Origin: an uncultured Candidatus Saccharibacteria bacterium
Lineage (GTDB): Bacteria; Patescibacteriota; Saccharimonadia; Saccharimonadales; Saccharimonadaceae
Direction: 5' to 3'
DNA: 64,000 nt
Assembly: GCA_949480205.1 (NCBI GenBank)
Contig: CASXXK010000001.1
Coordinates: 1-64,000 of the forward strand
Shown piece by piece: positions 1 to 64,000 of the stretch. A model generated the notes under the pieces. The model ran no database searches. It was not told the origin of the DNA and worked only from the letters and a program-made list of their open reading frames with translations. Both the position numbers and the translations under genes were made by a program. Each line of letters opens with the position of its first letter. Position 1 is the first letter of the stretch.

Positions 1-2
1 CG

Positions 3-764
3 GGTGACATTATTCTTAATACTGGACCGCAAAAGCCCAAACTAAATAAACGACCGTTTATTATTGGCGGGGTGATTTTAGCGATAGTCATAATTTTGTC
101 CGTTATAGTTCTGTTCGTCAGTAATGGCGCATTAGCTAATGTTGATACAAAAGTATCACGGTTGCTGCAAGATAACTACGAATCGGCAAAATGGATTGAG
201 AATTTCTTTGCCGAGGCTAGCCATAGTAAACTTGACGTTAACGACATCTTCTCAAGCGATATACACGAATCATTAAACAAGAACATGTCATCATTAAAAA
301 ATTTGCAATCTTCCATTGCAAAAATCAAACCCGCAAGATTAAACTCGTCGGTTCAACAGAATTTTACAATATTACAAAATCGGCTTAATGAGCGCGTACC
401 ATATTATCAAGAATCCATAGCATTATACAATGTACTTTACGAGTCGTATATCGATAACAATCCAAACGCGATTACCGAACTGTTGGATAGCGCAAATTAC
501 TATGAAGCCGTCACGGCGGAGAGGATTCATAATTATCTTACAGCTCAAGAACAACTTGATGCAAAAATTAAAGCCAATGATTGCTATACTTATAATTCAG
601 AAACATGTCAGAAATTCTTGGAGGAGTATTATGAAACTGGTGCTGCTTTTAACTCCAGTACGCAACTAGTTTCCGCAATATTTGCGGCGTATTATGACGG
701 TTCATATGCTCAAGATAATCGTTTTTCTCCCTATATTGATATTTTATTGGAGGAACTAGAATGA
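3..764 (+). CDS. Membrane-anchored protein, 5'-truncated by window edge
   Basis: The reading frame is open from the first bases of the window, so the gene begins upstream; the GTG at 72 lies inside a transmembrane segment and is unlikely to be the start. The visible part has a short basic, Pro/Lys-rich cytoplasmic stretch, one hydrophobic segment (about visible residues 20-43, rich in Ile/Val) and then about 200 polar residues predicted to be outside the membrane, with two Cys near the C-terminal part (around DCYTYNSETC). It overlaps the next gene by ATGA (761-764), so the two are translationally coupled and probably work together. I do not recognise a family. Partner of a VirB6-like protein is an inference from coupling only. 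Confidence 0.7.
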   Translation, partial: GDIILNTGPQKPKLNKRPFIIGGVILAIVIILSVIVLFVSNGALANVDTKVSRLLQDNYESAKWIENFFAEASHSKLDVNDIFSSDIHESLNKNMSSLKNLQSSIAKIKPARLNSSVQQNFTILQNRLNERVPYYQESIALYNVLYESYIDNNPNAITELLDSANYYEAVTAERIHNYLTAQEQLDAKIKANDCYTYNSETCQKFLEEYYETGAAFNSSTQLVSAIFAAYYDGSYAQDNRFSPYIDILLEELE

Positions 765-3700
765 AAAGTATGCTCAAAAAAATTAGTCTTTGGTGTGCTG
801 CCATTATGCTATTGATGGTCGCCTGTCTAATACCTGGTTTCTCACAAAATGCCTTGGCGGTCACAGTAGGCGACGCTATGATTTATATGGATAATGCTGC
901 CAAAATTCAGGAAGTCACAAATACGTTCAAAAAGTGTTTAAATTTACAGTACCAAATCGGAGTCAGTGGGGTAACACGTTTTGGAGATTATCTCAGTGGT
1001 GATTTCTTTGCGAACGGTGGCATAAATCAAAGTAATACCGATATTAGCACTGGCGCATGGCTAGAAAAAATGGTACAAGGTAAGGTCGATGACGGTGCCA
1101 TTTGGTGCAAAAATAACGACTCAAACATTGTTAATGTATTTGCTAGTACTCTTGGCACAACATGGCAGAATTTGGTCTGTAATGGTGATAAGCCTGGCAT
1201 TATGACAATGCAAACCAATGTGCTAGCGAATGCAGACAAAGGGATTTATCAGTGGCATAATACAGATGCAGCTTGCAATATTGGAATAGGTAGCAGTGAC
1301 TACCGTTTTACATGGGTTGGTGAGACTGATGCGACGGCATATGTAAAACGAATCTATGAGGATTATAGGAATTCACATCCAGATGAGACAAAGTATCTTC
1401 CTAGCTGGGACGATTTAGGTAATTTTTCTGACAAACGCGTTGCCTACTTTGCTTATCTCAACGATTTCAAAACGGCCTGCACAAATGGCAGTACTTACAC
1501 TGGCGATCTTTCTTTAATGAATCAATCTCGTTATTTTCCGGCAATTAAGGAAATAAATCCAAGCACTGGAATTTTGGAGAATGTATATTATTCCCGCGAC
1601 ATTACTAAGAATGATTGGGATAACTCAATCATCGGTTCAAGTGGCGCACACACCTGCGATACGGTAATTTCCAAAGTTAATGAGTACTCAGATGCTGTAG
1701 CACAAGAGGCTGAAGTGATTGTACAAGCTGCAATAGAAGAAGCCGAAGCGGCTGCACGCGAGCATGCTAAAGCAGCGTGTAAAGCACAGGCGTTGTATCA
1801 AACAGTAGAATTTGATGGAGAAGGCAATATCATTAATAAGATTAATTTTGCAGGTGAGCCATCGGCGGCTTATTATTATCTCCAGGCTAAAAAGATTATT
1901 GACGATCCAGATGCCGATAGGGCTGATTATATAGCACAATTACGCGAAAGCATTGCGACATCTAACCCCGGTTTAACCGACGTCGATTTAGACCAAATGA
2001 TAGCTGAGCAAGAAAGTCAAATTAATGAAAATTTAGCAGCTAGACTAACTAGGGCGCAGTTGATCTACGACAAGTTTGATAAAGTTCTGAATGGCGCTGG
2101 AGCCGGAGTAGGCGAAGGTAATAAAGATACTAGCTATTGGTACGAAGACGAAGATGGGAGCATCGTCTGTACCGAATTTGAATCTTTTGACAACGTCATT
2201 ACAAATGACAGTGGCTACCAAGACATCTTAGATACATTGCTAAATGGAGCAACAAGTTCTGTAACTCCTACACCGACCATTCTGAATGGTGAAGCCGACG
2301 CATGCCAGGGCGTTGCTGGTTCCCTTGGCTGGATTCTTTGTCCAGTATTAAATATGGTGAGTGAGGGCGTCGATGGTATTTACAATAATTTCGTCCAACA
2401 GCAGTTCCTAGAAGTTGATTCGGCTAAGCTTGATCCAGACACAGGAGAAGGCGCTCGAGTTTATACGGCCTGGAGCCTGATTCGCAATATTGCCAATATA
2501 CTCTTTGTGATTTTGTTTATGATTGTACTTTTCTCGCAATTTACCGGAATCGGTTTAACTAATTACAGTATTAAGAAAATGTTACCGAAGTTAATTATGG
2601 TCGCAATCTTAGTAAATATTTCCTTCCTATTGTGCCAGTTTGCAGTTGATGTATCGAACGTACTTGGCTATAGCTTGAATAGCATGTTTGATTCGATGAG
2701 CGGAGCTATCACTGGATTGGGTGGTTCATTTAACGAATCGAGCACATTAATTAACTGGGTAAGTACGTTGGGGCTTATTGTTGGTACACTTTCTATAGGT
2801 TCATGGTTGCCAGCCTTCCTATTGGTTTTGCTTTCGGCAGCAATTAGCGTTTTCTTTGGAGCGATTATCTTGGGCGCGCGTCTGGCGGGCGTATATATTC
2901 TGGTAGTTTTGGCTCCAGTCGCTATTGTATGTTATGCCCTGCCAAACTCGAAAAAAATCTTTGATCGCTGGCTCAAGATTTTTACTTCCCTACTTCTAGT
3001 TTTCCCAATTTGTGGCGCATTGATGGGTGGTGGAAACTTTGCCTCTTCAATCCTGCTAGGCTCAGATCCATATACGAGTCCCAATGTCTTTCTTATTCTT
3101 GTGGCAATGTTACTACGCGTCGTGCCATTCTTCTTGATTCCGGGATTAGTGAGAAGTTCAATGTCCGCGCTGGGTAATGTGGGCGCCAAAATTTCTAGCA
3201 TTGGCAACCGTATGGGCGGCAGTATTACTGGCGCAGCGCGCAAATCCGACAGATTCCAACGCATCTCAGAGACCGGCGAGCAGTTACGTGCACGCGGAGT
3301 TAACTTGCGCCACAAAGCTTACGACAAACTGACTGGCGGGAAATTCACAGGGAGAAAGAGCTCAAAGCGTCGCGTAGCAAGAGCTATTAGTACACAAGAG
3401 GCGAGAATTCGCGGTGATGCCAAAGCAGGAGCAATCGCATCGGGCGGATTTATCTCTCGCGGACGCGCAAAAGATATTATGTCATCCGCGCTCGACACTG
3501 AGGAGACGCAGGGTATCAAGGACGCAGAAAACGGCTACAGACTTGATCAAAACTTTGATGCCAACAATTCTGGCAGCGTATCAAAAGAGCTGGAGAAGCG
3601 CCTCAACGAACTACAAAAACATCCAGATAACGTTGAGGTGCGCCGCAAAGTCAAAGCTCTCACCAAAATTTTACTTGAAACCGACGATGGTCGTGGTGCT

Positions 3701-4318
3701 TTGACGGAAACTGTGCAGAAATTTGCTGAGGCCAACCAAGGGAGTAAAGCCTCGCAGATCCTGGGTAAATATTTGAATACCGGCGAAAATATGGGGATTA
3801 TCAAAGGCAAGAACCAGCGCGGTCTACAGAAATTGGCGCAGGATATCAACAATGGCGCACCAATCCAGTCTTTGGCGAAATACAATGCTATGGGCGCCGG
3901 TAAAATTGGTGCTGGCGCAGTTGGTGGCCTAGATGAATCCTTCCTGAAGGCACAAGTCGCCGCAGCAAATAGTGGAATTCTAAATGGTAAGGCATTACAA
4001 GATCTAGCAGATACATATACACGCGCCCTTACTAGTGAGAATGCTGCTAACGAAATCCCGCCCGAATTGGTTGGTTACTTAAATGATATTCGCCAAAAGG
4101 CGCACATCGCAAGTGGTGGCACCATGGCAGACTTCAATGAACTGCATGCTGGCGATACATTGCCGATTCCACATGCCACTATGCCGGCTGGATGGAGGTA
4201 TAATAATACTGCTCGGCGTTGGGAAGATGGCCATGGAGTCGAACTCTCACGCGAGGACACCATTAAGGCGGAGGAAATTTCCAAGCACAATGCTCGTGCC
4301 GATATTGATAATTCATAA
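761..4318 (+). CDS. VirB6/TrbL-like polytopic membrane protein, 1185 aa
   Basis: An N-terminal signal peptide (about residues 1-33, ending ...FSQNALA) is followed by a ~530-residue extracytoplasmic region with an Ala/Glu-rich helical stretch (about 310-345) and several Cys. The core at about 570-800 holds five to seven hydrophobic segments, then a ~385-residue basic, helical cytoplasmic tail. The core pattern (a helix ending FSQFTGIGL, the loop NYSIKKMLPKL, a helix, then long paired helices) resembles the VirB6/TrbL-like inner-membrane proteins seen with the type IV secretion/pilus genes of Saccharibacteria. The start ATG overlaps the stop of the upstream gene (ATGA), and a strong terminator follows at 4321. 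Role in a secretion or pilus channel is inferred from this topology. Confidence 0.65.
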   Translation: MKSMLKKISLWCAAIMLLMVACLIPGFSQNALAVTVGDAMIYMDNAAKIQEVTNTFKKCLNLQYQIGVSGVTRFGDYLSGDFFANGGINQSNTDISTGAWLEKMVQGKVDDGAIWCKNNDSNIVNVFASTLGTTWQNLVCNGDKPGIMTMQTNVLANADKGIYQWHNTDAACNIGIGSSDYRFTWVGETDATAYVKRIYEDYRNSHPDETKYLPSWDDLGNFSDKRVAYFAYLNDFKTACTNGSTYTGDLSLMNQSRYFPAIKEINPSTGILENVYYSRDITKNDWDNSIIGSSGAHTCDTVISKVNEYSDAVAQEAEVIVQAAIEEAEAAAREHAKAACKAQALYQTVEFDGEGNIINKINFAGEPSAAYYYLQAKKIIDDPDADRADYIAQLRESIATSNPGLTDVDLDQMIAEQESQINENLAARLTRAQLIYDKFDKVLNGAGAGVGEGNKDTSYWYEDEDGSIVCTEFESFDNVITNDSGYQDILDTLLNGATSSVTPTPTILNGEADACQGVAGSLGWILCPVLNMVSEGVDGIYNNFVQQQFLEVDSAKLDPDTGEGARVYTAWSLIRNIANILFVILFMIVLFSQFTGIGLTNYSIKKMLPKLIMVAILVNISFLLCQFAVDVSNVLGYSLNSMFDSMSGAITGLGGSFNESSTLINWVSTLGLIVGTLSIGSWLPAFLLVLLSAAISVFFGAIILGARLAGVYILVVLAPVAIVCYALPNSKKIFDRWLKIFTSLLLVFPICGALMGGGNFASSILLGSDPYTSPNVFLILVAMLLRVVPFFLIPGLVRSSMSALGNVGAKISSIGNRMGGSITGAARKSDRFQRISETGEQLRARGVNLRHKAYDKLTGGKFTGRKSSKRRVARAISTQEARIRGDAKAGAIASGGFISRGRAKDIMSSALDTEETQGIKDAENGYRLDQNFDANNSGSVSKELEKRLNELQKHPDNVEVRRKVKALTKILLETDDGRGALTETVQKFAEANQGSKASQILGKYLNTGENMGIIKGKNQRGLQKLAQDINNGAPIQSLAKYNAMGAGKIGAGAVGGLDESFLKAQVAAANSGILNGKALQDLADTYTRALTSENAANEIPPELVGYLNDIRQKAHIASGGTMADFNELHAGDTLPIPHATMPAGWRYNNTARRWEDGHGVELSREDTIKAEEISKHNARADIDNS

Positions 4319-4320
4319 CA

Positions 4321-4352
4321 AAAGCCGCTTTGAAAGAGCGGCTTTGAGTTTT
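4321..4352 (+). terminator. Rho-independent terminator
   Basis: A 9-bp stem AAAGCCGCT/AGCGGCTTT (4321-4329 with 4337-4345) with a 7-nt loop is followed by GAGTTTTT. It lies 3 nt after the stop of the VirB6-like gene. Confidence 0.9.
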
Positions 4353-4427
4353 TGGCGACAGGCGGAACAATTAGATTTCCGACACTGTACAGAATAATGG
4401 AGAAGCGCTAGCTAGCGAGTATGAATA

Positions 4428-4610
4428 TTAACTGTACAAAATAGCTTCGCGCTGTCGTTCTTCTGGTGTTTTAGTGTGGTAGAATTCTTCTTCGGCCCGA
4501 CGTCGTATTTTCAATTCTGTAGCATATTCTTCAATCGTAGCATAGGGCGTCTCATGGTTAATCATCTGTGTAGCAATCGATTGAAAGACCAAGAAATCTA
4601 CTAATTCCAT
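4428..4610 (-). CDS. Small hypothetical protein, possibly truncated, 60 aa
   Basis: A charged, helical 60-aa frame starting MELVDFLVF and ending REAILYS. No good Shine-Dalgarno sequence precedes its ATG. The frame stays open for about 27 more codons upstream (to a TAG near 4686) and those codons read like a natural protein (HGWEYSKARKANKK...), but they contain no ATG, GTG or TTG. This suggests either a remnant of a longer gene or a non-standard start. It lies between the VirB6-like gene's terminator and cassette C1, on the opposite strand. Function unknown. Confidence 0.4.
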   Translation of the reverse strand: MELVDFLVFQSIATQMINHETPYATIEEYATELKIRRRAEEEFYHTKTPEERQREAILYS

Positions 4611-4697
4611 TTCTCTAACGCTAATCTCAGCGATTTTCTTATTAGCCTTCCTTGCTTTGGAATATTCCCAACCATGAGCTTTTCTATACTAGCTTGC

Positions 4698-4703
4698 TAT
4701 AAT
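4698..4703 (+). promoter_or_regulatory. -10 box of cassette element C1
   Basis: Perfect TATAAT preceded by TTGC, 4 nt before the first hairpin of the conserved C1 element. The other three elements of this class have -10-like hexamers at the same place (TATAGT 37533, TACAAT 41451, TAAAAT 58902), so the hairpin would lie at the 5' end of the transcript. Confidence 0.6.
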
Positions 4704-4707
4704 ATAC

Positions 4708-5170
4708 CCATGGACACTCCGTCCATGGGGCCCAAAGGCGGCCTGAGCTCACTCCTCCGCCAGCCGGCGGTTCTCTCTGTCAAAGATCGTGAAGTTCCCC
4801 TCTATAGTTTCAAGAGAAAAGTTGAGGTTTGATGAATTGCGGCTATGGTCGTAATATTGCAAGTGTTCTTCTTTACCTAGCGCCATTTTTGGTCGTTTTC
4901 TGACGGGGTTTCTGCAGGGTTGTTTTCGTGCGCAGCGGGTACATCAACTTACCCGGCGTTAGCGGCGCGACTTATAGGAACGCTGGCATCAACGGGTACG
5001 ATTGGTCGTCGCGGGGCTCCGCTACGCGTCATGATGGCGCGGCCATCCCTAGCGGTTACAACCTCGGATTCAATGCCACTGGCGTGAACCCGTCGAATGG
5101 CCCGAATGAGCGCTGGCACGGTTTCCCCCTCCGCTGCCTTTCTTGTGCCGCGGCGAGGTGCCGATCTTTG
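4708..5170 (+). ncRNA. Candidate structured RNA enclosing cassette C1
   Basis: One of four elements (C1, C4, C5, C6) sharing the same layout. H1: hairpin CCATGGAC/GTCCATGG (4708-4715 with 4721-4728). H2: CCGCC-AGCC-GGCGG (4757-4770). H3: long-range pair CAAAGATCG (4781-4789) with CGATCTTTG (5162-5170), bracketing the whole cassette. H5: CCTC with GAGG just downstream of GATCGTGAAGTTC. H6: a weaker 3' hairpin of CCTCCGC with GCGGcgAGG near 5130-5158. The H4 helix seen in the other three copies is poor here. Stems keep pairing while bases differ between copies, which argues for RNA function. A terminator-like stem follows at 5181-5221. Function is unknown. Confidence 0.55.
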
Positions 5171-5233
5171 AAGCCTAAAGAAGCCCCTGCGGTAGGAACA
5201 TCCTGCTCCGTGCAAGGGCTTCGTTATTTATGA
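4928..5233 (+). CDS. Orphan FISUMP/DUF1566-like C-terminal domain, cassette C1
   Basis: From the GTG at 4928 the frame reads VRSGYINLPG... through NAGINGYDWSSRGS, a variable stretch, GYNLGFNATGVNPSNG and finally RWHGFPLRCLS. This matches the last ~70 residues of FISUMP/DUF1566-type lectin-like domains, which are normally at the end of a much longer secreted protein. Here nothing precedes it: an in-frame TGA lies 9 codons upstream of the GTG and no Shine-Dalgarno is visible. The domain match ends near 5145; the remaining ~30 codons run into the 3' RNA hairpin and terminator. Translation is therefore doubtful and a silent cassette is a real alternative. Confidence 0.45.
   Translation: MRSGYINLPGVSGATYRNAGINGYDWSSRGSATRHDGAAIPSGYNLGFNATGVNPSNGPNERWHGFPLRCLSCAAARCRSLKPKEAPAVGTSCSVQGLRYL
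5181..5228 (+). terminator. Terminator-like stem after C1
   Basis: AAGCCCcTGC (5181-5190) pairs with GCAaGGGCTT (5212-5221), followed by CGTTATTTA. The loop is long (about 21 nt) and the T-run weak. Confidence 0.45.
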
Positions 5234-5248
5234 TTATACAGAAACATT

Positions 5249-5635
5249 CTAAAATGTCAAGTCTGTAATTTTGCCATTCTTGCCAATAAAAATCACTCTC
5301 TTGATTAATTTTTGATGTTTTGCATGATAGATTATATTCTGCAAGATTTTTCTATCTGACATTTGCTTCATCCGTGAACTATCAAATACGATATTACGCG
5401 ACTGCTTTGTAGCCCGCTTTAAATTACGCTCAATCGTCGTTAGCTTATTGCCCTGAGGTGACTTTATTTCAAACTCCACACCATCCAGCAGAATATCAGC
5501 CGTGTGTATCAAAGCCGGTGGAATAAATTCAACATTATGTCCATCCCGAGATAGGATTCTCGCGACACGCATTTCATGTTCCCATGGTTGAGATCTGCCA
5601 TCAAGAATAATTTTGCCAGCCGTCTTTTTTATCAT
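5249..5635 (-). CDS. Orphan CdiA C-terminal (tRNase)-like toxin domain protein, 128 aa
   Basis: The whole protein resembles the CdiA_C tRNase-type toxin domain (Pfam PF18451-like): WEHEMRVARILSRDGHNVEFIP near residues 18-40, then HTADILLDGVEFEIKSPQG, then a basic helix TIERNLKRATKQSRNIVFD. The E-x-E-I-K pattern in the middle recalls PD-(D/E)xK-like active sites. It lacks any secretion or delivery part and has no signal peptide. The ATG has a GAGGGG ribosome site and sits 10 nt after a promoter (TTGCTA, 18 nt, TACACT). No obvious immunity gene is adjacent. Similar free-standing domains occur in mobile elements and may have a role other than toxin. Family call from memory of motifs. Confidence 0.6.
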   Translation of the reverse strand: MIKKTAGKIILDGRSQPWEHEMRVARILSRDGHNVEFIPPALIHTADILLDGVEFEIKSPQGNKLTTIERNLKRATKQSRNIVFDSSRMKQMSDRKILQNIIYHAKHQKLIKRVIFIGKNGKITDLTF

Positions 5636-5702
5636 GCCCCTCAGTGTAGCATAATTTGAAAAAATTTAGCAAGCACAGGCACGATCTTTTCAAAAAAATT
5701 CC

Positions 5703-5744
5703 AATCAAAAATCCCCTCCTGCCGAAACAGAAAGGGGATCTTTG
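5703..5744 (-). terminator. Terminator downstream of the surface protein gene
   Basis: Read on the minus strand, ATCCCCT (5733-5739 side) pairs with AGGGGAT (5711-5717 side) and is followed by a TTTTTG run. It would end transcription of the surface protein gene. Confidence 0.75.
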
Positions 5745-5774
5745 ACCATAGTTGGAGCGATCGAGTAGTCGGCG

Positions 5775-5808
5775 TGTATCCAGCAGAGCCGAAACCCTGC
5801 TGGATACA
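5775..5808 (-). other. Perfect 12-bp hairpin just after the surface protein stop
   Basis: TGTATCCAGCAG (5775-5786) pairs fully with CTGCTGGATACA (5797-5808), loop 10 nt. It starts 10 nt downstream of the gene's stop codon and precedes the T-rich terminator at 5703-5744, so it may stabilise the 3' end of an abundant mRNA. Confidence 0.6.
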
Positions 5809-5818
5809 CAAACGAAGT

Positions 5819-7174
5819 TTAACGCAACTGACGGCGGCTAGCAATGTAGTAGCCAGCTGCAGTAGCGATAGAGCCGGTAGCAATTACGCCACCTGCAATC
5901 GCAGTTGGACCAGCGTTTGGATACTCAGGAACTACTGGAGTTTCTGGTTCTTCTGGGGTTGGTTCATCTGGTTTGTTCTCACAAACCTTAGCAACTTTCA
6001 CTTGGGCGTCATCCTTCACCACAGTATCACCAACGCGGACTTGCGCCCAGTTGATCAAAGTGTTGGAACCACAAGCTAGATTATCATCAACAACCTCAGC
6101 CGTAAAACGAATGATGGCATTAGAGTCAGCCCCGTAAGCGCCGATGTTAGTGCCTTCAGTCATAACATAGCCATTCTTGAATGTGCCACCATTTGGATGG
6201 TTGGCATTATAAATCTTAGCGCTACCATCAACATACTTTAAATTGCTTGGTAAACCATCCTTTACAATGACATCATATTGCATGGCGTCGCTAGTGTTAA
6301 GATATTGAATCTGGAATTCGACTTTGTCGCCAACTTTGGCATCTACGCTTTCCTTCCAAGTCTTGTCAGCATCACCAACAATACGTACTTTCTTTTCCAC
6401 GGTAAAGTCGTAGTCAAACACGGCCTTTACGCGGATAGTAACATAGTTAGCATACTGGTAACAACCAGGAACTTTACCGTCCAAGGCATTGTAACCGATT
6501 AGAACGCCAGCTTCTTTGGCTTTAACAATGTCGTCACTTAATTGAACGCCACCGTTAGCACCAACACCGTTGTTCTCCAACAAAGCAGAACCATAGACAT
6601 ATTCTAGGTGGAAATTGTTATCGCTAACAAAATTCACATAGTCTACGTACTGTGATGGAGTAGCATTAGAAGAGGTAATAAAACCGTTTACCTTTACTTC
6701 CTTAGCAGAAGCTGAAGGAATATTAAAGCGCACGCGGGTGTTTTCCGCTACAGCGTCAACACCATTTGGGTTGTTGTTGTGAACATACATGCGAACGATG
6801 TATTCTTTACCATCTTCAACTTTAACGTCATTGATGGAAGTCCACTTATTGTCTTTACCAGCATTTACGCCAGTGTTTTCCCGAGCAGCTACGAAAGCAC
6901 GCTCGTCACCGCCGATTGGTTCACTCACGTTAATCGAGTTGAATACAATCGTACCGGGATAGTTTTTGCTATTTTTGTAGTTCTCACCATCGGACTTTTT
7001 CGTAGCACCGATAGCGCCATTGTTGATTTCCTCAACAGTATAACTACGACGGTGACCATTATTGTAAGTACCGTTGTCGCCCCAAGCAGATACAAGAGAC
7101 GGCACCGCAGCTACACTAGCAATAGCGGCCGCAGTGGCAGCTACCGCAAGGGTAGATTTGATTGCTGTTTTCAT
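5819..7174 (-). CDS. Secreted cell-surface protein with DUF11-like repeat and C-terminal anchor, 451 aa
   Basis: A signal peptide (about residues 1-30, ...VPSLVSA) is followed by a beta-rich extracellular region. Residues about 265-385 look like a DUF11-type repeat (VGDKVEFQIQYLNTSD, VIVKDGLPSNLKYV...). A Pro/Glu-rich spacer (PDEPTPEEPETPVVP) leads to YPNAGP, a hydrophobic helix of ~22 residues and the tail YIASRRQLR. This is the layout of a sortase-type or sortase-like anchored protein, with PNAGP in place of LPXTG. Such proteins are common in Saccharibacteria envelopes. The ATG follows a strong AAAGGAG site. Good leader, two 3' hairpins and clean codon use suggest high expression. Exact role (adhesion, S-layer-like coat) cannot be told. 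Confidence 0.75.
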   Translation of the reverse strand: MKTAIKSTLAVAATAAAIASVAAVPSLVSAWGDNGTYNNGHRRSYTVEEINNGAIGATKKSDGENYKNSKNYPGTIVFNSINVSEPIGGDERAFVAARENTGVNAGKDNKWTSINDVKVEDGKEYIVRMYVHNNNPNGVDAVAENTRVRFNIPSASAKEVKVNGFITSSNATPSQYVDYVNFVSDNNFHLEYVYGSALLENNGVGANGGVQLSDDIVKAKEAGVLIGYNALDGKVPGCYQYANYVTIRVKAVFDYDFTVEKKVRIVGDADKTWKESVDAKVGDKVEFQIQYLNTSDAMQYDVIVKDGLPSNLKYVDGSAKIYNANHPNGGTFKNGYVMTEGTNIGAYGADSNAIIRFTAEVVDDNLACGSNTLINWAQVRVGDTVVKDDAQVKVAKVCENKPDEPTPEEPETPVVPEYPNAGPTAIAGGVIATGSIATAAGYYIASRRQLR

Positions 7175-7323
7175 ATTAATCTCCTTTTATAGATTAGTTA
7201 TGATTACTTAATAAACTTAATTAAATTTGATAATAAATTTTGTTTTCTTCACTGGTCCATCTTGTTAAACTTCTTCAGTCCCACAATCGAATCATCCCAA
7301 ACACAAACTAAATCTTGGAAAGT

Positions 7324-7393
7324 CCGGGGGCTATGATAGCCCCCGGTACAATTGAAGTTGGTACCTTCAATTGGTCCACCCGTCCTGGACGGG
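7324..7393. other. Three consecutive hairpins in the 256-bp gap before the surface protein gene
   Basis: Three perfect stems stand in a row: CCGGGGGCT/AGCCCCCGG (7324-7346), AATTGAAG/CTTCAATT (7350-7372, loop TTGGTAC) and CCCGTCC/GGACGGG (7379-7393). None is followed by a convincing T-run on either strand. They lie 3' of the 742-aa protein gene and 5' of the surface protein gene, both on the minus strand, so they could be processing or partial termination sites between them. The rest of the gap (7175-7323) is AT-rich; I see a ribosome site at 7183-7190 but no clear promoter. Confidence 0.6.
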
Positions 7394-7430
7394 ATCTATA
7401 TTAAATAATGTTCTAAGCTAATCATAGAAA

Positions 7431-9659
7431 TCATTCAGGTACATCCACTTTACCCACTGATTGTTCCTTTGATAAATCAGAGCTCGTTTCGATAGAGGTA
7501 CTTGTCCCATCGGGATGTTGGATTACTTTCTCCTCAACTATCTCATCAGTCGGAGCATTATTGCTTGGCGGAGTAGTGTCACCTTCGAAAACAGTCTCGC
7601 CTTCACTCGGTGCGGGACTGGGATTAGGGCTCGGACTGGGGCTCGGAGTTGGAGTCGATGCCGGTGGAGTGTAGTTTTCGGCGTCTTCTACCTCCTGTGC
7701 GATATCCTGTTCCTTGTCAAGACCGGCCTCCTGTTCGCCACCGCCTGCGTCCGCATTCCCCTGATTCACAGGGTCCGCACTGTCATCTTTAGCACCTTCG
7801 CCGTCGTTAGGCCCCGGCGTGGGGCCGGGTGTCGGGCCGGGTCCAGGACCCGGGTTAGGCTCGTCATTGTTGGGCGGGGGTGTATCTTTGCGATACGTTA
7901 CTATCACCGTCCACGGCGCCGCAGGCATCGTGCCTTCTACTACCTTAATATCCGGCGTATAGCCAGCGATTGTCGGCGAAGTCACCTGTCTCCAGGTACC
8001 CGCCTTCAGCTGCTCCGGTCCATAGGTCGGCGCTGCCGTTCCGCCGTTATTCTCATACACATAGTATATAGCAAACGGGTATTTAGTTTCCGTCTTCGAA
8101 GGCGGATTCCGCCGTTCGTATGCGGTTACCGGGAAAATCATCGGACGCATATCGGTTGAATTCACGCCGAGCTTATAGGCCAGCTCACCACCCTTACCAT
8201 AAAGGATTTTGATGAGAGCCTCATACTTGTCGGTGTAATTTGCCGGCACTGCATGCCGCAGTGCGCTTTCCGTCAATCTCGGCAAGCACCAGTGGGTGTC
8301 CGTCCTGATTGCCTTAAAGCCGTTGCTGTGCAGTTCCATGTAGATATTGCAGAGCTGAGCCGTGACGTTCTCAAAATAATCGTCACTGAACGTTGCCGCA
8401 AACTCCGGCCGGTCAGGATTGAAATAATCGGCGTTTTCCGGATATACCAAATGGCATTCCCGTCCAACTGCCTCAGTTTTCGGATTTTTACCTTCAAGGT
8501 TATAATCGTCAATAAAATAACGATCCATCCCATCCAGCACATCCTTAGCCGCCATGTAGATACCATCGCACTCTTTGAATGCGAGATACCACGCTTCGGC
8601 ATAGCCTTCCATATTGACGATCAGGAAGCATACCGTCTCGTCAACCTTAGCCATCTTTTCCTCCAGCGTCAGAGCATTATACTCTTTCTGCCATTCGGTC
8701 CAGTGACCGTCCACCAGCTTTTTAATTGCCTCGTGGTCGTTAAGGTCTATACTCATCAGATCCTCCGCCGTCACCCTGCGTGTGCCCATGGCCTGTTCAA
8801 TCCAGTCATAGTCCACGAATGCAGGTAACGCCAGAATATCGTCCGAGATTTGGCCGTTGTAAGATTTGGTTGACAGATATTCCATCATCCAATCCGCATC
8901 AGCCCAGTCCAAATGGAGCATTGTGTCCATCCGGTACTGTCCAAACCTCCGGTATGCCCAGTTAGCATCAATCTTGATGATTGTGTTTACCGGTACGAAT
9001 GTCTCATCCGGCACAACCATGGTGCTTAACCACGACCAGCCTTTGCTGGCCTCGGCGTAACCTTTATCCCTCAGTTCCTCAGCAGTAGTGATATTTTCAG
9101 CTTTGGGTTCTTCCGTCGCTGATCCATTGCTACTGGTAGTTGCTTCGGGCGTAGGTGTTACCATGTCGGCATTTAAGCCGTTCAGGCTTGCACTTACCGC
9201 ATTCATGGCCGCAGACACAAAACTTTCTGTGTTGGCCAAAGTCTCGGCTTCAGCTGCTCCGTCCTCCGTCGCAGGTGCCGTTGTCGGCTCTGCGGTGGGT
9301 TCCGTTTTGCCAGCATCTCCGCTGGCACCGTTTTCGGGTTCCGAATCGTCTTTCTCGACGATTGTCGCCTGCCCGCCCGTAGCCCCCGAAGTGGGGTCAT
9401 CCGAGCTGGAAGTATTCCTCGTAAAACCGTAAAATACAAAAGCAATTACAGCTACAATGAGAAATACGATTGCGAAGGCCACCGGTACTTTGCAGCGCCT
9501 CCTCTTTTCTGCGGCGATATCAGCCCGCGTAGGCAATAAACCACTTTCCTGCCTCTCGGCAATACTGGGGTCGCTACAACGAACGATTGCGTAAATCACA
9601 TTCGACGCCGCTATAATCAGTGCAAAAGCAGCTATGCACATACATGCTATACTCATCAT
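7431..9659 (-). CDS. Large membrane-anchored protein with MucBP-like segment, 742 aa
   Basis: Two N-terminal hydrophobic helices (about residues 3-26 and 58-80) flank a short cytoplasmic loop; a Thr/Ala/Glu-rich linker (~85-185) leads to a folded region of ~300 residues (about 185-500) with many Trp, Tyr and Asp that I do not recognise. Residues about 515-580 (YYVYENNGGT... to VIVTYRKD) look like a MucBP-type repeat. The remainder is a low-complexity Pro/Gly/Glu/Asp tail. The start ATG follows GGAGGT. The gene has a near-consensus promoter ~210 nt upstream and a hairpin-rich leader. Codon use is more GC-rich than neighbouring housekeeping genes, compatible with transfer. Surface or cell-cell contact role is inferred. 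Confidence 0.6.
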   Translation of the reverse strand: MMSIACMCIAAFALIIAASNVIYAIVRCSDPSIAERQESGLLPTRADIAAEKRRRCKVPVAFAIVFLIVAVIAFVFYGFTRNTSSSDDPTSGATGGQATIVEKDDSEPENGASGDAGKTEPTAEPTTAPATEDGAAEAETLANTESFVSAAMNAVSASLNGLNADMVTPTPEATTSSNGSATEEPKAENITTAEELRDKGYAEASKGWSWLSTMVVPDETFVPVNTIIKIDANWAYRRFGQYRMDTMLHLDWADADWMMEYLSTKSYNGQISDDILALPAFVDYDWIEQAMGTRRVTAEDLMSIDLNDHEAIKKLVDGHWTEWQKEYNALTLEEKMAKVDETVCFLIVNMEGYAEAWYLAFKECDGIYMAAKDVLDGMDRYFIDDYNLEGKNPKTEAVGRECHLVYPENADYFNPDRPEFAATFSDDYFENVTAQLCNIYMELHSNGFKAIRTDTHWCLPRLTESALRHAVPANYTDKYEALIKILYGKGGELAYKLGVNSTDMRPMIFPVTAYERRNPPSKTETKYPFAIYYVYENNGGTAAPTYGPEQLKAGTWRQVTSPTIAGYTPDIKVVEGTMPAAPWTVIVTYRKDTPPPNNDEPNPGPGPGPTPGPTPGPNDGEGAKDDSADPVNQGNADAGGGEQEAGLDKEQDIAQEVEDAENYTPPASTPTPSPSPSPNPSPAPSEGETVFEGDTTPPSNNAPTDEIVEEKVIQHPDGTSTSIETSSDLSKEQSVGKVDVPE

Positions 9660-9695
9660 AGTTTTACCTCCATTTTTCTATTTTTGATATGTTAA

Positions 9696-9801
9696 GAATA
9701 GGAGGTACCAACTCCTATTCAAGTAGAAGTTGGTGAGGCTGACGCCTCAAATCTATGTTAAATGATTAGCTTCATTTTCTCAGATACATGTTGTATCTGA
9801 G
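9696..9801 (-). other. Hairpin array in the leader of the 742-aa protein gene
   Basis: Perfect stems GAATAGGAG/CTCCTATTC (9696-9720, loop GTACCAA), GAGGC/GCCTC (9735-9748) and CTCAGATAC/GTATCTGAG (9779-9801, loop ATGTT) lie between the promoter (9868-9896) and the ATG (9659). They are in the untranslated leader and could act in attenuation, stability or translation control. Confidence 0.6.
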
Positions 9802-9867
9802 ATGATTCGATTGTTGTAAATGGACATCTATACGGACACAATTGCTCGGTTCGTACCGACTAATTCC

Positions 9868-9896
9868 ATTGTAGCACACATGCTTAAAAAAGTCAA
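9868..9896 (-). promoter_or_regulatory. Near-consensus promoter for the 742-aa protein gene
   Basis: TTGACT (9891-9896) and TACAAT (9868-9873) on the minus strand are separated by exactly 17 nt, with TGTGC before the -10. Leader length to the ATG is about 200 nt. Confidence 0.8.
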
Positions 9897-10102
9897 GTGT
9901 TTTATCATAAATTAGCACAAGTGTAATGAAAATGGCGGTTTCTCTGTTATTTTGGGAGTTTTCCACAGATTTTCGCTATGCTTATAAATCCCCATTCCGC
10001 TTATTTTTAGGGGTGAGCAATAATTTGACGATTTTGTACTATAATTGTTATGTTTATTAGTATGTAATTGTAGCGCAAAACTGTCAAAATTTAGGCAAAA
10101 GT
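9897..10102. other. Intergenic stretch without a gene
   Basis: AT-rich DNA between the promoter of the 742-aa gene and the terminator of the next gene. A TATAAT occurs near 10040 on the plus strand but no -35 or downstream frame supports a promoter. Nothing else is visible. Confidence 0.5.
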
Positions 10103-10133
10103 AAAGGCCCCATCAACATGCGATGGAGCCTTT
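10103..10133 (-). terminator. Terminator of the 465-aa accessory gene
   Basis: AAAGGCCCCATC (10103-10114) pairs with GATGGAGCCTTT (10122-10133) with one mismatch; on the minus strand the stem is followed by ACTTTTG. Confidence 0.65.
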
Positions 10134-10215
10134 CACGGAGGAATCTGATGGAACTTTGATTCCAGCATTTGTCGTAGTCGTGGGTCGCCACGGCAGCTCG
10201 TAGGCCGCTCCATGG

Positions 10216-11613
10216 CTAATTACCCTGATTGATACGCCTGATCTCAGCGTCCAGGAAGCCCATTAAATATTTCGGGATCGGCTGCTGACTGTTCTTGGAA
10301 TACTCCATGATAAGGTCTATGATGTCGTAATCACAAAGATTCATACCGCCCAGCGGCTGACCAGGCTCGAAATCTCTCTGAGCCTCAGGCTCACCCGCAA
10401 ATACGGTAAGTTTCCACTCTGTGGGGGTTATCGCCGAAAATTTCATTCCATACTGCTTCCGCAAGCGTTCGCACATCTGCGCGGTCGTACCTTTACCAGG
10501 GCCACCGCTGGTGGGTGCTGATACGGGTGCCGGCGTAGGTGCGGGCGAAGTTTTCTGGCTACTATTGTTGCCTGCAGCGGAGTCGGGGGTGTCTGAAGAG
10601 TTTGCCTTCTGCCAGTCTTCCCATTTCTTCTGAGCCATAGCTACATACGGTTTACACCAGCTTGTCACACCGAGACTTCTTACAATCTCGTCGTCCGACA
10701 TGCCGCCGTCACGCATTCCTTTGACTCTGTTGGTGAACTGCAGGCGCAAAGACTCGTTCTCCTCGGCCTGCATAACTTCCGTTAAGAAATCCAGTACGGT
10801 TTTTCCTCCCTGTACGGGCGGTGCCGTTACAGCAACGCCGCCGTACTTCTTGTCAACATAGTCGTTGTAAGCCTGCACCTCTCCCTGCAGAAACTCGACA
10901 ACCTGACTGAACAGGTAGCCAAGTTCACGGGCTTCTTTCTCGGGCATTTCTTCCGTTACTTTGTCTGAAAAGTTACAGGTAACCCCCATGAAAGGCTTCT
11001 GATCGCTTACACCGAAGTAAGTCACCGGCATGACGTTATTGGTCTTACCGACTTCCGGCACAACTTTGGTGTATTTTTTTACACCGCTCGCTGCGTAGTA
11101 GTCAGTAAAAGCTTCTGCCAGCTGCCTGAAAGCCTTGCGGAAGCGTCTTACAATACCGCTGCCTTCTCCTCCGGAATCTTTGCTCTCATAACGCTCACAT
11201 ATATCGGAGCCGTCAATGAAAAACTCGACCACTGCGTTGGGAAAATCCTGCTTTTCTTTCTTCGGCAGATTGTTCCAATCGCTAAATGCTATGACATCCG
11301 TATTTTCACAGTTGTCATACCAGTCGGTTGCAAACAGGTACCGGAAGGTTGCGCCCTCTCTGAAAAAGAGATCATCCAGCTGCAGAATGACGATTTCCTT
11401 CTTCTCATTTTTGGAGATAATCTCCTGCAGAGTATCATCGTCAATTACCCCTACGGCATACAGCCACGCCAAGCGGCTGATCTGCTTGTCCAGTTCCTCA
11501 ATGCTGTAGTTCTGAAACAATGCAATCTGCCGTTCCGTTGTGTGACTGTTGCGCGTACTGATACTGCCGCCGTTCTGGCCGTTTTTGCTTAACCAAGAAA
11601 TTTTGATTCCCAT
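10216..11613 (-). CDS. Accessory protein of unknown function, 465 aa
   Basis: I chose the ATG at 11613 because GGAGG lies 7 nt upstream; an earlier in-frame codon at 11634 lacks a site. The protein is soluble, without signal peptide or membrane helices. It has a helical, acidic N-terminal half (about residues 30-290), a Ser/Pro/Thr-rich linker (about 330-370) and a ~90-residue C-terminal module (MCERLRKQYGMKFSAITPTE... to the end). I do not recognise any domain. It has its own strong promoter and a hairpin-rich leader, like its two neighbours, and similar GC-rich codon use. The three genes may form one acquired set. Confidence 0.6.
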   Translation of the reverse strand: MGIKISWLSKNGQNGGSISTRNSHTTERQIALFQNYSIEELDKQISRLAWLYAVGVIDDDTLQEIISKNEKKEIVILQLDDLFFREGATFRYLFATDWYDNCENTDVIAFSDWNNLPKKEKQDFPNAVVEFFIDGSDICERYESKDSGGEGSGIVRRFRKAFRQLAEAFTDYYAASGVKKYTKVVPEVGKTNNVMPVTYFGVSDQKPFMGVTCNFSDKVTEEMPEKEARELGYLFSQVVEFLQGEVQAYNDYVDKKYGGVAVTAPPVQGGKTVLDFLTEVMQAEENESLRLQFTNRVKGMRDGGMSDDEIVRSLGVTSWCKPYVAMAQKKWEDWQKANSSDTPDSAAGNNSSQKTSPAPTPAPVSAPTSGGPGKGTTAQMCERLRKQYGMKFSAITPTEWKLTVFAGEPEAQRDFEPGQPLGGMNLCDYDIIDLIMEYSKNSQQPIPKYLMGFLDAEIRRINQGN

Positions 11614-11637
11614 TAATTTCCTCCTATCTGTCAACGC

Positions 11638-11727
11638 TGCCTTCTCTTGAAGGCAGGACTAAGCTTGACCTCGTAAATATAGGTCAAAACTTCAAGTTAC
11701 CGAATCTGAAGACATATTTTCAGATTC
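11638..11727 (-). other. Hairpin array in the leader of the 465-aa gene
   Basis: Perfect stems TGCCTTC/GAAGGCA (11638-11655), TTGACCT/AGGTCAA (11665-11687) and GAATCTGAA/TTCAGATTC (11702-11727) fill the ~115-nt leader. Confidence 0.6.
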
Positions 11728-11733
11728 CCTTCC

Positions 11734-11762
11734 ATGATAGCACAGATATCCAAAATTGTCAA
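11734..11762 (-). promoter_or_regulatory. Near-consensus promoter for the 465-aa gene
   Basis: TTGACA (11757-11762) and TATCAT (11734-11739) on the minus strand, 17-nt spacer ending TGTGC. Confidence 0.8.
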
Positions 11763-11854
11763 GTGTTTTGGCATAAGTTTTGCCGTTATTTTGCGTTATA
11801 AATACAGCTCAATCTGTTATGCATAAGAATTTTAGTTGCAAAAACACAAAAATA

Positions 11855-11874
11855 GGGGTGTCGTATGACACCCC
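11855..11874 (-). terminator. Terminator of the 289-aa gene
   Basis: GGGGTGTC (11855-11862) pairs with GACACCCC (11867-11874); on the minus strand the stem is followed by TATTTTTGTGTTTTTG. Confidence 0.85.
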
Positions 11875-11892
11875 GTGGTGAGATCGGTATGT

Positions 11893-12762
11893 TTAACTGG
11901 CGGTGATTCTGGTTGCTGCCATCCGTTTTAAGGCATCGATTTGTTCCTGTGACAAATCGTCATAGTCTTTACAATTATGATGCTGCAAATACCATTTCAG
12001 ATATGCGGGTGGTAATCTCAACTCGGCAATCTGTTCTTCCACAGACAATTTTGGCTGCGTCTGGGACGTTTCCGGCGGATCCGGCTGCTGTTTGTCCAGT
12101 TCAGCCTGGACAGCTTTGGTATCTATCTCTTTGGTAGGAGCATTTCTTTGGTCTGACGGGAGCATTCCGACCACATTATTGCCTAAGTGTACCGGTTCAT
12201 ACTCCTGTGTGTCGCCCAATGCAGGCTGAGGCCTGGGTGATGAACTCTTGCTTGACACGATTTTGGTCCCCGGAGGAAGCACGCCACTTTTAGCCAATGT
12301 CTTATTTACTTTCTTAAGTATAGCCTGCGTCTCGGCCTGTTGCTCTTTTTCGGATGCTGCGCGTTCTTGGCGCTCTTTGATAGCTTGCTGCACTGTTGTC
12401 AAATCCTCCACGGAAAGCTCCGGGAGTTCCCCGTCCTGTTTCGCAAAAAGATTTTCACTTTCGTCAAAGCCGTCGTACAATAGATCATTAATGATAGCTT
12501 CTATGTCCTTGACGACCGCGTCGCAAAGCCGTTCGTGGTTGGCTGTCATAATGCTATTATGCGCTACCGTAGCAACTCCCAGAACGACGACCGCAATCAC
12601 GATCACCCCCAGAGATAATTCCCCGGCAATTACCGGATCTTTGGATACGTGGATAAAAAGCATAGCAGACAGCAACGTGGCCACAATTACCGCCAATACG
12701 ATAATATAAACCTTGGTAAAACCTGACTGTCGTTGCCACCAACTGGTATGTTTTTGTTTCAT
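11893..12762 (-). CDS. Membrane protein of unknown function, 289 aa
   Basis: Two N-terminal transmembrane helices (about residues 16-38 and 46-68) are followed by a ~220-residue cytoplasmic part with charged helices (about 80-155), a Pro/Gln-rich linker and a helical C-terminal module (VEEQIAELRLPPAYLKWYLQ...). A GGGAGGG site lies about 9 nt before the ATG. Its strong promoter is at 12884-12912. No family recognised. The two-helix N-terminus plus soluble tail resembles the layout of the 742-aa protein encoded nearby on the same strand. Confidence 0.6.
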   Translation of the reverse strand: MKQKHTSWWQRQSGFTKVYIIVLAVIVATLLSAMLFIHVSKDPVIAGELSLGVIVIAVVVLGVATVAHNSIMTANHERLCDAVVKDIEAIINDLLYDGFDESENLFAKQDGELPELSVEDLTTVQQAIKERQERAASEKEQQAETQAILKKVNKTLAKSGVLPPGTKIVSSKSSSPRPQPALGDTQEYEPVHLGNNVVGMLPSDQRNAPTKEIDTKAVQAELDKQQPDPPETSQTQPKLSVEEQIAELRLPPAYLKWYLQHHNCKDYDDLSQEQIDALKRMAATRITAS

Positions 12763-12883
12763 ATGATGAAGCCCTCCCTTTTCCGTGATTTTGTCTATTT
12801 CAATCTATATGAAAGTAATCTATATTATTAACGTACTACGTCCTGCTCCCCGATCTCTGGATAGAACGCACCACTGTGACTTA

Positions 12884-12912
12884 TTTATAGCACACATTTT
12901 GTTTATAGTCAA
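12884..12912 (-). promoter_or_regulatory. Near-consensus promoter for the 289-aa gene
   Basis: TTGACT (12907-12912) and TATAAA (12884-12889) on the minus strand with a 17-nt spacer ending TGTGC. Confidence 0.75.
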
Positions 12913-12974
12913 CCATTGTAACAGAGTAAGCATTGGCGTCAAATAAGTTTTCTTCTATTTTTGATTTTTTATGC

Positions 12975-12980
12975 TATAAT
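12975..12980 (+). promoter_or_regulatory. -10 of the tRNA-His/tRNA-Gly unit
   Basis: TATAAT with extended TATGC in front, 17 nt before the first tRNA nucleotide; a weak TTGATT-like -35 lies too close upstream. Confidence 0.6.
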
Positions 12981-12996
12981 GAAATTACTCCCCACT

Positions 12997-13074
12997 GGTG
13001 GGATTAGCTCAGATGGTTAGAGCGTCTGATTGTGGTCCAGAAGGTCGCTGGTTCGATCCCAGTATCCCACCCCA
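12997..13074 (+). tRNA. tRNA-His (GTG)
   Basis: Acceptor GTGGGAT pairs with ATCCCAC, anticodon loop TTGTGGT, encoded CCA. The extra 5' G at 12997 opposite discriminator C is the usual His identity pair. Confidence 0.92.
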
Positions 13075-13083
13075 GGAGTGCTT

Positions 13084-13158
13084 GCGAGTGTAGTACAGCG
13101 GTTAGTATGCAAGTTTTCCAAACTTGAGATCAGAGTTCGATTCTCTGCACTCGCACCA
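13084..13158 (+). tRNA. tRNA-Gly (TCC)
   Basis: Acceptor GCGAGTG/CACTCGC, anticodon arm CAAGT-TTTCCAA-ACTTG with anticodon TCC, encoded CCA. Nine bases after tRNA-His, so cotranscribed. Confidence 0.92.
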
Positions 13159-13162
13159 AGTA

Positions 13163-13191
13163 TTGACTTTTTAGATAAAGTATGCTACAAT
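13163..13191 (+). promoter_or_regulatory. Orphan near-consensus promoter
   Basis: TTGACT (13163-13168), 17 nt, TACAAT (13186-13191), with TATGC before the -10. It points into a terminator that begins about 10 nt later, with no gene between. It may be the remnant of a lost gene's promoter. Confidence 0.6.
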
Positions 13192-13201
13192 TAAGTTATA
13201 A

Positions 13202-13222
13202 GGGCGTTTCAGCCCGTTTTTT
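13202..13222 (+). terminator. Terminator after the tRNA pair
   Basis: GGGC-GTTTCA-GCCC followed by GTTTTTTG. It serves the tRNA transcript and stops any transcript from the orphan promoter. Confidence 0.75.
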
Positions 13223-13233
13223 GTTAATATAGA

Positions 13234-14715
13234 TTATTGGAAGAAACAGAGGTAGGCTGCAGCGCCAACCACGGCACCAAGAATAATCGTGAAAAGCACG
13301 AGGAAGAAAAGTGGTACTTTGGAGCGACGGCTGGCTGGCACAATCACTGTAGGACGCTGCGGCAATTCTTGGCGCACGTCGGATTTGGACTTCTTCTTGG
13401 CATAAACATTCTTGCGCCCAGATTTGCTGGATTTTTCGTCGATCACAGGACGTGCGATTTTGGTGTAACCAGGAGCTGAATTGTCTGAAAGTGGACGTTT
13501 TTCCACATTCACAGACTTAAGGAAAGGCGACTGCCCACCCAAAGCATAACGATTATTGTCAACTGGCTTGGACTGTTTTTTGGTGCTAAAACTGTAGTTA
13601 GAGGTGTTATCGGCCTTGATACTCGGAGCAGGTTTTGTGGAGCCATGATAATCATAAGCCTCTGCTTCGGCAATAGCATGATGTGAAGGGTTAAGCTTGG
13701 GCGGCGTAGCAATCACGTACGAGTTGTCGCCTGATACGCCAGCTGGCGTAACGCTGGCATAACCTTTGGGTGCAGACCGAAACTTGGGCTTGGGGCTAAG
13801 CGCCGAAGCCGCTGCCGCTGGCCAGAGTGGCGCGGCATTAGATTTCGCTGTGCGCGACATAGCACCGGAGCGGCTAGCGCCACCCAGCATTTGTGGGTCA
13901 CGCGAGGAGCCAGTTGGACGCGGCACGCGAACTGGAGCTGTTGGAGAGGATTTTACAACCTGCGCTGGCGCTTTTGACAGAGACTTAGGTATAATCTGTA
14001 CCGGTAGTACACCATCATTGGACGAGGCTGGGAGCTGCTTTTCTTTGTTTGCCAAACGTTTGACGGCTTGACCAGGATTAATCGTGTTGGGTTGGATAAT
14101 TTGAACGTCACTAGGCTGGCGAGCAATCAGGCCAGCTTTACGTTTGATACCACCAACCGGCCGCGCCACACGCGCCATGCGAGCATTGGGCGGCAAGACT
14201 ACTGGGGTTGGCTTGGGCTTGGCGGATGACCCCAGCTTGAGCGAAGTGCGAATTACGGGAATTTCCTGCTTGGATTCAGTAGCTTTGGCTGGCTTAGCCA
14301 TTGATTTTAGGCGTGACGCCAATGGGTCGGCGGACTCTGTGGACTGTACCTTCTCTACGGGTGGCTTAGGCGACTCGGCGCGTTGCAGCAAGGCCGCAGC
14401 CGACGTGCGCGAGGTATCGATATTTTTCTCGACGTTCTTTTGAATTGAACCATGATGCAAGTTGGAGGCCGATTTAGCATTACGGCCAGCACCTTGGCTA
14501 GCAGCATTCACGGCTTCACGGGCCGACGGCATCAAAACTGGCTCGGTCTTGCGTTTTTGTTCGGCATACATGGCGTTGATAGCGACTTTGGCCGAAGTTA
14601 CTGGCACTGGTGGTTCCGAAGGCTGATTGGGTTTCTCAGATTTTTTGGCCACAAAATCCATCTGGCGATGTTGCAAGTTGCGCGTTCCAGATTGATTTGA
14701 TGTGGCGGAGTCCAT
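13234..14715 (-). CDS. Pro/Lys/Ser-rich protein with C-terminal membrane anchor, 493 aa
   Basis: Almost the whole protein is low-complexity, basic and rich in Pro, Ala, Ser and Lys, so probably disordered. The last ~25 residues form one hydrophobic helix (FFLVLFTIILGAVVGAAAYL) preceded by Arg/Lys, giving a tail-anchored cytoplasmic protein. Its ATG overlaps the tpiA stop by one base (TAATG), so it is coupled to tpiA. No enzymatic motif is present. I do not recognise the family; a scaffolding or envelope-linked role is only a guess. Confidence 0.65.
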   Translation of the reverse strand: MDSATSNQSGTRNLQHRQMDFVAKKSEKPNQPSEPPVPVTSAKVAINAMYAEQKRKTEPVLMPSAREAVNAASQGAGRNAKSASNLHHGSIQKNVEKNIDTSRTSAAALLQRAESPKPPVEKVQSTESADPLASRLKSMAKPAKATESKQEIPVIRTSLKLGSSAKPKPTPVVLPPNARMARVARPVGGIKRKAGLIARQPSDVQIIQPNTINPGQAVKRLANKEKQLPASSNDGVLPVQIIPKSLSKAPAQVVKSSPTAPVRVPRPTGSSRDPQMLGGASRSGAMSRTAKSNAAPLWPAAAASALSPKPKFRSAPKGYASVTPAGVSGDNSYVIATPPKLNPSHHAIAEAEAYDYHGSTKPAPSIKADNTSNYSFSTKKQSKPVDNNRYALGGQSPFLKSVNVEKRPLSDNSAPGYTKIARPVIDEKSSKSGRKNVYAKKKSKSDVRQELPQRPTVIVPASRRSKVPLFFLVLFTIILGAVVGAAAYLCFFQ

Positions 14716-15485
14716 TAATCTTGTACCTTCTTCGCGGTTTCGATAATATCTACAAATTGATCTGCAATCAGACTAGCCCCACCCACCAGCAAACCATTGA
14801 TGCCTGGAACCGTGAGATAGGCCCCAGCGTTGGAGGGATTAACACTACCACCGTAGAGCACGGGGATTGCTTTGGCTACGTCTTCACCATAAGTATCCGC
14901 CAAAGTACGGCGAATAAAACCTGTGATTTCGGCGATTTCGTCTGGAGAGGCCAAATGCGCGCCAGTCGTGGTGCTAATCGCCCAAATTGGCTCATAAGCA
15001 ATAATTACTTTGGAAATATCTTCAGCCGAAACCTCCGATAGTCCGCCCAAAAGTTGGTCGCGCACCACATCGTGAGTTTCGCCAAAAGTATGCTCGGTCT
15101 CGGTCTCACCGATGCAAAGAATCGGTGTAATTTGATTGCGCAAAGCCGCTGCTACAGAGGCGCGAATATCCTTATCGCTCATATGGAAGAGTTGCCGGCG
15201 CTCCGAATGACCAATAATACAATAGTCAACAATCCCACGCAACTGCGTAAAGGAAATTTCACCGGTGTAGGCACCAAAATCATGCGGATTGGCTGACTGT
15301 GCTGCCAGACGTAATTTCTTGCGGTCGACCTGTAGCGACAATGGTTGCAATGCGATAGCGGATGGCGCGACAATTACTTCGACACTCCGGTACTGTCGAA
15401 TCTTTTGCGTAAGTTTGTGAAGATAGACGGAAGACTCGCCGACCGAAAAGTTCATCTTCCAGTTGCCCACGATATATGATTTCAT
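14715..15485 (-). CDS. tpiA: Triosephosphate isomerase
   Basis: Interconverts dihydroxyacetone phosphate and glyceraldehyde 3-phosphate in glycolysis. All active-site motifs are present: GNWKMN at the N-terminus (catalytic Lys), IGHSERR (catalytic His), AYEPIWAI (catalytic Glu) and LYGGSV near the C-terminus for phosphate binding. At 256 aa the length is normal. The transcript is probably leaderless: TGTGCTATAAT ends 6 nt before the ATG. The downstream 493-aa gene overlaps it by one base. Confidence 0.95.
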   Translation of the reverse strand: MKSYIVGNWKMNFSVGESSVYLHKLTQKIRQYRSVEVIVAPSAIALQPLSLQVDRKKLRLAAQSANPHDFGAYTGEISFTQLRGIVDYCIIGHSERRQLFHMSDKDIRASVAAALRNQITPILCIGETETEHTFGETHDVVRDQLLGGLSEVSAEDISKVIIAYEPIWAISTTTGAHLASPDEIAEITGFIRRTLADTYGEDVAKAIPVLYGGSVNPSNAGAYLTVPGINGLLVGGASLIADQFVDIIETAKKVQD

Positions 15486-15523
15486 AGTTTAATTATAGCA
15501 CAAGTAGCAGAAAATCGCCTAAC

Positions 15524-15552
15524 TTGACAAAAATGAGAATGTGTGCTAAAAT
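15524..15552 (+). promoter_or_regulatory. Near-consensus promoter for the 336-aa gene
   Basis: TTGACA (15524-15529), 17 nt ending TGTGC, TAAAAT (15547-15552). Almost the same sequence is found at 19074-19102. The leader to the ATG is about 95 nt. Confidence 0.85.
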
Positions 15553-15652
15553 GAAAGTATAAGCCTCTCGTTAGGCGCTATCTGTAGTGCAAAAAACAAG
15601 CGGCAGAACCTGTATAATTTGTTTCAAGCTAAAAAATCATGGGAGGGATGAA

Positions 15653-16663
15653 ATGCAGTATCGTGAAATGAACAAAGATGAGCTTCAGTCGTATTACAAT
15701 CGCTACAAACACAGGTATTATGTGGATTCGGAAAGTGGAGGGATATGCGTTCGGGATTGTCGCTCTGACCGTGGAGCTTTGGGCAGATCGAATTTACTCT
15801 TTCATTTGCCAATGGCCGGCATTTTAGTAAACAATAAGGGTCAGGATTATGACGTCGTAACGGAGATGTTCCCCCTACATTCGTCGGCCCAGCTGGTCTG
15901 GGATGGTTTTAACCGGAATGCATGTATCCTACTGGGGACTGGTGTGTTGGGCGATGCAAAAAAATCTTTCAAATCACACTTTGAGGTGACGTTTGACTCC
16001 AAAAAGGCACAGTATATTTACATACGTGACTTAAATCGAGCCCCCGATGAGCTACTTCGTCAGGCCATACACTACCATCTGGGCAATCGCAATTCACATG
16101 AAATTATTGACCAGTATAATCATTATGTGTTTCCGTTAGGGCTAACATATCGTAAGCCCGGTGCTCAATGCATAATTGAGCACAACACTCTGAGCGTTAA
16201 GTCGATTCGTGATAATTATCGATGCTATCTGGAGCATAATTTTGGGCCACTACCACTCATAAAACGGCATAGCGTAGGATCCATAGCGGGAAAAGACTTT
16301 ATTTCCTCGCATTATGAAGATGATTTATCCTGTCAGTGCAGCTTCGTAATTGACGCTTGTGGGCGCTTGCTGGAGCCGATATATGAGCCCGATAAGCCCC
16401 ACTTCATTGGAGTTACCACGGCAACAACCGAAACGTGGAAAGCCGTAGCGGCAGATGTTGCAATTATCACCTATCGTAGCACTTGTTTTTCTTTGCCAGC
16501 AGAATATATTTTTGAGCAGCGACCAATACCAATTACGGTACCACAAAGAGATCGCATCACCATGCTGGCCAATCGGTTACAAAACCAGCGCTACGAGAAA
16601 GCCAAGACGGCGCACTTGCTCGACTTTATGGACAAGTCCTCAGATACAACAGCGTGGCGATAG
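15653..16663 (+). CDS. Unknown protein, 336 aa
   Basis: I placed the start at the ATG at 15653 because GGGAGGG is 6 nt upstream; the frame is open further back to 15587 but without a ribosome site. The protein begins MQYREMNKDELQSYYNRYKH and is a soluble mixed alpha/beta sequence with a His-rich stretch (AIHYHLGNRNSHEII near residue 140) and no signal peptide. No domain recognised. It belongs to the set of accessory genes here with a strong promoter and long leader, and ends in its own terminator, so it is monocistronic. Confidence 0.65.
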   Translation: MQYREMNKDELQSYYNRYKHRYYVDSESGGICVRDCRSDRGALGRSNLLFHLPMAGILVNNKGQDYDVVTEMFPLHSSAQLVWDGFNRNACILLGTGVLGDAKKSFKSHFEVTFDSKKAQYIYIRDLNRAPDELLRQAIHYHLGNRNSHEIIDQYNHYVFPLGLTYRKPGAQCIIEHNTLSVKSIRDNYRCYLEHNFGPLPLIKRHSVGSIAGKDFISSHYEDDLSCQCSFVIDACGRLLEPIYEPDKPHFIGVTTATTETWKAVAADVAIITYRSTCFSLPAEYIFEQRPIPITVPQRDRITMLANRLQNQRYEKAKTAHLLDFMDKSSDTTAWR

Positions 16664-16671
16664 CTTGAACA

Positions 16672-16707
16672 AATTGGCCCCAGTGATAAGCTGGAGCCAA
16701 TTTTTTA
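16672..16707 (+). terminator. Terminator of the 336-aa gene
   Basis: AATTGGC...GCCAATT stem with an inner CAG/CTG, followed by TTTTTT; it lies between two convergent genes. Confidence 0.8.
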
Positions 16708-17481
16708 TTATTCTGTAACTCCGAGGATGCCGCGCAGAGCGTAGGCAGTGTCTTCGTGCGAGCGCACAGTAATAGTATCAACACCCATCTGCACCACCGG
16801 ATAATCGTTGCCGCCAGGCTGGGTCATATCACCAAAATACAAAACTTCGGACTTATCTACGCCAAGCTCTTCGAGCAGATGTGTCATACCAAATTCTTTA
16901 TTCATTCCGGGTCTAGCAACGTTGATAGACGTCGTACCGCCAATTTCATAGAGGAAGTCTGGAAGGAGCTTTTGGCATTCCGCCACAATTGCCTCGCGTT
17001 TTTTACAATCTGGGTCCCAGTCATATTTCTCTGAAGTACCCATAGCTTGACCCAAAGCCGAGAAAGTCACTTGGGAGAGGCGATTCTCAATAATTTGGTC
17101 ACCAGGGAGAAGCTTATCCTCTTCCCAATAGCCCAATTTCTTGGCTGCCTGTTCCAAAACTGTTGTGATTTTTACAACATCTTCTTCGGCGAGTGGGTAG
17201 TTGTAAACTTGTTCCCAATCGTGCGCGCTAAGGTCATATCGATAATATTGCGTTCCCTGCGCCGCAAAAAGATGTAGGTGGGTCAGTTGCTCCTCGGTAA
17301 CACCCGCTTTGCGAAGTTCATCTACAATTTGCAACAAAAATTGCTCAAATTTTTGGCCCGAGATCGGGCAGATTTCGTAAAAATTGAGACACCTAACCAA
17401 AAGCTCAGCAATTTCCGGTGGAATTGGAGTCTTGGCGATGTTTAAAGTTTGATCAATATCAAACGACAAAACTTTCTTCAT
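16708..17481 (-). CDS. HAD-superfamily phosphatase (phosphomannomutase/sucrose-phosphatase-like), 257 aa
   Basis: Motif I is FDIDQTLNIAKTPI near the N-terminus, with the nucleophile Asp and the second Asp; motif IV is the acidic LYFGDMTQPGGNDYPVV near residue 215. A cap domain lies between (about 80-190) as in the Cof-like subfamily that includes eukaryotic-type phosphomannomutases and sucrose or mannosyl-glycerate phosphatases. The best start is the ATG at 17481: TGTGTTATACT ends 6 nt upstream, so the transcript is leaderless, as for tpiA. Substrate unknown; a sugar phosphate is likely. Confidence 0.8.
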   Translation of the reverse strand: MKKVLSFDIDQTLNIAKTPIPPEIAELLVRCLNFYEICPISGQKFEQFLLQIVDELRKAGVTEEQLTHLHLFAAQGTQYYRYDLSAHDWEQVYNYPLAEEDVVKITTVLEQAAKKLGYWEEDKLLPGDQIIENRLSQVTFSALGQAMGTSEKYDWDPDCKKREAIVAECQKLLPDFLYEIGGTTSINVARPGMNKEFGMTHLLEELGVDKSEVLYFGDMTQPGGNDYPVVQMGVDTITVRSHEDTAYALRGILGVTE

Positions 17482-17497
17482 AGACTCAGTATAACAC

Positions 17498-17520
17498 AAG
17501 CCCGGGACGCGCCCGGGCTT
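17498..17520 (-). terminator. Terminator of the 232-aa gene
   Basis: AAGCCCGGG (17498-17506) pairs with CCCGGGCTT (17512-17520). On the minus strand it follows the 232-aa gene; the T-run is weak. Confidence 0.6.
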
Positions 17521-17541
17521 TACTGTGATTAAATTGTTTAT

Positions 17542-18240
17542 TTAGGTTTCCTGCACAGATATAAAATCGGGGATCATTCGGAAATTCAGCTGAGTGTTGG
17601 GCGGTAAGACAATACTGGTGGCGGCGTTACGAAAATAATCATTGGCCGCCAGCATGCCGGCAAAGGCGCAACGTTCGTCATCCTCGCCCTTCTGAGCCCC
17701 GCTTACTGTTACATACATGCGCAAGAAACCTTCGTCGTCCAGTGTAACCGTAGCGTAGATTACGCCTCTGTCCATCGAGTAACCATTTTCGGCGCTAAAA
17801 TACCGCGTCCGTTGCGTAAATTCATGGTTAGCCAAATTTTCAGGCAGATCATGCCGTTCTACTTCGGCATCAAACTGACGTTTCCAGGAGGCATAAGCCA
17901 CCTTGAGCGCCGAATAACCATAGCAGTTGACCGGCTCCGTGTGGCCATCTTCGCAAACGAATTGAATGGTATGCTTGCCTTCCGGGTGAATCTTGTAGAT
18001 AAATTCCCGTTCGCAGACATCATGCGTGTTGACTTCCGGATAGAAGCCAAAGTCGCTTAGCCCGCCACCCAGCCAAGCTTCTGCCAGTTGCGACAACGGT
18101 ACCAGAGTAATTCTAATACAGCCATTTTTGTTGTCCCTGAGTTCAGGGACAACATCTGCAGCAGATCTGGTGGCGCCGACAATACGCTGGATCATGTTTT
18201 GATACTTCAGGCTAAATAAACAATTGTAATTCTTCCCCAT
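17542..18240 (-). CDS. Unknown protein, 232 aa
   Basis: The start at ATG 18240 is chosen because AGGAGG lies 8 nt upstream; a GTG three codons earlier overlaps the site itself. Soluble, acidic, mixed alpha/beta, without signal peptide, membrane helix or known motif. Strong promoter at 18317-18345 with a short leader. It has the same genomic style as the 336-aa and 207-aa unknown genes (strong promoter, good ribosome site, own terminator). Confidence 0.65.
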   Translation of the reverse strand: MGKNYNCLFSLKYQNMIQRIVGATRSAADVVPELRDNKNGCIRITLVPLSQLAEAWLGGGLSDFGFYPEVNTHDVCEREFIYKIHPEGKHTIQFVCEDGHTEPVNCYGYSALKVAYASWKRQFDAEVERHDLPENLANHEFTQRTRYFSAENGYSMDRGVIYATVTLDDEGFLRMYVTVSGAQKGEDDERCAFAGMLAANDYFRNAATSIVLPPNTQLNFRMIPDFISVQET

Positions 18241-18307
18241 AATAATCACCTCCTCTGATGTATGGAGAACATGGAAAATAACTCTCGCGTTAAGATTTCA
18301 CGAGCTT

Positions 18308-18583
18308 CTACCTAGAAGTGTAGCATAAAATATGTAAATTGTCAATATTATTATATTCTGTTCGCCCTATGGCTACATGTCCTAATACAGTACTAAGGCA
18401 GCGGAGGGGGAAACCGTTATAACGGCTCGGCGCTCCAGATGGGGCTACGACATCAGCAATAATTCTAAGCACAAAACTTTCATAGTTAGTAGCGTATGCT
18501 CGTGCAGACCACCAATAACCGCGTGCATTGACATAGCTTAAACTGCCAGTAGTGGTAGGCAAAGTAATCCACCCGCTGCGCAC
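18308..18583 (-). CDS. Orphan FISUMP/DUF1566-like C-terminal domain, cassette C2
   Basis: Minus-strand frame from GTG 18583: VRSGWITLPTTTG..., NARGYWWSARAYA, a variable middle, then SRYNGFPLRCLSTVLGH. The domain part ends near 18390; the C-terminal extension runs into the promoter of the neighbouring gene. No Shine-Dalgarno or longer N-terminal protein precedes it. C2 is head-to-head with C3, and the two share an almost identical 41-bp 3' end (CTTAGTACTGTATTA and flanks). Unlike C1, C4, C5 and C6 it lacks the structured RNA leader. Translation is uncertain. Confidence 0.4.
   Translation of the reverse strand: MRSGWITLPTTTGSLSYVNARGYWWSARAYATNYESFVLRIIADVVAPSGAPSRYNGFPLRCLSTVLGHVAIGRTEYNNIDNLHILCYTSR
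18317..18345 (-). promoter_or_regulatory. Near-consensus promoter for the 232-aa gene
   Basis: TTGACA (18340-18345) and TACACT (18317-18322) on the minus strand, 17-nt spacer ending TATGC. It overlaps the 3' end of the cassette C2 frame. Confidence 0.8.
18374..18414 (-). repeat. Left arm of 41-bp inverted repeat (3' end of C2)
   Basis: Reverse complement of 19017-19057 except for a single-base insertion. Together the arms bound a ~640-bp block holding both cassettes and their shared intergenic region. Confidence 0.85.
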
Positions 18584-18848
18584 AACTTTTTACCGGTTAT
18601 GCTTGTTAATTTGAGAAAATTTGTTATATGCTGAAATGGGGTAACGAGCAGCTCGACAAACCAAAGGTCGTCAAGGTGGGGAGAAGGGAGAGTTGCATAT
18701 GGTTATAGAACTTGGGCGTGTTCGTCTAATTCTAGGTGTCAAAGCCAAGATTAGCGTTATTCCTAAGAAACAACGCTAATCAGCTGTATAAAACTTAAAC
18801 CTATTCTAACAACCAAACAATAGGACGTCAAGACCCGTTATCCCCTTC
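18584..18848. promoter_or_regulatory. Divergent intergenic region between cassettes C2 and C3
   Basis: It holds promoter-like pairs pointing both ways: TTGTTA, 16 nt, TATATG toward C3 (about 18603-18630), and on the minus strand TTGTTA, 16 nt, TATACA toward C2 (about 18784-18812). A perfect 10-bp hairpin GATTAGCGTT/AACGCTAATC sits at 18749-18781. The leader helices of C1/C4/C5/C6 are not found here. Confidence 0.45.
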
Positions 18849-19058
18849 GTGCGCAGTGGGTATTTTGACCTATCAATTAGCAATGGTACCTTAACGGTTG
18901 CCGGGCAATATGGCTATGAAAGATCATCACGCTCATATGTGTCAGACATATATGCTTATTTCTTCTCTTTCAATACCAACACCGTTGAACCATCCAATGG
19001 TGCTAACCGTTGGGGAGGTTTCCCCCTCCGCTGCCTTAGTACTGTATTAGACATGTAA
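18849..19058 (+). CDS. Orphan FISUMP/DUF1566-like C-terminal domain, cassette C3
   Basis: From GTG 18849: VRSGYFDLSISNGTLTV, then QYGYERSSRSYV, variable middle, NTNTVEPSNGANRWGGFPLRCLSTVLDM and stop. It is preceded by the common border TTCGTGCGCAG and no ribosome site. It is the most divergent body of the six in its middle (YERSSR instead of NWWSSR). Only the C-terminal part of the domain is present. Confidence 0.42.
   Translation: MRSGYFDLSISNGTLTVAGQYGYERSSRSYVSDIYAYFFSFNTNTVEPSNGANRWGGFPLRCLSTVLDM
19017..19057 (+). repeat. Right arm of 41-bp inverted repeat (3' end of C3)
   Basis: Matches 18374-18414 in inverted orientation with one single-base indel; includes the border common to all six cassettes plus CTTAGTACTGTATTA, which is specific to C2 and C3. 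Confidence 0.85.
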
Positions 19059-19073
19059 AGCCTCGTTGTTATC

Positions 19074-19102
19074 TTGACAAAAATGATAATCTGTGCTAAA
19101 AT
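19074..19102 (+). promoter_or_regulatory. Near-consensus promoter for the lipid-related genes
   Basis: TTGACA (19074-19079), 17 nt ending TGTGC, TAAAAT (19097-19102); nearly the same 40-bp sequence as at 15524-15552. Confidence 0.85.
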
Positions 19103-19157
19103 AGAAGTATAGGGTAGATTTGTATAGTGATTTACCCCAGAATCTATTAACAAGGAG

Positions 19158-19643
19158 GTGGTTGCTATTAAAAAGCAATCTAAGCTGTTATACGAATCAG
19201 CCAATATCCTTTGCTGGTATAGAATTATTATCAGCATCGGAATAGCTGCAACTACGGCAAAACACTCAATCATCGCAGTTTTGTTTTCACTGGCCTTGAT
19301 TAGTGACGCACTGGATGGATGGTGCTACCGCAAGTTTGCCAACGGCCAACCATATACACACTGGTTTAACCGCTTACCGATGACAATGGACCCGCTGGCG
19401 GACTATTGTTTGGTGATGGGTGGGATTATCCATGTTGTAGAAAATAAGGTCACAGGCATAGTAATTGCAGTAATCGTAACTGTAGTTAATCTGCTCTGGC
19501 AACGGTGGGGCAAAAGTGGCTCCGATCGCAGGTTTGCCTTCGCCATCACAGCAATAACTTATATTTGGTTCTTCTTGATGGTGCTATCGGTGGCTGGAGT
19601 TTGGTGGCGCAATTATGAGTCGCATGGCTTATCAGTTTTGTAG
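19158..19643 (+). CDS. CDP-alcohol phosphatidyltransferase-like membrane protein
   Basis: Several hydrophobic helices and the motif region DALDGWCYRKF...MDPLADY (about residues 50-83) resemble the CDP-alcohol phosphotransferase signature D-x2-D-G-x2-A-R-x(n)-G-x3-D-x3-D. The four key Asp are there, but Ala is Tyr and the Gly is missing, so activity may be altered. Family members join a CDP-linked lipid to an alcohol in phospholipid synthesis. Start: AAGGAGG at 19152-19158 overlaps the GTG at 19158, which is too close; the codon at ideal distance is ATT at 19167, so an unusual ATT start is possible. Next gene is alpha/beta hydrolase-like. Confidence 0.65.
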   Translation: MVAIKKQSKLLYESANILCWYRIIISIGIAATTAKHSIIAVLFSLALISDALDGWCYRKFANGQPYTHWFNRLPMTMDPLADYCLVMGGIIHVVENKVTGIVIAVIVTVVNLLWQRWGKSGSDRRFAFAITAITYIWFFLMVLSVAGVWWRNYESHGLSVL

Positions 19644-19721
19644 TTACAATGGTAATCTTTTACGCAATTTGGTTCAACACGCGCGTAAAAGAACGCACAA
19701 TCCGCAGGAGGGGGTAAGAAT

Positions 19722-20492
19722 ATGTGGATATTTTTAGGAATTTGGTTAGTAAATGTTGTGACGTTTGTGGCTTGGAGGATTTGTCTGGCTTTGACCAATG
19801 GGTTAGCGGCAGATTTCTGCGGGCTTAATTATGACTCTGGAAATAAGACTTTGTCTTATTTCATTGCCGGCAATCTAAACCAAGCTGATACGGCATTCAA
19901 GTTTATGGAGCCCGAAATTAAGGAAAACTGCGTGTTCGTACAGTTTAGTCTCAAAGGCTGGAGCGCCAAGGCCACCGCCAAAAAGATTGCCCACGATCTC
20001 CGGTGGTATCATTGTCGCCATGCGCGAATTTTTACAATTTCGCTGGGGGATCATGTGGCACGCTATTTGGAAAAAGAGTTGGGTAGGATTGTTGAAGTTT
20101 ATGCGGTCAACCCGTGCCCGAACCGCGAGACTCTGCAGAAAACGTGGCGGAAGATTTTGTGTTGGGCGGCACCGCTGGCAGAAATTGCCATGCATGGACT
20201 GGGATGGTTAAGCATCTTGCCGATAATCCCCAGTTTTGGCGGTAAATATTCGCTGGCATTACTAATCGACCAGTACTGGTGTATCTATTATGATCACCCG
20301 CCACTGGGTACGAGTCATACTTGTGGTGTGATTTGCAGTACCAACGATACGTTCTTGGATAACTCTGCTCTTGAAAAGACATATCTGGACGCCAAAATTC
20401 AGTATATTGATACTGGACACTCGGATATCGTGAACAACAGCGCTCTTTACTACCGTGCTATATGTAAATTAATAAGAACTGCCGCCCCCTAG
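19722..20492 (+). CDS. Alpha/beta-hydrolase-like protein with N-terminal membrane helix, 256 aa
   Basis: An N-terminal hydrophobic helix (about residues 2-24) anchors a soluble domain. FTISLGDHVARYLEKEL near residue 105 fits a nucleophile elbow with Ser, although the first Gly of GxSxG is missing; STNDTFLDN near 213 and DTGHSDIV near 231 fit the acidic residue and catalytic His. It is therefore likely a lipase/esterase-type enzyme, possibly with changed active site. Ribosome site GGAGGGG lies about 9 nt before the ATG. It follows the CDP-alcohol transferase-like gene by 78 bp on the same strand. Confidence 0.6.
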   Translation: MWIFLGIWLVNVVTFVAWRICLALTNGLAADFCGLNYDSGNKTLSYFIAGNLNQADTAFKFMEPEIKENCVFVQFSLKGWSAKATAKKIAHDLRWYHCRHARIFTISLGDHVARYLEKELGRIVEVYAVNPCPNRETLQKTWRKILCWAAPLAEIAMHGLGWLSILPIIPSFGGKYSLALLIDQYWCIYYDHPPLGTSHTCGVICSTNDTFLDNSALEKTYLDAKIQYIDTGHSDIVNNSALYYRAICKLIRTAAP

Positions 20493-20510
20493 GGGGCGGT
20501 TTCTTTTTGT
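20482..20510. terminator. Bidirectional terminator between convergent genes
   Basis: CCGCCCCCT/AGGGGGCGG perfect stem without loop bases beyond the turn, followed by TTTCTTTTT on the plus strand. It overlaps the last codons of both convergent genes. Confidence 0.8.
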
Positions 20511-21508
20511 AGTCGACTAATTTTAATCATACCACGCTGCCAAAAGGGGTAGCTCGTGGCCGTGGTAAATGTCAACACAACAATGCGCGTCGTAAGCACT
20601 ATCGCTGAGGATAAAGCAACATTTGTACCGAACCCGCCCAAGAGAAAAATCATAGCGCCATCGAAGCCGCCGATCCCTCCTGGTGTTGGTGTTAAAATCC
20701 CCACAATAATACCCGCACCAGCAGCAACCACCATTTGTAAAAACAGTTCCGGATGGCCCAACGCCCACGCTACGATCAAAAACGGCAAATCCTCCATCGT
20801 GGTGTAGATCATACCCCAAACCCAAGACGATACTAAAGCGTGCTTGTCGGTTTTAGCCAGTGTCATAGCATTACTCAGTTCCTGCGTGAACTGGTCGAAC
20901 CGTTGCCCAAGCTTGGTTTGCCAAAATTTTTGCACGAGACGATAACGTGTAGACTTGTTGGAATGAGCTCGACTGGCGATGACAAAAATAAGTGCCAAAA
21001 CTACCAACAGGACTGCAAAAATCATTACTGCCGTGATGATTAGGGGTAAAATGGGCATATCGTGCATTTTACCAGTTATTAAAAGTATGGCTGCAGCTGC
21101 GATAATACCAATCCAATTCGTGGCGATTGACACAATGTAGCGATAAACGTAAAGCCAACTGGTTTGGCCAGATTTGACGCCATAGGCGCGCAGACGCTCC
21201 GTTGAATAAACCAGCCCCGATATAGCTGCAACTGGCACTACTGTGTTAACGAAGTTGATTTCGTAATGAATTTTAGCCAACTCCGTGGTTGATAAGTCGT
21301 TTGCTTTGAGGTACGGATACCAAATTCTGCCAGCAGCATAATACATTAGTATTACGTTTGGCATTAGTAGCAGTAATATCCACGGATTAATTTCTTGCAG
21401 ATACTTTGCTACATCATCCAAGGAGTTGCGATACTCCAGCATTGCAATCACCGCTATCAACAAAATAATGATCGAAATCACCCCAGTCACAAGTTTTCTC
21501 TTGTTCAT
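20489..21508 (-). CDS. LPG-synthase/YbhN-type membrane protein (flippase-like domain), 339 aa
   Basis: Eight or so hydrophobic helices; the motif TPTPGGIGGFDGAMIFLL near residue 270 is characteristic of the lysylphosphatidylglycerol synthase transmembrane region family (PF03706, UPF0104). Members without the synthase domain are thought to move or modify lipid-linked molecules. The start ATG has an AGGAGG-like site (TAGGAGGGAAGC). A promoter TTGACA-17-TATTAT lies at 21571-21599. It converges on the hydrolase-like gene with a 4-bp overlap. Confidence 0.75.
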   Translation of the reverse strand: MNKRKLVTGVISIIILLIAVIAMLEYRNSLDDVAKYLQEINPWILLLLMPNVILMYYAAGRIWYPYLKANDLSTTELAKIHYEINFVNTVVPVAAISGLVYSTERLRAYGVKSGQTSWLYVYRYIVSIATNWIGIIAAAAILLITGKMHDMPILPLIITAVMIFAVLLVVLALIFVIASRAHSNKSTRYRLVQKFWQTKLGQRFDQFTQELSNAMTLAKTDKHALVSSWVWGMIYTTMEDLPFLIVAWALGHPELFLQMVVAAGAGIIVGILTPTPGGIGGFDGAMIFLLGGFGTNVALSSAIVLTTRIVVLTFTTATSYPFWQRGMIKISRLQKETAP

Positions 21509-21570
21509 ATGCTTCCCTCCTAAAGTTCAATTTGTTAGCCCGGATTAAACCTAGACTACCATATGTCAAT

Positions 21571-21599
21571 ATAATATCATGTAGGAATATTTTTGTCAA
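21571..21599 (-). promoter_or_regulatory. Near-consensus promoter for the LPG-synthase-like gene
   Basis: TTGACA (21594-21599) and TATTAT (21571-21576) on the minus strand, 17-nt spacer. Confidence 0.75.
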
Positions 21600-21639
21600 C
21601 TGTAGCAACCCGTTATGTAATATATGTTATAATTATCCT

Positions 21640-22869
21640 ATGAATTTATCGGAAGAACTAATCTGGCGCGGGTTTAGCGCCGAAACCACAATCAAAGATC
21701 CAGCAGAACTTGACACGCGCGCTTCCAAGAAGTTTTATTGGGGAGCTGACCCGTCAGCTGATTCCCTGACGATTGGCAACCTTGCAGCCGCTATGATGTG
21801 CGCTTGTTTTGTGCGCCACGGCTATCAGCCGTATTTGCTAGTAGGTGGCGCAACTGGCCAGATTGGCGATCCGAAGGATAACGGTGAACGCGATCTGAAG
21901 CCACTTGAGGAAGTAGAGCACAACAAAGCTTGCATTGGCGCGCAGATGCGCCGGATTGTGCGTAGTGATGAGCTGGTGATGGTGGACAACTATGACTGGT
22001 TTAAGGATATGAACTATTTGACGTTTTTGCGCGAAGTGGGCAAGGCGTTCTCGATGACGCAGCTACTTGACCGGCAGTTCGTGCAAAACCGAATTGGCGA
22101 GGGCGGAAGTGGAATTTCTTATGCCGAGTTTTCTTATACTTTGATTCAGGGATATGATTTCTTGCATCTATACCGTGAATATGGAGTGGATTTGCAGCTT
22201 TGCGGCGCAGACCAATTTGGCAACTGCTCAAGCGGGATTCACCTAATTAAGCGTCTTGAAGGGGCAACCGCAGACGCTTGGAGTACGCCGCTAATTATTG
22301 ACCCCGCCACGGGGCGCAAGTTTGGTAAATCTGAGGGGAACGCTGTATGGTTGACCGCCAAAGATAATGGTTCCGGTAATTATACGTCGATTTTTGACTT
22401 TTATCAGTTCTGGATCAACCAGCCGGATAGCGCAGTGGAATATTTGCTGAAAATTTATACTTTATTGGAAAAACCTGAAGTGGAAGCAATTCTGGCGCAG
22501 CATGCTGAGCATCCTGAACGGCGATTAGCGCAAAAAGCTCTCGCCAAGGGTGTAACCGAAGTGGTACATGGCAAGGAGGCGGCTGAGGCCGTGATTGAAC
22601 TAAGCGAGCGACTATTTACCGAAGATTTGTCAAGCCTAAGTGGTGAAGAAAACGTGGAATTTGGTGAGTATTTGGCTACGGGGCAAATGGGTTCTCGGTT
22701 ATTTGATATTTTGGTAAAAACTGGACTATGCTCTAGTAAGAATGAGGCGCGAAAGTTGGCTACGGCTGGGGCGATTACCGTAAACGGAACAAAAGTTACC
22801 GATGATGCGCCAATAGACCAAATTGCAATTGTGAAGCGTGGTAAAAACAAGTTTGCCGTGGTGATGTAA
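21640..22869 (+). CDS. tyrS: Tyrosine--tRNA ligase
   Basis: Charges tRNA-Tyr. Start at ATG 21640 gives MNLSEELIWRGF and lies 7 nt after a TATAAT, so the mRNA is leaderless. Family features: YWGADPSADSLTIGNL (nucleotide-binding signature), GGATGQIGDP, tyrosine pocket QGYDFLHLYREYGVDLQLCGADQFGN, the KMSKS-equivalent KFGKS at about 227-231 and a C-terminal S4 RNA-binding domain (about 345-410). Length 409 aa is normal. Oddity: the class I HIGH signature reads T44-I-G-N47, both histidines being replaced. A terminator follows at 22878. Confidence 0.93.
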   Translation: MNLSEELIWRGFSAETTIKDPAELDTRASKKFYWGADPSADSLTIGNLAAAMMCACFVRHGYQPYLLVGGATGQIGDPKDNGERDLKPLEEVEHNKACIGAQMRRIVRSDELVMVDNYDWFKDMNYLTFLREVGKAFSMTQLLDRQFVQNRIGEGGSGISYAEFSYTLIQGYDFLHLYREYGVDLQLCGADQFGNCSSGIHLIKRLEGATADAWSTPLIIDPATGRKFGKSEGNAVWLTAKDNGSGNYTSIFDFYQFWINQPDSAVEYLLKIYTLLEKPEVEAILAQHAEHPERRLAQKALAKGVTEVVHGKEAAEAVIELSERLFTEDLSSLSGEENVEFGEYLATGQMGSRLFDILVKTGLCSSKNEARKLATAGAITVNGTKVTDDAPIDQIAIVKRGKNKFAVVM

Positions 22870-22877
22870 AGCTAAGA

Positions 22878-22910
22878 AAAACCCGCTCGATAGAACTTGA
22901 GCGGGTTTTG
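22878..22910 (+). terminator. Terminator of tyrS
   Basis: AACCCGCTC/GAGCGGGTT stem with a 10-nt loop followed by TTGTTTGTT. Confidence 0.85.
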
Positions 22911-22932
22911 TTTGTTAGTTATAGACGTGAGA

Positions 22933-23091
22933 TTATTGATTCTGCCAGCCGCCACCTATAGGTGCATTCCCATGTATACATGGGTCGTCTGCTGGATTGC
23001 AGTTGATGGATACAGTGGCTCTAGCTGAACTTGGAGTAGTGAATTGAGGTCTGATAAAGCAAAACATCAAAGCCGTCGTACATGCAATCAC
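22933..23091 (-). CDS. Small exported or membrane peptide, 52 aa
   Basis: The GTG at 23091 overlaps the TGA of the upstream gene (GTGA), the same coupling used elsewhere in this window. The peptide has a short hydrophobic N-terminus (MIACTTALMFCFI), a Pro/Thr/Ser stretch and a polar tail with two Cys (SINCNPADDPC) ending PIGGGWQNQ. No family recognised. It could instead be the true end of the upstream protein reached by a frameshift, since the alternative frame is open for 16 codons before the GTG. Confidence 0.5.
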   Translation of the reverse strand: MIACTTALMFCFIRPQFTTPSSARATVSINCNPADDPCIHGNAPIGGGWQNQ

Positions 23092-23870
23092 GCCAAGAAA
23101 AACATATTTTTCGGCATTTGCCGATGTATATGCTCGATGCTAAACTTGAGCCCGAAGCACTTTGCAGTTTTACGTGCCACTACTACTGACCAGAGCCTGG
23201 AAGAAAAAATAGAAAGCCAAATATATTTGCCATTCATCTTTCTGACGTAGTCATATATGTCATCCTGTAAATCTTCGTAGCCATCCTCATCACTAGGTTT
23301 TTCTAAAACATAATTATAGTTCCTCGTTGTGACAATCATCTTTCGAATAAAGTCACTGGAGAGAAAAGCTTCGAAGTCTTTACCTGAGAATGCTACATTA
23401 CTACGTCCAGGATGGTTATGTAAATCAACAACCCTCTCTCTTCGGCGATAAATACTACGCCAATCTTCCGTTGTAATGTTGCACTTTTCAGGAGACAGGA
23501 GCGTACCTTCAGCTAGTTTTCTCCCATTGAGATCAAATATAGCCCTGTACTCAAGTTTCTCGTGCCTGATATTTTCCATGACTTCCGCAAAATGCCCACC
23601 GTGGTCTGAGGAAATAGCTTTTTGCTCAGACTCATCAGTTAGCTCCTCAGAATCTTCTACTTGCCACCCAAAAACTATTGCGAGAATACTCACAAAAAAG
23701 ACTAAGCAGAGTATATAGAAAAAGCTAATTGCCAAGAAAATAACCACACCAAAGAGCGCTGAATACATATAAATATAATCATAGATGGCCATAAATACTA
23801 CACAAGTTACAGGGCCACAGCAAAACAGTCCAATCTCCAGTAATAGTTCTTCTTTTCTTGTAAGTTTCAT
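23088..23870 (-). CDS. Membrane protein with JAMM/MPN-like domain, 260 aa
   Basis: Two N-terminal transmembrane helices (about residues 14-32 and 38-68) are followed by a cytoplasmic domain. VVDLHNHPGRSNVAFSGKD near residues 145-163 fits the JAMM metal-binding motif H-x-H-x(7-8)-S-x2-D; an upstream Glu that would complete the site may be in the MENIRHEKLEYRAIFD region. JAMM proteins are zinc peptidases, or in bacteria sometimes deconjugating enzymes or RadC-like domains. The gene has a GGGGGT ribosome site, its own strong promoter and a hairpin in its leader. The coupled 52-aa peptide downstream could be a partner. Confidence 0.55.
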   Translation of the reverse strand: MKLTRKEELLLEIGLFCCGPVTCVVFMAIYDYIYMYSALFGVVIFLAISFFYILCLVFFVSILAIVFGWQVEDSEELTDESEQKAISSDHGGHFAEVMENIRHEKLEYRAIFDLNGRKLAEGTLLSPEKCNITTEDWRSIYRRRERVVDLHNHPGRSNVAFSGKDFEAFLSSDFIRKMIVTTRNYNYVLEKPSDEDGYEDLQDDIYDYVRKMNGKYIWLSIFSSRLWSVVVARKTAKCFGLKFSIEHIHRQMPKNMFFLA

Positions 23871-24202
23871 ACTTTACCCCCTATTTTTCTGAAAAAATCA
23901 CGTCACAAACTTTTAATGTACTTCAGAGGCGTATTTTCACGCCTCTTTTTTAATACAAAAAGTCTTGTGGCGAGCGAATACACCTTATACTTACATTGTA
24001 GCATACATGATTGATTTTGTCAATAGTTTTTATGGTAATTTTGGGATTTTGCAAGAAAAGTGGCATTATAACATGTTATGGCGAAAATATACAAACACAA
24101 ATGTGATAAAAATTGAAAAAAGTTTTGGACGAAAGTGACGCCAAAATGACAATTCCCTGCCCGATATAGTGATTTTAATGGCGTTTGTGGTATAATTAGA
24201 GC
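23871..24202. other. 332-bp divergent intergenic region
   Basis: Contains a hairpin AGAGGCGT/ACGCCTCT (23925-23946) in the leader of the JAMM-like gene; its plus-strand side is followed by TTTTTT, so it could also stop plus-strand read-through. The promoter of that gene is at 23995-24023. The right half is AT-rich and ends with the -10 (TATAAT at 24191-24196) of the PBP gene. No gene seen. Confidence 0.6.
23995..24023 (-). promoter_or_regulatory. Near-consensus promoter for the JAMM-like gene
   Basis: TTGACA (24018-24023) and TACAAT (23995-24000) on the minus strand, 17-nt spacer ending TATGC. Confidence 0.8.
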
Positions 24203-26959
24203 ATGAGTAAAACTGCGAAGAACTCTGGCAACAGGGAAAAAATGGGGGTGTATTCTAGCTTGGTGGCGGACCGCACGCGAAAACTAGCGAAGTCGGCTCA
24301 AAACAAGGTGGCAAGCGTAAGCAAGCGCAAGGCAGATGCAAAAAAGTCAAACAATAAGACAACAAATTTGCGACCTTTGCCCAAGGAGCAACCGGCACGG
24401 TTTTTTGCGCATTTTCGCTGGGAGCGCATTAAGGCATACTGGTTCTCAAAAGAAGGCTTGAAGCGTATTGGTAAGATTTTTGCAGCCTGTGTATTGATTG
24501 GGATTATTTTGATTGGCGTGCTTTTTGTATACTATAAGAGCCAACTCAAGGAAATCCAGCTGAGCAATTTGACAATTTCTGAGACCGTTAATACCTATCT
24601 TGATCGTAACGGTGTGGTGTTGTGGGAAGACAAGGGCGATGCTGACTATCGCTTAGTGGTGGATGGCGACCAGATTTCTACCTATGTACGCCAGGCAACG
24701 GTGGCGATTGAGGATCGCAGTTTTTACAGCCACCCGGGCGTAGATCTTTCGGCGTTGATTCGCGCAGCTCTATCTACACTAACGGGGCGAGGCGTGCAAG
24801 GTGGTTCTACTTTGACCCAGCAGCTGATTAAACAGTTGTACTTCTCGGATGAGGCGGCTTCAGAAAACCGTGGCGGTATCGCTCGTAAGGTGAAGGAGTT
24901 GATTCTTTCTATTGAGCTAGAAAAGATGTACAGCAAAGAGCAAATTATTACGATGTATTTGAATGAGTCGCCTTATGGTGGACGACGTAATGGTATCGAG
25001 AGCGCGGCGCAAACTTACTTTGGCAAAAGCGCGAAGGATTTGAACTTGGCGGAATCAGCCTTGCTTGCTTCAATTCCAAATAACCCAGCCTATCTCAACC
25101 CATATTACACACCTGGAAACGAAGCGTTGTTGGCGCGCCAGCATAAAACTTTGGACGTGATGGCTGAACTCGGCTACATTACCGCCGAGGAAGCAGCGGA
25201 AGCTAAGGAAGTACCAATTTTGGACCAGATTCTACCAGAGTCGACACAGTATGATAACATCAAAGCACCGCATTTCGTGATGGAAGTGAAGAAGCAACTG
25301 GAAGAAAAGTACGGTATGCAGACCATGCGCTCAGGCGGATATACAATCACCACCACCTTGGATTATCGTGCCCAAGAAATGGCCGAAGCCGCAGTAGCAG
25401 TTGGAGCAAAGTTGACCTATATGAATAATAGCGACAACATTTCCCTGTCGTCGGTGGACGTGGAAACTAGCCAAGTGATTGCCATGGTGGGATCGATAGA
25501 CTGGAACGCGCCGATCTATGGTGAAGTGAATGCAGCAACATCGGCTCTAGAACCAGGCTCCACAATAAAGCCATTGCTGGATTATGCACCACTCTTCTCT
25601 CTTACTGGTGACGCTGTTCATGGTCCAGGTACGGTATGGAAAGATGAAAACATTGATAGCATATATTGTGCTGGATTCACTGGGAAATGTGCACTCAGAA
25701 ACTACTCCGGTACATTCTATGGTGACATAACGCTACGGCAGTCATTGGCTGGATCATTAAATATTAATGCCGTAAAGGCCCTCAAAGTAGTAGGGATTGA
25801 TAATGCTCTAGAAATTTTGCACGGCTTGGGTGATAAGCATTATTGCGCTGACAATAATACCGCTGGTTTGTCAATGGCGATTGGTAGTGGCTGTACTGTA
25901 ATCCCAATTGAGCACGCTAATGCCTATGCGTCAATTGCGCGTGGCGGTACTTATAAAGATTTGGCTTACGTACTAGAAGTGAAAGATTCTAGTGGCAAAG
26001 TAATCGAAGCTTGGCAAGATGCGGCACCAGTCAGAATTATAGACGAACAGGTCGCCTATGAAATTTCTAGTATTCTTAGCGATACAGACGCACGCTTGAT
26101 TACTCATAGCGCTAGCTTGGCGACATCAGCTGGCTATGTGACTCCAGGTGTATGGACCGCAATCAAGACCGGCACGACTACTACTGCTAACAGTTCAGTA
26201 GCTAAAGACTCTTGGATGGTAAGTTATTCTACAGCCATTGCAACGGTGGTCTGGAATGGCAATCATGATGGCTCTGGGTTAACAAGCAGTTTGGCTCACG
26301 TGACTCGACAAGTAGTCGCCGCCTACATGGAACCAGTCCATAAAGAATTGTATGCCAAAGAAGGCAAGTGGAAGTCTGGCGACCAACCAACTAAGCCTGC
26401 TGGAATTCAGACTCTAACTATCAATGGCAAGACTGATATTTGGCCAAGCTGGTATAATGATAAAAATTCTGGTATCGTCAAGGAGACCGTAGCTTTCAAT
26501 AAGAAGAATGGTTTGCGCGCGGCTGATTGTACGCCCGAAAGCCAACGTGTTGAAGTTGAATTGACAAAATACGTGGATCCAGTTTCTAAGACCGAAACTT
26601 GGCATACTCCAGAAGGTTATAATTATGACGAAATTGATACCTGTGAATATGTCAGTGCTGAGATTAACATTAACCGGCAGATAGGTTCAGGTAAGGATGT
26701 TCTGGAAATCACTTTTGTTGAAGGCTCAAGTGATTTGGCCAGCTACCGTATCTTGGTAGATGGCGCTGAGGCTAGTAAGGGTTCGATTACAACACAAATT
26801 ATGTCTAATGGTTTAACTTACAAGGTTCTCGGTACCGAAAAGAATGTCACAGTTGAGGTGGCAGACGCTGACGGTAAGATTGTGCGCAAAGCCTTTACAT
26901 CGTTTGCAGCCGGAAATACTACTGGAGACAGTTCATCCGGATCAAGCTCAAATAGCTAG
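24203..26959 (+). CDS. Class A penicillin-binding protein (transglycosylase/transpeptidase)
   Basis: Polymerises and cross-links peptidoglycan. A basic cytoplasmic tail (~80 aa) precedes one membrane helix (about residues 92-112). The GT51 domain (about 130-320) shows AIEDRSFYSHPGVD, GGSTLTQQLIKQ and the following helices. The transpeptidase domain has PGSTIKP (SxxK, Ser near 452), SLN (SxN near 517) and KTGT (near 654). The 918-aa protein has a C-terminal extension with Cys-containing beta-rich parts and a Ser/Gly tail. TATAAT is 7 nt before the ATG, so the transcript is leaderless. A convergent terminator follows. Confidence 0.92.
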   Translation: MSKTAKNSGNREKMGVYSSLVADRTRKLAKSAQNKVASVSKRKADAKKSNNKTTNLRPLPKEQPARFFAHFRWERIKAYWFSKEGLKRIGKIFAACVLIGIILIGVLFVYYKSQLKEIQLSNLTISETVNTYLDRNGVVLWEDKGDADYRLVVDGDQISTYVRQATVAIEDRSFYSHPGVDLSALIRAALSTLTGRGVQGGSTLTQQLIKQLYFSDEAASENRGGIARKVKELILSIELEKMYSKEQIITMYLNESPYGGRRNGIESAAQTYFGKSAKDLNLAESALLASIPNNPAYLNPYYTPGNEALLARQHKTLDVMAELGYITAEEAAEAKEVPILDQILPESTQYDNIKAPHFVMEVKKQLEEKYGMQTMRSGGYTITTTLDYRAQEMAEAAVAVGAKLTYMNNSDNISLSSVDVETSQVIAMVGSIDWNAPIYGEVNAATSALEPGSTIKPLLDYAPLFSLTGDAVHGPGTVWKDENIDSIYCAGFTGKCALRNYSGTFYGDITLRQSLAGSLNINAVKALKVVGIDNALEILHGLGDKHYCADNNTAGLSMAIGSGCTVIPIEHANAYASIARGGTYKDLAYVLEVKDSSGKVIEAWQDAAPVRIIDEQVAYEISSILSDTDARLITHSASLATSAGYVTPGVWTAIKTGTTTTANSSVAKDSWMVSYSTAIATVVWNGNHDGSGLTSSLAHVTRQVVAAYMEPVHKELYAKEGKWKSGDQPTKPAGIQTLTINGKTDIWPSWYNDKNSGIVKETVAFNKKNGLRAADCTPESQRVEVELTKYVDPVSKTETWHTPEGYNYDEIDTCEYVSAEININRQIGSGKDVLEITFVEGSSDLASYRILVDGAEASKGSITTQIMSNGLTYKVLGTEKNVTVEVADADGKIVRKAFTSFAAGNTTGDSSSGSSSNS

Positions 26960-26965
26960 TAAACG

Positions 26966-26996
26966 ATATTCCCCCGTTTATAACGGGGGAATATTT
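26966..26996. terminator. Bidirectional terminator
   Basis: ATTCCCCCGTT pairs with AACGGGGGAAT; the plus strand continues ATATTTCACTTTT. It sits between the convergent PBP and PIN-TRAM genes. Confidence 0.75.
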
Positions 26997-27784
26997 CACT
27001 TTTGGAGGTGGCGAGTCTTGATGGGCTTGGGTGGTTTAGCTGATTTTTTTGTTTGGGTGGATGTTGGTTTGGTGGTATTTTTACTGGTGGTTTTTATACC
27101 AGCTAGCTTGGCAAACATCATCGTACCGGCAGCAGTTTGATTAACTCGGATAAATTCAACTTCAACCTCTTCGCCGATTTTTTTGTTAGCACGATCGATT
27201 ACGACCATGGTCCCATCATTGAGATAAGCCACGCCTTGACCTTCGTTACTGCCAGCGGCAACTACTTTCACTTTGGCATGTTCGCCAGGAAGATACTCAT
27301 TACGTAAGACGAGCGCCAGGGCATTTAGATTGAGCGTATCAATATGTTCTGTGGCGGCGACTTTTTCGAGGTTGAAATCGTTAGTAAGAATAGCACCATG
27401 ATTCTGTTTTGCGAGCTCGAGTAAGCGGTTATCGACTGGGGTACGATCAAGCTGATCGCCAAGAATTGTAGTATCAAAATAAAGCACCCGCTCGAGCTCG
27501 CGCACAGCGTCAAGCCCCGCACGGGCGCGCAGACGCTTGTCATGATCCTTGCCGTCGGCCAATAATTGTAATTCCTGAATTACACTGCGTGGCACGATCA
27601 AATCATCGGCAATAAAACCAGTTTGAGCGACGGCAAGCAAACGTGGATCCATCAAGGCAGAAGTATCTACATAGACTTTACGCTTTTGATTAGACCCTAC
27701 AAATGGGGTTTTAATATTTTTCACGGTCAGAACCGTAGTTTCTGCCAAAATTAGCAGAGTAATGATCAAAATGAATAATTCCAT
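26996..27784 (-). CDS. YacL-like PIN and TRAM domain protein
   Basis: A short N-terminal hydrophobic segment (about residues 1-18) is followed by a PIN nuclease domain (about 36-160: VYVDTSALMDPRL, VPRSVIQELQ, AILTNDFNL) and a TRAM domain (about 180-235: GEHAKVKVVAAGSNEGQGVAYLNDG), then a Lys/Thr/Pro-rich tail. This is the YacL-type arrangement; the conserved Asp of the PIN site are present. I start at ATG 27784 because a TATAAT ends about 9 nt upstream (leaderless); the longer open frame to 27850 has no support. Likely an RNA-acting nuclease at the membrane. Confidence 0.85.
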   Translation of the reverse strand: MELFILIITLLILAETTVLTVKNIKTPFVGSNQKRKVYVDTSALMDPRLLAVAQTGFIADDLIVPRSVIQELQLLADGKDHDKRLRARAGLDAVRELERVLYFDTTILGDQLDRTPVDNRLLELAKQNHGAILTNDFNLEKVAATEHIDTLNLNALALVLRNEYLPGEHAKVKVVAAGSNEGQGVAYLNDGTMVVIDRANKKIGEEVEVEFIRVNQTAAGTMMFAKLAGIKTTSKNTTKPTSTQTKKSAKPPKPIKTRHLQK

Positions 27785-27920
27785 AACGTCAATTATATCA
27801 CAAGCCGAGTTTATTTTCCTCGAGACGCCCGCTCCAGCGCCCGTCCGCACGGGGCTGTCGCTCTTCGCTGCGCGCGTGTTCGCTCTTTTAGCGTCTCTTG
27901 GAGAACCAACTTGGCTTGTT

Positions 27921-29099
27921 TTATCTAGTTACTTCCACTGTGTCAACGCCGTGCTCACGCGCGTAGGTGGCGTTATCGTCAATAATTTTTTGATATTTCT
28001 CCACCAAATCGTCGCGTTTTTCTAACTTAGCTACATCAATCGCCAAATGATAGCGTGAAGCATGGTTGACGCTTAGCATCTGGAACGGTGTCGTGGTGCT
28101 GCCGTGCTCCTCAAATCCATGAACGTGCAACCGATTAGGTCTAGTATATTGTGTCAAGATTTGTTGCAATGTGGCGGGGTAACCGTGGAAATTAGCAATA
28201 ATCGGGCATTCCTTCAAAAAGAGCTTGTCAAAATCTGCTTGTTTGAGCTTATTTTCGGTGGTACCAATTGCGCTATAGGATAACGCGGAAATATTGACAA
28301 AACGAAACTTCTTTTCTGGCAAATCTTGACGAAGGATTTCGAGCGCCTTGATAGCTTCACAGGAAACAATATCACCAGCGGCAGTCAAAACATAATCTGG
28401 GTTTTCATCAGAAACAAAATCAAAAACACTAGCACCACCATGGCTAAATTGATCATCGGCCTGATGCGAATCGAGCCAGCGCGGTTGTTCGGTCTTGTTA
28501 AATGTTGTAAGATTTACAACATTCGTGGAACGTAGCATATAGATAAAAGCTGCCTCAGCTGCAACGTCATCTACTGGAAACAGGCAGTTACTTCGGTTGC
28601 TCGGAATACTGAGCAATGTCGAGATAAGCGCGGGTGACTGATGTGTAAACCCGTTATGGTCTTGCCGCCAGCAAGTGCTAGTTGACAATAAATTGGCTGC
28701 TGGGTAGTCTGGGCGCCATTTTACTTGGCTGGATTGGTCAAGAAACTTGAGATGCTGAAGAATCTGAGAAGTAATAATCGTAAAGAAAGCTTCATAACTA
28801 GTCATCATGGCGGTACCGCCAGCTATTAGATGCCCCACCATACAGGCAAAAAGGGTGTTTTCGGAGAGCAATTCAACAATTTGGCCATCGAAAGCTTCGG
28901 GTAAGTCGAAGTCTTGGCGTGGCAAATCCCAGGCCCGAGAGGATACTTCAAAAACCGCATCGAGCTTATTGCTAGTAGTTTCGTCTGGTGAAAAAAGATA
29001 AAAATCATCATGCTTGGACATGTAATCCGCCATCGCCACCCCAATGCTACGGGCAGGGGAGAAACTTTCTTTGCCAGGCTGGTCAACAACGTCAATCAT
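27921..29099 (-). CDS. Phosphoketolase, C-terminal half (split gene)
   Basis: Contains the middle and C-terminal domains of xylulose-5-phosphate/fructose-6-phosphate phosphoketolase (XFP and XFP_C): SFSPARSIGVAMADYM, LFSPDETTSNKL, TSTCWRQDHNGFTHQSPA and the C-terminal HGFEEHGSTTTPF. Family proteins are normally one ~800-residue chain; here the chain is broken at the end of the XFP_N domain into a 360-aa and this 392-aa protein. The ATG overlaps the stop of the first half (ATGA), so the two are made in a coupled way. Together they would cleave sugar phosphates to acetyl phosphate with thiamine diphosphate. Confidence 0.88.
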   Translation of the reverse strand: MIDVVDQPGKESFSPARSIGVAMADYMSKHDDFYLFSPDETTSNKLDAVFEVSSRAWDLPRQDFDLPEAFDGQIVELLSENTLFACMVGHLIAGGTAMMTSYEAFFTIITSQILQHLKFLDQSSQVKWRPDYPAANLLSTSTCWRQDHNGFTHQSPALISTLLSIPSNRSNCLFPVDDVAAEAAFIYMLRSTNVVNLTTFNKTEQPRWLDSHQADDQFSHGGASVFDFVSDENPDYVLTAAGDIVSCEAIKALEILRQDLPEKKFRFVNISALSYSAIGTTENKLKQADFDKLFLKECPIIANFHGYPATLQQILTQYTRPNRLHVHGFEEHGSTTTPFQMLSVNHASRYHLAIDVAKLEKRDDLVEKYQKIIDDNATYAREHGVDTVEVTR

Positions 29100-30178
29100 A
29101 ATGTAAATCCTTTCTCCGAGTTGAATAATTCACTAAAATGGTAGCTTTCCATCCAAGATTGTAGCATTTTGAGTTCAGCCGGATCGGTCTTAGCATTGGG
29201 CAGCGGTATTTGATGTGCTAAGAAATTCCCTGCCACTTTACGACCGTCGACTTCTTTAGGACCAGTGGCGCCTTTTTCCGTACGCAGAACTAAGAAAGGA
29301 TGCTCGTACTTAGCGGCCTGCTCAAGTGCCGACTGGAAGACCTCCGGACTATCACCTTTGATCGCAATTGGCGTATAGCCAAAACCGCGAATAAGTTCGT
29401 GTAACTCACGTTCAGACTTGCGCGCATACAATGTGGGTGCAGAAATTTTGTAACCATTAAGATGTAAAATTGGAATGACCTGACCGTGAGCGCGATGATT
29501 GCCGACCAACTTGACGAGGTTAAGTGAAGAAAGAGCCGTAGCAGTTTCTAGTTCCCCGTCGCCCAGCATCACAGCAACCGTGCGTTCAGGATGGCCCAAA
29601 ACATAGCCATAAGCCGCACCGAGAGCGTAGCCAAGCTCACCGCCTTCGCAGATGACCCCAGGCGTAAATGGGCTAGCGTGGGACGGAAAACCATCTGGCC
29701 AAGAAAAATTACGACATACATAAGCAATACCAGCAGCATTGTGTGTGGCTTTAGGATCAACTTTTTCTAAATCGCCATCAATAAACAGATTAGCCTGCAA
29801 TGCCGGAAAACCATGCCCAGGCCCAAGGATAAAAGAAAAATTTGGGTCAACCACACTCGTATCCTGTTCTTGATCTGTGGTTTCAACTAATTTAGCGCCA
29901 ACGGCGAAAGGATTGATTGGCTTAGCAGTCTGATCGAGCTTAGTAGTGCGAGAGACTTGTTCGTCTTTACTAAACCAGGCTTGTAAATTAGCGTAAGCAA
30001 CATTGATACCATGACAAGTACCCCAGTGACCCAGCAAACGCGGTTTGATGTCGTTAGTAGTAAGGGGATTTTCCAGCAAAAAATCACTTTGTAAAAATAG
30101 CTGAGCTACTACTAAATAATCGCAAGCACGGACACGACGCCCAATGCGAGCAAGAACTTTCCCATCATGACTCTTCAT
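29096..30178 (-). CDS. Phosphoketolase, N-terminal half (split gene)
   Basis: Corresponds to the XFP_N domain: GHWGTCHGINVAYANL, LGPGHGFPALQANLF (cofactor and substrate loop), HASPFTPGVICEGGELGYALGAAYG and the diphosphate-binding GDGELETATA. It ends ...FNSEKGFTL with a TGA that overlaps the ATG of the C-terminal half. A -10 (TGCTACAAT) lies 7 nt before the ATG at 30178, so the transcript is leaderless. All catalytic motifs look intact on both halves, arguing for functional fission rather than decay. Confidence 0.88.
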   Translation of the reverse strand: MKSHDGKVLARIGRRVRACDYLVVAQLFLQSDFLLENPLTTNDIKPRLLGHWGTCHGINVAYANLQAWFSKDEQVSRTTKLDQTAKPINPFAVGAKLVETTDQEQDTSVVDPNFSFILGPGHGFPALQANLFIDGDLEKVDPKATHNAAGIAYVCRNFSWPDGFPSHASPFTPGVICEGGELGYALGAAYGYVLGHPERTVAVMLGDGELETATALSSLNLVKLVGNHRAHGQVIPILHLNGYKISAPTLYARKSERELHELIRGFGYTPIAIKGDSPEVFQSALEQAAKYEHPFLVLRTEKGATGPKEVDGRKVAGNFLAHQIPLPNAKTDPAELKMLQSWMESYHFSELFNSEKGFTL

Positions 30179-30228
30179 GTATATTATTGTAGCACTTTTT
30201 AGCGCTAGCGCAAAGAGTTCGTAAAAAA

Positions 30229-30714
30229 CTATTGATGTTTAACTTTAACCATTGCAGCCCGAATCACGGCACCATCATAAAGATATCCTGGACGCAAAGT
30301 TTCAGCAATAACTTCTGTGTCACCTGCATCATCTTCAACCGAAATAGCTTCATGCAAATCCGGATTGAATTCGGTGCCAGGATTAGAATCAATTTGCGCA
30401 AGACCAAGCCCTTGCAGGGTTTTGTCGAGACTTTTGCGCAGGGGCGCGAGTTGCTCACTATAGACATCGATTGCGCGCGAAAAGTCATCGACTAATGGTA
30501 AAAATTTGACGACAGTAGCGTATTTGGCAGCCGTCATGGCTTGAGTTTTTTGAACTTCGACTTGCTTGCGAAAATTTTCAAAGTCAGCTCGGGTACGCTG
30601 AAGGTCGTTGGTAAGCTCGGTGACAATGGCGGCGTTCTGGTCGACATTGTCCGCCGAAGTTTCCGGCGTAGCAGTCTGTTTTGTGTCTTGTACTTCAACT
30701 TTGGTCTTTTTCAT
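30229..30714 (-). CDS. grpE: Nucleotide exchange factor GrpE
   Basis: Releases ADP from DnaK in the heat-shock chaperone cycle. An acidic, disordered N-terminus is followed by the long coiled coil (about residues 30-85: LQRTRADFENFRKQVEVQK) and the C-terminal beta domain with FNPDLHEAISV and LRPGYLYDGAVIRAAMVKV. Length 161 aa is normal. AAGGAG lies 7 nt before the ATG, and hrcA ends 13 nt upstream, so hrcA and grpE form an operon under the CIRCE-like operator. Confidence 0.95.
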   Translation of the reverse strand: MKKTKVEVQDTKQTATPETSADNVDQNAAIVTELTNDLQRTRADFENFRKQVEVQKTQAMTAAKYATVVKFLPLVDDFSRAIDVYSEQLAPLRKSLDKTLQGLGLAQIDSNPGTEFNPDLHEAISVEDDAGDTEVIAETLRPGYLYDGAVIRAAMVKVKHQ

Positions 30715-30727
30715 CTTCTCTCCTTGA

Positions 30728-31480
30728 TTATTTTAGATTTAACGCAGTTTCGAGCATAGTACCAGCTTGACGAACGAGCGACATAACGCGGGCATAATTT
30801 TGGCGAGTGGGTCCAAGCACACCAATGTAGCTACGGTCAGAATATGGCGAACGAAAACGGCTAATAATTAGCGAAACCTGCGAGGTTTTACCAATAGGAT
30901 TTTCTTGTCCGATGAAAATATTAAGTGGCTGGCCGGGAGCAGCTTCACGAAGCCAAGGCTCAAGGTTGTCTAAAAGTTTAGCTACAGCTCGTACGCGCTG
31001 GTTGTCTAAAAACTCCGGTTGGGTAAACAGGCGTGCAATACCCGACATATATAATTGGTCGCCAATTGTAGCCAAACCAAGATTACCTGTAAGTTCTACT
31101 AATGAATCTACGGCGCCGCGAATAGCATAGTCAGCGCGCTCTTGCGAGCCAATACGTACTTCCAAAACGCGGTTGCTGCGCTCTAGCGGTTTGTCGTCAT
31201 GGCCTCCACGAAGCTGTTCTAGATCGGCAACTTTTTCTGGCTGTTCGGCAATAGCATTGACATAATAACGATAGCCAGCATCAGTGGGGACGCGACCAGC
31301 CGAAGTGTGCGGCTGAGCAATATAGCCCTGCTCCTCTAGACGAGCCATTTCTGCACGGATCGTGGCGGATGAAACATTAAAAAGTTTAGCCAAAGTAACA
31401 CTACCAACTGGAGTGGCAACTTCGGCGTATTCTTCAATAATAGCAAAGAGGATTTCCTCTTGACGCTTTGTGAGATTCAT
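30728..31480 (-). CDS. hrcA: Heat-inducible transcription repressor HrcA
   Basis: Winged-helix N-terminus (about 1-75: LTKRQEEILFAIIEEYAEVATPVGS, SSATIRAEMARLEEQGYIAQPHTSAGRVPTD) is textbook HrcA, followed by the ligand/dimer domain. At 250 aa it is shorter than typical HrcA (~340 aa), because part of the inserted central domain is missing. It represses its own operon by binding CIRCE; a CIRCE-like sequence overlaps its promoter. The TATAAT ends 7 nt before the ATG. Confidence 0.93.
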   Translation of the reverse strand: MNLTKRQEEILFAIIEEYAEVATPVGSVTLAKLFNVSSATIRAEMARLEEQGYIAQPHTSAGRVPTDAGYRYYVNAIAEQPEKVADLEQLRGGHDDKPLERSNRVLEVRIGSQERADYAIRGAVDSLVELTGNLGLATIGDQLYMSGIARLFTQPEFLDNQRVRAVAKLLDNLEPWLREAAPGQPLNIFIGQENPIGKTSQVSLIISRFRSPYSDRSYIGVLGPTRQNYARVMSLVRQAGTMLETALNLK

Positions 31481-31498
31481 ACTTATTATTATATATGA

Positions 31499-31525
31499 TT
31501 AGCACTCGTTTGACAAGACTGCTAT
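31499..31525 (-). promoter_or_regulatory. Degenerate CIRCE operator for hrcA-grpE
   Basis: TTAGCACTC, 9 nt, GACTGCTAT: the first arm is a perfect CIRCE half-site and the second matches 7 of 9 bases of GAGTGCTAA. On the minus strand it overlaps a promoter TTGTCA, 17 nt, TATAAT, so HrcA binding would block transcription. Confidence 0.8.
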
Positions 31526-31569
31526 TATTCCGTTTTGCTACGGCTTAGTATCTGTGTTATAATACGTTT

Positions 31570-32208
31570 ATGGAAGAGCAGGTTCAAATAATTAAAAAGT
31601 GGCTCGGAACGGGCAGCATTAATATCTTTGGTTTGCCGATGAGCGGTAAAGATACGGTCGGGGTAAGGCTAGCTGAAACAATTGGCGGAAAATTCTTATC
31701 TTCCGGATTGATTGTGCGCGCTCTGGAAAAATCAACTAATCAGAACATCACCGGAGAGGGCAAATTGATACCTCAAAACCTGTTTTATGATTGGGTGCTT
31801 CCCTATTTTGAAAAACCAGAACTCAAACAGTATCCGTTAGTGTTGTCTTCGATTGGACGTTGGAGTGGTGAAGAAGACCAGGTGATGAGCGTGGCAAAAT
31901 TAAGTGAACATCCGATTCGAGCAGTGGTGATGTTGCAGCTCTCAGAGCAGGATGCAATTGAGCGTTGGGAAGCGGCAAAGCTTTTGAATGACCGTGGTTT
32001 GCGTGCCGATGATGCCAACCCAGAGATTTTTCAAACTCGTATTAATGAATATCGCGAAAAGACTGTACCCGTTCTTAAACATTATCAGGAATTAGGGCTT
32101 CTTGTGCCGGTGAAAGCTAGCGCACCGCGTGACCAAGTCTTTACGAATGTGGTAGAAGCGTTGGCGGATTTTGCGCGTCGCACGAACGATTTCGTGTCGG
32201 AACTGTAG
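31570..32208 (+). CDS. Adenylate-kinase-like nucleoside monophosphate kinase, 212 aa
   Basis: P-loop GLPMSGKDTVG at about residues 21-31 and a mixed alpha/beta fold like adenylate kinases; the LID region is short (GLRADDANPEIFQTRINEYREKT), with the Arg that contacts nucleotide in R-x-N-E-Y. The Lys-Asp after the P-loop (GKDT) differs from GKGT of standard adenylate kinase, so the substrate is uncertain. TATAAT is about 10 nt before the ATG (leaderless). Its last 117 nt overlap the 3' end of the convergent surface protein gene. Confidence 0.75.
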   Translation: MEEQVQIIKKWLGTGSINIFGLPMSGKDTVGVRLAETIGGKFLSSGLIVRALEKSTNQNITGEGKLIPQNLFYDWVLPYFEKPELKQYPLVLSSIGRWSGEEDQVMSVAKLSEHPIRAVVMLQLSEQDAIERWEAAKLLNDRGLRADDANPEIFQTRINEYREKTVPVLKHYQELGLLVPVKASAPRDQVFTNVVEALADFARRTNDFVSEL

Positions 32209-33738
32209 AATTATATATATTGCGCCCAAAGAGACCAGCAGTACGACAATACCGAATGCCACAAAGGTTGATTTGCTGGAATAAGTTGTGGGCACAAGCG
32301 CATAGCCGGCGCCGTCGTTTTCGGCTTTAACTTTACGGCAACGGTTAGTTTCGGGGTTACGTTCGTAGCCTTCGGCACAAGGTTTGAGCTCGATGGCAGC
32401 AGACTCAATATTTTTGCAACGCCCAGTAAGCGGATTACGGTATTTTCCGGCCGGACATTCGCTGGTGACACTGTTAGCTGTAGCCGTAACTTTAATACAA
32501 TTCCCAGTAGCCGGATTAATAACTTTTCCGGTGGGGCAAGTTCGGAACTCTTGATAAATATTAGTGTCTCCGGGTGTGATATTGTAAGTTAAGCCCCAAG
32601 ATTCAGAACCATCCGCTGCGATAAATTTAGCATATGATGTAGATTTCTTTTGCCCATGAGAATAAACTAAAATATCCAAGACGGTTTCGTCTGTATCAAG
32701 AAGTTCAATTGTATTTGAAGAGCTTGGGTTTTTCGTGAATGATAAACCAGGCGTAAGCCTACTAGGATAAAGTACAAAATAGCCATCAGTTGGAACTTTG
32801 CCGGAAAGAAAATAAACTTTTTTCTTATATCTAACAGAACAGCCCATAAGGTCAATATCTTGATCGGTCGCGTTATAGAGCTCAACAAACTGTTCGGATT
32901 GGTTGCTAGCATAATATGTTAAAATTTCTGTAAATTCAAGCCCGCGACACTGCGAAAGCGGTTGAGGGGGTGTCGCCGAACTTGAGTCATCTGGATTATT
33001 TACGTCTTCGGATGGGGTTTCTGTATCGTCTAATTCTGGTGGCAATTGTAATGTAACATTGTTCGGGTCGTAATGCGGAAAATATTCTTCAAAAATATGA
33101 GTAAACTTTCCCGTAGCATCACGAACTAGTGTAGACGGATTGCTACTTATGAAAACTTCCGTGCAGCCATCAACTTTTTTAGACCAACATACCTGATCCA
33201 CGACTTCGTCATTATATAATAATTCCAGACTTGCGTTTGACATAGCAAGAGTGGTGGAATAAACCGCTTCTGCTTCGGTGCTATTTGTAGAGCGAGCATA
33301 ACGCAAGAGGAGAAACTCGCCGACCATGGAACTTCCTTCAGAAAAGTTAGACAAGGTCGTCTGCTTACCGCTGGAATTAGTGTAGCGGAGCGTATAGCCG
33401 GCGAGCGAAAGTGAAGCGTCGGTGGTGTTTCGGAGTTCGATGAGCTCGCCGACGTTCTGAGCCCCATCTATGGTGTATCCTGGATTGATGGCGTAAATAA
33501 CTAATGGACTAGAAATTTCCGGTGTTGGAGCGGGTTCTAGTTGATCAGGAGATGATTGTTCTGGTTTCGAATCGGGTAAAGTTGAGCTATCAATTCCTAC
33601 AACCTCATTAATGTCTTCAGAATTAGCCGAAGCGAGATATTGGTACTTAATACTTGTGGTATTTTGGACAGTCAAACTAAATAACAGTAAAAATCCAAGT
33701 ATAGTTTTTGTGCTTAAATAGGGTATTATTTTCTTCAT
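32092..33738 (-). CDS. Secreted protein with lamin-tail domains and Cys repeats, 548 aa
   Basis: An N-terminal membrane/signal segment (about residues 6-30) precedes two lamin-tail-like beta domains (ISSPLVIYAINPG...GELIELRNTTD at about 80-190, and GLEFTEILTYY...EQFVELYNATDQD at about 270-390). Three copies of a C-P-x-G-K/Y-x-x-N-P-x-T-x-x-C-K motif follow (CPTGKVINPATGNC, CPAGKYRNPLTGRC, CAEGYERNPETNRC at about 405-475), then a membrane helix (~488-510) and a basic tail. A surface-displayed protein. Start ATG 33738 is 6 nt after TGCTACACT, so leaderless. Its 3' end overlaps the kinase gene by 117 nt. Confidence 0.75.
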   Translation of the reverse strand: MKKIIPYLSTKTILGFLLLFSLTVQNTTSIKYQYLASANSEDINEVVGIDSSTLPDSKPEQSSPDQLEPAPTPEISSPLVIYAINPGYTIDGAQNVGELIELRNTTDASLSLAGYTLRYTNSSGKQTTLSNFSEGSSMVGEFLLLRYARSTNSTEAEAVYSTTLAMSNASLELLYNDEVVDQVCWSKKVDGCTEVFISSNPSTLVRDATGKFTHIFEEYFPHYDPNNVTLQLPPELDDTETPSEDVNNPDDSSSATPPQPLSQCRGLEFTEILTYYASNQSEQFVELYNATDQDIDLMGCSVRYKKKVYFLSGKVPTDGYFVLYPSRLTPGLSFTKNPSSSNTIELLDTDETVLDILVYSHGQKKSTSYAKFIAADGSESWGLTYNITPGDTNIYQEFRTCPTGKVINPATGNCIKVTATANSVTSECPAGKYRNPLTGRCKNIESAAIELKPCAEGYERNPETNRCRKVKAENDGAGYALVPTTYSSKSTFVAFGIVVLLVSLGAIYIILQFRHEIVRATRKIRQRFYHIRKDLVTRCASFHRHKKP

Positions 33739-33798
33739 GACGGGAGTGTAGCACAAATTTGAAAAATTTAGCAAGCATAAGTATGATATAATTTAAAT

Positions 33799-34491
33799 AT
33801 GGAGATGGTCATTCCCTATAGCGAGGTGTTCTTGGCCGCCGTGATTCATGCGACTTTGCAGTTGGAACTTGGCGCTTTGTTGTTGCTGTATCACGCTAGC
33901 ATCGGCAAACACGTACGCAAAAAAACTAAACATTTAGTGAGTAGTTACATTTCCGGGATTGGCACGCTAATTTTGTTGAGTTTAGCAACCGTGGCGTTTG
34001 TATTTGATCGCTACTTTGGTAAAGCCTTGTATGCTGAGGAATTAGTAATTATCGTGGGAATGCTAGTAGCGTTAGCAATTGCTTCATGGATGTTTTACTA
34101 TCGCCGAGGCAAGAGTACAGAGCTCTGGTTACCCCGCAGTGTAGCGCGCTTCATTGATAAACGCGCCAAACTTACCAACAGTAACACCGAAGCCTTTTCA
34201 CTTGGTTTACTGACGAGTTTTGCCGAAATGCCGTTTACCCTAGTTTTGCTTGTCGTGGCCGCTAATAGTATTTTACAACTGCCGCATTTACATCAATTAA
34301 TTGCAATTGCGGTTTATACGATTATTGCAATCTTACCAACAGTGATTCTACGTTTGGCTATTCGAAAAGGGCAAACTGTAGTTGATATTCAGAGATGGCG
34401 AGTTAAGCACAAGACATTTTTCCGCACGCTCACTGGTGTAGGTTTTCTGGTACTGGCGTCCTTTATTTTTACTTTTGAGGTTTTGGTATGA
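33799..34491 (+). CDS. Integral membrane protein, about six helices, 230 aa
   Basis: Hydrophobic helices at about residues 8-30, 48-70, 80-98, 128-152, 158-182 and 206-228. A TATAAT lies about 9 nt before the ATG (leaderless). It overlaps the next gene by ATGA, and the next gene has an ATP-cone-like sequence. No family recognised with confidence. Confidence 0.65.
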   Translation: MEMVIPYSEVFLAAVIHATLQLELGALLLLYHASIGKHVRKKTKHLVSSYISGIGTLILLSLATVAFVFDRYFGKALYAEELVIIVGMLVALAIASWMFYYRRGKSTELWLPRSVARFIDKRAKLTNSNTEAFSLGLLTSFAEMPFTLVLLVVAANSILQLPHLHQLIAIAVYTIIAILPTVILRLAIRKGQTVVDIQRWRVKHKTFFRTLTGVGFLVLASFIFTFEVLV

Positions 34492-34796
34492 CGCAAAAAG
34501 TTAAAGATATAAAGCAAAAGCGAAGTTTGATTAAGCGCAAGACCAAAGCTATAAGTAGTTTCACTTTTAGCGAGGAAAAACTAAAAGCCGATATTTTGAC
34601 TGAAGCAAAAAAATTACGAATTGCAGATAGTACGGCAGAAGTAATTACGGAAAAAGTTGTAGCAAGTGTAGCAAAATGGGCGGCAAAACGCACGGCGGTG
34701 ACGATTGATGATATCAACCGTCGAGTCGCTTTGGAAATGGCAAAGTATAACGGCGATTTGTCTTATGTTTATCAAAATCGTGGTAAAATAATATAA
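34488..34796 (+). CDS. ATP-cone-like small protein, 102 aa
   Basis: Basic N-terminus, then about 70 residues resembling the second half of an ATP-cone (AEVITEKVVASVAKWAAKRTAVTI, DDINRRVALEMAKYNGDLSYVYQNRG). ATP-cones bind dATP/ATP in NrdR and ribonucleotide reductases; here the domain stands almost alone without the NrdR zinc ribbon. ATGA-coupled to the upstream membrane protein. Function unknown. Confidence 0.6.
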   Translation: MTQKVKDIKQKRSLIKRKTKAISSFTFSEEKLKADILTEAKKLRIADSTAEVITEKVVASVAKWAAKRTAVTIDDINRRVALEMAKYNGDLSYVYQNRGKII

Positions 34797-34815
34797 ATAT
34801 GGTGGGCAAAAATTA

Positions 34816-36180
34816 ATGGCAAGATGCGATTATCAATATCTGGTGGTTGGTAGCGGTGCGGCTGGACGTGCAGCTGCTTTGATGGCAGCTGGCATGGGTT
34901 TTAAAACCGCAATCGTGGAATCGGATCGTTGGGGAGGAACAACCCTAAATTATCGTGACGTTCCCTATGGCGCTGCTCTGAATTTTGGTCAACTTTATGC
35001 TGAAGCCGTGGCTGGTTCACGTTTTGGCATGTCTAGCACGACTTTGCGTTATAATTACCCAACCGTGCTAAACTGGCAAGCGGCGGCGGTGCGACGCGCT
35101 GGTGGGGGTAATCGTAAAGCTTTCGAAAATGCTGGGGTGGATTGTTATCATGGGTTTGCACAGTTTATTAGTTCGCACGAAATTGCCGTCGGCAACCAAC
35201 AAATCAGTAGTGAAAAATTTTTGATTGCTACAGGCACAAATATTGCAATCAACGGAATCTCCGGGATTGATACGGTAAATTGCTGGTCACCAGATACGGC
35301 GCTCAGGATGGCTAAGTTACCCAAAAATATGGGCGTTGTGGGTGGCGGTTCTACTGGATGCGAATTAGCAGAGTATTTCTCGGCATTAGGCGTGAATGTG
35401 ACCCTTATTGAAGCGCAAGACCGTTTGTTGCCACGTGAAGATCCAGAAGTAAGTGAAGTGATTGAAAAACACCTAAAAGATCGTTTTGGTGTAAAAATTT
35501 TGCTGAATTCGCGTGCTATCGCGCTGGAGCAAGATGCCACCAGCCAGCAAATTATTTTTATTCGTGGCGGGCAAGAGAAATCCATACGCACACAGGCGAT
35601 TGTGTTGGCCACAACTCCTGAGCCGACAACTGATATCGGGCTAGAAAATGCTGGAGTAAAATTCTCTTATCGTGGAATTGATGTAAACTCAAACTTGCGC
35701 ACTTCTAATGGGCATATTTGGGCAGCAGGAGATGTGATTGGTGGCGAAAGTTCAACTGAAAAAGCCACTTACGAAGGTAAGCTGGCAACTTTGAATGCTC
35801 TACGAGGAGCTGGGAATGTAGTTAATTATACTGGTTTTGTTCGTATGACTAACACCTTGCCGCGCGTAGCAAAAGTAGGTCTAAACGAAGTTGAGTGCGC
35901 ACAAATCAAACAACGTTATAAATCCGCGATTGTGCCACTTGATGCTATCAGCGCTTCCAATACGAATGATTTTCGAGCGGGTTTTGTAAAATTATTGATT
36001 AACTCTAGGACACAAATACTTGGTGCTACTGTGGTGTCGCCAGAAGCTGACTTGGTAATTCAAGAGATTGTACTTGCGATTCGGAGTGGGCTCAGAGTAG
36101 AAGAACTAGCAGGAACACCACACGTTGCTACAGGCTGGGCCGAAGCTGTACGTATGGCGGCAAGAGAGTTGGCGCAATAA
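34816..36180 (+). CDS. FAD/NAD(P)-dependent disulfide-oxidoreductase family protein lacking the redox Cys pair, 454 aa
   Basis: Has the whole fold of dihydrolipoamide dehydrogenase/mercuric reductase: FAD motif GSGAAG (11-16), NAD(P) motif VGGGSTGCELAEYFSALG (about 176-193), the second FAD motif GHIWAAGDVIG (about 300) and the C-terminal dimerisation domain. The active disulfide GGTCLNxGCxP reads GGTTLNYRDVP (40-50): both Cys are lost (T43, D48). It cannot work by the usual dithiol route; it may be an NADH oxidase/quinone-type or other flavin enzyme. It starts 20 nt after the ATP-cone-like gene. Confidence 0.8.
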   Translation: MARCDYQYLVVGSGAAGRAAALMAAGMGFKTAIVESDRWGGTTLNYRDVPYGAALNFGQLYAEAVAGSRFGMSSTTLRYNYPTVLNWQAAAVRRAGGGNRKAFENAGVDCYHGFAQFISSHEIAVGNQQISSEKFLIATGTNIAINGISGIDTVNCWSPDTALRMAKLPKNMGVVGGGSTGCELAEYFSALGVNVTLIEAQDRLLPREDPEVSEVIEKHLKDRFGVKILLNSRAIALEQDATSQQIIFIRGGQEKSIRTQAIVLATTPEPTTDIGLENAGVKFSYRGIDVNSNLRTSNGHIWAAGDVIGGESSTEKATYEGKLATLNALRGAGNVVNYTGFVRMTNTLPRVAKVGLNEVECAQIKQRYKSAIVPLDAISASNTNDFRAGFVKLLINSRTQILGATVVSPEADLVIQEIVLAIRSGLRVEELAGTPHVATGWAEAVRMAARELAQ

Positions 36181-37125
36181 TTAAAACTCTTGCACAATGG
36201 TGCCGGAGCGGCGTTTGAGAGCAAGCTCGAGATTGTCGGGATTAGTAATAATCCCGACGCGTTTTTTGCTCGCAAACGCCGCGACTGCTTGAATCTTGGG
36301 CAGCATCGACCCGACACCAAAGTGCCCGGATTTGATATGCTCAATTACTTCACGAGGGCTAATCATACCAAGCGCAATTTGGTCGGGCTGCCCAAAGTTT
36401 AGGTAAGCATTCGGCACCGCCGTAACTGAAACAAACATGTCAGCCTTTACCAGTTCAGCGAGCTTTGCGGCGGCGAGATCCTTGTCGATAACCGCGTCTA
36501 CGCCTTTCAAAACTTTAAGAACTTTTGTGCGCACGACTGGAATACCGCCGCCGCCGACGGCAATTACAATCGTGCCAGACTGCACTAAAGACATAATTTC
36601 TTTACGTTCCACAATGTCAATGGGCTTAGGTGATGGCACGACGCGGCGGTAGCCGCGGCCGGCGTCTTCACGCATTTCCCAGCCACGCAATTTGGTCAGA
36701 TGCATAGCTTCCTTAGCATCATAGAATTCACCGATCGGTTTGGTGGGGTGACGGAATGCCGGATCGTTGCGGTCTACTACGACTTGCGTCACCACGCTAA
36801 TCACTTTTTTATTCTGTTTATTGCGTGCAAAAGCATTATCAATTGCTTGTGATAACCAATAGCCGATTTGCCCCTGACTCATCGCCACCGCAGTTTCCAG
36901 CGGCATAGCTGGAGCAGAATCAGTGCTGGCGTTTTCTTCATGAACGAGGATGTTCCCTACTTGCGGTCCATTGCCATGCGCAATGATAATTTCGTATTTT
37001 TCGGACAACTTGGCGATGACCTCACCAATTCGGCTTGCCACCGTCTTTTGAGCCTCGGCTGTAACTTCACCATTTTGTTGCAAGGCGTTACCGCCCAGCG
37101 CAATTACCACCCTAGTTTTACTCAT
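36181..37125 (-). CDS. arcC: Carbamate kinase
   Basis: Makes ATP from carbamoyl phosphate and ADP, the last step of the arginine deiminase route used by host-associated Saccharibacteria. VVIALGGNALQ at the N-terminus, HGNGPQVGNI, the KPIGEFY region, GRGYRRVVPSPKP and VIAVGGGGIPVV then AVIDKDLAAAKLAE are all family hallmarks. 314 aa is full length. It is the second gene after a pilin-like gene (ATGA overlap) and ends 1 bp from the convergent oxidoreductase. Other arc genes are not in the window. Confidence 0.95.
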   Translation of the reverse strand: MSKTRVVIALGGNALQQNGEVTAEAQKTVASRIGEVIAKLSEKYEIIIAHGNGPQVGNILVHEENASTDSAPAMPLETAVAMSQGQIGYWLSQAIDNAFARNKQNKKVISVVTQVVVDRNDPAFRHPTKPIGEFYDAKEAMHLTKLRGWEMREDAGRGYRRVVPSPKPIDIVERKEIMSLVQSGTIVIAVGGGGIPVVRTKVLKVLKGVDAVIDKDLAAAKLAELVKADMFVSVTAVPNAYLNFGQPDQIALGMISPREVIEHIKSGHFGVGSMLPKIQAVAAFASKKRVGIITNPDNLELALKRRSGTIVQEF

Positions 37126-37514
37126 TTTTTACCTTTTTTAATGTAGGTATCTTCCTTTTCTAATGTGGCACGCAAAGTGTATTCGCGACAGTGGTTTTCT
37201 GAGTTGCAGTTGGCAACTTCGTAGGTATAAGAACTCCCTTCGATACCTAAGTTAGTTCCGAGCGGATCAGTAAAGAACTCAGGGTCAATCACAGGCAAAA
37301 CTTCTTCGTTAATCTCGGCCGGGTAATAACCATACTTGGGATAATAGTACTCTTCCAAAGCATAATACATAGCGTTGATGGCAGTTTTGCGCTCATCATC
37401 GCGATTCATCGCCTCGACATTGGCTTTTTGAATGAAGAAAATCACAAGTAGTAATGCGGCGAATGCGCCCACCACCATAAGTTCAAGGACAGTAAAGCCT
37501 TTTTTGTCTTTCAT
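37122..37514 (-). CDS. Type IV pilin-like (prepilin) protein, 130 aa
   Basis: The N-terminus KKGFTVLELMVVGAFAALLLVIFF is a classic type III signal: short basic leader, cleavage after Gly, Phe+1, Glu+5 and a hydrophobic helix. The globular part is Tyr-rich (YYALEEYYYPKYGYYP) and has a C-terminal Cys pair (CNSENHC) that could form the D-loop disulfide. Saccharibacteria use type IV pili for contact with host bacteria. The gene is ATGA-coupled to arcC, an odd partner that suggests an operon of convenience. Confidence 0.88.
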   Translation of the reverse strand: MKDKKGFTVLELMVVGAFAALLLVIFFIQKANVEAMNRDDERKTAINAMYYALEEYYYPKYGYYPAEINEEVLPVIDPEFFTDPLGTNLGIEGSSYTYEVANCNSENHCREYTLRATLEKEDTYIKKGKK

Positions 37515-37545
37515 GAATTTATTATAGCATGATATAGTAATTTTG

Positions 37546-37987
37546 TGGATACATCATCCATGGAGCCCAAAAGTAATCCGAGTTCACTCCTCCGCCTACT
37601 TGCGGTCTTCAATGTAAAAGATCGTGAAGTTCACCTCTAAATCTTATAAGAGAAAGTGTGAGGTTGGTAGAATTTTTGAGCTATGGCACAAAAATTGCGA
37701 TAATTGAACTTCTAAACTTACGTGAGATAGTGAGGTAGTTGGATTTGATAGTTTCGTGCGCAGCGCGCGTATCAATTTGACCGTTTCGGCAGGTACATTA
37801 GGGTACGCTGGCCAGAACGGCAACTGGTGGTCGTCGCGGGCGGCTGCTTATACATCGAGTACTTCGGCTAATGCTTACAACCTCAATTTTAATGCTACAG
37901 CGGTCAACCCGTCGAATGGTCCGTCTAACCGTTGGAACGGTTTCCCCCTCCGCTGCCTTAGTTTGTGCCGCGGAGGGTGCCGATCTT
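37546..37987 (+). ncRNA. Candidate structured RNA enclosing cassette C4
   Basis: H1 TGGAT-ACATC-ATCCA (37546-37560); H2 CCGC/GCGG (37592-37605); H3 long-range AAGATCG (37618-37624) with CGATCTT (37981-37987); H4 GAAGTTC (37626-37632) with GAACTTC (37706-37712); H5 ACCTC (37633-37637) with GAGGT (37670-37674) inside H4; H6 CCCTCCGC (37946-37953) with GCGGAGGG (37970-37977). A TATAGT -10 lies at 37533-37538. All helices of the family are complete here, making C4 the best reference copy. A strong terminator follows. Confidence 0.6.
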
Positions 37988-37989
37988 AA
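37756..37989 (+). CDS. Orphan FISUMP/DUF1566-like C-terminal domain, cassette C4
   Basis: From GTG 37756: VRSARINLTVSAG, AGQNGNWWSSRAAA, a variable stretch, AYNLNFNATAVNPSNG and SNRWNGFPLRCLSLC. Preceded by the TTCGTGCGCAG border; an in-frame TGA is 10 codons upstream and no ribosome site is convincing. The last residues are encoded by the 3' H6 hairpin. Either a silent cassette or a very short product. Confidence 0.45.
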   Translation: MRSARINLTVSAGTLGYAGQNGNWWSSRAAAYTSSTSANAYNLNFNATAVNPSNGPSNRWNGFPLRCLSLCRGGCRS

Positions 37990-37996
37990 AACACAA

Positions 37997-38028
37997 AAAA
38001 GATGTTACTATACAGTAACATCTTTTTT
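37997..38028 (+). terminator. Terminator of element C4
   Basis: AAGATGTTACT/AGTAACATCTT perfect stem, loop ATAC, then TTTTTT. Confidence 0.9.
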
Positions 38029-38040
38029 GAATAATGTCAA

Positions 38041-38117
38041 TGGTAGTACCGACTGGGATCGAACCAGTGACCTTGGGCTTATGAGTCCCACGCTCTAACC
38101 ATCTGAGCTACGGTACC
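38041..38117 (-). tRNA. tRNA-Met (CAT)
   Basis: Minus strand: acceptor GGTACCG with CGGTACT, anticodon loop CTCATAA, T-loop GGTTCGATCCC, encoded CCA at 38041-38043. Elongator Met is most likely; Ile(CAT) with modified C cannot be excluded. Confidence 0.88.
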
Positions 38118-38126
38118 ATATCTTCC

Positions 38127-38213
38127 TGGCGGAAGGGACAGGATTCGAACCTGCGAAGCTATTAACTTGCCGGTTTTCAAGACCGGTGCCATCAACCACT
38201 CGGCCACCCTTCC
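38127..38213 (-). tRNA. tRNA-Ser (TGA)
   Basis: Minus strand: 87 nt with long variable arm, anticodon loop CTTGAAA, acceptor GGAAGGG, encoded CCA at 38127-38129. Ten bases upstream of tRNA-Met in the same transcript. Confidence 0.93.
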
Positions 38214-38284
38214 TCTCTGATTGTACCATATGTTGCCATTTCGCACAACGTCTGTTAAGATTGTAGTAATAGAGGAGGTCACAG

Positions 38285-39199
38285 ATGAGAGGTGAATATC
38301 GGCCGTATGCGGAACGCACGCCAGACGAACAGTATAAGAATTTGATTCGGGCAGTATTAGATCATGGTATAAGAGGACCATCGCCAATGGTGGACAAAGA
38401 TGGCAATGAGGTGGATTCGATAGACCTGCTTGGCGCACCGGTGATGCGATTTGACATTCTCAAAAATGGCGCACCTGTGTTGACTGAGCGCGAAATTAAA
38501 TTTTGGCGCACACCGATTGGTGAGCTACTAGGCTTCATCAATGGCGCGCGTACACAGGAAGAGCTCGAGAAATTTGGTTGTAAATGGTGGAAGAACTGGT
38601 GTACTCCAGAGAAATGCGCCAAACGTGGCTTGGAAGCTGGAGATCTCGGTCCGGGTTCGTACGGCGCGGCGTTCCATGATTTTCCAACAGCCGATGGCGG
38701 CACGTTTAATCAACTAGCAGAAATCATCAAACAAATTAAGGAGCGCCCAGAGCTAAAAACTCACCTTATCACTCCATGGATACCACAATACACAATCCGC
38801 AACAAAGACCATCAACAAAAAGTAGTAGTTTGTCCTTGCCATGGATGGATGCATTTTCGCATTCTCAACAATAAATTAAATTTAGTGATGTTCCAACGCA
38901 GTTGTGATGTACTAATCGGGTGCCCGAGCAACTGGGTCCAATATTCAGCATTCTTGCTTGCCATGGCTGAAGTTTTGGATTTGGAGCCAGGTGAATTTGT
39001 GCATATGATTTCTGATGCGCACATCTATGCTAGCCAATTACCGTGGGCAGAAGAAATTCTAGCACGCGAAAGCAAGCCATTCCCCACTCTCAAACTCGCT
39101 AATACACACGAAAGTATTTTTGACTATCGACCAGACGATTTTGAGTTAACGGATTATGAAGCCCACGAAGCTATTAAAGGTATTCCAGTAACAATTTAG
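38285..39199 (+). CDS. thyA: Thymidylate synthase
   Basis: Methylates dUMP to dTMP using methylenetetrahydrofolate. The catalytic Cys is in VVCPCHGWMHF near residue 184 and the substrate region reads QRSCDVLIGCPSNWVQYSAFL, a slightly divergent form of the family RRSxDxxLGxPFN. The Asn that selects dUMP is present. GAGGAGG is 7 nt before the ATG. The next gene has a dCMP-deaminase domain, so the pair supplies dTMP from dCMP. Confidence 0.9.
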   Translation: MRGEYRPYAERTPDEQYKNLIRAVLDHGIRGPSPMVDKDGNEVDSIDLLGAPVMRFDILKNGAPVLTEREIKFWRTPIGELLGFINGARTQEELEKFGCKWWKNWCTPEKCAKRGLEAGDLGPGSYGAAFHDFPTADGGTFNQLAEIIKQIKERPELKTHLITPWIPQYTIRNKDHQQKVVVCPCHGWMHFRILNNKLNLVMFQRSCDVLIGCPSNWVQYSAFLLAMAEVLDLEPGEFVHMISDAHIYASQLPWAEEILARESKPFPTLKLANTHESIFDYRPDDFELTDYEAHEAIKGIPVTI

Positions 39200-39214
39200 G
39201 ATGCGAGAAGAGAT

Positions 39215-40168
39215 ATGGACGAAAATTGGCTAGCAAACGTAAAAATCGCGCATAAAACTGGCAAATCAGTTGGATTAGTACAAGGTTCTTGGGATTTGTT
39301 CCATCTTGGACACTTGCGTTACATTATGAAGGCTCGCGCGTTATGTGATTTTCTCGTGATTGCGATGGACAGCGACGAAAAAATCCGCAAGCGCAAAGGA
39401 CCAACTCGCCCCGTAATTCCAGAAAAGGAGCGCTACGAGTTTATCAAATTACTGAACATTGCCGACGCGGTCGTAATTAAGCAAGCAAATGAGCCAAAAT
39501 GGCACTTAATCAAAACTGTGCGACCAGACGTTTTAGTAGCAATCAAGGAAAATTACACCGACGAGCAGATTGAGCAGCTAAAGAAATATTGTGGCGACGT
39601 GGCAGTGCTACCACGTCAGGCAAAAACTTCGACTTCGGACAAGATTCGTCAAATTACTTTGAACAGTCGTTTACGAAAAGTGGACGGCGTGGAAGAAAAA
39701 GTAGCCAAAGCGGCGGCCGGCATGAAAAAACGTATTCATTACTCTAAAGAGATGCCTGAACCAATACCTGGACTACTGAAGGAGTTACGTAAATCTACGG
39801 ATGACGTTTGCCCAGTAGCAGCAGCGTGCTGGTGGAATGGGCAGTGGGTATATGCAAGTAACCAAATTGATTTTACAATTCCAGAATACGATACAACAAA
39901 ACGTACTGAATTGTTTTATGATACAGTCGAGCATTCAGAAATTAATTTGCTGAAGAAATTGGGGAAAGTTGAAACGTTAGAAAATACACCTATTTATATT
40001 ACGTTGTTCCCTTGCGGCCGCTGCATGAAAGTGTTGGCAAATAAAGGCGTGAAGGAAATCTATTATCTAGAAGATCATCCAGAGCGAAATTGGAGTAAAC
40101 GTTCACACGCGCTTGCCGAGAAAAAAGGCATTAAAACGATTTGCTTGGTTGAGGAAGAAAATGAATAA
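39215..40168 (+). CDS. Fusion of a cytidylyltransferase-like domain with a deoxycytidylate-deaminase-like domain, 317 aa
   Basis: Residues about 15-135 are a nucleotidyltransferase: GSWDLFHLGHLRYIMKA carries the HxGH motif and TSTSDKIR the C-terminal ISSTxxR-like motif. Residues about 175-310 are a zinc-dependent deaminase: EHSEINLL (His and Glu) and FPCGRCMKVLANKGVKEI (PCxxC). The unusual fusion sits 15 nt after thyA, so the deaminase half likely makes dUMP for thyA; the transferase substrate is unknown. The gene overlaps the HIT gene by 8 nt. Confidence 0.85.
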   Translation: MDENWLANVKIAHKTGKSVGLVQGSWDLFHLGHLRYIMKARALCDFLVIAMDSDEKIRKRKGPTRPVIPEKERYEFIKLLNIADAVVIKQANEPKWHLIKTVRPDVLVAIKENYTDEQIEQLKKYCGDVAVLPRQAKTSTSDKIRQITLNSRLRKVDGVEEKVAKAAAGMKKRIHYSKEMPEPIPGLLKELRKSTDDVCPVAAACWWNGQWVYASNQIDFTIPEYDTTKRTELFYDTVEHSEINLLKKLGKVETLENTPIYITLFPCGRCMKVLANKGVKEIYYLEDHPERNWSKRSHALAEKKGIKTICLVEEENE

Positions 40169-40622
40169 ATATAAGTATATCTATCCACCCAATGCTCGCC
40201 ATCAGGAACAGCTGGACATTATGTTGGGAATGGAAGCTGCAGACAAAGACCCGATGGCACTAGAGAATATTGATCAAGATAATCAAAAAATTTTGTTTAA
40301 GACGGAATATTGGCATGTTTCTGAAAATCGCTATCCGCGTCCCGGCAGCGAGATTTCATTCTTGATTGTAGCGATGGGGCCAGTGTACGAAATTGAAGAT
40401 ATTTCTCCGGAAATGTGGCTAGACTTGCAGCAGATTTGGCAGAAGTTAGTGAAAGAATACAACATTACTGGTGGTGGGATTTGCATGCGATTTGGTGATC
40501 CAGCCAAGTCGGGTGCGTCGCTAACGCGGCTACATGCACATATTATTATGCCCGAAGATGGCGAAAAAGTGCGTTTCCCAATCGGTGGACGTAAAGAGCT
40601 AAAAGAAGGGTTGCATTTGTAA
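40161..40622 (+). CDS. HIT-family-like protein, 153 aa
   Basis: Start at ATG 40161 (GAGGAAG upstream) overlaps the previous stop. FKTEYWHVSENRYP in the first half and LTRLHAHIIMPEDG near residue 127 fit the histidine triad region, but the first His of H-x-H-x-H-x-x is Arg, leaving two. HIT proteins are nucleotide hydrolases or transferases, fitting the nucleotide-metabolism operon thyA - fusion - HIT. Confidence 0.75.
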   Translation: MNKYKYIYPPNARHQEQLDIMLGMEAADKDPMALENIDQDNQKILFKTEYWHVSENRYPRPGSEISFLIVAMGPVYEIEDISPEMWLDLQQIWQKLVKEYNITGGGICMRFGDPAKSGASLTRLHAHIIMPEDGEKVRFPIGGRKELKEGLHL

Positions 40623-40650
40623 AAATAACCCCAAATGGGGTTATTTTTAT
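40622..40650. terminator. Bidirectional terminator
   Basis: AAATAACCCC/GGGGTTATTT stem with AAAT loop and T-runs on both strands, between convergent HIT and yebC genes. Confidence 0.88.
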
Positions 40651-40665
40651 TGAACTATATACTAA

Positions 40666-41367
40666 CTATTCAGCGTTGGTATGAACGGCAGTAACGTCGT
40701 CACAATCATCTAAAGCATCAAGCAGACGCTCAAGTTTCTCACCGTCTTCGTCAGACACAGCGACGGATGTAGTTGGCACATACTTCAGTTCAGCGTTAGT
40801 GACGGTGAGCCCAGCATCCAACAAAGCCTGACGGACTTTCATCAAATCGCTTGGAGCCGTAAGAACAACTAGGCCTTCTTCCCCTTCGTCGACGTCCTCA
40901 GCGCCAGCGTCAAGTACGGTCATCATAGCGTCTTCACCAGTTTCTGAAACTTCAATCCAGCCTTTACGGACGAACTGGAACATTACTGAACCGGGATCAG
41001 CCATACGCCCGCCGTTTTTGTTGAGCGTATTGCGCACTTCGGGCATGGTGCGATTCTTATTATCAGTGGCAACCTCAATAATAATGCCGACGCCACCAGG
41101 ACCATAACCCTCATAGGTCTCCTCAATCAAAGCGGCGGCAGTTTTATCAGCCACGCGTGCAATCGCCCGTTCAATATTAACTTTGGGCATGTTAGCCTGG
41201 CGGGCTTTTTCTAGCATCATTGCTAGAGATGGGTTCATGCTAGGGTCGGTCCCAGCGCGTGCTGCAATGGCAATTTGGTTGGCGATCTTAGTAAACAATG
41301 CGCCACGCTTTGCGTCGACGACAGCCTTTTGGCGTTTGGTAGTGGCCCATTTGCTATGTCCGGACAT
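40666..41367 (-). CDS. yebC: YebC/TACO1-family protein
   Basis: The N-terminus MSGHSKWATTKRQKAVVDAKRG and the segments EKARQANMPKVNIERAI and YEGYGPGGVGIIIEVATDN are diagnostic. 233 aa, full length. The family is described as DNA-binding regulators and, more recently, as translation factors that help with polyproline stretches. Downstream it shares a bidirectional terminator with the HIT gene. Confidence 0.94.
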   Translation of the reverse strand: MSGHSKWATTKRQKAVVDAKRGALFTKIANQIAIAARAGTDPSMNPSLAMMLEKARQANMPKVNIERAIARVADKTAAALIEETYEGYGPGGVGIIIEVATDNKNRTMPEVRNTLNKNGGRMADPGSVMFQFVRKGWIEVSETGEDAMMTVLDAGAEDVDEGEEGLVVLTAPSDLMKVRQALLDAGLTVTNAELKYVPTTSVAVSDEDGEKLERLLDALDDCDDVTAVHTNAE

Positions 41368-41463
41368 GTTTGTTCTCCCGATTAAAATTTACTATGCTTT
41401 GTATATATTATACTATTTTTCTTGATTTTTACTAGAGCCAAGAATAATGTTACAATCAAATCG

Positions 41464-41927
41464 TGGACAAGTGGTCCATGGAGCCCAAAAGCAGCCAAGT
41501 TCACTCCTTCGCTAGCTGGCGGTCTTCAGAAAAAGATCGTGAAGTTCTCCTTATACCGTCAAAAGAAACGAACAAGGTTAGTTTTAGGCTATAATTATGG
41601 TTATTTCCTAGAAAATGAACTTCTTTACCGATGTTGACGTCATTCGGGTTGCTGAGATATGCTGGAGGCGTTCGATAGTTGATTACTTCGTGCGCAGCGG
41701 GAACTTCAATTTGGCTAATACTGCTGGCGTCCTTAGGAACGCTGGCCAGAACGGCAACTGGTGGTCGTCGCGTGGGGCTGATAATGTCTGGGGCTCAGCT
41801 GGGCTGGGCGGTTACAACCTCGAATTCAATGCTAATGATGTGAACCCGTCGAATGGTCCGACGAATCGTTACATCGGTTTCCCCCTCCGCTGCCTTATGT
41901 TTTTGCCGCGGTGGGTGCCGATCTTTT
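41464..41927 (+). ncRNA. Candidate structured RNA enclosing cassette C5
   Basis: H1 TGGAC-AAGTG-GTCCA (41464-41478); H2 TCGCT-AGCT-GGCGG (41509-41522, with two G-U pairs); H3 long-range AAAAGATCG (41531-41539) with CGATCTTTT (41919-41927); H4 GAAGTTC (41541-41547) with GAACTTC (41617-41623); H5 CCTT (41549-41552) with AAGG (41574-41577), where C1 and C4 have CCTC/GAGG; H6 CCCTCCGC (41883-41890) with GCGGTGGG (41908-41915, one mismatch). -10 TACAAT at 41451-41456. It ends 12 nt before tRNA-Leu without its own terminator. Confidence 0.6.
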
Positions 41928-41986
41928 ACAACAAATCTATGGTCCCCGGAACAGGACTTGAACCTGCACCTGATTACTCAGACTAG
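41615..41986 (+). CDS. Orphan FISUMP/DUF1566-like C-terminal domain, cassette C5
   Basis: The frame can begin at ATG 41615, which overlaps the H4 helix strand, or at the border GTG 41690. It reads VRSGNFNLANTAG, NAGQNGNWWSSRGAD, a variable Gly-rich part, GYNLEFNANDVNPSNG and TNRYIGFPLRCLMFLPRWVPIF. The frame then runs antisense through tRNA-Leu, so the natural product, if any, would end near the border. C5 and C6 share the same C-terminal extension CLMFLPRWVPIF. No ribosome site at either start. Confidence 0.42.
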   Translation: MNFFTDVDVIRVAEICWRRSIVDYFVRSGNFNLANTAGVLRNAGQNGNWWSSRGADNVWGSAGLGGYNLEFNANDVNPSNGPTNRYIGFPLRCLMFLPRWVPIFYNKSMVPGTGLEPAPDYSD

Positions 41987-42026
41987 CACCTGAAGCTAGC
42001 GCGTCTGCCAATTCCGCCATCCGGGG
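41940..42026 (-). tRNA. tRNA-Leu (CAG)
   Basis: Minus strand, 87 nt with long variable arm; acceptor CCCCGGA/TCCGGGG, anticodon loop TTCAGGT, encoded CCA at 41940-41942. Confidence 0.93.
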
Positions 42027-42066
42027 ATGTATATATTATACTATAGTTATAGGGGCGGGTTAAGTA

Positions 42067-42095
42067 TTGACATTTTGCATAAGGTATGCTATTAT
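42067..42095 (+). promoter_or_regulatory. Near-consensus promoter for the 170-aa membrane protein
   Basis: TTGACA (42067-42072), 17 nt ending TATGC, TATTAT (42090-42095); leader of about 80 nt. Confidence 0.82.
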
Positions 42096-42181
42096 TATAG
42101 TAGAAGCACGATATCTAGATTGTTGCTTAGGTTTTTGATAGAGTCTTGATGGAAAATTCTTTCAAAAAGGAGGGGTGGAAG

Positions 42182-42694
42182 ATGAGCGATAGAAACAAAG
42201 AACTAATCTCAGCAATAGCATTATCTATACCGGCTATAATGCTTGGAGCGTGTGCATTTTTTGGGGATACCACCTTCGGTGAAATGTCACGATTAGACAC
42301 GCAAATCTTTTGCGCGCTATGGTCCCTATGTTGCGCATGCTGTGCAATTATTACATTTATCGGTGATCGACGGCTCAATGATTGGATTAATCCACTATGG
42401 AATGCTTACAATCAAAAAGCAATGGAACGCTATAAGCAGCGCGAAACTATGCGAGCCGAGCGAGAAAAAGACCCAATTTTTGTGGCAAAACGAAAAAAAC
42501 GGAACCTGATTACGGCTTGGATAGTGCTCATCATAGGCCCCGTTATCGCCCTATTTATAAGCATTGCGTTATTTGTATATTTTAGGTCCGAAGGATACGG
42601 CGCAGTATTAGTGGTAGTTGCGTTCGGTGTTATACAGATATGGGCATTAATATTAAAAGAATACTTACAGATAAAAAATAGCAGTGACTCATAA
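42182..42694 (+). CDS. Membrane protein of unknown function, 170 aa
   Basis: Start at ATG 42182 follows AAGGAGGGG by 6 nt; an earlier ATG at 42146 lacks a site. Four hydrophobic helices (about residues 8-28, 42-62, 112-135, 138-158) with a charged cytoplasmic loop (about 70-105) rich in Arg, Lys and Glu. No family recognised. It shares the promoter type and long leader of the other accessory genes here. Confidence 0.65.
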   Translation: MSDRNKELISAIALSIPAIMLGACAFFGDTTFGEMSRLDTQIFCALWSLCCACCAIITFIGDRRLNDWINPLWNAYNQKAMERYKQRETMRAEREKDPIFVAKRKKRNLITAWIVLIIGPVIALFISIALFVYFRSEGYGAVLVVVAFGVIQIWALILKEYLQIKNSSDS

Positions 42695-42759
42695 TGAGTT
42701 TTAGCCACTGCCTGTATGCTACGTCTCACCATCAAAACTTATCAAATCCCGATAGTACC

Positions 42760-42790
42760 TTATAGGGCTGCAGAAATTGCAGCCCTATAA
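42760..42790. terminator. Strong 13-bp hairpin between convergent genes
   Basis: TTATAGGGCTGCA pairs perfectly with TGCAGCCCTATAA, loop GAAAT. It lies 14 nt after the ftsH stop on the minus strand; T-runs are poor on both strands. Confidence 0.6.
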
Positions 42791-42804
42791 TTATCAATGG
42801 CTTC

Positions 42805-44706
42805 TTAGCGCAACTTGGCGGCAGCTGGAAGTTTGGCATCCTTGAGAATTGGCTCAAGGTCTTTTTCTTCCAAAGTTTCTTGCTTAAGCAAAGCTTCGGC
42901 AAGTTTGTCGAGCACTGGACCGTTGGCCTTGAGTACAGCTTCGGCACGTGCAGCAGCCTCATCAGACAAAGCTTTAACTTCCAAATCGATTAGTTCGGCG
43001 GTCTTTTCGGAATATGGCTTACCTGTAGAGATGGTATAGTAGCCGGTCTCACCTTCCGGGAAAACGAGGTTGCGGGTTTGCTTACCCATTCCCTCCTCTA
43101 CGACCATTTCTTTGCTCAGCTGAGCGACATGTTGCAGGTCAGACGAAGCGCCAGTGGTAATGGCTTCTGGGCCGAAGACGAGTTTTTCGGCAATGCGCCC
43201 GCCCATAGCACGAGCTAAAATATCCTTAAGCTCATAAATACTCTTGTAGCTACGGTCTTCAGGTGGCAAGAACCAAGTGACACCCCCGGTACGACCGCGT
43301 GGGATAATTGTGACCTTATGCACTGGATCGGAATCCGGCAAGACGTGACCAACAATGGCGTGACCAGCCTCGTGATAGGCGGTAAGTTTGCGCTCTTGGT
43401 CATTCATGACTTTACTCTTGCGCTCTGGGCCAATTGCAACCCGCTCAAAGGCTTCGGTAATGTCGTCGTTGGTGATTTCTTTGTGGCCTTCACGTGCAGC
43501 GGTGATGGCAGCCTCATTAGCGATATTAGCAAGGTCAGCACCCGAGCTACCGGCGGTCTTGGCAGCCAAAGCGTCCAGGTTGACGTTCTTGTTGACAGGT
43601 TTATTCTTAAAGTGGACGTTCAAAATCTCAAGGCGGTCTTTGCGTTCTGGTAAAGTGACGTTGACATGACGATCAAAACGACCCGGGCGAAGCAAAGCCT
43701 TATCCAACATATCTACACGGTTAGTGGCGGCAATGACAATCACACCAGAGTCGTTGTCAAAACCGTCCATCTCGACCAAGATTTGGTTGAGAGTTTGCTC
43801 ATCCTCGCGGCCAGCACCACCACGAGCATCGCGTTTGTGAGCCACGGCGTCAATTTCGTCGATAAAGATGATGGATGGAGCATTTTTCTTAGCTTTAGCA
43901 AAGAGATCGCGCACGCGCGAGGCACCCACACCAACGAACATCTCGGCAAATTCAGAACCAGAAATACTGAAGAATGGCACTGAGGCTTCACCAGCCACGG
44001 CGCGAGCCATGAGGGTCTTGCCAGTACCAGGATCGCCGGCAAGCAAGACGCCGCGCGGGATTTTGGCGCCAAGTTTTTCGTATTTCTTGGGTTCTTTGAG
44101 AAAATCTACGACTTCTTCCAAATCTTGCTTGGCAGATTCATTACCAGCCACATCTTTAAAAGTGACACGTTTTTTGTCTGGACCGTAAAGTTTAGCTTTC
44201 GCCTTGCCAAAACCCATAGATTGGTTATTCATGGACTGAGCTTGACGCATCATGGAACTAAAGAACAAAACAATAATAATAACTGGCACTACAATGATAG
44301 CAATATTGAGGGCATAGTCCCAAAAGTTGGAAACTTCGGTATATTCAATTACGGGATATTTTGCCTGGCAAGTAGAGAGATCTTCTCCATTTAAGCCGAG
44401 ACATTGATCAATAAGACCTTGCTCATAGAGCGTACCCGAAGGATCTTTACGGGAGACTTGAGTATAACGATCTTTGCCCTTGAGGGTGATTTTGAGATCG
44501 CTGCCTTCGACGGTAATCTTGGCGATGTTGCCGTTTTCGTCGTTGGCGCGCGCAATCACATCGGAAAGTGGAACCTCTTCAACTGTGGATGCAGGGGCAG
44601 AGAGCGAGGCAATGGCACCACAACACAAAATTAACAAAATAGTGAACACGAGCCAACGAAAAATATTGCTATTTTTGGTTGGCTTTTTCTTAACAGCTTG
44701 TGGCAC
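42805..44706 (-). CDS. ftsH: ATP-dependent zinc metalloprotease FtsH
   Basis: Membrane-bound AAA+ protease for quality control. Membrane helices at about residues 17-36 and 131-152 flank the periplasmic part; Walker A GDPGTGKT (224-231), Walker [10 protein letters not shown], the second region of homology [18 protein letters not shown], and the zinc site HEAGH (about 444-448) are all intact. 633 aa, full length. The start is GTG 44706, with AGGAGG 6 nt upstream. Confidence 0.96.
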
Positions 44707-44818
44707 GATACCTCCTATTGGTCGATGAATAAAAACTCTAAGTTATACCTATAATAGTATCACGCCGAAGGAGTGCGGTCAAATGGGGGTGGTATAATAT
44801 TGTATTGAGGAAGCGCCG

Positions 44819-44947
44819 ATGAATGGCTGGTTCCCTTTGGACGAAGCTTTGGAAATGGAGACGACGCCATGGTGCCATGCAATTTTACATGGTTATAAAA
44901 AATATTCGGAAAGTGGTGAGTTTCAGATGATTGAGGATAAGAGATAG
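44819..44947 (+). CDS. Small protein, 42 aa
   Basis: ATG 44819 follows TATAAT (about 44793-44798) and a GAGGAAG ribosome site. The peptide MNGWFPLDEALEME... ends MIEDKR; it is acidic with two aromatic patches and no membrane helix. It marks the left edge of the accessory island after ftsH. No family recognised; a remnant of a longer gene is possible. Confidence 0.45.
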   Translation: MNGWFPLDEALEMETTPWCHAILHGYKKYSESGEFQMIEDKR

Positions 44948-45059
44948 TGTTACTGCATAGGGAAAGGTTAGGCTAAAGGTTAGGCTTTATAAAGCAAGGG
45001 TTAACAAAATTTCTAGCGGGGGAGTAACTATGTTATAATATACTGGAAGAAGAACTACT

Positions 45060-45518
45060 ATGAGTACGACAATTGGCGAAGTCTCCATACCGGTAGATGA
45101 TAGCGGCTTTATCTTATTGCAATGTCCATTTTGCAGTGAATTTTTTAAATTACACCCTAAGGACTATGAAGCTGATGATGTGATCAAGATTCATTGCCCG
45201 AGCTGCGGCTTTAAGGCTCATGACTACCTTACAGAAGAGGTACTTGAGTTAGCTCGTAAAAAAGCAATAAACTATACAAACAACCTTATCCATAAAGAAA
45301 TAAAGAAACTGGAGAGGCAACTCAAAAGTGCAAATTTTTCGTTTAAGGTAAGCAAGCAAGTACAGCACGTAGATGAATATCCAATTAGGTATGGTATAGA
45401 CAATTTAGAAGTCATTAAATATCCGTGCTGTGATAGAGAAGCCAAGATTAAGTCAATATATAAAATGTGTGGCAGTTATTGCCCGTTTTGTGGAGTTAGA
45501 TATGAAAAAAATCGATAA
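45060..45518 (+). CDS. Zinc-ribbon protein, 152 aa
   Basis: Two CxxC pairs near residues 22-25 and 45-48 (CPFC, CPSC) form one zinc ribbon; a charged coiled-coil-like helix (about 60-95) follows; a second set CC...CPFC lies at about 122-145. So the protein has two zinc ribbons joined by a helix. TATAAT and a GGAAGAAG site precede the ATG. It overlaps the next gene by 17 nt. A DNA- or RNA-binding sensor role is possible but not shown. Confidence 0.65.
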   Translation: MSTTIGEVSIPVDDSGFILLQCPFCSEFFKLHPKDYEADDVIKIHCPSCGFKAHDYLTEEVLELARKKAINYTNNLIHKEIKKLERQLKSANFSFKVSKQVQHVDEYPIRYGIDNLEVIKYPCCDREAKIKSIYKMCGSYCPFCGVRYEKNR

Positions 45519-46269
45519 AAAGCAACTAAAAATCGTTTCTATGGAATTTAGAAACATTGCTAATCGTGTGATGAATTGCAATCGCGATACGGGCATGCCG
45601 TTACTTAAGAAGCTACTTGCGTATATTGATAACAATGAAATAATATCTGAATATGTTAGAGGGTATCTTAGTCCCGATGATTTTCAAGAAGTTAAAAGCG
45701 GAACAATTTTTAATTCAATGGGTGATACAGAACAGGAAGAAGTATCTCACACGTATCAATACCTAAAATATGCCACTGATAACTTTGAATATTTTGATTG
45801 CGATATAGCATCGGGGTACGCTAGAAATATCGATGACTCCATAAAAGAGTTTTGCTATAGAATTATCTTGCCTTTTGTAAATTATATCGAAACTTATCTT
45901 GTGCAGATTGGCATTAAAATGGGTTATGATGAAGATGTGAAATATGCCATTACGGTTAGCGGTGGAACAGCACAAGTTAACATTGCGGATAATGGCTCTG
46001 ACATTGATGCGACTCAGAATAATAGTATGGGCATCACTCAACTAAACGCTTTAATTACTGGCATTTTTAATAATATACCAGATAGTTTAGATGATAAAAC
46101 AAAAGAACAAATTAGGGATAGTCTCGATGTCATTAAAGAAGAAGCGCAGAGTAGCAAACCGCAAGGGAAAATTATCAAGACCGCTATAGCGTTCCTTCGC
46201 GGAATAAACTCCACGACACAATTTGCAGCTGCAGTTGCAGCCCTAGCTCAATTTATTAGTTCAATATGA
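45502..46269 (+). CDS. Unknown protein with hydrophobic C-terminus, 255 aa
   Basis: Start ATG 45502 (MKKIDKKQLKIVSMEF). The N-terminal ~150 residues are helical and acidic with Tyr-rich parts; then a polar linker (GGTAQVNIADNGSDIDATQNN), amphipathic helices and a C-terminal hydrophobic helix FAAAVAALAQFISSI. The last ~90 residues resemble C-termini of uncharacterised proteins I associate with phage-defence-type gene neighbourhoods, where a terminal helix could act on membranes. Paired by overlap with the zinc-ribbon gene. Confidence 0.6.
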   Translation: MKKIDKKQLKIVSMEFRNIANRVMNCNRDTGMPLLKKLLAYIDNNEIISEYVRGYLSPDDFQEVKSGTIFNSMGDTEQEEVSHTYQYLKYATDNFEYFDCDIASGYARNIDDSIKEFCYRIILPFVNYIETYLVQIGIKMGYDEDVKYAITVSGGTAQVNIADNGSDIDATQNNSMGITQLNALITGIFNNIPDSLDDKTKEQIRDSLDVIKEEAQSSKPQGKIIKTAIAFLRGINSTTQFAAAVAALAQFISSI

Positions 46270-46294
46270 AATTCTAAATAAGAAGCTACAACTC

Positions 46295-46369
46295 ATGTCG
46301 CGTAAAATAGATTTAACTGGGCAAAAGGTTGGAAGCTTAAGCGCCAAAGAATATGTTGGCGATAGGTAA
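46295..46369 (+). pseudogene. N-terminal remnant of a phage-type HNH/AP2-like gene
   Basis: ATG 46295 opens MSRKIDLTGQKVGSLSAKEYVGDR and stop. This is the typical start of phage HNH/AP2-domain proteins (RKIDLTGQKFGRLTV...). The rest of the gene is missing. Confidence 0.5.
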
Positions 46370-46463
46370 GGGGCGGATACGAGCTGCTGGTGAATATCAC
46401 TGGAAATACATCTAATGACTCTTTAGTGGTGAATTATTATAGAATTTCAAACGCACCGATGTC

Positions 46464-46507
46464 CTAATCCGTAACCCTCAAATTTTCCAGTCTTCATTTA
46501 CAGCCAT
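46464..46507 (-). pseudogene. Fused remnant of the gene pair found at 49745-50262
   Basis: On the minus strand MAVNEDWK matches the start of the 76-aa protein (MIVNEDWKP) and is joined directly to the last codons of the 99-aa protein (LRVTD-like). A deletion of a paralogous pair explains it. Confidence 0.45.
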
Positions 46508-46606
46508 TTAAGATACTATCTCACCACTCGCCCAAAGGTTATATTTTACTTTATCTAAATAGTTCAACCTATCTTCGAGGCTTGGGAATTTTAAGTTATC
46601 AGCCAT
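46508..46606 (-). CDS. Possible small protein or fragment, 32 aa
   Basis: MADNLKFPSLEDRLNYLDKV... ends EIVS just before the remnant at 46464-46507. The rest of 46270-46853 shows no other gene; it reads as decayed DNA. Confidence 0.3.
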   Translation of the reverse strand: MADNLKFPSLEDRLNYLDKVKYNLWASGEIVS

Positions 46607-46853
46607 CACAAAATGATACTCTCATCTACACCTAAATACTTCATAACCGTAATGGAACTTGGCGATTGTTTCATATTAAGACCAATTATTGACTTAAATG
46701 CCAAAAAGTAAATGGAAAAACTTAGCCCCTAAGTCTAACATCTAGAAGCCAATGGCTTGCTTAAAACTTTTCCGCCATCTACCGCTCAGTCGAGGAGACA
46801 TTGGAAATCGTGATATAATTAAGTTAGCAATAATTGTAATCCAATGAGGAAGT

Positions 46854-47372
46854 ATGCTTTACCTAAGACTCGCCAATCTGGAAGATGCTGATGCTGAATA
46901 CGAGGCATTACAAAAAGTTCCAAGGAGCGAAAATGGTCTGGAAAATGACTACTTTGGCATTACTAAACAAGAGTTCTTAAAAACTGGACTACCGAAAATC
47001 ATTAACGATTGTTCAATTACTCCGACCGAAACTTATGTACCACAAAGTTATTATTTTTTGTGGAAGGATAATAAAATTGTCGGTTGGTTTAAGTTCCGCC
47101 ACCAACTCTGCGAGAGTCTCAAGAAAAATGGTGGACATATTGGCTATGTAATTATTCCTGAATATCGTGGCAATGGCTATGCTGCGCGAGGGCTAAAGTT
47201 ATTGCTCGATAAAGTCCGTAATGTTATTCCAGAGGATGAGTTTTGGCTATTCGCTCACAAAAATAACCTTGCCTCACAAAAAGTCATGTTAGCAAATGGC
47301 GCATACAAAGTTGACGAAGAAACAATTGATGGCATAACTTATGTCCAGATGAGAATTAAAAAGCACAATTAA
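46854..47372 (+). CDS. GNAT-family N-acetyltransferase, 172 aa
   Basis: GHIGYVIIPEYRGNGYAARGLKLLLDK at about residues 96-122 is the acetyl-CoA-binding motif A (R/Q-x-x-G-x-G/A), followed by NLASQKVMLANGAYKV typical of RimJ/ribosomal-type acetyltransferases. TATAATT lies upstream and GAGGAAG is the ribosome site. Substrate unknown. Confidence 0.85.
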   Translation: MLYLRLANLEDADAEYEALQKVPRSENGLENDYFGITKQEFLKTGLPKIINDCSITPTETYVPQSYYFLWKDNKIVGWFKFRHQLCESLKKNGGHIGYVIIPEYRGNGYAARGLKLLLDKVRNVIPEDEFWLFAHKNNLASQKVMLANGAYKVDEETIDGITYVQMRIKKHN

Positions 47373-47410
47373 CTGATAAATTACAATTTTTGTACTTCAT
47401 AATCGTAACG

Positions 47411-47830
47411 CTATTCTCGCTCGCCGGGTTCATGCTCGCCTCTCATTTTTTCCACTTTTCTTTTATGCTCTTCACGGGCTTTCTTGGCTAACTCCCAAAA
47501 CTTCTTCCTCACAACCTCCCGCTCCTTGCCCTCTAGTATCCTGCTTCCATCTTCGGTAACCTCATAATATAAATAATCATCACTACTATAATCTATTCGG
47601 CTGGACTGTTCGGCATATAAAACTAACTCGTCGCCTTGTGTCTTTACAAAATAATCAAACCCACCAAACATTCCCGGAATAGTAATATGCCCAGAGCAAT
47701 TTTCCGTAATTTTCGGAAACTCAAAATCAGGGTTTTCTTCTAGATATTTATCAAAACCACAAAACTTGCACTTATCAATAATTAGTTCGCGGAAGTTTTG
47801 CTCCAGTTTTTCTTGATAACGTTTTAACAT
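47411..47830 (-). CDS. Hypothetical protein, 139 aa
   Basis: Soluble; contains CKFCGF and a later Cys (ENCSGH), then a Tyr-rich beta segment and a highly charged helical tail (KKAREEHKRKVEKMRGEHE). It starts 1 nt after the stop of the UDG-like gene, so the two form an operon. Family not recognised. Confidence 0.6.
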   Translation of the reverse strand: MLKRYQEKLEQNFRELIIDKCKFCGFDKYLEENPDFEFPKITENCSGHITIPGMFGGFDYFVKTQGDELVLYAEQSSRIDYSSDDYLYYEVTEDGSRILEGKEREVVRKKFWELAKKAREEHKRKVEKMRGEHEPGERE

Positions 47831-47831
47831 T

Positions 47832-48512
47832 TTAACTTTTGAGAGCCTTAATCACTTTTGTAAAATTTTCTGCTCCGAGATTCGCCTCTGATAAAATCGC
47901 ATTGCGCGAACTATGTGCAAGAATACAGTTGCCAGTTTGCCGATACGAGGCGAGTTCTGGTACAGCCTCAAACCATAACTTTTCGCTCCGCATAATAAGG
48001 ATAATGGCATTATTCCGAATCGCTTGACGCACGAGCTCAAAACCATAGCGTTGCGATTCTAATGGATCGCTCAAATTGAAGTTAGCCGATTTAGAATGAT
48101 AAGGAAAGTATTCAATGATTGCGAAATTACGATCCAAATCATCACGCGTAACACCGTGGCTAGCTAAAGGATTCACAATCTTTTGGCGCAACCACTTGCC
48201 ACCGTTAGTCCAATCAAATTGATTGTCGAGATGAACTAAGCGAGATTTAGCAGGGTCTAGATTATCGCGCAGTGCTTGTTGGAATTCTTGACAATCTAGT
48301 TCTACATTTTCTTCAGTCTCTCCACATCCAGGATTTAGCAACAAGCAAATGACTTTGGCCGAAAGGACCTTACCGATGTAAGGTTGTGGTAAAAGTTCTA
48401 CTCGCAAGCTATAAAAATCGGCTAACTTAATATCCCAGTCACATTTAGCGAGATAAGGCGGGTTTTTCTGTTTGGCTACTTCAAGCCAAGGATTAGGTAT
48501 ATCTACTGGCAT
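47832..48512 (-). CDS. Uracil-DNA-glycosylase-superfamily-like protein, 226 aa
   Basis: CLLLNPGCGETE near residue 55, IIEYFPYHS near 128 and a C-terminal HSSRNAILSEANLG resemble the UDG-like fold found in several uncharacterised proteins (motif N-P-G early, aromatic-H-S late). No standard uracil glycosylase active-site motif (GQDPY) is present, so the activity is uncertain. TATAAT and GGAG precede the ATG. Confidence 0.6.
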   Translation of the reverse strand: MPVDIPNPWLEVAKQKNPPYLAKCDWDIKLADFYSLRVELLPQPYIGKVLSAKVICLLLNPGCGETEENVELDCQEFQQALRDNLDPAKSRLVHLDNQFDWTNGGKWLRQKIVNPLASHGVTRDDLDRNFAIIEYFPYHSKSANFNLSDPLESQRYGFELVRQAIRNNAIILIMRSEKLWFEAVPELASYRQTGNCILAHSSRNAILSEANLGAENFTKVIKALKS

Positions 48513-48552
48513 GTAGGCTCCATTTCTTAATATAATTCTATTATAAACCTAA

Positions 48553-48582
48553 AATCACCTGCAGAAATATCTGTAGGTGATT
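48553..48582. other. 13-bp hairpin upstream of the UDG-like gene
   Basis: AATCACCTGCAGA pairs with TCTGTAGGTGATT (one G-U), loop AATA; on the plus strand it is followed by TATTATAAC. The rest of 48583-48850 shows no gene; a minus-strand stretch (KNAKTLKR) recalls the tail of the 134-aa protein at 56584 and may be a remnant. Confidence 0.45.
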
Positions 48583-48851
48583 TATTATAACATATTTTTG
48601 CACTTTTGTACATGGTCGACCCAACTTCGCGAAGCTATAACCGAATTTCAAGGTGTTAGCTCGGGAGATGATGACCTGTACTTATGATAACACATAGGTT
48701 GCGAGTTGGGAATTAGGAATAAAAGAATAAGCGAGAATTGCCGTTTTAGCGTTTTGGCGTTTTTCGGATGGGTCGGGCTATGCAAGTTTGGGGTTAACAA
48801 GGTTTCTTGAGGGTAGCCGATATAAACCATTAGCATTAAAGAATAAAACCA

Positions 48852-48880
48852 TTGACAAGTCAAACTTCAGGGGGTATTAT
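48852..48880 (+). promoter_or_regulatory. Near-consensus promoter of the TIR-like gene pair
   Basis: TTGACA (48852-48857), 17 nt, TATTAT (48875-48880), then AAAGGAGG 6 nt before the ATG. Confidence 0.8.
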
Positions 48881-48897
48881 AGACCAAAAGGAGGAAC

Positions 48898-49284
48898 ATG
48901 GCAAAAGTTAGGTGCTTTATAAGCTTTGATTATGACAACGACTTAGACTTAAAGAATCTATTAGTAGGGCAATCGAAGAATGATGATTCCCCATTTGAGA
49001 TTTCTGATTGGTCAATTAAAGAAGCGAGTCCGACATGGCAGAAAGAGGCTAGAGACCGGATTAAGAAGTCAGACCAAGTTATTGTTATCTGTGGCCAGCA
49101 TACGGATACTGCTACGGGTGTTGCTAAAGAGCTATCTATCGCTCAGGAAGAAGGCAAAAGTTATTTTTTACTTGCTGGACGTGCAGATGGTAAGAACAAG
49201 AAACCGACCTCAGCAAAAAGTAGCGACAAACTGTACAAATGGACTTGGGATAATCTTAAGAAATTAATCAATGGTGGTAGATAA
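48898..49284 (+). CDS. ThsB/MTH538-type TIR-like protein, 128 aa
   Basis: RCFISFDYDNDLDLKNLLVGQSK, FEISDWSIKEASPTWQKEARDRIKKSDQVIVICG and a distal helix match the MTH538 TIR-like family (DUF1863/ThsB_TIR), which includes the Thoeris sensor ThsB that makes a cyclic ADP-ribose signal during phage infection. A single small domain of normal length. It overlaps the following membrane protein gene by 14 nt, so the two are one unit; no ThsA gene is present. Confidence 0.8.
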   Translation: MAKVRCFISFDYDNDLDLKNLLVGQSKNDDSPFEISDWSIKEASPTWQKEARDRIKKSDQVIVICGQHTDTATGVAKELSIAQEEGKSYFLLAGRADGKNKKPTSAKSSDKLYKWTWDNLKKLINGGR

Positions 49285-49741
49285 ACTAGACGTTAAAGTT
49301 AAACAGTACGAACTGTACTTGAATGGAATAGAGCAAATCTCTAATCGTCGAGGTAAGGCACTAGGCTCACTGGTCGCATTAAATTCAGCATATTTTACTT
49401 GTGGTGGAATTATTTTACAGTTTACAGAAGGGACTAATCGTGTTGTTTTACTTTGTGGGCTTAGCTTGTTAGGAGTATTGACATCCGCCATATTTTTCTT
49501 CCTCCTAAAATCATATGGGCAACTGAACAGTGCAAAATTTCAAGTTTTACACAAAATAGAAAAACAACTTCCCCTGCAGCCATATACGGAGGAATGGAGT
49601 ATTGTTGGCAATGGTAACGACCGTAGTAGATATCGGCCATTCTCTCACATTGAAAAATGGATACCAGTAATTTTTGGATTAGTTTACTTTGTGGTGCTTG
49701 TAGCGATAGTTTTTAGCCATGTGAGAATTATCATAAATTAA
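49271..49741 (+). CDS. Two-helix membrane partner of the TIR-like protein (RipA-family-like), 156 aa
   Basis: A helical N-terminus (VKVKQYELYLNGIEQISNRRGKA), two adjacent membrane helices (about residues 31-52 and 57-80), the segment KSYGQLNSAKFQVLHKIEKQLPLQPYTEEW and a third helix (about 131-150). This pattern recalls the small membrane proteins annotated as RipA family octameric membrane proteins, often next to TIR-like genes. It may be the membrane effector gated by the TIR signal (inference). The start overlaps the TIR gene. Confidence 0.65.
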   Translation: MVVDKLDVKVKQYELYLNGIEQISNRRGKALGSLVALNSAYFTCGGIILQFTEGTNRVVLLCGLSLLGVLTSAIFFFLLKSYGQLNSAKFQVLHKIEKQLPLQPYTEEWSIVGNGNDRSRYRPFSHIEKWIPVIFGLVYFVVLVAIVFSHVRIIIN

Positions 49742-49744
49742 AAC

Positions 49745-50044
49745 TTAGTCCGTAACCCTCAAATAGTAAGTTAGATCTTCACCTTTCCAATTCTCAAGCA
49801 CCCAATTATGCCATTCTTCCCAAAGCCCAGCATAAAGTTGGCTAAGTTTCGTATTGCGTTCTTCATACCAATACCAGCATTTATGGTTAAGCACCATAGA
49901 CAGTTCGGTTCCGTAAATGCGATCGTACTTCCATTCGGCTTTAGCTCGTTTATAGGTATCTCTAATTGCTTCTTCTCCAAAATGTTCAGCAATGCTAAAG
50001 TCTTCCCAAAATGTAGTTTGACACTCGTAGTCTAGCAGCCGCAT
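49745..50044 (-). CDS. Hypothetical protein, 99 aa
   Basis: Acidic, rich in Trp and Tyr (CWYWYEERNTK, LWEEWHNWVLENW). It overlaps the 76-aa gene upstream by 13 nt. A deleted copy of this pair is recognisable at 46464-46507, which supports both being real genes. Family not recognised. Confidence 0.55.
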   Translation of the reverse strand: MRLLDYECQTTFWEDFSIAEHFGEEAIRDTYKRAKAEWKYDRIYGTELSMVLNHKCWYWYEERNTKLSQLYAGLWEEWHNWVLENWKGEDLTYYLRVTD

Positions 50045-50262
50045 TTCTTATACCTCCGCATAAAATTATCAACTGTATCATATTCAGCTTCAATATAGCG
50101 TCTATAAGTTCCATAGCTAAGTATAATGTCTCGGTGTTCTCGGCTAGTAATGCTACAAGCCTTTATCGCTTTGTCGGCTTCCATAATCATATTGTACCTA
50201 CCGCTTCTACGGACTTTTTCGTATTTGTAGAAATTTGGCTTCCAATCTTCATTGACAATCAT
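50032..50262 (-). CDS. Hypothetical protein, 76 aa
   Basis: Basic, Tyr-rich small protein (MIVNEDWKPNFYKYEKVRRSGRYN...). Overlaps the 99-aa gene downstream. Only a weak ribosome site. Function unknown. Confidence 0.5.
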   Translation of the reverse strand: MIVNEDWKPNFYKYEKVRRSGRYNMIMEADKAIKACSITSREHRDIILSYGTYRRYIEAEYDTVDNFMRRYKKCGC

Positions 50263-50351
50263 ATCTAAATATATTATAGTATGTATTCAAAGCAAAGGCA
50301 AACATTATCGGTTTTCTTATAACTAGCTAGGACTCGGAACTAAGCCGAACA

Positions 50352-50385
50352 AAAAAAATACACGCTCTAAGCAACTTAGAACGTG
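50352..50385. terminator. Hairpin, possible terminator
   Basis: ACACG-C-TCTAAG pairs with CTTAGA-ACGTGT around the loop CAA; the surrounding 50263-50466 shows no gene. Confidence 0.4.
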
Positions 50386-50466
50386 TTCCTACGTCCGAAA
50401 CTTCAAAACTCAAGTATTTACCCAGCTTTTGCGTATGATCGCCGTTTTGCCGTTTTCTCGTTGTGC

Positions 50467-50909
50467 TTACATGTACTTTAGCTCCGGATACTTCTTCTCT
50501 AAAATCTCCAACCCAGTATAAACTTTGCTTCGGATCTTATCATTAAGTCCTCTGCCTCTCATAGGGCTAAGGTTATCTTCTAAATCAGCATGTTTAACTA
50601 CGGCAGCATCAAAATCTTCGGCTACTCTATTCATATAGCCCGCAAAGTCGCCGTCTTTTGGATCGGTCAAGATTTCCACTAGTTCTATTATTCGCTCGGG
50701 AATACCAGCCTTGCGCAAGTCGCCTAGTGTTAGATTAGTAGTATAGCTGCTGCTTTCTGTTCCGGAGTTCGAACTCGAGTAGCGACCGTGAGTGGATGTA
50801 GAACATACGGTAAACCATTACCTTTATCCGCTTGACCATTATGAGCCTTAACTGCTAGTTCTAAGGCTATGTTTATGTAGTCGTAAGGTGTGTCTTGATA
50901 TAAAGCCAT
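50467..50909 (-). pseudogene. Broken HD-domain phosphohydrolase (RelA/SpoT-hydrolase-like)
   Basis: The first part MALYQDTPYDYINIALELAVKAHNGQADKG and LPYVLHPLTVATRV ends ...KAAAILLI stop; the second part resumes in another frame TNLTLGDLRKAGIPERIIELVEILTDP. In intact relatives the missing ~7 residues between LL and the T-x-x-T-L segment are HDVVEDT, the metal-binding HD dyad. A deletion of about 22 nt therefore removed exactly the catalytic motif and shifted the frame. The start has GAAAGGAG in front; it lies 21 nt downstream of the 473-aa gene in the same operon. Confidence 0.7.
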
Positions 50910-50930
50910 GTGTCTCCTTTCTTTCCCCAA

Positions 50931-52352
50931 TTATCTTTCGGCCATTTCGGCATATTTGCGTAAGTTCTTTACGAGATCGTCCGTTTGGAACGAACGGAAT
51001 GCAATATTTTCTTGGGCTAATTTTAAGGCTGTATCAATTGGGGTTGTATCTTCGTCTTGGCTAGATAGCAGTTCCCGACACTTTTCAGCTAATTGCTCCC
51101 TTGCTTTACTTTGCTTAACCGCTCCAGAACATGCTGCCCATAATAGTCGCATGGCGGAATCATTATGAGAGCGACAGATTCCGCTAAACCATTCAACCAC
51201 ATACTCCAAAATAAACTCTTGGACTTTTGGCTCTAACGGTTCCGCTAATAGCATTTCAACCGTTCGGATGGTTTTAAGCCACCAGCTCCTTCGTGGATCG
51301 TCATCATTCCAAACAATTTCTGTACATTCCGCTTGAGTAAAGCGACTTTCATCCTCTGCTTTATCGAGATAGACCTCGGCTTCCTCAATTGTTTCAGGGC
51401 GACAGAAAAAGTTATAGAGCTCCTCGCCTTCATAATACTTTGCGACAAAATCAAACTTTTCGCTAGGTGACATTTTCTCGGTTCGTATATTGCAGACCTG
51501 TCCAAAAACTGACTCCAAGCTAACATCCTCTCGACCCAGCTTTTCGTCCTTTGCTATTTTTTCCAACTGTTTCCATAGTTCGGGGTTCAGTTTCTTGCAA
51601 TCAGGATCGTTTACAACCCAGCTTAGTGAATCGTTAAAGATGATGTTCTCACTAGTCAATAACCTTAAGTGATTATCCTTTACTCTTGACCAGAATATAT
51701 CATAAAGTTCTTTATTAAACCAGCCGTCGAGTTCCTTATTGCTATCTGGTAGCAACCGCCAAATAATTGACAGAACATCACCTGCCGTCCAAAACAAGTG
51801 TTCGTCGTTCGTAGTCTGCAAAACATGTTTCAGCGCAGGATAGAGTTCGGAATAGCCGAAATTTGAACTTCCTTCTATACCCAGATAAAAGTCAATTTGC
51901 TCGCTCGGCATTTTATCATGCAGAATTCGTCCAATAATTTTCCGATGTGCTGCAGGTGTAAACTCAATGCGACAAGGGTATTCAAAATAGCTATCAAAAT
52001 CCTTCAGACCCTCCACGTCAATCACTGTTGGCTGCGTGGGATTATAAAAAATCGTGAGCAAATCTTCAACGCTCTTGTCGTCTGAATGCTCAAGCCCATA
52101 TTTTCCCATATATGCTAAAATTGCGATCCGTCCATTCACGACTTCTAGAGAATCTAAATGATTGACTTGGCGATTAATTAATCGTAGCCAAATCATAGTG
52201 TCTTGCCAAACTCTCGGCTTATTCTCTAGTGCGTCCTCGGCTGCTTTCAGATAAAGCTTATCATCGCCCAACTTTTCCGGAGGGGTTTCCATTGCTCTTT
52301 CGATATAATCGGCTATGGCTTTGATTTTGGCTTTTTTGTCATTCATACGCAT
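50931..52352 (-). CDS. Unknown large soluble protein, 473 aa
   Basis: Acidic, all-helical sequence rich in Trp, Glu and Leu (IWLRLINRQVNHLD, SWWLKTIRTVEMLLAEP) without signal peptide, membrane helix or recognisable catalytic motif; it could be a helical-repeat protein. AAAAGG precedes the ATG. It is the first gene of the unit with the broken HD hydrolase. Confidence 0.6.
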   Translation of the reverse strand: MRMNDKKAKIKAIADYIERAMETPPEKLGDDKLYLKAAEDALENKPRVWQDTMIWLRLINRQVNHLDSLEVVNGRIAILAYMGKYGLEHSDDKSVEDLLTIFYNPTQPTVIDVEGLKDFDSYFEYPCRIEFTPAAHRKIIGRILHDKMPSEQIDFYLGIEGSSNFGYSELYPALKHVLQTTNDEHLFWTAGDVLSIIWRLLPDSNKELDGWFNKELYDIFWSRVKDNHLRLLTSENIIFNDSLSWVVNDPDCKKLNPELWKQLEKIAKDEKLGREDVSLESVFGQVCNIRTEKMSPSEKFDFVAKYYEGEELYNFFCRPETIEEAEVYLDKAEDESRFTQAECTEIVWNDDDPRRSWWLKTIRTVEMLLAEPLEPKVQEFILEYVVEWFSGICRSHNDSAMRLLWAACSGAVKQSKAREQLAEKCRELLSSQDEDTTPIDTALKLAQENIAFRSFQTDDLVKNLRKYAEMAER

Positions 52353-52395
52353 ATTTACCTTTTATTATACTATATTTTCAGTTTCTCGGCAAATC

Positions 52396-53289
52396 CTAGT
52401 TCGCATTATACCCAAATTTCGGGTTGCGAGTTAGAAGCACTTCCTTCCACCACGACTCCCGATCGAGGATAGTTTTATCGTCCGTTGTAGATTTATAAAT
52501 GTCGAGAATCGAGTAGCGGAAGTTGTTCTTAACATAATCTAAACCTTGTGTTCCAACTAGGGCTTTCAGCTCCCTATTTCCACCATGTCCGTTTTCGGCA
52601 TAACTTTGCCAGCGACCGAGCAGCATCGTGTCGCCATAAGCCGATCCAACATAGCGTTTATTAGTGGCGACGTCGGTAATGAAGTAAACGCCTTTTTGGT
52701 TTTTCAGAGCAGTTTGCCAAGTTTTGAGGCTCAAGACATACTTCAGCTCTGACCAAGACAAGTTTAGATTTTCGTAGCCCGGGAACTCCGTTTCTGCCTC
52801 GTCGTAAGGTTGTTCGAGAATAGTTTTGACCGTTAGTCGAGAAATTGCCTCTTTATCACGCATGACAATGTTCATAGTATTACGATCTGCCCAAGTAATC
52901 ACCAGCTTGCCGATATAGCCTGCCACTTCCGGAAATGCTGATTCGTCCGCCTCGACAAAAACTTTGCTATCGTCGAGAACCTTATAAGCATTAACAAGTA
53001 GCCAGTCCTTGTCGCCGAATGGAATAAAACTGAGCACGTAATCGCCGTTAATATAACGTTTATGACCATTAGGATTATGGGTCTTGACCGATTCACGAAC
53101 GAGATTGGCTTCGCCATGGCTGTACATTTTTAGGAGTTCAAAACGGCGTGGTTTATCGCCAAGCCAAGGCTTGAATTCGTCCAAAGTATTATTCGGGTTA
53201 TAATCCCAGTCGCTATTGAAAACCAACTTCAATTTAGACAACTTTTCTTCTGGTAGTTTTAGCAGGTCGATAAGTTTGATAATGCTCAT
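52396..53289 (-). CDS. Protein with C-terminal GIY-YIG nuclease domain, 297 aa
   Basis: The last ~95 residues carry the GIY-YIG fold: GVYFITDVATNKRYVGSAYG, GRWQSYAENGHGGNRELKAL and LDRESWWKEVLLTRNPKFGYN, with the catalytic Arg region and Glu. The N-terminal ~190 residues are an unrecognised domain, possibly for target binding. GAAAGGG is the ribosome site. It is common in accessory islands and phages. Confidence 0.8.
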   Translation of the reverse strand: MSIIKLIDLLKLPEEKLSKLKLVFNSDWDYNPNNTLDEFKPWLGDKPRRFELLKMYSHGEANLVRESVKTHNPNGHKRYINGDYVLSFIPFGDKDWLLVNAYKVLDDSKVFVEADESAFPEVAGYIGKLVITWADRNTMNIVMRDKEAISRLTVKTILEQPYDEAETEFPGYENLNLSWSELKYVLSLKTWQTALKNQKGVYFITDVATNKRYVGSAYGDTMLLGRWQSYAENGHGGNRELKALVGTQGLDYVKNNFRYSILDIYKSTTDDKTILDRESWWKEVLLTRNPKFGYNAN

Positions 53290-53345
53290 TTTGCTTGCCC
53301 TTTCTCGGTCGCCCTAATAACAAAAATGCGACCATGTACTTAGTC

Positions 53346-53452
53346 GCTTAAACTTTGACAAACTGGGCTTCAAGAGCTTGATTTGCGTACATAGCCGCAT
53401 TCTTCTCTCGAAGCCAACATTTGAATGTCGGCAGTTCTATCAAAGTTTAAGC
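53346..53452. repeat. 107-bp imperfect inverted-repeat structure
   Basis: GCTTAAACTTTGA (53346-53358) pairs with TCAAAGTTTAAGC (53440-53452); further inside, CTG/CAG and GGCTTC/GAAGCC continue the pairing. The complete block forms one long stem-loop. It may be a small MITE-like element or a structured RNA in the gap between two divergent genes. Confidence 0.65.
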
Positions 53453-53512
53453 AATACTATTGTATCATATTATGCCCTAGATGGGAAGCCGCATTCATAA
53501 CAGGGGTCGGAG

Positions 53513-53541
53513 TTGACTTTTATAGGGGTAAATGATACAAT
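53513..53541 (+). promoter_or_regulatory. Promoter of the 261-aa gene
   Basis: TTGACT (53513-53518), 17 nt, TACAAT (53536-53541). The ATG at 53549 lies 7 nt downstream, so the mRNA is leaderless. Confidence 0.8.
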
Positions 53542-53548
53542 GAAGAGC

Positions 53549-54334
53549 ATGGCTGATGTGATGACGCGACAAGAAAAAAGTGCTATTGTTATAAAAGCAC
53601 TTCTAGAGGCAGAACAATCTGAGGTGGAACACCCCGAATACGTTATGATGAGTACTGATGAACATTTTCCAAATATTTCTCCAAAGGAGGCACTTATTGT
53701 TTTGGAGCACCTTTCGCGTTTATCGGGTTGTATTAGCCTCGAATATCACTACAGATATCCAAATGAAGATGCATTATATAATGATGTTGACTTGATGAGC
53801 GAAATAGAAGTAGATGCTATTGATTTGCGTGATGTTGCGCCATATCTTAAGGAAGATAGTATTCAGTATAGTTTAGGTATTATTGATTTTAAAATAAAAA
53901 TCGGTGATGATTTCCATAATCAGCTAAAGTATGCAAGCAAGATCGATTTAATCAAGAAGGAATTGCCGAATATAGACGATACAGTTCTTGAGCTTATCGT
54001 AAAAAGCGAAAAGTTATACATAAACATAGTGCAAAAATATAAAAGGTATTTCCTAAGAGATCTCGGAAGGAGTATCTATTTTGCCAGTTTTTTTGACTAT
54101 GCAGAAAAACATCAAAACACACCCTTTAAATTGTCTGATGTTGGCAAGACTACTTATGATATTTATAATCTTTTGCAGAGGACGATGAGAGATCCTCTTA
54201 TTTACAAAGCCTTTTTCAGAATTCAAGGTAAGAACGGGGCAATTATTGCTAATTTTAAACCAACGTATGCCGATTTAATCGCTGCTAAAACGTCGGTAGA
54301 AAAAATCGAGCAACTGGTGCGGGCAGACGCATAA
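53549..54334 (+). CDS. Hypothetical protein, 261 aa
   Basis: Starts MADVMTRQEKSAIVIKAL; the ATG three codons earlier overlaps the -10 box and is excluded. Soluble, helical, acidic; no motif recognised. It is the first gene of the right part of the island, ahead of the replication-type genes. Confidence 0.6.
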   Translation: MADVMTRQEKSAIVIKALLEAEQSEVEHPEYVMMSTDEHFPNISPKEALIVLEHLSRLSGCISLEYHYRYPNEDALYNDVDLMSEIEVDAIDLRDVAPYLKEDSIQYSLGIIDFKIKIGDDFHNQLKYASKIDLIKKELPNIDDTVLELIVKSEKLYINIVQKYKRYFLRDLGRSIYFASFFDYAEKHQNTPFKLSDVGKTTYDIYNLLQRTMRDPLIYKAFFRIQGKNGAIIANFKPTYADLIAAKTSVEKIEQLVRADA

Positions 54335-54464
54335 AACCTTATCCTACTACATGTTACATATAGCGCACTAACACATAACATACATCCGCCGTAATCTGTG
54401 GTATTTTTTCCTACAATGGAACTAGGTCGCCACGATAGACGACTATAACGAAGATAAAGGCTTT

Positions 54465-54674
54465 ATGGCGGAATTGTTTACCTCCGAAGATTTAACAACG
54501 CTTTCGGCGCTTCTAGAACGCGAGCTAGGGATAAATTTACGCGGTGAAGAGCTCACTACGGCTGCAGTGTCCATTGTTCGCTTCGTATGTGCAACAATGC
54601 TCCGCCAGAGGAGCCTTGAAAGGAACTTTAATGCAGAAGGCAAAATTGCCTCGAGTAACAAACGCAACACGTGA
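54465..54674 (+). CDS. Small hypothetical protein, 69 aa
   Basis: MAELFTSEDLTTLSALLERELG... ; helical with a mid hydrophobic stretch. Its 3' end overlaps the next gene by 44 nt, which makes its C-terminus doubtful, but the coding start fits an operon with the three following genes. Confidence 0.45.
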   Translation: MAELFTSEDLTTLSALLERELGINLRGEELTTAAVSIVRFVCATMLRQRSLERNFNAEGKIASSNKRNT

Positions 54675-55005
54675 AGACCTAGAAGCAGTTGCTAAGGTTA
54701 TAGAGGACAATATGTATATCTATTTTGATATATATCCCGAAAGAATTATGCATATGGTAAACAAACATAATGGCCAGGAAATGTTTAACGCGTATGAACT
54801 TGCTGGAAGGAAGAAAAACCATAGTGAAATTGCTGAGGAGTTAGCGGTAGTATTTGCTCAAGAATTTGAAACAGCACGTCTATCTCCAATGAATTTTGAC
54901 GTAGATGAACTTGAAGAAATCCTTGTAGATCGTGAGATGGAAGCCGAATATGAGTGGTATTGTAAAACCAATAAATTAATGGGGAAAACCCAGTATGAAT
55001 ACTAG
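54631..55005 (+). CDS. Hypothetical protein, 124 aa
   Basis: ATG 54631 follows AAGGAAC. Acidic helical protein (REDLEAVAKVIEDNMYIYFD...) without a known domain. Overlaps the ATPase gene start by 11 nt, so co-translated with it. Confidence 0.55.
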   Translation: MQKAKLPRVTNATREDLEAVAKVIEDNMYIYFDIYPERIMHMVNKHNGQEMFNAYELAGRKKNHSEIAEELAVVFAQEFETARLSPMNFDVDELEEILVDREMEAEYEWYCKTNKLMGKTQYEY

Positions 55006-56587
55006 CGAGCAACAAAAGGAAGACTATACTCTAGTCGAAAAAACCATTAAAAAATTAGCGCAGGACAACCTCCTTTTCTGCAATAGTAACGATAACCAAG
55101 CTTATATCGCCGTCCAGAAGAAAGGTAGAACTGTGCTGCCAATTCAAAGCGAAGATTTTAGAACTTGGCTTCTAGGCTGGCACTTAGAACAATATGGAAA
55201 AGTTTTGAGACGAGCTGTTGTGGAGGAAGTAGTTCAGAACGCTTGCGCCATTGCCCAATACATCAACAAGCAGACCCACAAGCTGGGAGTTAGGGTAAGT
55301 AGGGTGGATGACGATAATGCTAACCCTAAGGAGTTGTATTATGACCTAGGCGATGCAGTCGTGCACATTACTCGCGAGGGGTGGAGAATTATAGACGATC
55401 CACCGATCGTGTTTAGACGTTTTTCTCACCAAGAGAAACAACTCCCACCAGAGGCTACAAGTAGAAAAAGCGATATTGAGCTGTTACATAAATTTATAAA
55501 CATTCGGAACAGAAACGATTGGCTACTATTTCTTACGTTTGTGATTTCGACTTTTATTCCAGATTTTCCAAAGCCGCTACTACTACTAATCGGTTCGAGC
55601 GGCGCAGGCAAAAGTACCCTTATGAAACTAACTAAACAGCTAGTGGATCCATCGGTGTTGGATGGTATAGGACAGATTCGCAATTGTGAGAGTATTATTA
55701 GACCAGCTACAAGACATGCTCTATTGTACTATGACAATATTTCATATATTAATCAAGATATCTCTGATACGTTATGCGGAGTCGCCACTGGTACGAGTCT
55801 AGTAAACAGAAAGCTTTATGAGAATGACGGTGAGGTCATCTTCAAAGTTCAGCGCCCAATTATGTTAAACGGAATTACGGAAATCATTACTCGTGAAGAT
55901 ACACTTGACAGGTCAATCTTAATTTCGGTGCAACGAATTAGCCAAGCAAAGCGCATGACCGAGAAAGAACTTGTGAATAAGTTTAATTTAGAAAAGCCAC
56001 TTATTCTAGGCGCGATCTGCAGTATTCTAGTGGACACGTTACGTATCTACCCAAGCATTAACTTGGACGAGTATCCGAGAATGGCTGATTTTGCCCGATT
56101 AGGAGTAGCCGTAGCCGAAGCTATGACTGGTTATTCTGGGGACGAGTTTATCAAGGCGTATGACACAATCGTAGATCGCCAAGTCGCAACCGCACTAAAC
56201 GCAAACCCGACGGCACAGGCGGCACGATTTCTAGTCAGTAAAACAGGAACTTGGCAGGGTACAGCAACAGACTTCCTTAACTTTAAATTCAATGATGGCA
56301 CAGTTATTACAACTGAAGACATGAACATTATTCAGTCGATTCGCGACCAACCCACGTGGTGCAGAAACGCTTCAACGTTGGGCAAGGCTCTGAATAGAGC
56401 CGAAGCAACACTGAGAAGTCTAGGTATTACCTTAGAACGCGGATCGGACGGAAGCCCAGTATATCGCAATGGTCAGCGTTGGCTGTCGATTTCGGACACT
56501 AATTGGCAAAATAAAAATAGCTCAGATTCCGAGACTAGCGATCTAGATAATGAATCAACTACTAAAGAAAATAAGGAGAACAAATGA
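54995..56587 (+). CDS. Phage/plasmid-type primase-helicase-like ATPase, 530 aa
   Basis: An N-terminal ~170 residues precede an ATPase domain with Walker A LLIGSSGAGKST (about residues 194-205) and a Walker B-like LLYYDNIS near 247; SILISVQRIS and the flanking sequence resemble SF3/DUF927-type helicases of plasmids and integrative elements. The C-terminal ~100 residues (WCRNASTLGKALNRAEATLRSLGI...) look like a winged helix. Likely the replication protein of the integrated element. Overlaps the next gene by ATGA. Confidence 0.7.
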   Translation: MNTSEQQKEDYTLVEKTIKKLAQDNLLFCNSNDNQAYIAVQKKGRTVLPIQSEDFRTWLLGWHLEQYGKVLRRAVVEEVVQNACAIAQYINKQTHKLGVRVSRVDDDNANPKELYYDLGDAVVHITREGWRIIDDPPIVFRRFSHQEKQLPPEATSRKSDIELLHKFINIRNRNDWLLFLTFVISTFIPDFPKPLLLLIGSSGAGKSTLMKLTKQLVDPSVLDGIGQIRNCESIIRPATRHALLYYDNISYINQDISDTLCGVATGTSLVNRKLYENDGEVIFKVQRPIMLNGITEIITREDTLDRSILISVQRISQAKRMTEKELVNKFNLEKPLILGAICSILVDTLRIYPSINLDEYPRMADFARLGVAVAEAMTGYSGDEFIKAYDTIVDRQVATALNANPTAQAARFLVSKTGTWQGTATDFLNFKFNDGTVITTEDMNIIQSIRDQPTWCRNASTLGKALNRAEATLRSLGITLERGSDGSPVYRNGQRWLSISDTNWQNKNSSDSETSDLDNESTTKENKENK

Positions 56588-56988
56588 AAAAAGCGAAGAA
56601 CTACAACAAGCTAAGTAAAAGCAACAAGGCGAAGAAACAAGAAAAACACCTACCACTTTTAGTTCTGACGGATGATATTCGTAGGAAACTTTATAGCGAT
56701 AAGCTTCATATAACCACTAGACAGGAAAAGCTTGGTATGAGGGGTTTAGGGAAAAGGCTTGAGCGTGATTTGCTACGAATCCCAGAGTTCCAGCCGCCAT
56801 ATACGACGGTTGATAAACCAGCACGTCTTTTAAGCTACGAAGTAGTACCCGAACCAGACGAACGAGGCGTTTTTACAGCATTTATTGAAGTTATCCCAGG
56901 TTATAAAGCTGATGAATACTTTCACGAGTTGCCTCAATCAATGCTGAAGGCATCACAAGACCAAAACGCCAAAACGGCAAAACGTTAA
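56584..56988 (+). CDS. Basic hypothetical protein, 134 aa
   Basis: Very basic N-terminus (KKAKNYNKLSKSNKAKKQEKH), then a mixed domain (DDIRRKLYSDKLHITTRQEK...), ending DQNAKTAKR. ATGA-coupled to the ATPase gene; a nucleic-acid-binding partner is plausible. Confidence 0.6.
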   Translation: MKKAKNYNKLSKSNKAKKQEKHLPLLVLTDDIRRKLYSDKLHITTRQEKLGMRGLGKRLERDLLRIPEFQPPYTTVDKPARLLSYEVVPEPDERGVFTAFIEVIPGYKADEYFHELPQSMLKASQDQNAKTAKR

Positions 56989-57000
56989 TTCTTAAAAGAT

Positions 57001-57055
57001 TTTCCCTCTAGGCTCTCGGTTGTCAGTAGCCTTGAGCCTAAGGGTATCTTTTTAA
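57001..57055 (+). terminator. Terminator of the replication-type operon
   Basis: CCCTCTAGGCTC pairs with GAGCCTAAGGG around a long loop, followed by TATCTTTTT. Confidence 0.65.
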
Positions 57056-57092
57056 GTGATTTTAGGTTATAATTAAAACATAAGGAGTGAAA

Positions 57093-58865
57093 ATGTCAAT
57101 GAAACTGGACACCTCGAAATTAAAATTCGTTATCTACACTCGGAAATCTACAGAAAGTGCGGAAAGGCAAATTGCCTCATTGGGTGACCAACTAGCGGTA
57201 GCGAGAGAAATCGCAAAGCATAATAAATACAAGGTAGTAAAAACCTTTAGCGAATCTGGCTCGGCGCGTAAAGTAAATAATCGTCCGCAATTCAACAAAA
57301 TGCTTAAAATGATTGAGTCGGGCGAAGCAAACGCGATTATTTGCTGGCACACCAACCGCCTAGCCCGTAATCCGCTCGAAAGCGGTATGGTTCAACAACT
57401 ACTGATTGACGGCAAAATTAAACTGATTCATACTCACGATAAAATCTATTACCCAGAAGATAATATGGTGGTTTTCAGCGTTGAAGCTGGCATGAATGCG
57501 GAGTATTCTAAGAAACTTTCAGAAGATGTAAGGCGTGGAGTTTATAGGAGAAATAAGCGAGGCGGCTATAATACAGTCGCTCCACAAGGTTACCTTAATA
57601 GTCATACCGAGGATGGTCAAGCAATTATTATCGAAGACCCAAAGAGATTTCCGCTTATTAAGAAAATGTTTAGCCTTTATTTAACTGGCACATATAGTAT
57701 TCCAGAACTGGCGGATATTGTTAATAATGAATGGGGCTACTTAACTAAGAAACATAAAAAGCGTGGTGGCGTACCACTAAGCACGACCACTATTAACGGT
57801 ATCCTTTCCAACCCATTTTATATGGGAAAGATTAAGGATATGGAAAACCCAGAAATTCTGCATAATGGAGCATGGCGACCCATGATTACCGAAGAAGAAT
57901 ACTGGAGGATTCAAGAGCTAAAGGGTGCTTATGCCGTTAAACATAATTTACGACCTAAGTGTCGTGCGCATGGCAATCGTTACGATCTAAAAGGTCTAAT
58001 TGTTTGCGCCTGTTGCGGTTGTTCTATTATTGGCGAAAAACATATCAGAAAAACACTTAGTGGCGATTCGCATGAACACATCTACTATAAATGTACTAAG
58101 AAAAGCCCACACCGCAAATGTACAATGCGAGGGAGCATCACCGAAGAAGAAGCGACTCGTCAAATCTACGAATTACTTGATAGTTATAGAATTCACCCAA
58201 CATTATATGAATGGGCTAAAAAGGTTATGGAGTCAATTCATAAGAAAGAGATCGAGGAACGTTACAATATCTCTGAAATGCATAATACAGCCTTAGAAAA
58301 ATGTCAGAACAAATTAAGCAAATTATTAGATATGCGCCTTAATCTTGACGATTATGACGAAGAAGATGACGAAATGTATCGGCAAAAAGAAAAGGAGCTG
58401 AAAGACCAAATTAGGCGAATTAAAGAGGCTCACCGAGAAGTTAAAGAACTCAACCGCAACTGGTATGAAATTATTGGTAAAACTTTAGAGATTTTACAAA
58501 GCCCAACTGAAAAATTTGATGCCGCATTAGACGTAGGCGAGAAACGCGCTATATTACAAGCCATTGGACCAAAAGCTACACTAACAGAGCAAGAAGTGTT
58601 ACGTGGCGGTAAATTTAGGACCATAACGCGGAAAATTATAGAGGTAGAACCGTATCCTTGGCTCGAAAAAATCGTAAAAACGTCAAAAAAATTAGCCCCT
58701 GAACTTGCGAAGGGCCATAACGCAATTTTACAGGGGCAAAACAGTCGAAAACAGGCTTTATATTCTGTGTGGTCGGGGCGACAGGACTTGAACCTGCGGC
58801 CTCAGCGTCCCAAACGCTGCGCGCTACCAACTGTGCTACGCCCCGGTATTTGTATTATAGCATAG
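57093..58865 (+). CDS. Large serine recombinase (integrase)
   Basis: Catalytic N-terminal resolvase domain (about 1-150; FVIYTRKSTESAERQ with the nucleophile Ser, then HTNRLARNP), recombinase domain (about 165-280), zinc ribbon (CACCGC ... CTMR at about 307-345) and a coiled-coil C-terminal part. AAGGAG is 6 nt before the ATG at 57093. The last ~35 codons are the antisense of a tRNA-Pro gene (SGRQDLNLRPQ...), so the gene ends inside its own probable attachment site. It is the integrase of the island to its left. Confidence 0.9.
   Translation: MSMKLDTSKLKFVIYTRKSTESAERQIASLGDQLAVAREIAKHNKYKVVKTFSESGSARKVNNRPQFNKMLKMIESGEANAIICWHTNRLARNPLESGMVQQLLIDGKIKLIHTHDKIYYPEDNMVVFSVEAGMNAEYSKKLSEDVRRGVYRRNKRGGYNTVAPQGYLNSHTEDGQAIIIEDPKRFPLIKKMFSLYLTGTYSIPELADIVNNEWGYLTKKHKKRGGVPLSTTTINGILSNPFYMGKIKDMENPEILHNGAWRPMITEEEYWRIQELKGAYAVKHNLRPKCRAHGNRYDLKGLIVCACCGCSIIGEKHIRKTLSGDSHEHIYYKCTKKSPHRKCTMRGSITEEEATRQIYELLDSYRIHPTLYEWAKKVMESIHKKEIEERYNISEMHNTALEKCQNKLSKLLDMRLNLDDYDEEDDEMYRQKEKELKDQIRRIKEAHREVKELNRNWYEIIGKTLEILQSPTEKFDAALDVGEKRAILQAIGPKATLTEQEVLRGGKFRTITRKIIEVEPYPWLEKIVKTSKKLAPELAKGHNAILQGQNSRKQALYSVWSGRQDLNLRPQRPKRCALPTVLRPGICIIA
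58770..58845 (-). tRNA. tRNA-Pro (TGG), probable integration site
   Basis: Minus strand: acceptor CGGGGCG/CGCCCCG, anticodon loop TTTGGGA, encoded CCA at 58770-58772. Its 3' end faces the serine recombinase gene, which overlaps it on the other strand. Confidence 0.93.
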
Positions 58866-58914
58866 CTGTTCATAATTTTCCAGAGGTAATTTGTAGCATG
58901 CTAAAATTAGTTAG

Positions 58915-59333
58915 TGGAGCATTCTCCATGGAGTCCAAGGGCGGCCCAAGTTCACTCCTTCGCCAGCCGGCGGCCTTCAACAAAAGATCGTGAAGTTCCC
59001 CTTTAATTCTAAAAAGAGAGAAGAAGGTTTGAAAATTTCCGACCACGGTCTGAAAGCATTAAGTGAACTTCTATATCCAAGACCATACTGTTTTGCGTGA
59101 GTCTAGTAGCTTATCGTTCGTGCGCAGCGGGTACCTCCGTCCAGTTGAGGGCGTGTCACGCAACGCTGGCATCAACGGCAACTGGTGGTCATCCCGGTCT
59201 TACTCTGATGCCACCAACGCTTACAACCTCAATTTTAACGCTAGCGATGTCAACCCGTCAAACAACAGCAATCGTTACTACGGTTTCTCCCTCCGCTGCC
59301 TTATGTTTTTGCCGCGGTGGGTGCCGATCTTTT
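58915..59333 (+). ncRNA. Candidate structured RNA enclosing cassette C6
   Basis: H1 TGGAG-CATT-CTCCA (58915-58928); H2 TCGCC-AGCC-GGCGG (58960-58973); H3 long-range AAAAGATCG (58982-58990) with CGATCTTTT (59325-59333); H4 GAAGTTC (58992-58998) with GAACTTC (59065-59071); H5 CCTT (59000-59003) with AAGG (59024-59027); H6 CCCTCCGC (59289-59296) with GCGGTGGG (59314-59321, one mismatch). -10 TAAAAT at 58902-58907 with TGC before it. A strong terminator follows. Confidence 0.6.
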
Positions 59334-59335
59334 AA
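59063..59335 (+). CDS. Orphan FISUMP/DUF1566-like C-terminal domain, cassette C6
   Basis: From the border GTG at 59120: VRSGYLRPVEG, RNAGINGNWWSSRSYSD, AYNLNFNASDVNPSNN and SNRYYGFSLRCLMFLPRWVPIF. The frame could also start at GTG 59063, inside the H4 strand, as in C5. No ribosome site at either. The closest of the six to standard FISUMP C-termini (SNRYYGFSLRC). Confidence 0.45.
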   Translation: MNFYIQDHTVLRESSSLSFVRSGYLRPVEGVSRNAGINGNWWSSRSYSDATNAYNLNFNASDVNPSNNSNRYYGFSLRCLMFLPRWVPIF

Positions 59336-59340
59336 ACATA

Positions 59341-59371
59341 GAAAAACTCCGAGACAATCTCGGAGTTTTTC
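59341..59371 (+). terminator. Terminator of element C6
   Basis: AAAAACTCCGAG/CTCGGAGTTTTT stem with ACAAT loop, directly after the H3 strand. Confidence 0.9.
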
Positions 59372-59373
59372 TA

Positions 59374-59450
59374 TGGCGGAACCGACGAGACTCGAACCCG
59401 CGACCTTCGCCGTGACAGGGCGACGCTCTAACCAACTGAGCTACGATTCC
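59374..59450 (-). tRNA. tRNA-Asp (GTC)
   Basis: Minus strand: acceptor GGAATCG/CGGTTCC with G-U pair, anticodon loop CTGTCAC, encoded CCA at 59374-59376. Confidence 0.93.
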
Positions 59451-59536
59451 ACTGTTTTTCATTATAACTCATGTTGCCTGATTACGCAAGAGCGAAGTTG
59501 AAGATTCCCTGTTACCGTGATAAAATAGGGTTAAGT

Positions 59537-59612
59537 CAGGGATTGGCGCAGTTGGTAGCGCGCACGCCTGGGGGGCGTGAGGTCGCCAGTTCAAGTCTGG
59601 TATCCCTGACCA
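59537..59612 (+). tRNA. tRNA-Pro (GGG)
   Basis: Acceptor CAGGGAT/ATCCCTG, anticodon arm CACGC-CTGGGGG-GCGTG, T-arm with TTCAAGT, encoded CCA. Confidence 0.93.
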
Positions 59613-59668
59613 CAGATTAAAATAGAGTAGCGGTCGCCAGAGCCGGCTTACGCCGGATGCAAGCATAA

Positions 59669-59691
59669 CAAGTCTGGTATCCCTGACCACA
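59669..59691 (+). repeat. Duplicated 3' end of tRNA-Pro(GGG), possible att remnant
   Basis: The last ~20 bases of the tRNA with CCA and the next bases (CAAGTCTGG...CCACA) recur 77 bp downstream of 59592-59614, and GGTCGCCAG recurs as well. Such a direct repeat is the usual trace of integration or deletion at a tRNA 3' end. Confidence 0.65.
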
Positions 59692-59700
59692 AGGAGTTTT

Positions 59701-59856
59701 ATGAAATACGCATTCGTGATCCTGGCAATTCTAGCTATTTGGTTGGGCACAGTTTTGCTTGCAATCTTTAGTAATGGTGTAGGAATTTTCTTACCAATCT
59801 TTGCCATCGTGATGACCGTGATTTTATTTGTAATTGGTTTTGGAAAGAAACAATGA
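59701..59856 (+). CDS. Small membrane protein with two helices, 51 aa
   Basis: ATG 59701 follows AAGGAG by 5 nt. The protein is MKYAFVILAILAIWLG... with two hydrophobic helices (about 4-22 and 28-46) and a basic end GFGKKQ. It overlaps the ABC1-kinase-like gene by ATGA. Confidence 0.7.
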   Translation: MKYAFVILAILAIWLGTVLLAIFSNGVGIFLPIFAIVMTVILFVIGFGKKQ

Positions 59857-61307
59857 AAACCATACGTCGATATGCGAGTTTGGTTTGGAAATTAGCCCAG
59901 ATTGCTTGTTCGAAGCAAATCAACAAAGACGCCGAATATCGTCGGGCGATTTTTTATAGTTTTAAAGCATGGGGTGGAGTTTATATTAAGTTCTTGCAAA
60001 TTTTGGCCGGCACGAGCAAGTTTATGGAAGGTTGGGGCGGGCCGCGCGAGATGGAAGTTTTCTCACAAGCGCCGCGCGAAGATTTAAACTTAGCAGATTA
60101 TATAAATCTAGCAAATTTTGCACAAGTTTCTGCTGAGCCGGTGGCTGCCGGAAGTTTTGCCCTGGTTTATCGTGGTACTCTGCTCACAGGAGAAGATGTA
60201 GCAATCAAAGTTTTGCGCCCCTCAATTCGTAAGCATTTGAAGCATGATCTAAATATCCTGCGCCGCTTCTGTAAGTTATTTTCCTACTTTTTGCCAAAAT
60301 ACCTTATCGATTATAATGAAGCCTACGGTGCCTGCGCCAAAATGTTCACCCTAGAAACCGATTACCGTCGCGAAATGGCAAACCAAAATTATTTCGCTAA
60401 GTTATATCATAATCATACACGCGTTAAAATTCCTCGTGTCTTTACGGAATTATCGTCCGAAAATGTGATTGTGCAGGAATATATTATGGGCCCAACATTG
60501 GCCGATGTAATGAGTACGGCTACCCGCGATAAATCCGCCAAAGACATTACTAAAGATCTGACTGGGTCGGATTTGTGGGAACAAATCGTGGTTGCGGGTG
60601 GCGAAGCACTTTATACCGCGATGTGCGCAGATTATGTTTATGGCGATCCACATCCGGGTAATATTATTCTTTTGCCCGATAATAAAATTGCTTTAATCGA
60701 TTTTGGTATTATTGCCAATAAGCCCAGTAGCCACTTGGCATTTTATGAATGGGTGGAAAGTTATTATGAGATTTTGAATGGTGCTGATGGATTCAAGAAA
60801 TTACTTGAGGCTTCAGTGACTTGTTTCGTGCCGGATTTGTCTTTGGCGATGCGACGTTGCAATTTTGATGGCGAAGACTTACTAACTGTACTCGCTTCAG
60901 CGATGACTGAAAAATTAAACCACGAATTGAATGGCAATATGTCTTACGTGCAATCGTTCAAAGACGGACATTTGATTGATGTCTTTATGCGTGTAGTAAG
61001 CACCAAAGTCATAGAAGTTAAAATTGATATGGTAAACTTTGAATTGCTCAAAGCGATTCAGGCGTTCTTGGGCGCAGTGACGATTTTGGATAATAGCGAA
61101 AACAATCATGGTTTCGCAAACATTATGCATCGCTCTATGGAATACGCAATCAATAATGCAAAGCTCACCGGCGTGCCGCATGACAAAATTAGCACAACCC
61201 GGTTTTCTTTGACTGAAAGTTACGAATTGCTGGTGAAGACAATTTCCACCCTGGCTAATAACGATGAATATATGTTTAACTTAGTGAAAGAAAGGATTTT
61301 TGCATGA
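59853..61307 (+). CDS. ABC1/AarF/UbiB kinase-like protein, 484 aa
   Basis: Atypical protein-kinase-like fold: Ala-rich loop replacing the Gly loop (AAGSFALVYRGTL), VAIKVLRP with the ion-pair Lys, YGDPHPGNIIL and ALIDFG (catalytic and metal-binding Asp), and the family-specific YIKFLQILAGT near the N-terminus (KxGQ region, Gly replaced by Leu). In other bacteria UbiB supports ubiquinone synthesis, but a quinone route is not evident here, so the role may be lipid-related. Coupled to small membrane proteins on both sides (ATGA overlaps). Confidence 0.85.
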   Translation: MKTIRRYASLVWKLAQIACSKQINKDAEYRRAIFYSFKAWGGVYIKFLQILAGTSKFMEGWGGPREMEVFSQAPREDLNLADYINLANFAQVSAEPVAAGSFALVYRGTLLTGEDVAIKVLRPSIRKHLKHDLNILRRFCKLFSYFLPKYLIDYNEAYGACAKMFTLETDYRREMANQNYFAKLYHNHTRVKIPRVFTELSSENVIVQEYIMGPTLADVMSTATRDKSAKDITKDLTGSDLWEQIVVAGGEALYTAMCADYVYGDPHPGNIILLPDNKIALIDFGIIANKPSSHLAFYEWVESYYEILNGADGFKKLLEASVTCFVPDLSLAMRRCNFDGEDLLTVLASAMTEKLNHELNGNMSYVQSFKDGHLIDVFMRVVSTKVIEVKIDMVNFELLKAIQAFLGAVTILDNSENNHGFANIMHRSMEYAINNAKLTGVPHDKISTTRFSLTESYELLVKTISTLANNDEYMFNLVKERIFA

Positions 61308-61501
61308 AAAAGAATAGTTTTACCAAAAGTTTAATTTTGCATATTCGTTATCCGTGGACGGCAATTTGCTTATTGATTTTGTGGGTTGGTCTCGCAATCA
61401 TGTGCGCAATTTTGTCATTACCTGCTGAACAAGTAATTGAGCTAGTTTATATCGCCGGCGCGGCAACTTTGATAATTTCTTTGGTTGGGTTTCGATCGTG
61501 A
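61304..61501 (+). CDS. Small membrane protein with two helices, 65 aa
   Basis: ATGA overlap with the kinase-like gene. Two hydrophobic helices (about 17-38 and 45-62) after a short basic N-terminus. The stop overlaps the GTG of the NUDIX gene (GTGA). Confidence 0.7.
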   Translation: MKKNSFTKSLILHIRYPWTAICLLILWVGLAIMCAILSLPAEQVIELVYIAGAATLIISLVGFRS

Positions 61502-62127
61502 GGCGTACCTACATCCCTGAATGGGCAAACCTAATACCTGAGGGGGCTAAGTGCGTATTTTCCGGTGTGATTTATGACGTTTATCAATGGCCTCAAAAAA
61601 TGTACGATGGCTCCACGGCAACTTTTGAAATGCTACGTCGACCTGATACTGTAAAAATTATTGCGGTTTTGACTCCCGACGAACAAGCTCGTCTGCGTAA
61701 TGTTGTGAATCTTACAACATCTATAGAAGATAGAATTGTTATCACCAAACAAAAACAGCCCCGTAAGGATTGGTTTTATGATTATCCTGGTGGCAGGGTA
61801 GATGCTGAGGATACCGATGAACTCGCTGGCGCTAAGCGCGAGTTGTTGGAAGAAGCTGGGCTAGAATTTGCTAACTGGAAATTGGTGGAAGTTAAGCAGC
61901 CGTTCAACAAAATCGACTGGCTAGTGTACACTTTTGTGGCAAGCGGGCTAGTGCGACAAACCGAACAACATCTCGATAGTGGCGAGCTAATCGAAGTTGA
62001 ACTAGCCACTGTCCCAGAAATTCAGAAACTAGCGCAGACCAAAGATTCGCAATATCTGCGATTTAAATATTTTGACAAAATTGATTCAATAAAGGAGCTC
62101 CAAAAAATCAAAGGCCCCACACTGTGA
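61498..62127 (+). CDS. NUDIX hydrolase (ADP-ribose-pyrophosphatase-like), 209 aa
   Basis: The NUDIX box is GGRVDAEDTDELAGAKRELLEEAGL at about residues 99-123, with the REL-EE-G core intact and a slightly longer first part. N- and C-terminal extensions fit the ADP-ribose pyrophosphatase type. Start GTG 61498, coupled to the preceding gene. Confidence 0.85.
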   Translation: MRRTYIPEWANLIPEGAKCVFSGVIYDVYQWPQKMYDGSTATFEMLRRPDTVKIIAVLTPDEQARLRNVVNLTTSIEDRIVITKQKQPRKDWFYDYPGGRVDAEDTDELAGAKRELLEEAGLEFANWKLVEVKQPFNKIDWLVYTFVASGLVRQTEQHLDSGELIEVELATVPEIQKLAQTKDSQYLRFKYFDKIDSIKELQKIKGPTL

Positions 62128-62140
62128 AGCCCTGAAATAA

Positions 62141-62764
62141 TTATGCCAAAAACTTACGGATATACGCCATCATGTTATGGCAGGATCTGGGATAATTATT
62201 GAGATCGGGACGCATATGGTCATCGCTTTCCGCCGACACTAAAAGCCGTAAAACTTCAAAGAAATTATCCATGGTGTAATCACGCATTATCATGTTGACT
62301 TCGGGATGCCTTTCTTTGAAATCCAGATACGCCAGACAGAACAGGGTCGAATCACCCTGCGGATGACCATAGCTCCAGCCAAAACGCGCTAAGCGTTGGC
62401 GAAATTCCCTCGTATGGTCATAGCGCAACTCCAGCACTTCATTCTTGGCAGATAAACGGTCCAGCCATACAGCACGTACATACTCATAAAGCTCGTCCAA
62501 TCCGTGCTGCATTTCGGCGTCAAAGGTGTAGCGCCCCACCTTGATTTGCCATTCATAGCCCACATAATGAAAGTCGTGTTCGATGCCAATGGTCGATAAA
62601 GTCATCACTAACTGATTAACCACTGCCATACGTTGGGCCGGATCAGCGCTACCGCGGTAGCGCTGATAAAGCGCAAGATCTTGCGCGCTAATCGCCGTGG
62701 CATCCTGTTTCATTGGAGCATTTACACTTGTTGTAATTTGGTTCTGGATGTTTGTTGTGTCCAT
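62141..62764 (-). CDS. Unknown protein, 207 aa
   Basis: AAGGAGGGG lies 5 nt before the ATG. Soluble, His/Tyr/Arg-rich with clear secondary-structure pattern (YQRYRGSADPAQRMAVVNQL; FGWSYGHPQGDSTLFCLAYLD). No known motif. It belongs to the strong-promoter, long-leader accessory set. Confidence 0.65.
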   Translation of the reverse strand: MDTTNIQNQITTSVNAPMKQDATAISAQDLALYQRYRGSADPAQRMAVVNQLVMTLSTIGIEHDFHYVGYEWQIKVGRYTFDAEMQHGLDELYEYVRAVWLDRLSAKNEVLELRYDHTREFRQRLARFGWSYGHPQGDSTLFCLAYLDFKERHPEVNMIMRDYTMDNFFEVLRLLVSAESDDHMRPDLNNYPRSCHNMMAYIRKFLA

Positions 62765-62847
62765 ATACCCCTCCTTGTATTTTTGATGTGCAACCTACTG
62801 GTAGATAAGGTTTTGGCTCAAGGCCGTCAAAAACTAACCTTGAATCA

Positions 62848-62876
62848 ATAATAGCACACATTTGTCCAAATGTCAA
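62848..62876 (-). promoter_or_regulatory. Near-consensus promoter for the 207-aa gene
   Basis: TTGACA (62871-62876) and TATTAT (62848-62853) on the minus strand, 17-nt spacer ending TGTGC. Confidence 0.82.
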
Positions 62877-62886
62877 GATAGAGTCG

Positions 62887-63684
62887 CTATTTATTGCTTG
62901 TTTTCTTGAGAAACCCAATAATGCGCTCGCGTTGCCAAATACCAATGCCTAGAATAATCACGCCAAGCAGCGCCACAATCGCTACCATGGTAAAGTTTTC
63001 ACCAATACCAGCACCTAGATAATTGGTAAGAATAATCGTCGGTAAACGACCAAGTGTAACCAAAATCATCAAACGTTTAATCGACAATTTGGTTAATCCG
63101 GCAAGATAGCAAACAACATCATCTGGAAAACCTGGCAATAGAAAAATTGCAAACAAAATCAGTGAAGCACTTTTGGCCTCTAATATAAAATCAAATTTAG
63201 TGATGACGGATTTCTTGAAAATTTTCTCCAACAATGGACGGCCAAAACGTCGGGCGAGTAGAAAAACAATCCAGCAGCCAATGAGACTACCAATTGTGGT
63301 CCATAAAATTCCCCATGGCCCAAAGAGAAAACCACCAACACTACCCACGATTTGCCCTGGGATAGGCGCCACCACGGTTTGTACCATTTGTAAAAGTATG
63401 TATAATAATGGTGCAAATGGTCCGAATGACTGCACTGACTCAACTAACTTATCACGATTAGACAAAAGCGACATGAGTGGCCCATGTAAAGCCACGTCTA
63501 AAATCAGGTACAGCATTAATGCGGCAATCAGAAGCGCTACAATTGCGACTTTGATTTTGGTTTTGCGAGCAATCCGTTTACGTAATAAAGGCTCGTCTAG
63601 TGGCAAAAGACCAGGAGTGGAACCCGATTGAACTTGTTCTTCTGGAACAAGTTCAACTTCTTTGTCAGGCTTTTTACTTGGCAT
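62887..63684 (-). CDS. VTT/DedA (TVP38/TMEM64)-family membrane protein, 265 aa
   Basis: After a ~45-residue cytoplasmic start, several membrane helices with the family motif region [24 protein letters not shown] (G-x-x-x-G-P/W) and [15 protein letters not shown] near residue 175. Members help lipid (undecaprenyl or phosphatidyl) scrambling. ATG 63684 overlaps the end of rny by 11 nt; a TTG at 63690 is also in frame. Confidence 0.82.
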
Positions 63685-64000
63685 ACTCAACGGCGCGGGT
63701 CTCGCGAATCACGTTGACTTTGATGACGCCAGGATAAGACATGGTGGCCTCAATCTTGTTAGCAATATCCCGCGCGAGCTTGAGCGCAGAAAGATCATCG
63801 ATTTGCTTAGGTTCTACAATCACGCGAATTTCGCGGCCAGCAGAAATTGCATAGGCCTTGTCGATGCCAGGAAAGCTGGTGGCAATATTTTCGAGATCGC
63901 GCATACGTTCGGCAAAGTTCTCAGCGGAAATATTACGTGCGCCTGGGCGAGCCGCCGAAAGCGAGTCTACAATTTTGACGATAATGGCTTCTGGAGTGGT
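63674..64000 (-). CDS. rny: Ribonuclease Y, C-terminal part (gene continues beyond window)
   Basis: The frame is open to the right edge of the window. The visible 108 residues include [42 protein letters not shown] and [19 protein letters not shown], the exact C-terminal signature of RNase Y, the membrane-bound endonuclease that starts mRNA decay. The KH and HD domains lie outside the window. Confidence 0.92.

Follow-up and report, generated by a model that had tools for sequence, protein, structure and literature searches.

The window, i.e., the whole 64,000-nucleotide stretch that was analysed, makes up the opening 64 kb of contig C1 in a Candidatus Saccharibacteria genome (G000; 855 kb, 28 contigs, 87.6% complete). 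Four copies of a common layout (named C1, C4, C5 and C6 after their cassettes) are found in it: a -10-like box is followed by a structured 5' leader, a short insert with an open frame, and the 3' arm of a long-range helix, H3, whose 5' arm lies in the leader (Table 1). This layout had been described in a sequence-only reading of the window and is borne out in all four copies, as is its absence from the cassettes C2 and C3. Helices H1, H3, H4 and H5 of that reading are likewise present and covary across 44 copies, H5 being CCTC/GAGG in C1 and C4 and CCTT/AAGG in C5 and C6; H4 of C1 is imperfect (GAAGTTC/GTTCTTC). The window also carries a gene (39215-40168) encoding a cytidylyltransferase-like and then a cytidine-deaminase-like domain.

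Table 1. Features of the structured copies and of the cassettes; positions are those of the window unless a locus or contig is named.
Feature	Position	Strand	Evidence or remark
-10 box TATAGT, C4	37533..37538	+	conserved box in 40/44 copies
Structured 5' leader, C4 (H1, three-stem domain, H4, H5, H6)	37547..37718	+	model R1 150.1 bits, E 8e-34; covariation
H1 hairpin GGAT/ATCC, C4	37547..37559	+	covariation
Three-stem branched domain (stems A, B, C), C4	37562..37610	+	14/15 compensatory pairs; replaces H2
H3 5' arm AAAGATCG, C4	37617..37624	+	found in 44/44 copies
H4, C4	37626-37632 with 37706-37712	+	covariation; encloses H5 and H6
H5, C4	37634-37637/37660-37663	+	covariation
H6, C4	37675-37681/37686-37692	+	covariation
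Template repeat (TR), C4, 207 nt, FVRSARINL...FPLRCL	37753..37959	+	without gene body; 3' end IMH-like CCCCCTCCGCTGCCTT
H3 3' arm CGATCTTAA within motif GGTGCCGATCTT, C4	37981..37989	+	44/44 copies
Terminator-like stem-loop, C4	37994..38029	+	symmetric; scan found it on the - strand
Template RNA C1	4698..5170	+	165 bits; -10 4698-4703, leader 4712-4877, TR 4925-5140, H3 3' arm 5162-5170
Template RNA C5	41451..41927	+	150.1 bits; -10 41451-41456, leader 41465-41629, TR 41687-41896, H3 3' arm 41919-41927
Template RNA C6	58902..59372	+	155.2 bits; -10 58902-58907, leader 58916-59077, TR 59117-59302, H3 3' arm 59325-59333, then terminator-like hairpin
C2, variable-type cassette (recipient)	18395..18583	-	without template RNA flanks
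C3, variable-type cassette	18849..19037	+	divergent partner of C2
Divergent cassette pairs, examples	18395-19037; C9:8138-/8531+
tRNA-adjacent template copies	38041, 41940, 59374; L070 3119, L042 3039, L040 2258, L044 2568

The four copies belong to a ten-member structured RNA family in G000, whose leaders align with few gaps; RNAalifold applied to these ten leaders returned 33 pairs, 19 of them with compensatory changes. A covariance model, R1 (167 positions, 37 pairs), was built from the same leaders. The sequence-only reading had named covariation in a larger alignment as the check on a conserved RNA, and in an alignment of 44 copies drawn from the nine genomes of the genus found to carry the RNA (see below) covarying pairs are indeed present. 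Compensatory changes on both sides occur there in 34 of 37 pairs and 92.8% of cells are paired; since this alignment had been made to fit the model, such counts are biased in favour of the structure. The covariation score was 0.566, against 0.225 +- 0.009 for shuffled alignments and 0.06-0.13 for slid partners, and every covariation measure exceeded all 500 shuffles and all slid controls. With the initial MAFFT alignment, made without such fitting, RNAalifold recovered the same main helices except H1, which MAFFT had misaligned. The folding energy of a single copy is unremarkable (z -1.66) and was discarded as support; the case for the fold therefore rests on covariation.

Within the leader, a helix absent from the sequence-only reading, H6, is among the best covarying, whereas the helix H2 proposed there (YCGCY/GGCGG) held only in part: its bases are 88% paired, but one pair of five covaries, and they are accommodated better in a three-stem branched domain with compensatory change in 14 of its 15 pairs. 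H3 was checked on its own as it spans the insert. It was found in all 44 copies with arms 307-436 nt apart and a mean of 8.45 of 9 positions paired, of which the outermost carries little weight because the score used for choosing partners included pairing; most partners stand in a fixed context, GGTGC or GTGCC. In G057 and G014, AAAGATCG/CGATCTTT is replaced by GGAGATCG/CGATCTCC, the outer pairs changing together from A-U to G-C, and in G013 the helix is partly swapped (GGAAGATCG/CGATCTTCC). A hairpin of the template 3' end with the tail was predicted in C4; it varies among copies and is not claimed.

To assess the distribution of the RNA, R1 was used on 147 genomes of the genus. It was detected in nine of them, G000 and eight others, and the copy number across these nine genomes ranges from 1 to 19: 19 in G161, 12 in G056, 10 in G000, 8 in G040, 6 in G014, 4 in G057 and one each in G013, G059 and G113. 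Across the order, with stricter filters, matches among 295 genomes were confined to G000 and the same-genus G059, with none in the 142 other genera sampled. No Rfam family scored at or near its gathering threshold, the best being a chance snoRNA match (E 0.36, 18.9 bits vs 40 needed). Since R1 is specific to few genomes and covariation lies above all shuffles and slid controls, the structured RNA is not a chance pattern. Seven of the ten G000 copies are located within ~100 nt of a tRNA gene, five of the seven convergently. In G057, a 5.6-kb contig (L134, G057:C63) carries six template RNAs in the same orientation, two of which are weak matches.

Forty of the 44 copies have a -10-like box (TANRMT) no more than 24 nt ahead of H1, 26 of them at one spacing, compared with 21 of 132 background windows; the C4 box, TATAGT, preceded by TG, is a near match. 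This conserved box suggests that each copy is transcribed independently, with a start at H1.

Over ~60-70 codons the insert reads as an open frame (FVRSG...FPLRCL) that is similar to the C-terminal portion of a FISUMP domain; the short insert frames alone gave no Pfam match, whereas full-length relatives do match. Its 3' end, GGTTTCCCCCTCCGCTGCCT, has 93 matches in G000 at up to 3 mismatches (reversed control pattern, 0). Eighty-five of these sites were read with their flanks: ten lie in the structured RNA and 75 do not, the latter ending in a different, nearly invariant CTTAGTACTGTATTAGACATG. Both kinds, ten templates and ~75 variable cassettes, share a 3' boundary. Most of the latter are only ~200 bp long, have no gene body and often stand in divergent 5'-to-5' pairs. 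In three pairs of cassettes from different loci the two sequences agree completely or almost completely, and their sharp 5' ends fall at (T)CGTGCGCAGCGG. A neighbour species has no cassettes at the place of one pair, the junctions not being clean.

Several further observations concern the cassettes. Their 3' tail is lineage-specific, being TAGTACTGTATTAG in G000 and G056 and different in G059, G113, G040 and G161. A tandem array of six cassettes is present at L158. Paired cassettes can be separated by palindromic or double-hairpin spacers of several families (L045, L048, L058, L063), and a TTAACAGAGGT-like linker is common to some inter-cassette spacers. These may mark a site at which recombination or insertion takes place. 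By eye, no consistent core site of an integron-type attC was seen at variable-cassette 3' ends.

Comparison of each G000 cassette with its closest structured copy revealed that the differences fall mainly at adenines in codon positions 1 and 2 (0.376 vs 0.148, p 2e-41, with sites treated as independent). The same bias was found in G059 (0.454/0.140) and G113 (0.514/0.185), where a single template was found in each and no choice of parent is involved; odds ratios were 3.5-5.1. The differences also run one way. Changes from adenine outnumber changes to adenine by 70 to 17 in the six closest G000 pairs, 91 to 12 in G059 and 71 to 13 in G113, while the template-template control is symmetric (77 and 82). 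Because of this one-way, adenine-directed pattern, absent in the control, the structured copies are assigned as donors and the C2/C3-type cassettes as recipients, which on these sequence comparisons is the signature of mutagenic retrohoming by a diversity-generating retroelement (DGR).

In G000 the divergence between templates and cassettes appears old. Over all its template/variable pairs the raw adenine rate is weak (0.44 vs 0.23-0.34), probably as many cassettes are old, and in the closest pair 14 of 22 mismatches are at adenines (64%); the usual DGR share is 75% (PMC8144416), and values of 76-81% were obtained for the closest clean pairs in G059 and G113. Recent activity in G000 is therefore only a possibility.

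Variable repeats are also found at the 3' end of FISUMP genes in G040 and G057. The G040 gene is a full-length target of 620 aa (L210) and has the same tail as the orphan cassettes of that genome. The only FISUMP gene found in G000 (L095 12457-13902, 482 aa) is truncated by the end of contig C20 ahead of its variable part; the assembly is fragmented precisely at cassette repeats.

A DGR-type reverse transcriptase (RT) is encoded by an intact ORF on another contig of G000 (G000:C2:65811-67010). Pfam RVT_1 had found only an AbiP2 RT, which at first suggested that this genome has no DGR RT; that reading was rejected when the RT of a relative, used as protein query, led to the intact gene. The protein carries IVIGNLTSQ, in agreement with the DGR pattern [IVL]GxxxSQ, and YVDD. 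Its best PDB match is the 8ub7-8ube set (E 2e-20, carrying IGSLTSQL), which we take to be the Bordetella DGR RT. The AbiP2-type defence RT (L001 1102-2607, G000:C8; PADLOC E 7e-173) is not of DGR type.

In five species the RNA adjoins the RT: in G113, G059 and G161 it follows the RT match in the same orientation, its start ~30-310 nt further on, and in G013 it lies ~700 nt away and convergent. The fifth case, L200 (CANOGH010000027.1), came from a prediction test in which GTDB species were scanned with the RT alone. Four loci were returned, G056, G113, G059 and the previously unseen L200, where a template RNA lies 101 nt after the RT match, as predicted. In all, the RNA occurs in nine related species. 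In a tree of 25 RTs, the ten RTs of RNA-bearing genomes form one group (support 86/73, or 99/98 with one neighbour), so that all ten such genomes have an RT of this group; the only other RT in the tree from an RNA-bearing genome is a distant second RT of G040. No template RNA stands beside the RT in G000 or G056, and the ten G000 templates must therefore act in trans, if at all. An ORF of 331-359 aa precedes the RT in G000, G013, G059 and G113; it has no Pfam or PHROG match, and an Avd-like role is a candidate. After the RT in G000 (L191 from ~5009, G000:C2), and at the same place in G056 (L185), there is a conserved TATAAT...CGGGGATACCCG...CCCCAG...CTGGGG-T-run element; it sits where other species have the template RNA and is perhaps a small RNA or a remnant.

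Three options had been named in the sequence-only reading, namely template RNA, mobile RNA element and regulator, of which the first is supported. The insert fits a DGR template repeat, and we regard it as very probable that the structured RNA is the template RNA of a DGR. If the copies were instead silent gene fragments recombining as DNA, in the manner of pilS or vls donors, with flanks that are merely conserved DNA, the insert, an open coding fragment without a gene body, would suit them, and the identical variable cassettes with sharp ends at different loci indicate that DNA-level cassette exchange probably does occur. Yet DNA donors would not be expected to show compensatory pairing, a -10 box of their own or a link with one RT group, nor would gene conversion be expected to leave one-way, adenine-focused differences; we consider this explanation very unlikely as a whole. 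It is disfavoured for the structured copies and may hold for the C2/C3 type.

A mobile, retrotransposon-like RNA that carries the cassette as chance cargo would account for the spread from 1 to 19 copies between species as its own multiplication, and the frequent placing beside tRNA genes would suit it too. However, the 37.5-kb copy (C4) is at the same place in G056, within a 3-kb alignment of 84% identity, and the template/variable relation together with RT adjacency explains the RNA without self-mobility, which leaves this possibility improbable. An extremely unlikely candidate is a cis-regulatory or retron-like RNA that would regulate a downstream frame or prime multicopy single-stranded DNA. 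A long closing helix round a copied segment is superficially retron-like, but the RT is of DGR type and not a retron RT, Rfam offers no match, and downstream of C4, C5 and C6 one finds a terminator or a convergent tRNA gene rather than a gene to regulate. Retron ncRNA (msr-msd) does resemble the DGR template RNA proposed here as a structured RNA round a segment copied to DNA; it differs in RT type, adenine mutagenesis and the separate recipient repeats.

With the RNA taken as a DGR template RNA, the following mechanism can be proposed. Each template copy would be transcribed from H1. On the evidence of covariation, its leader folds into H1, the branched three-stem domain and the H4-H5-H6 domain, and H3 closes the molecule round the template repeat, leaving the leader and 3' tail as a scaffold presenting it. 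We infer that the DGR RT recognises this leader/H3 scaffold in trans and copies the repeat, placing random bases opposite adenines, with priming probably in the 3' tail near GGTGCCGATCTT. The cDNA would replace variable repeats with the invariant 3' end CCCCCTCCGCTGCC, as the adenine-directed differences and homology to Bordetella suggest, and integration may take place at the invariant GC-rich boundary. In this way, ten different templates would feed ~75 variable cassettes; one or more full-length target genes of FISUMP type are probably supplied as well.

The system resembles the DGR of Bordetella phage BPP-1 (avd-TR-brt) in its template repeat, GC-rich 3' boundary, adenine-directed mutagenesis and homologous RT. 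A structured spacer 3' of the TR is what recruits RT-Avd in BPP-1, where an internal adenine serves as the primer of cDNA synthesis (PMC12875486). Here, in contrast, most of the structure is 5' of the TR and H3 joins both sides; by analogy, the 5' structure and H3 could do the same job. Whereas BPP-1 has all parts in one locus with a single TR, the ten copies here stand apart from the RT, each with a -10 box of its own. The analysis thereby provides a DGR template RNA fold, defined by covariation, beyond that of Bordetella, and no Rfam family matches it.

Cell-encoded DGRs of the CPR are represented by clade 2, found in Patescibacteria (Roux et al. 2021, PMC8144416); the RTs described here probably belong to it. 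For a DGR to be counted, that large survey demands a repeat no more than 1 kb from the RT, and scattered templates would therefore be missed by it. Remote targets are a feature shared with the DGRs of Treponema denticola (PMC4891356) and Thiohalocapsa PB-PSB1 (PMC10907252), and in the latter they are proposed to be diversified in trans (PMC10907252). As far as the available text of these two sources goes, they describe several TR variants in a species and several DGR loci in one genome (PMC4891356, PMC10907252), and mention no group of free-standing template RNAs that have a single conserved fold in common and depend on a single RT. In a literature comparison made without two central DGR papers, nothing was found on one RT serving ten to nineteen free-standing template RNAs. 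What is new, on this comparison, is the arrangement: the fold is conserved and comes with a putative promoter of its own, the ten templates are remote from the RT, and the ~75 cassettes are mostly gene-less.

Considering this arrangement, we tentatively raise the possibility, which we hold to be rather doubtful, of a multi-template DGR in which one RT serves a number of free-standing templates, recognising them by their common scaffold fold, and writes into a genome-wide store of gene-less cassettes; variants from this store would pass by recombination into expressed surface-protein genes. A silent cassette archive feeding expressed genes would fit. If true, hypermutation by an RT would be combined with a silent-cassette archive. 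The parts described here are those needed for testing recognition of many templates in trans by a single RT. The results also suggest that templates are undercounted in DGR surveys which insist on a repeat next to the RT. For a genome of less than 1 Mb, ten templates and ~75 cassettes devoted to protein variation would be striking.
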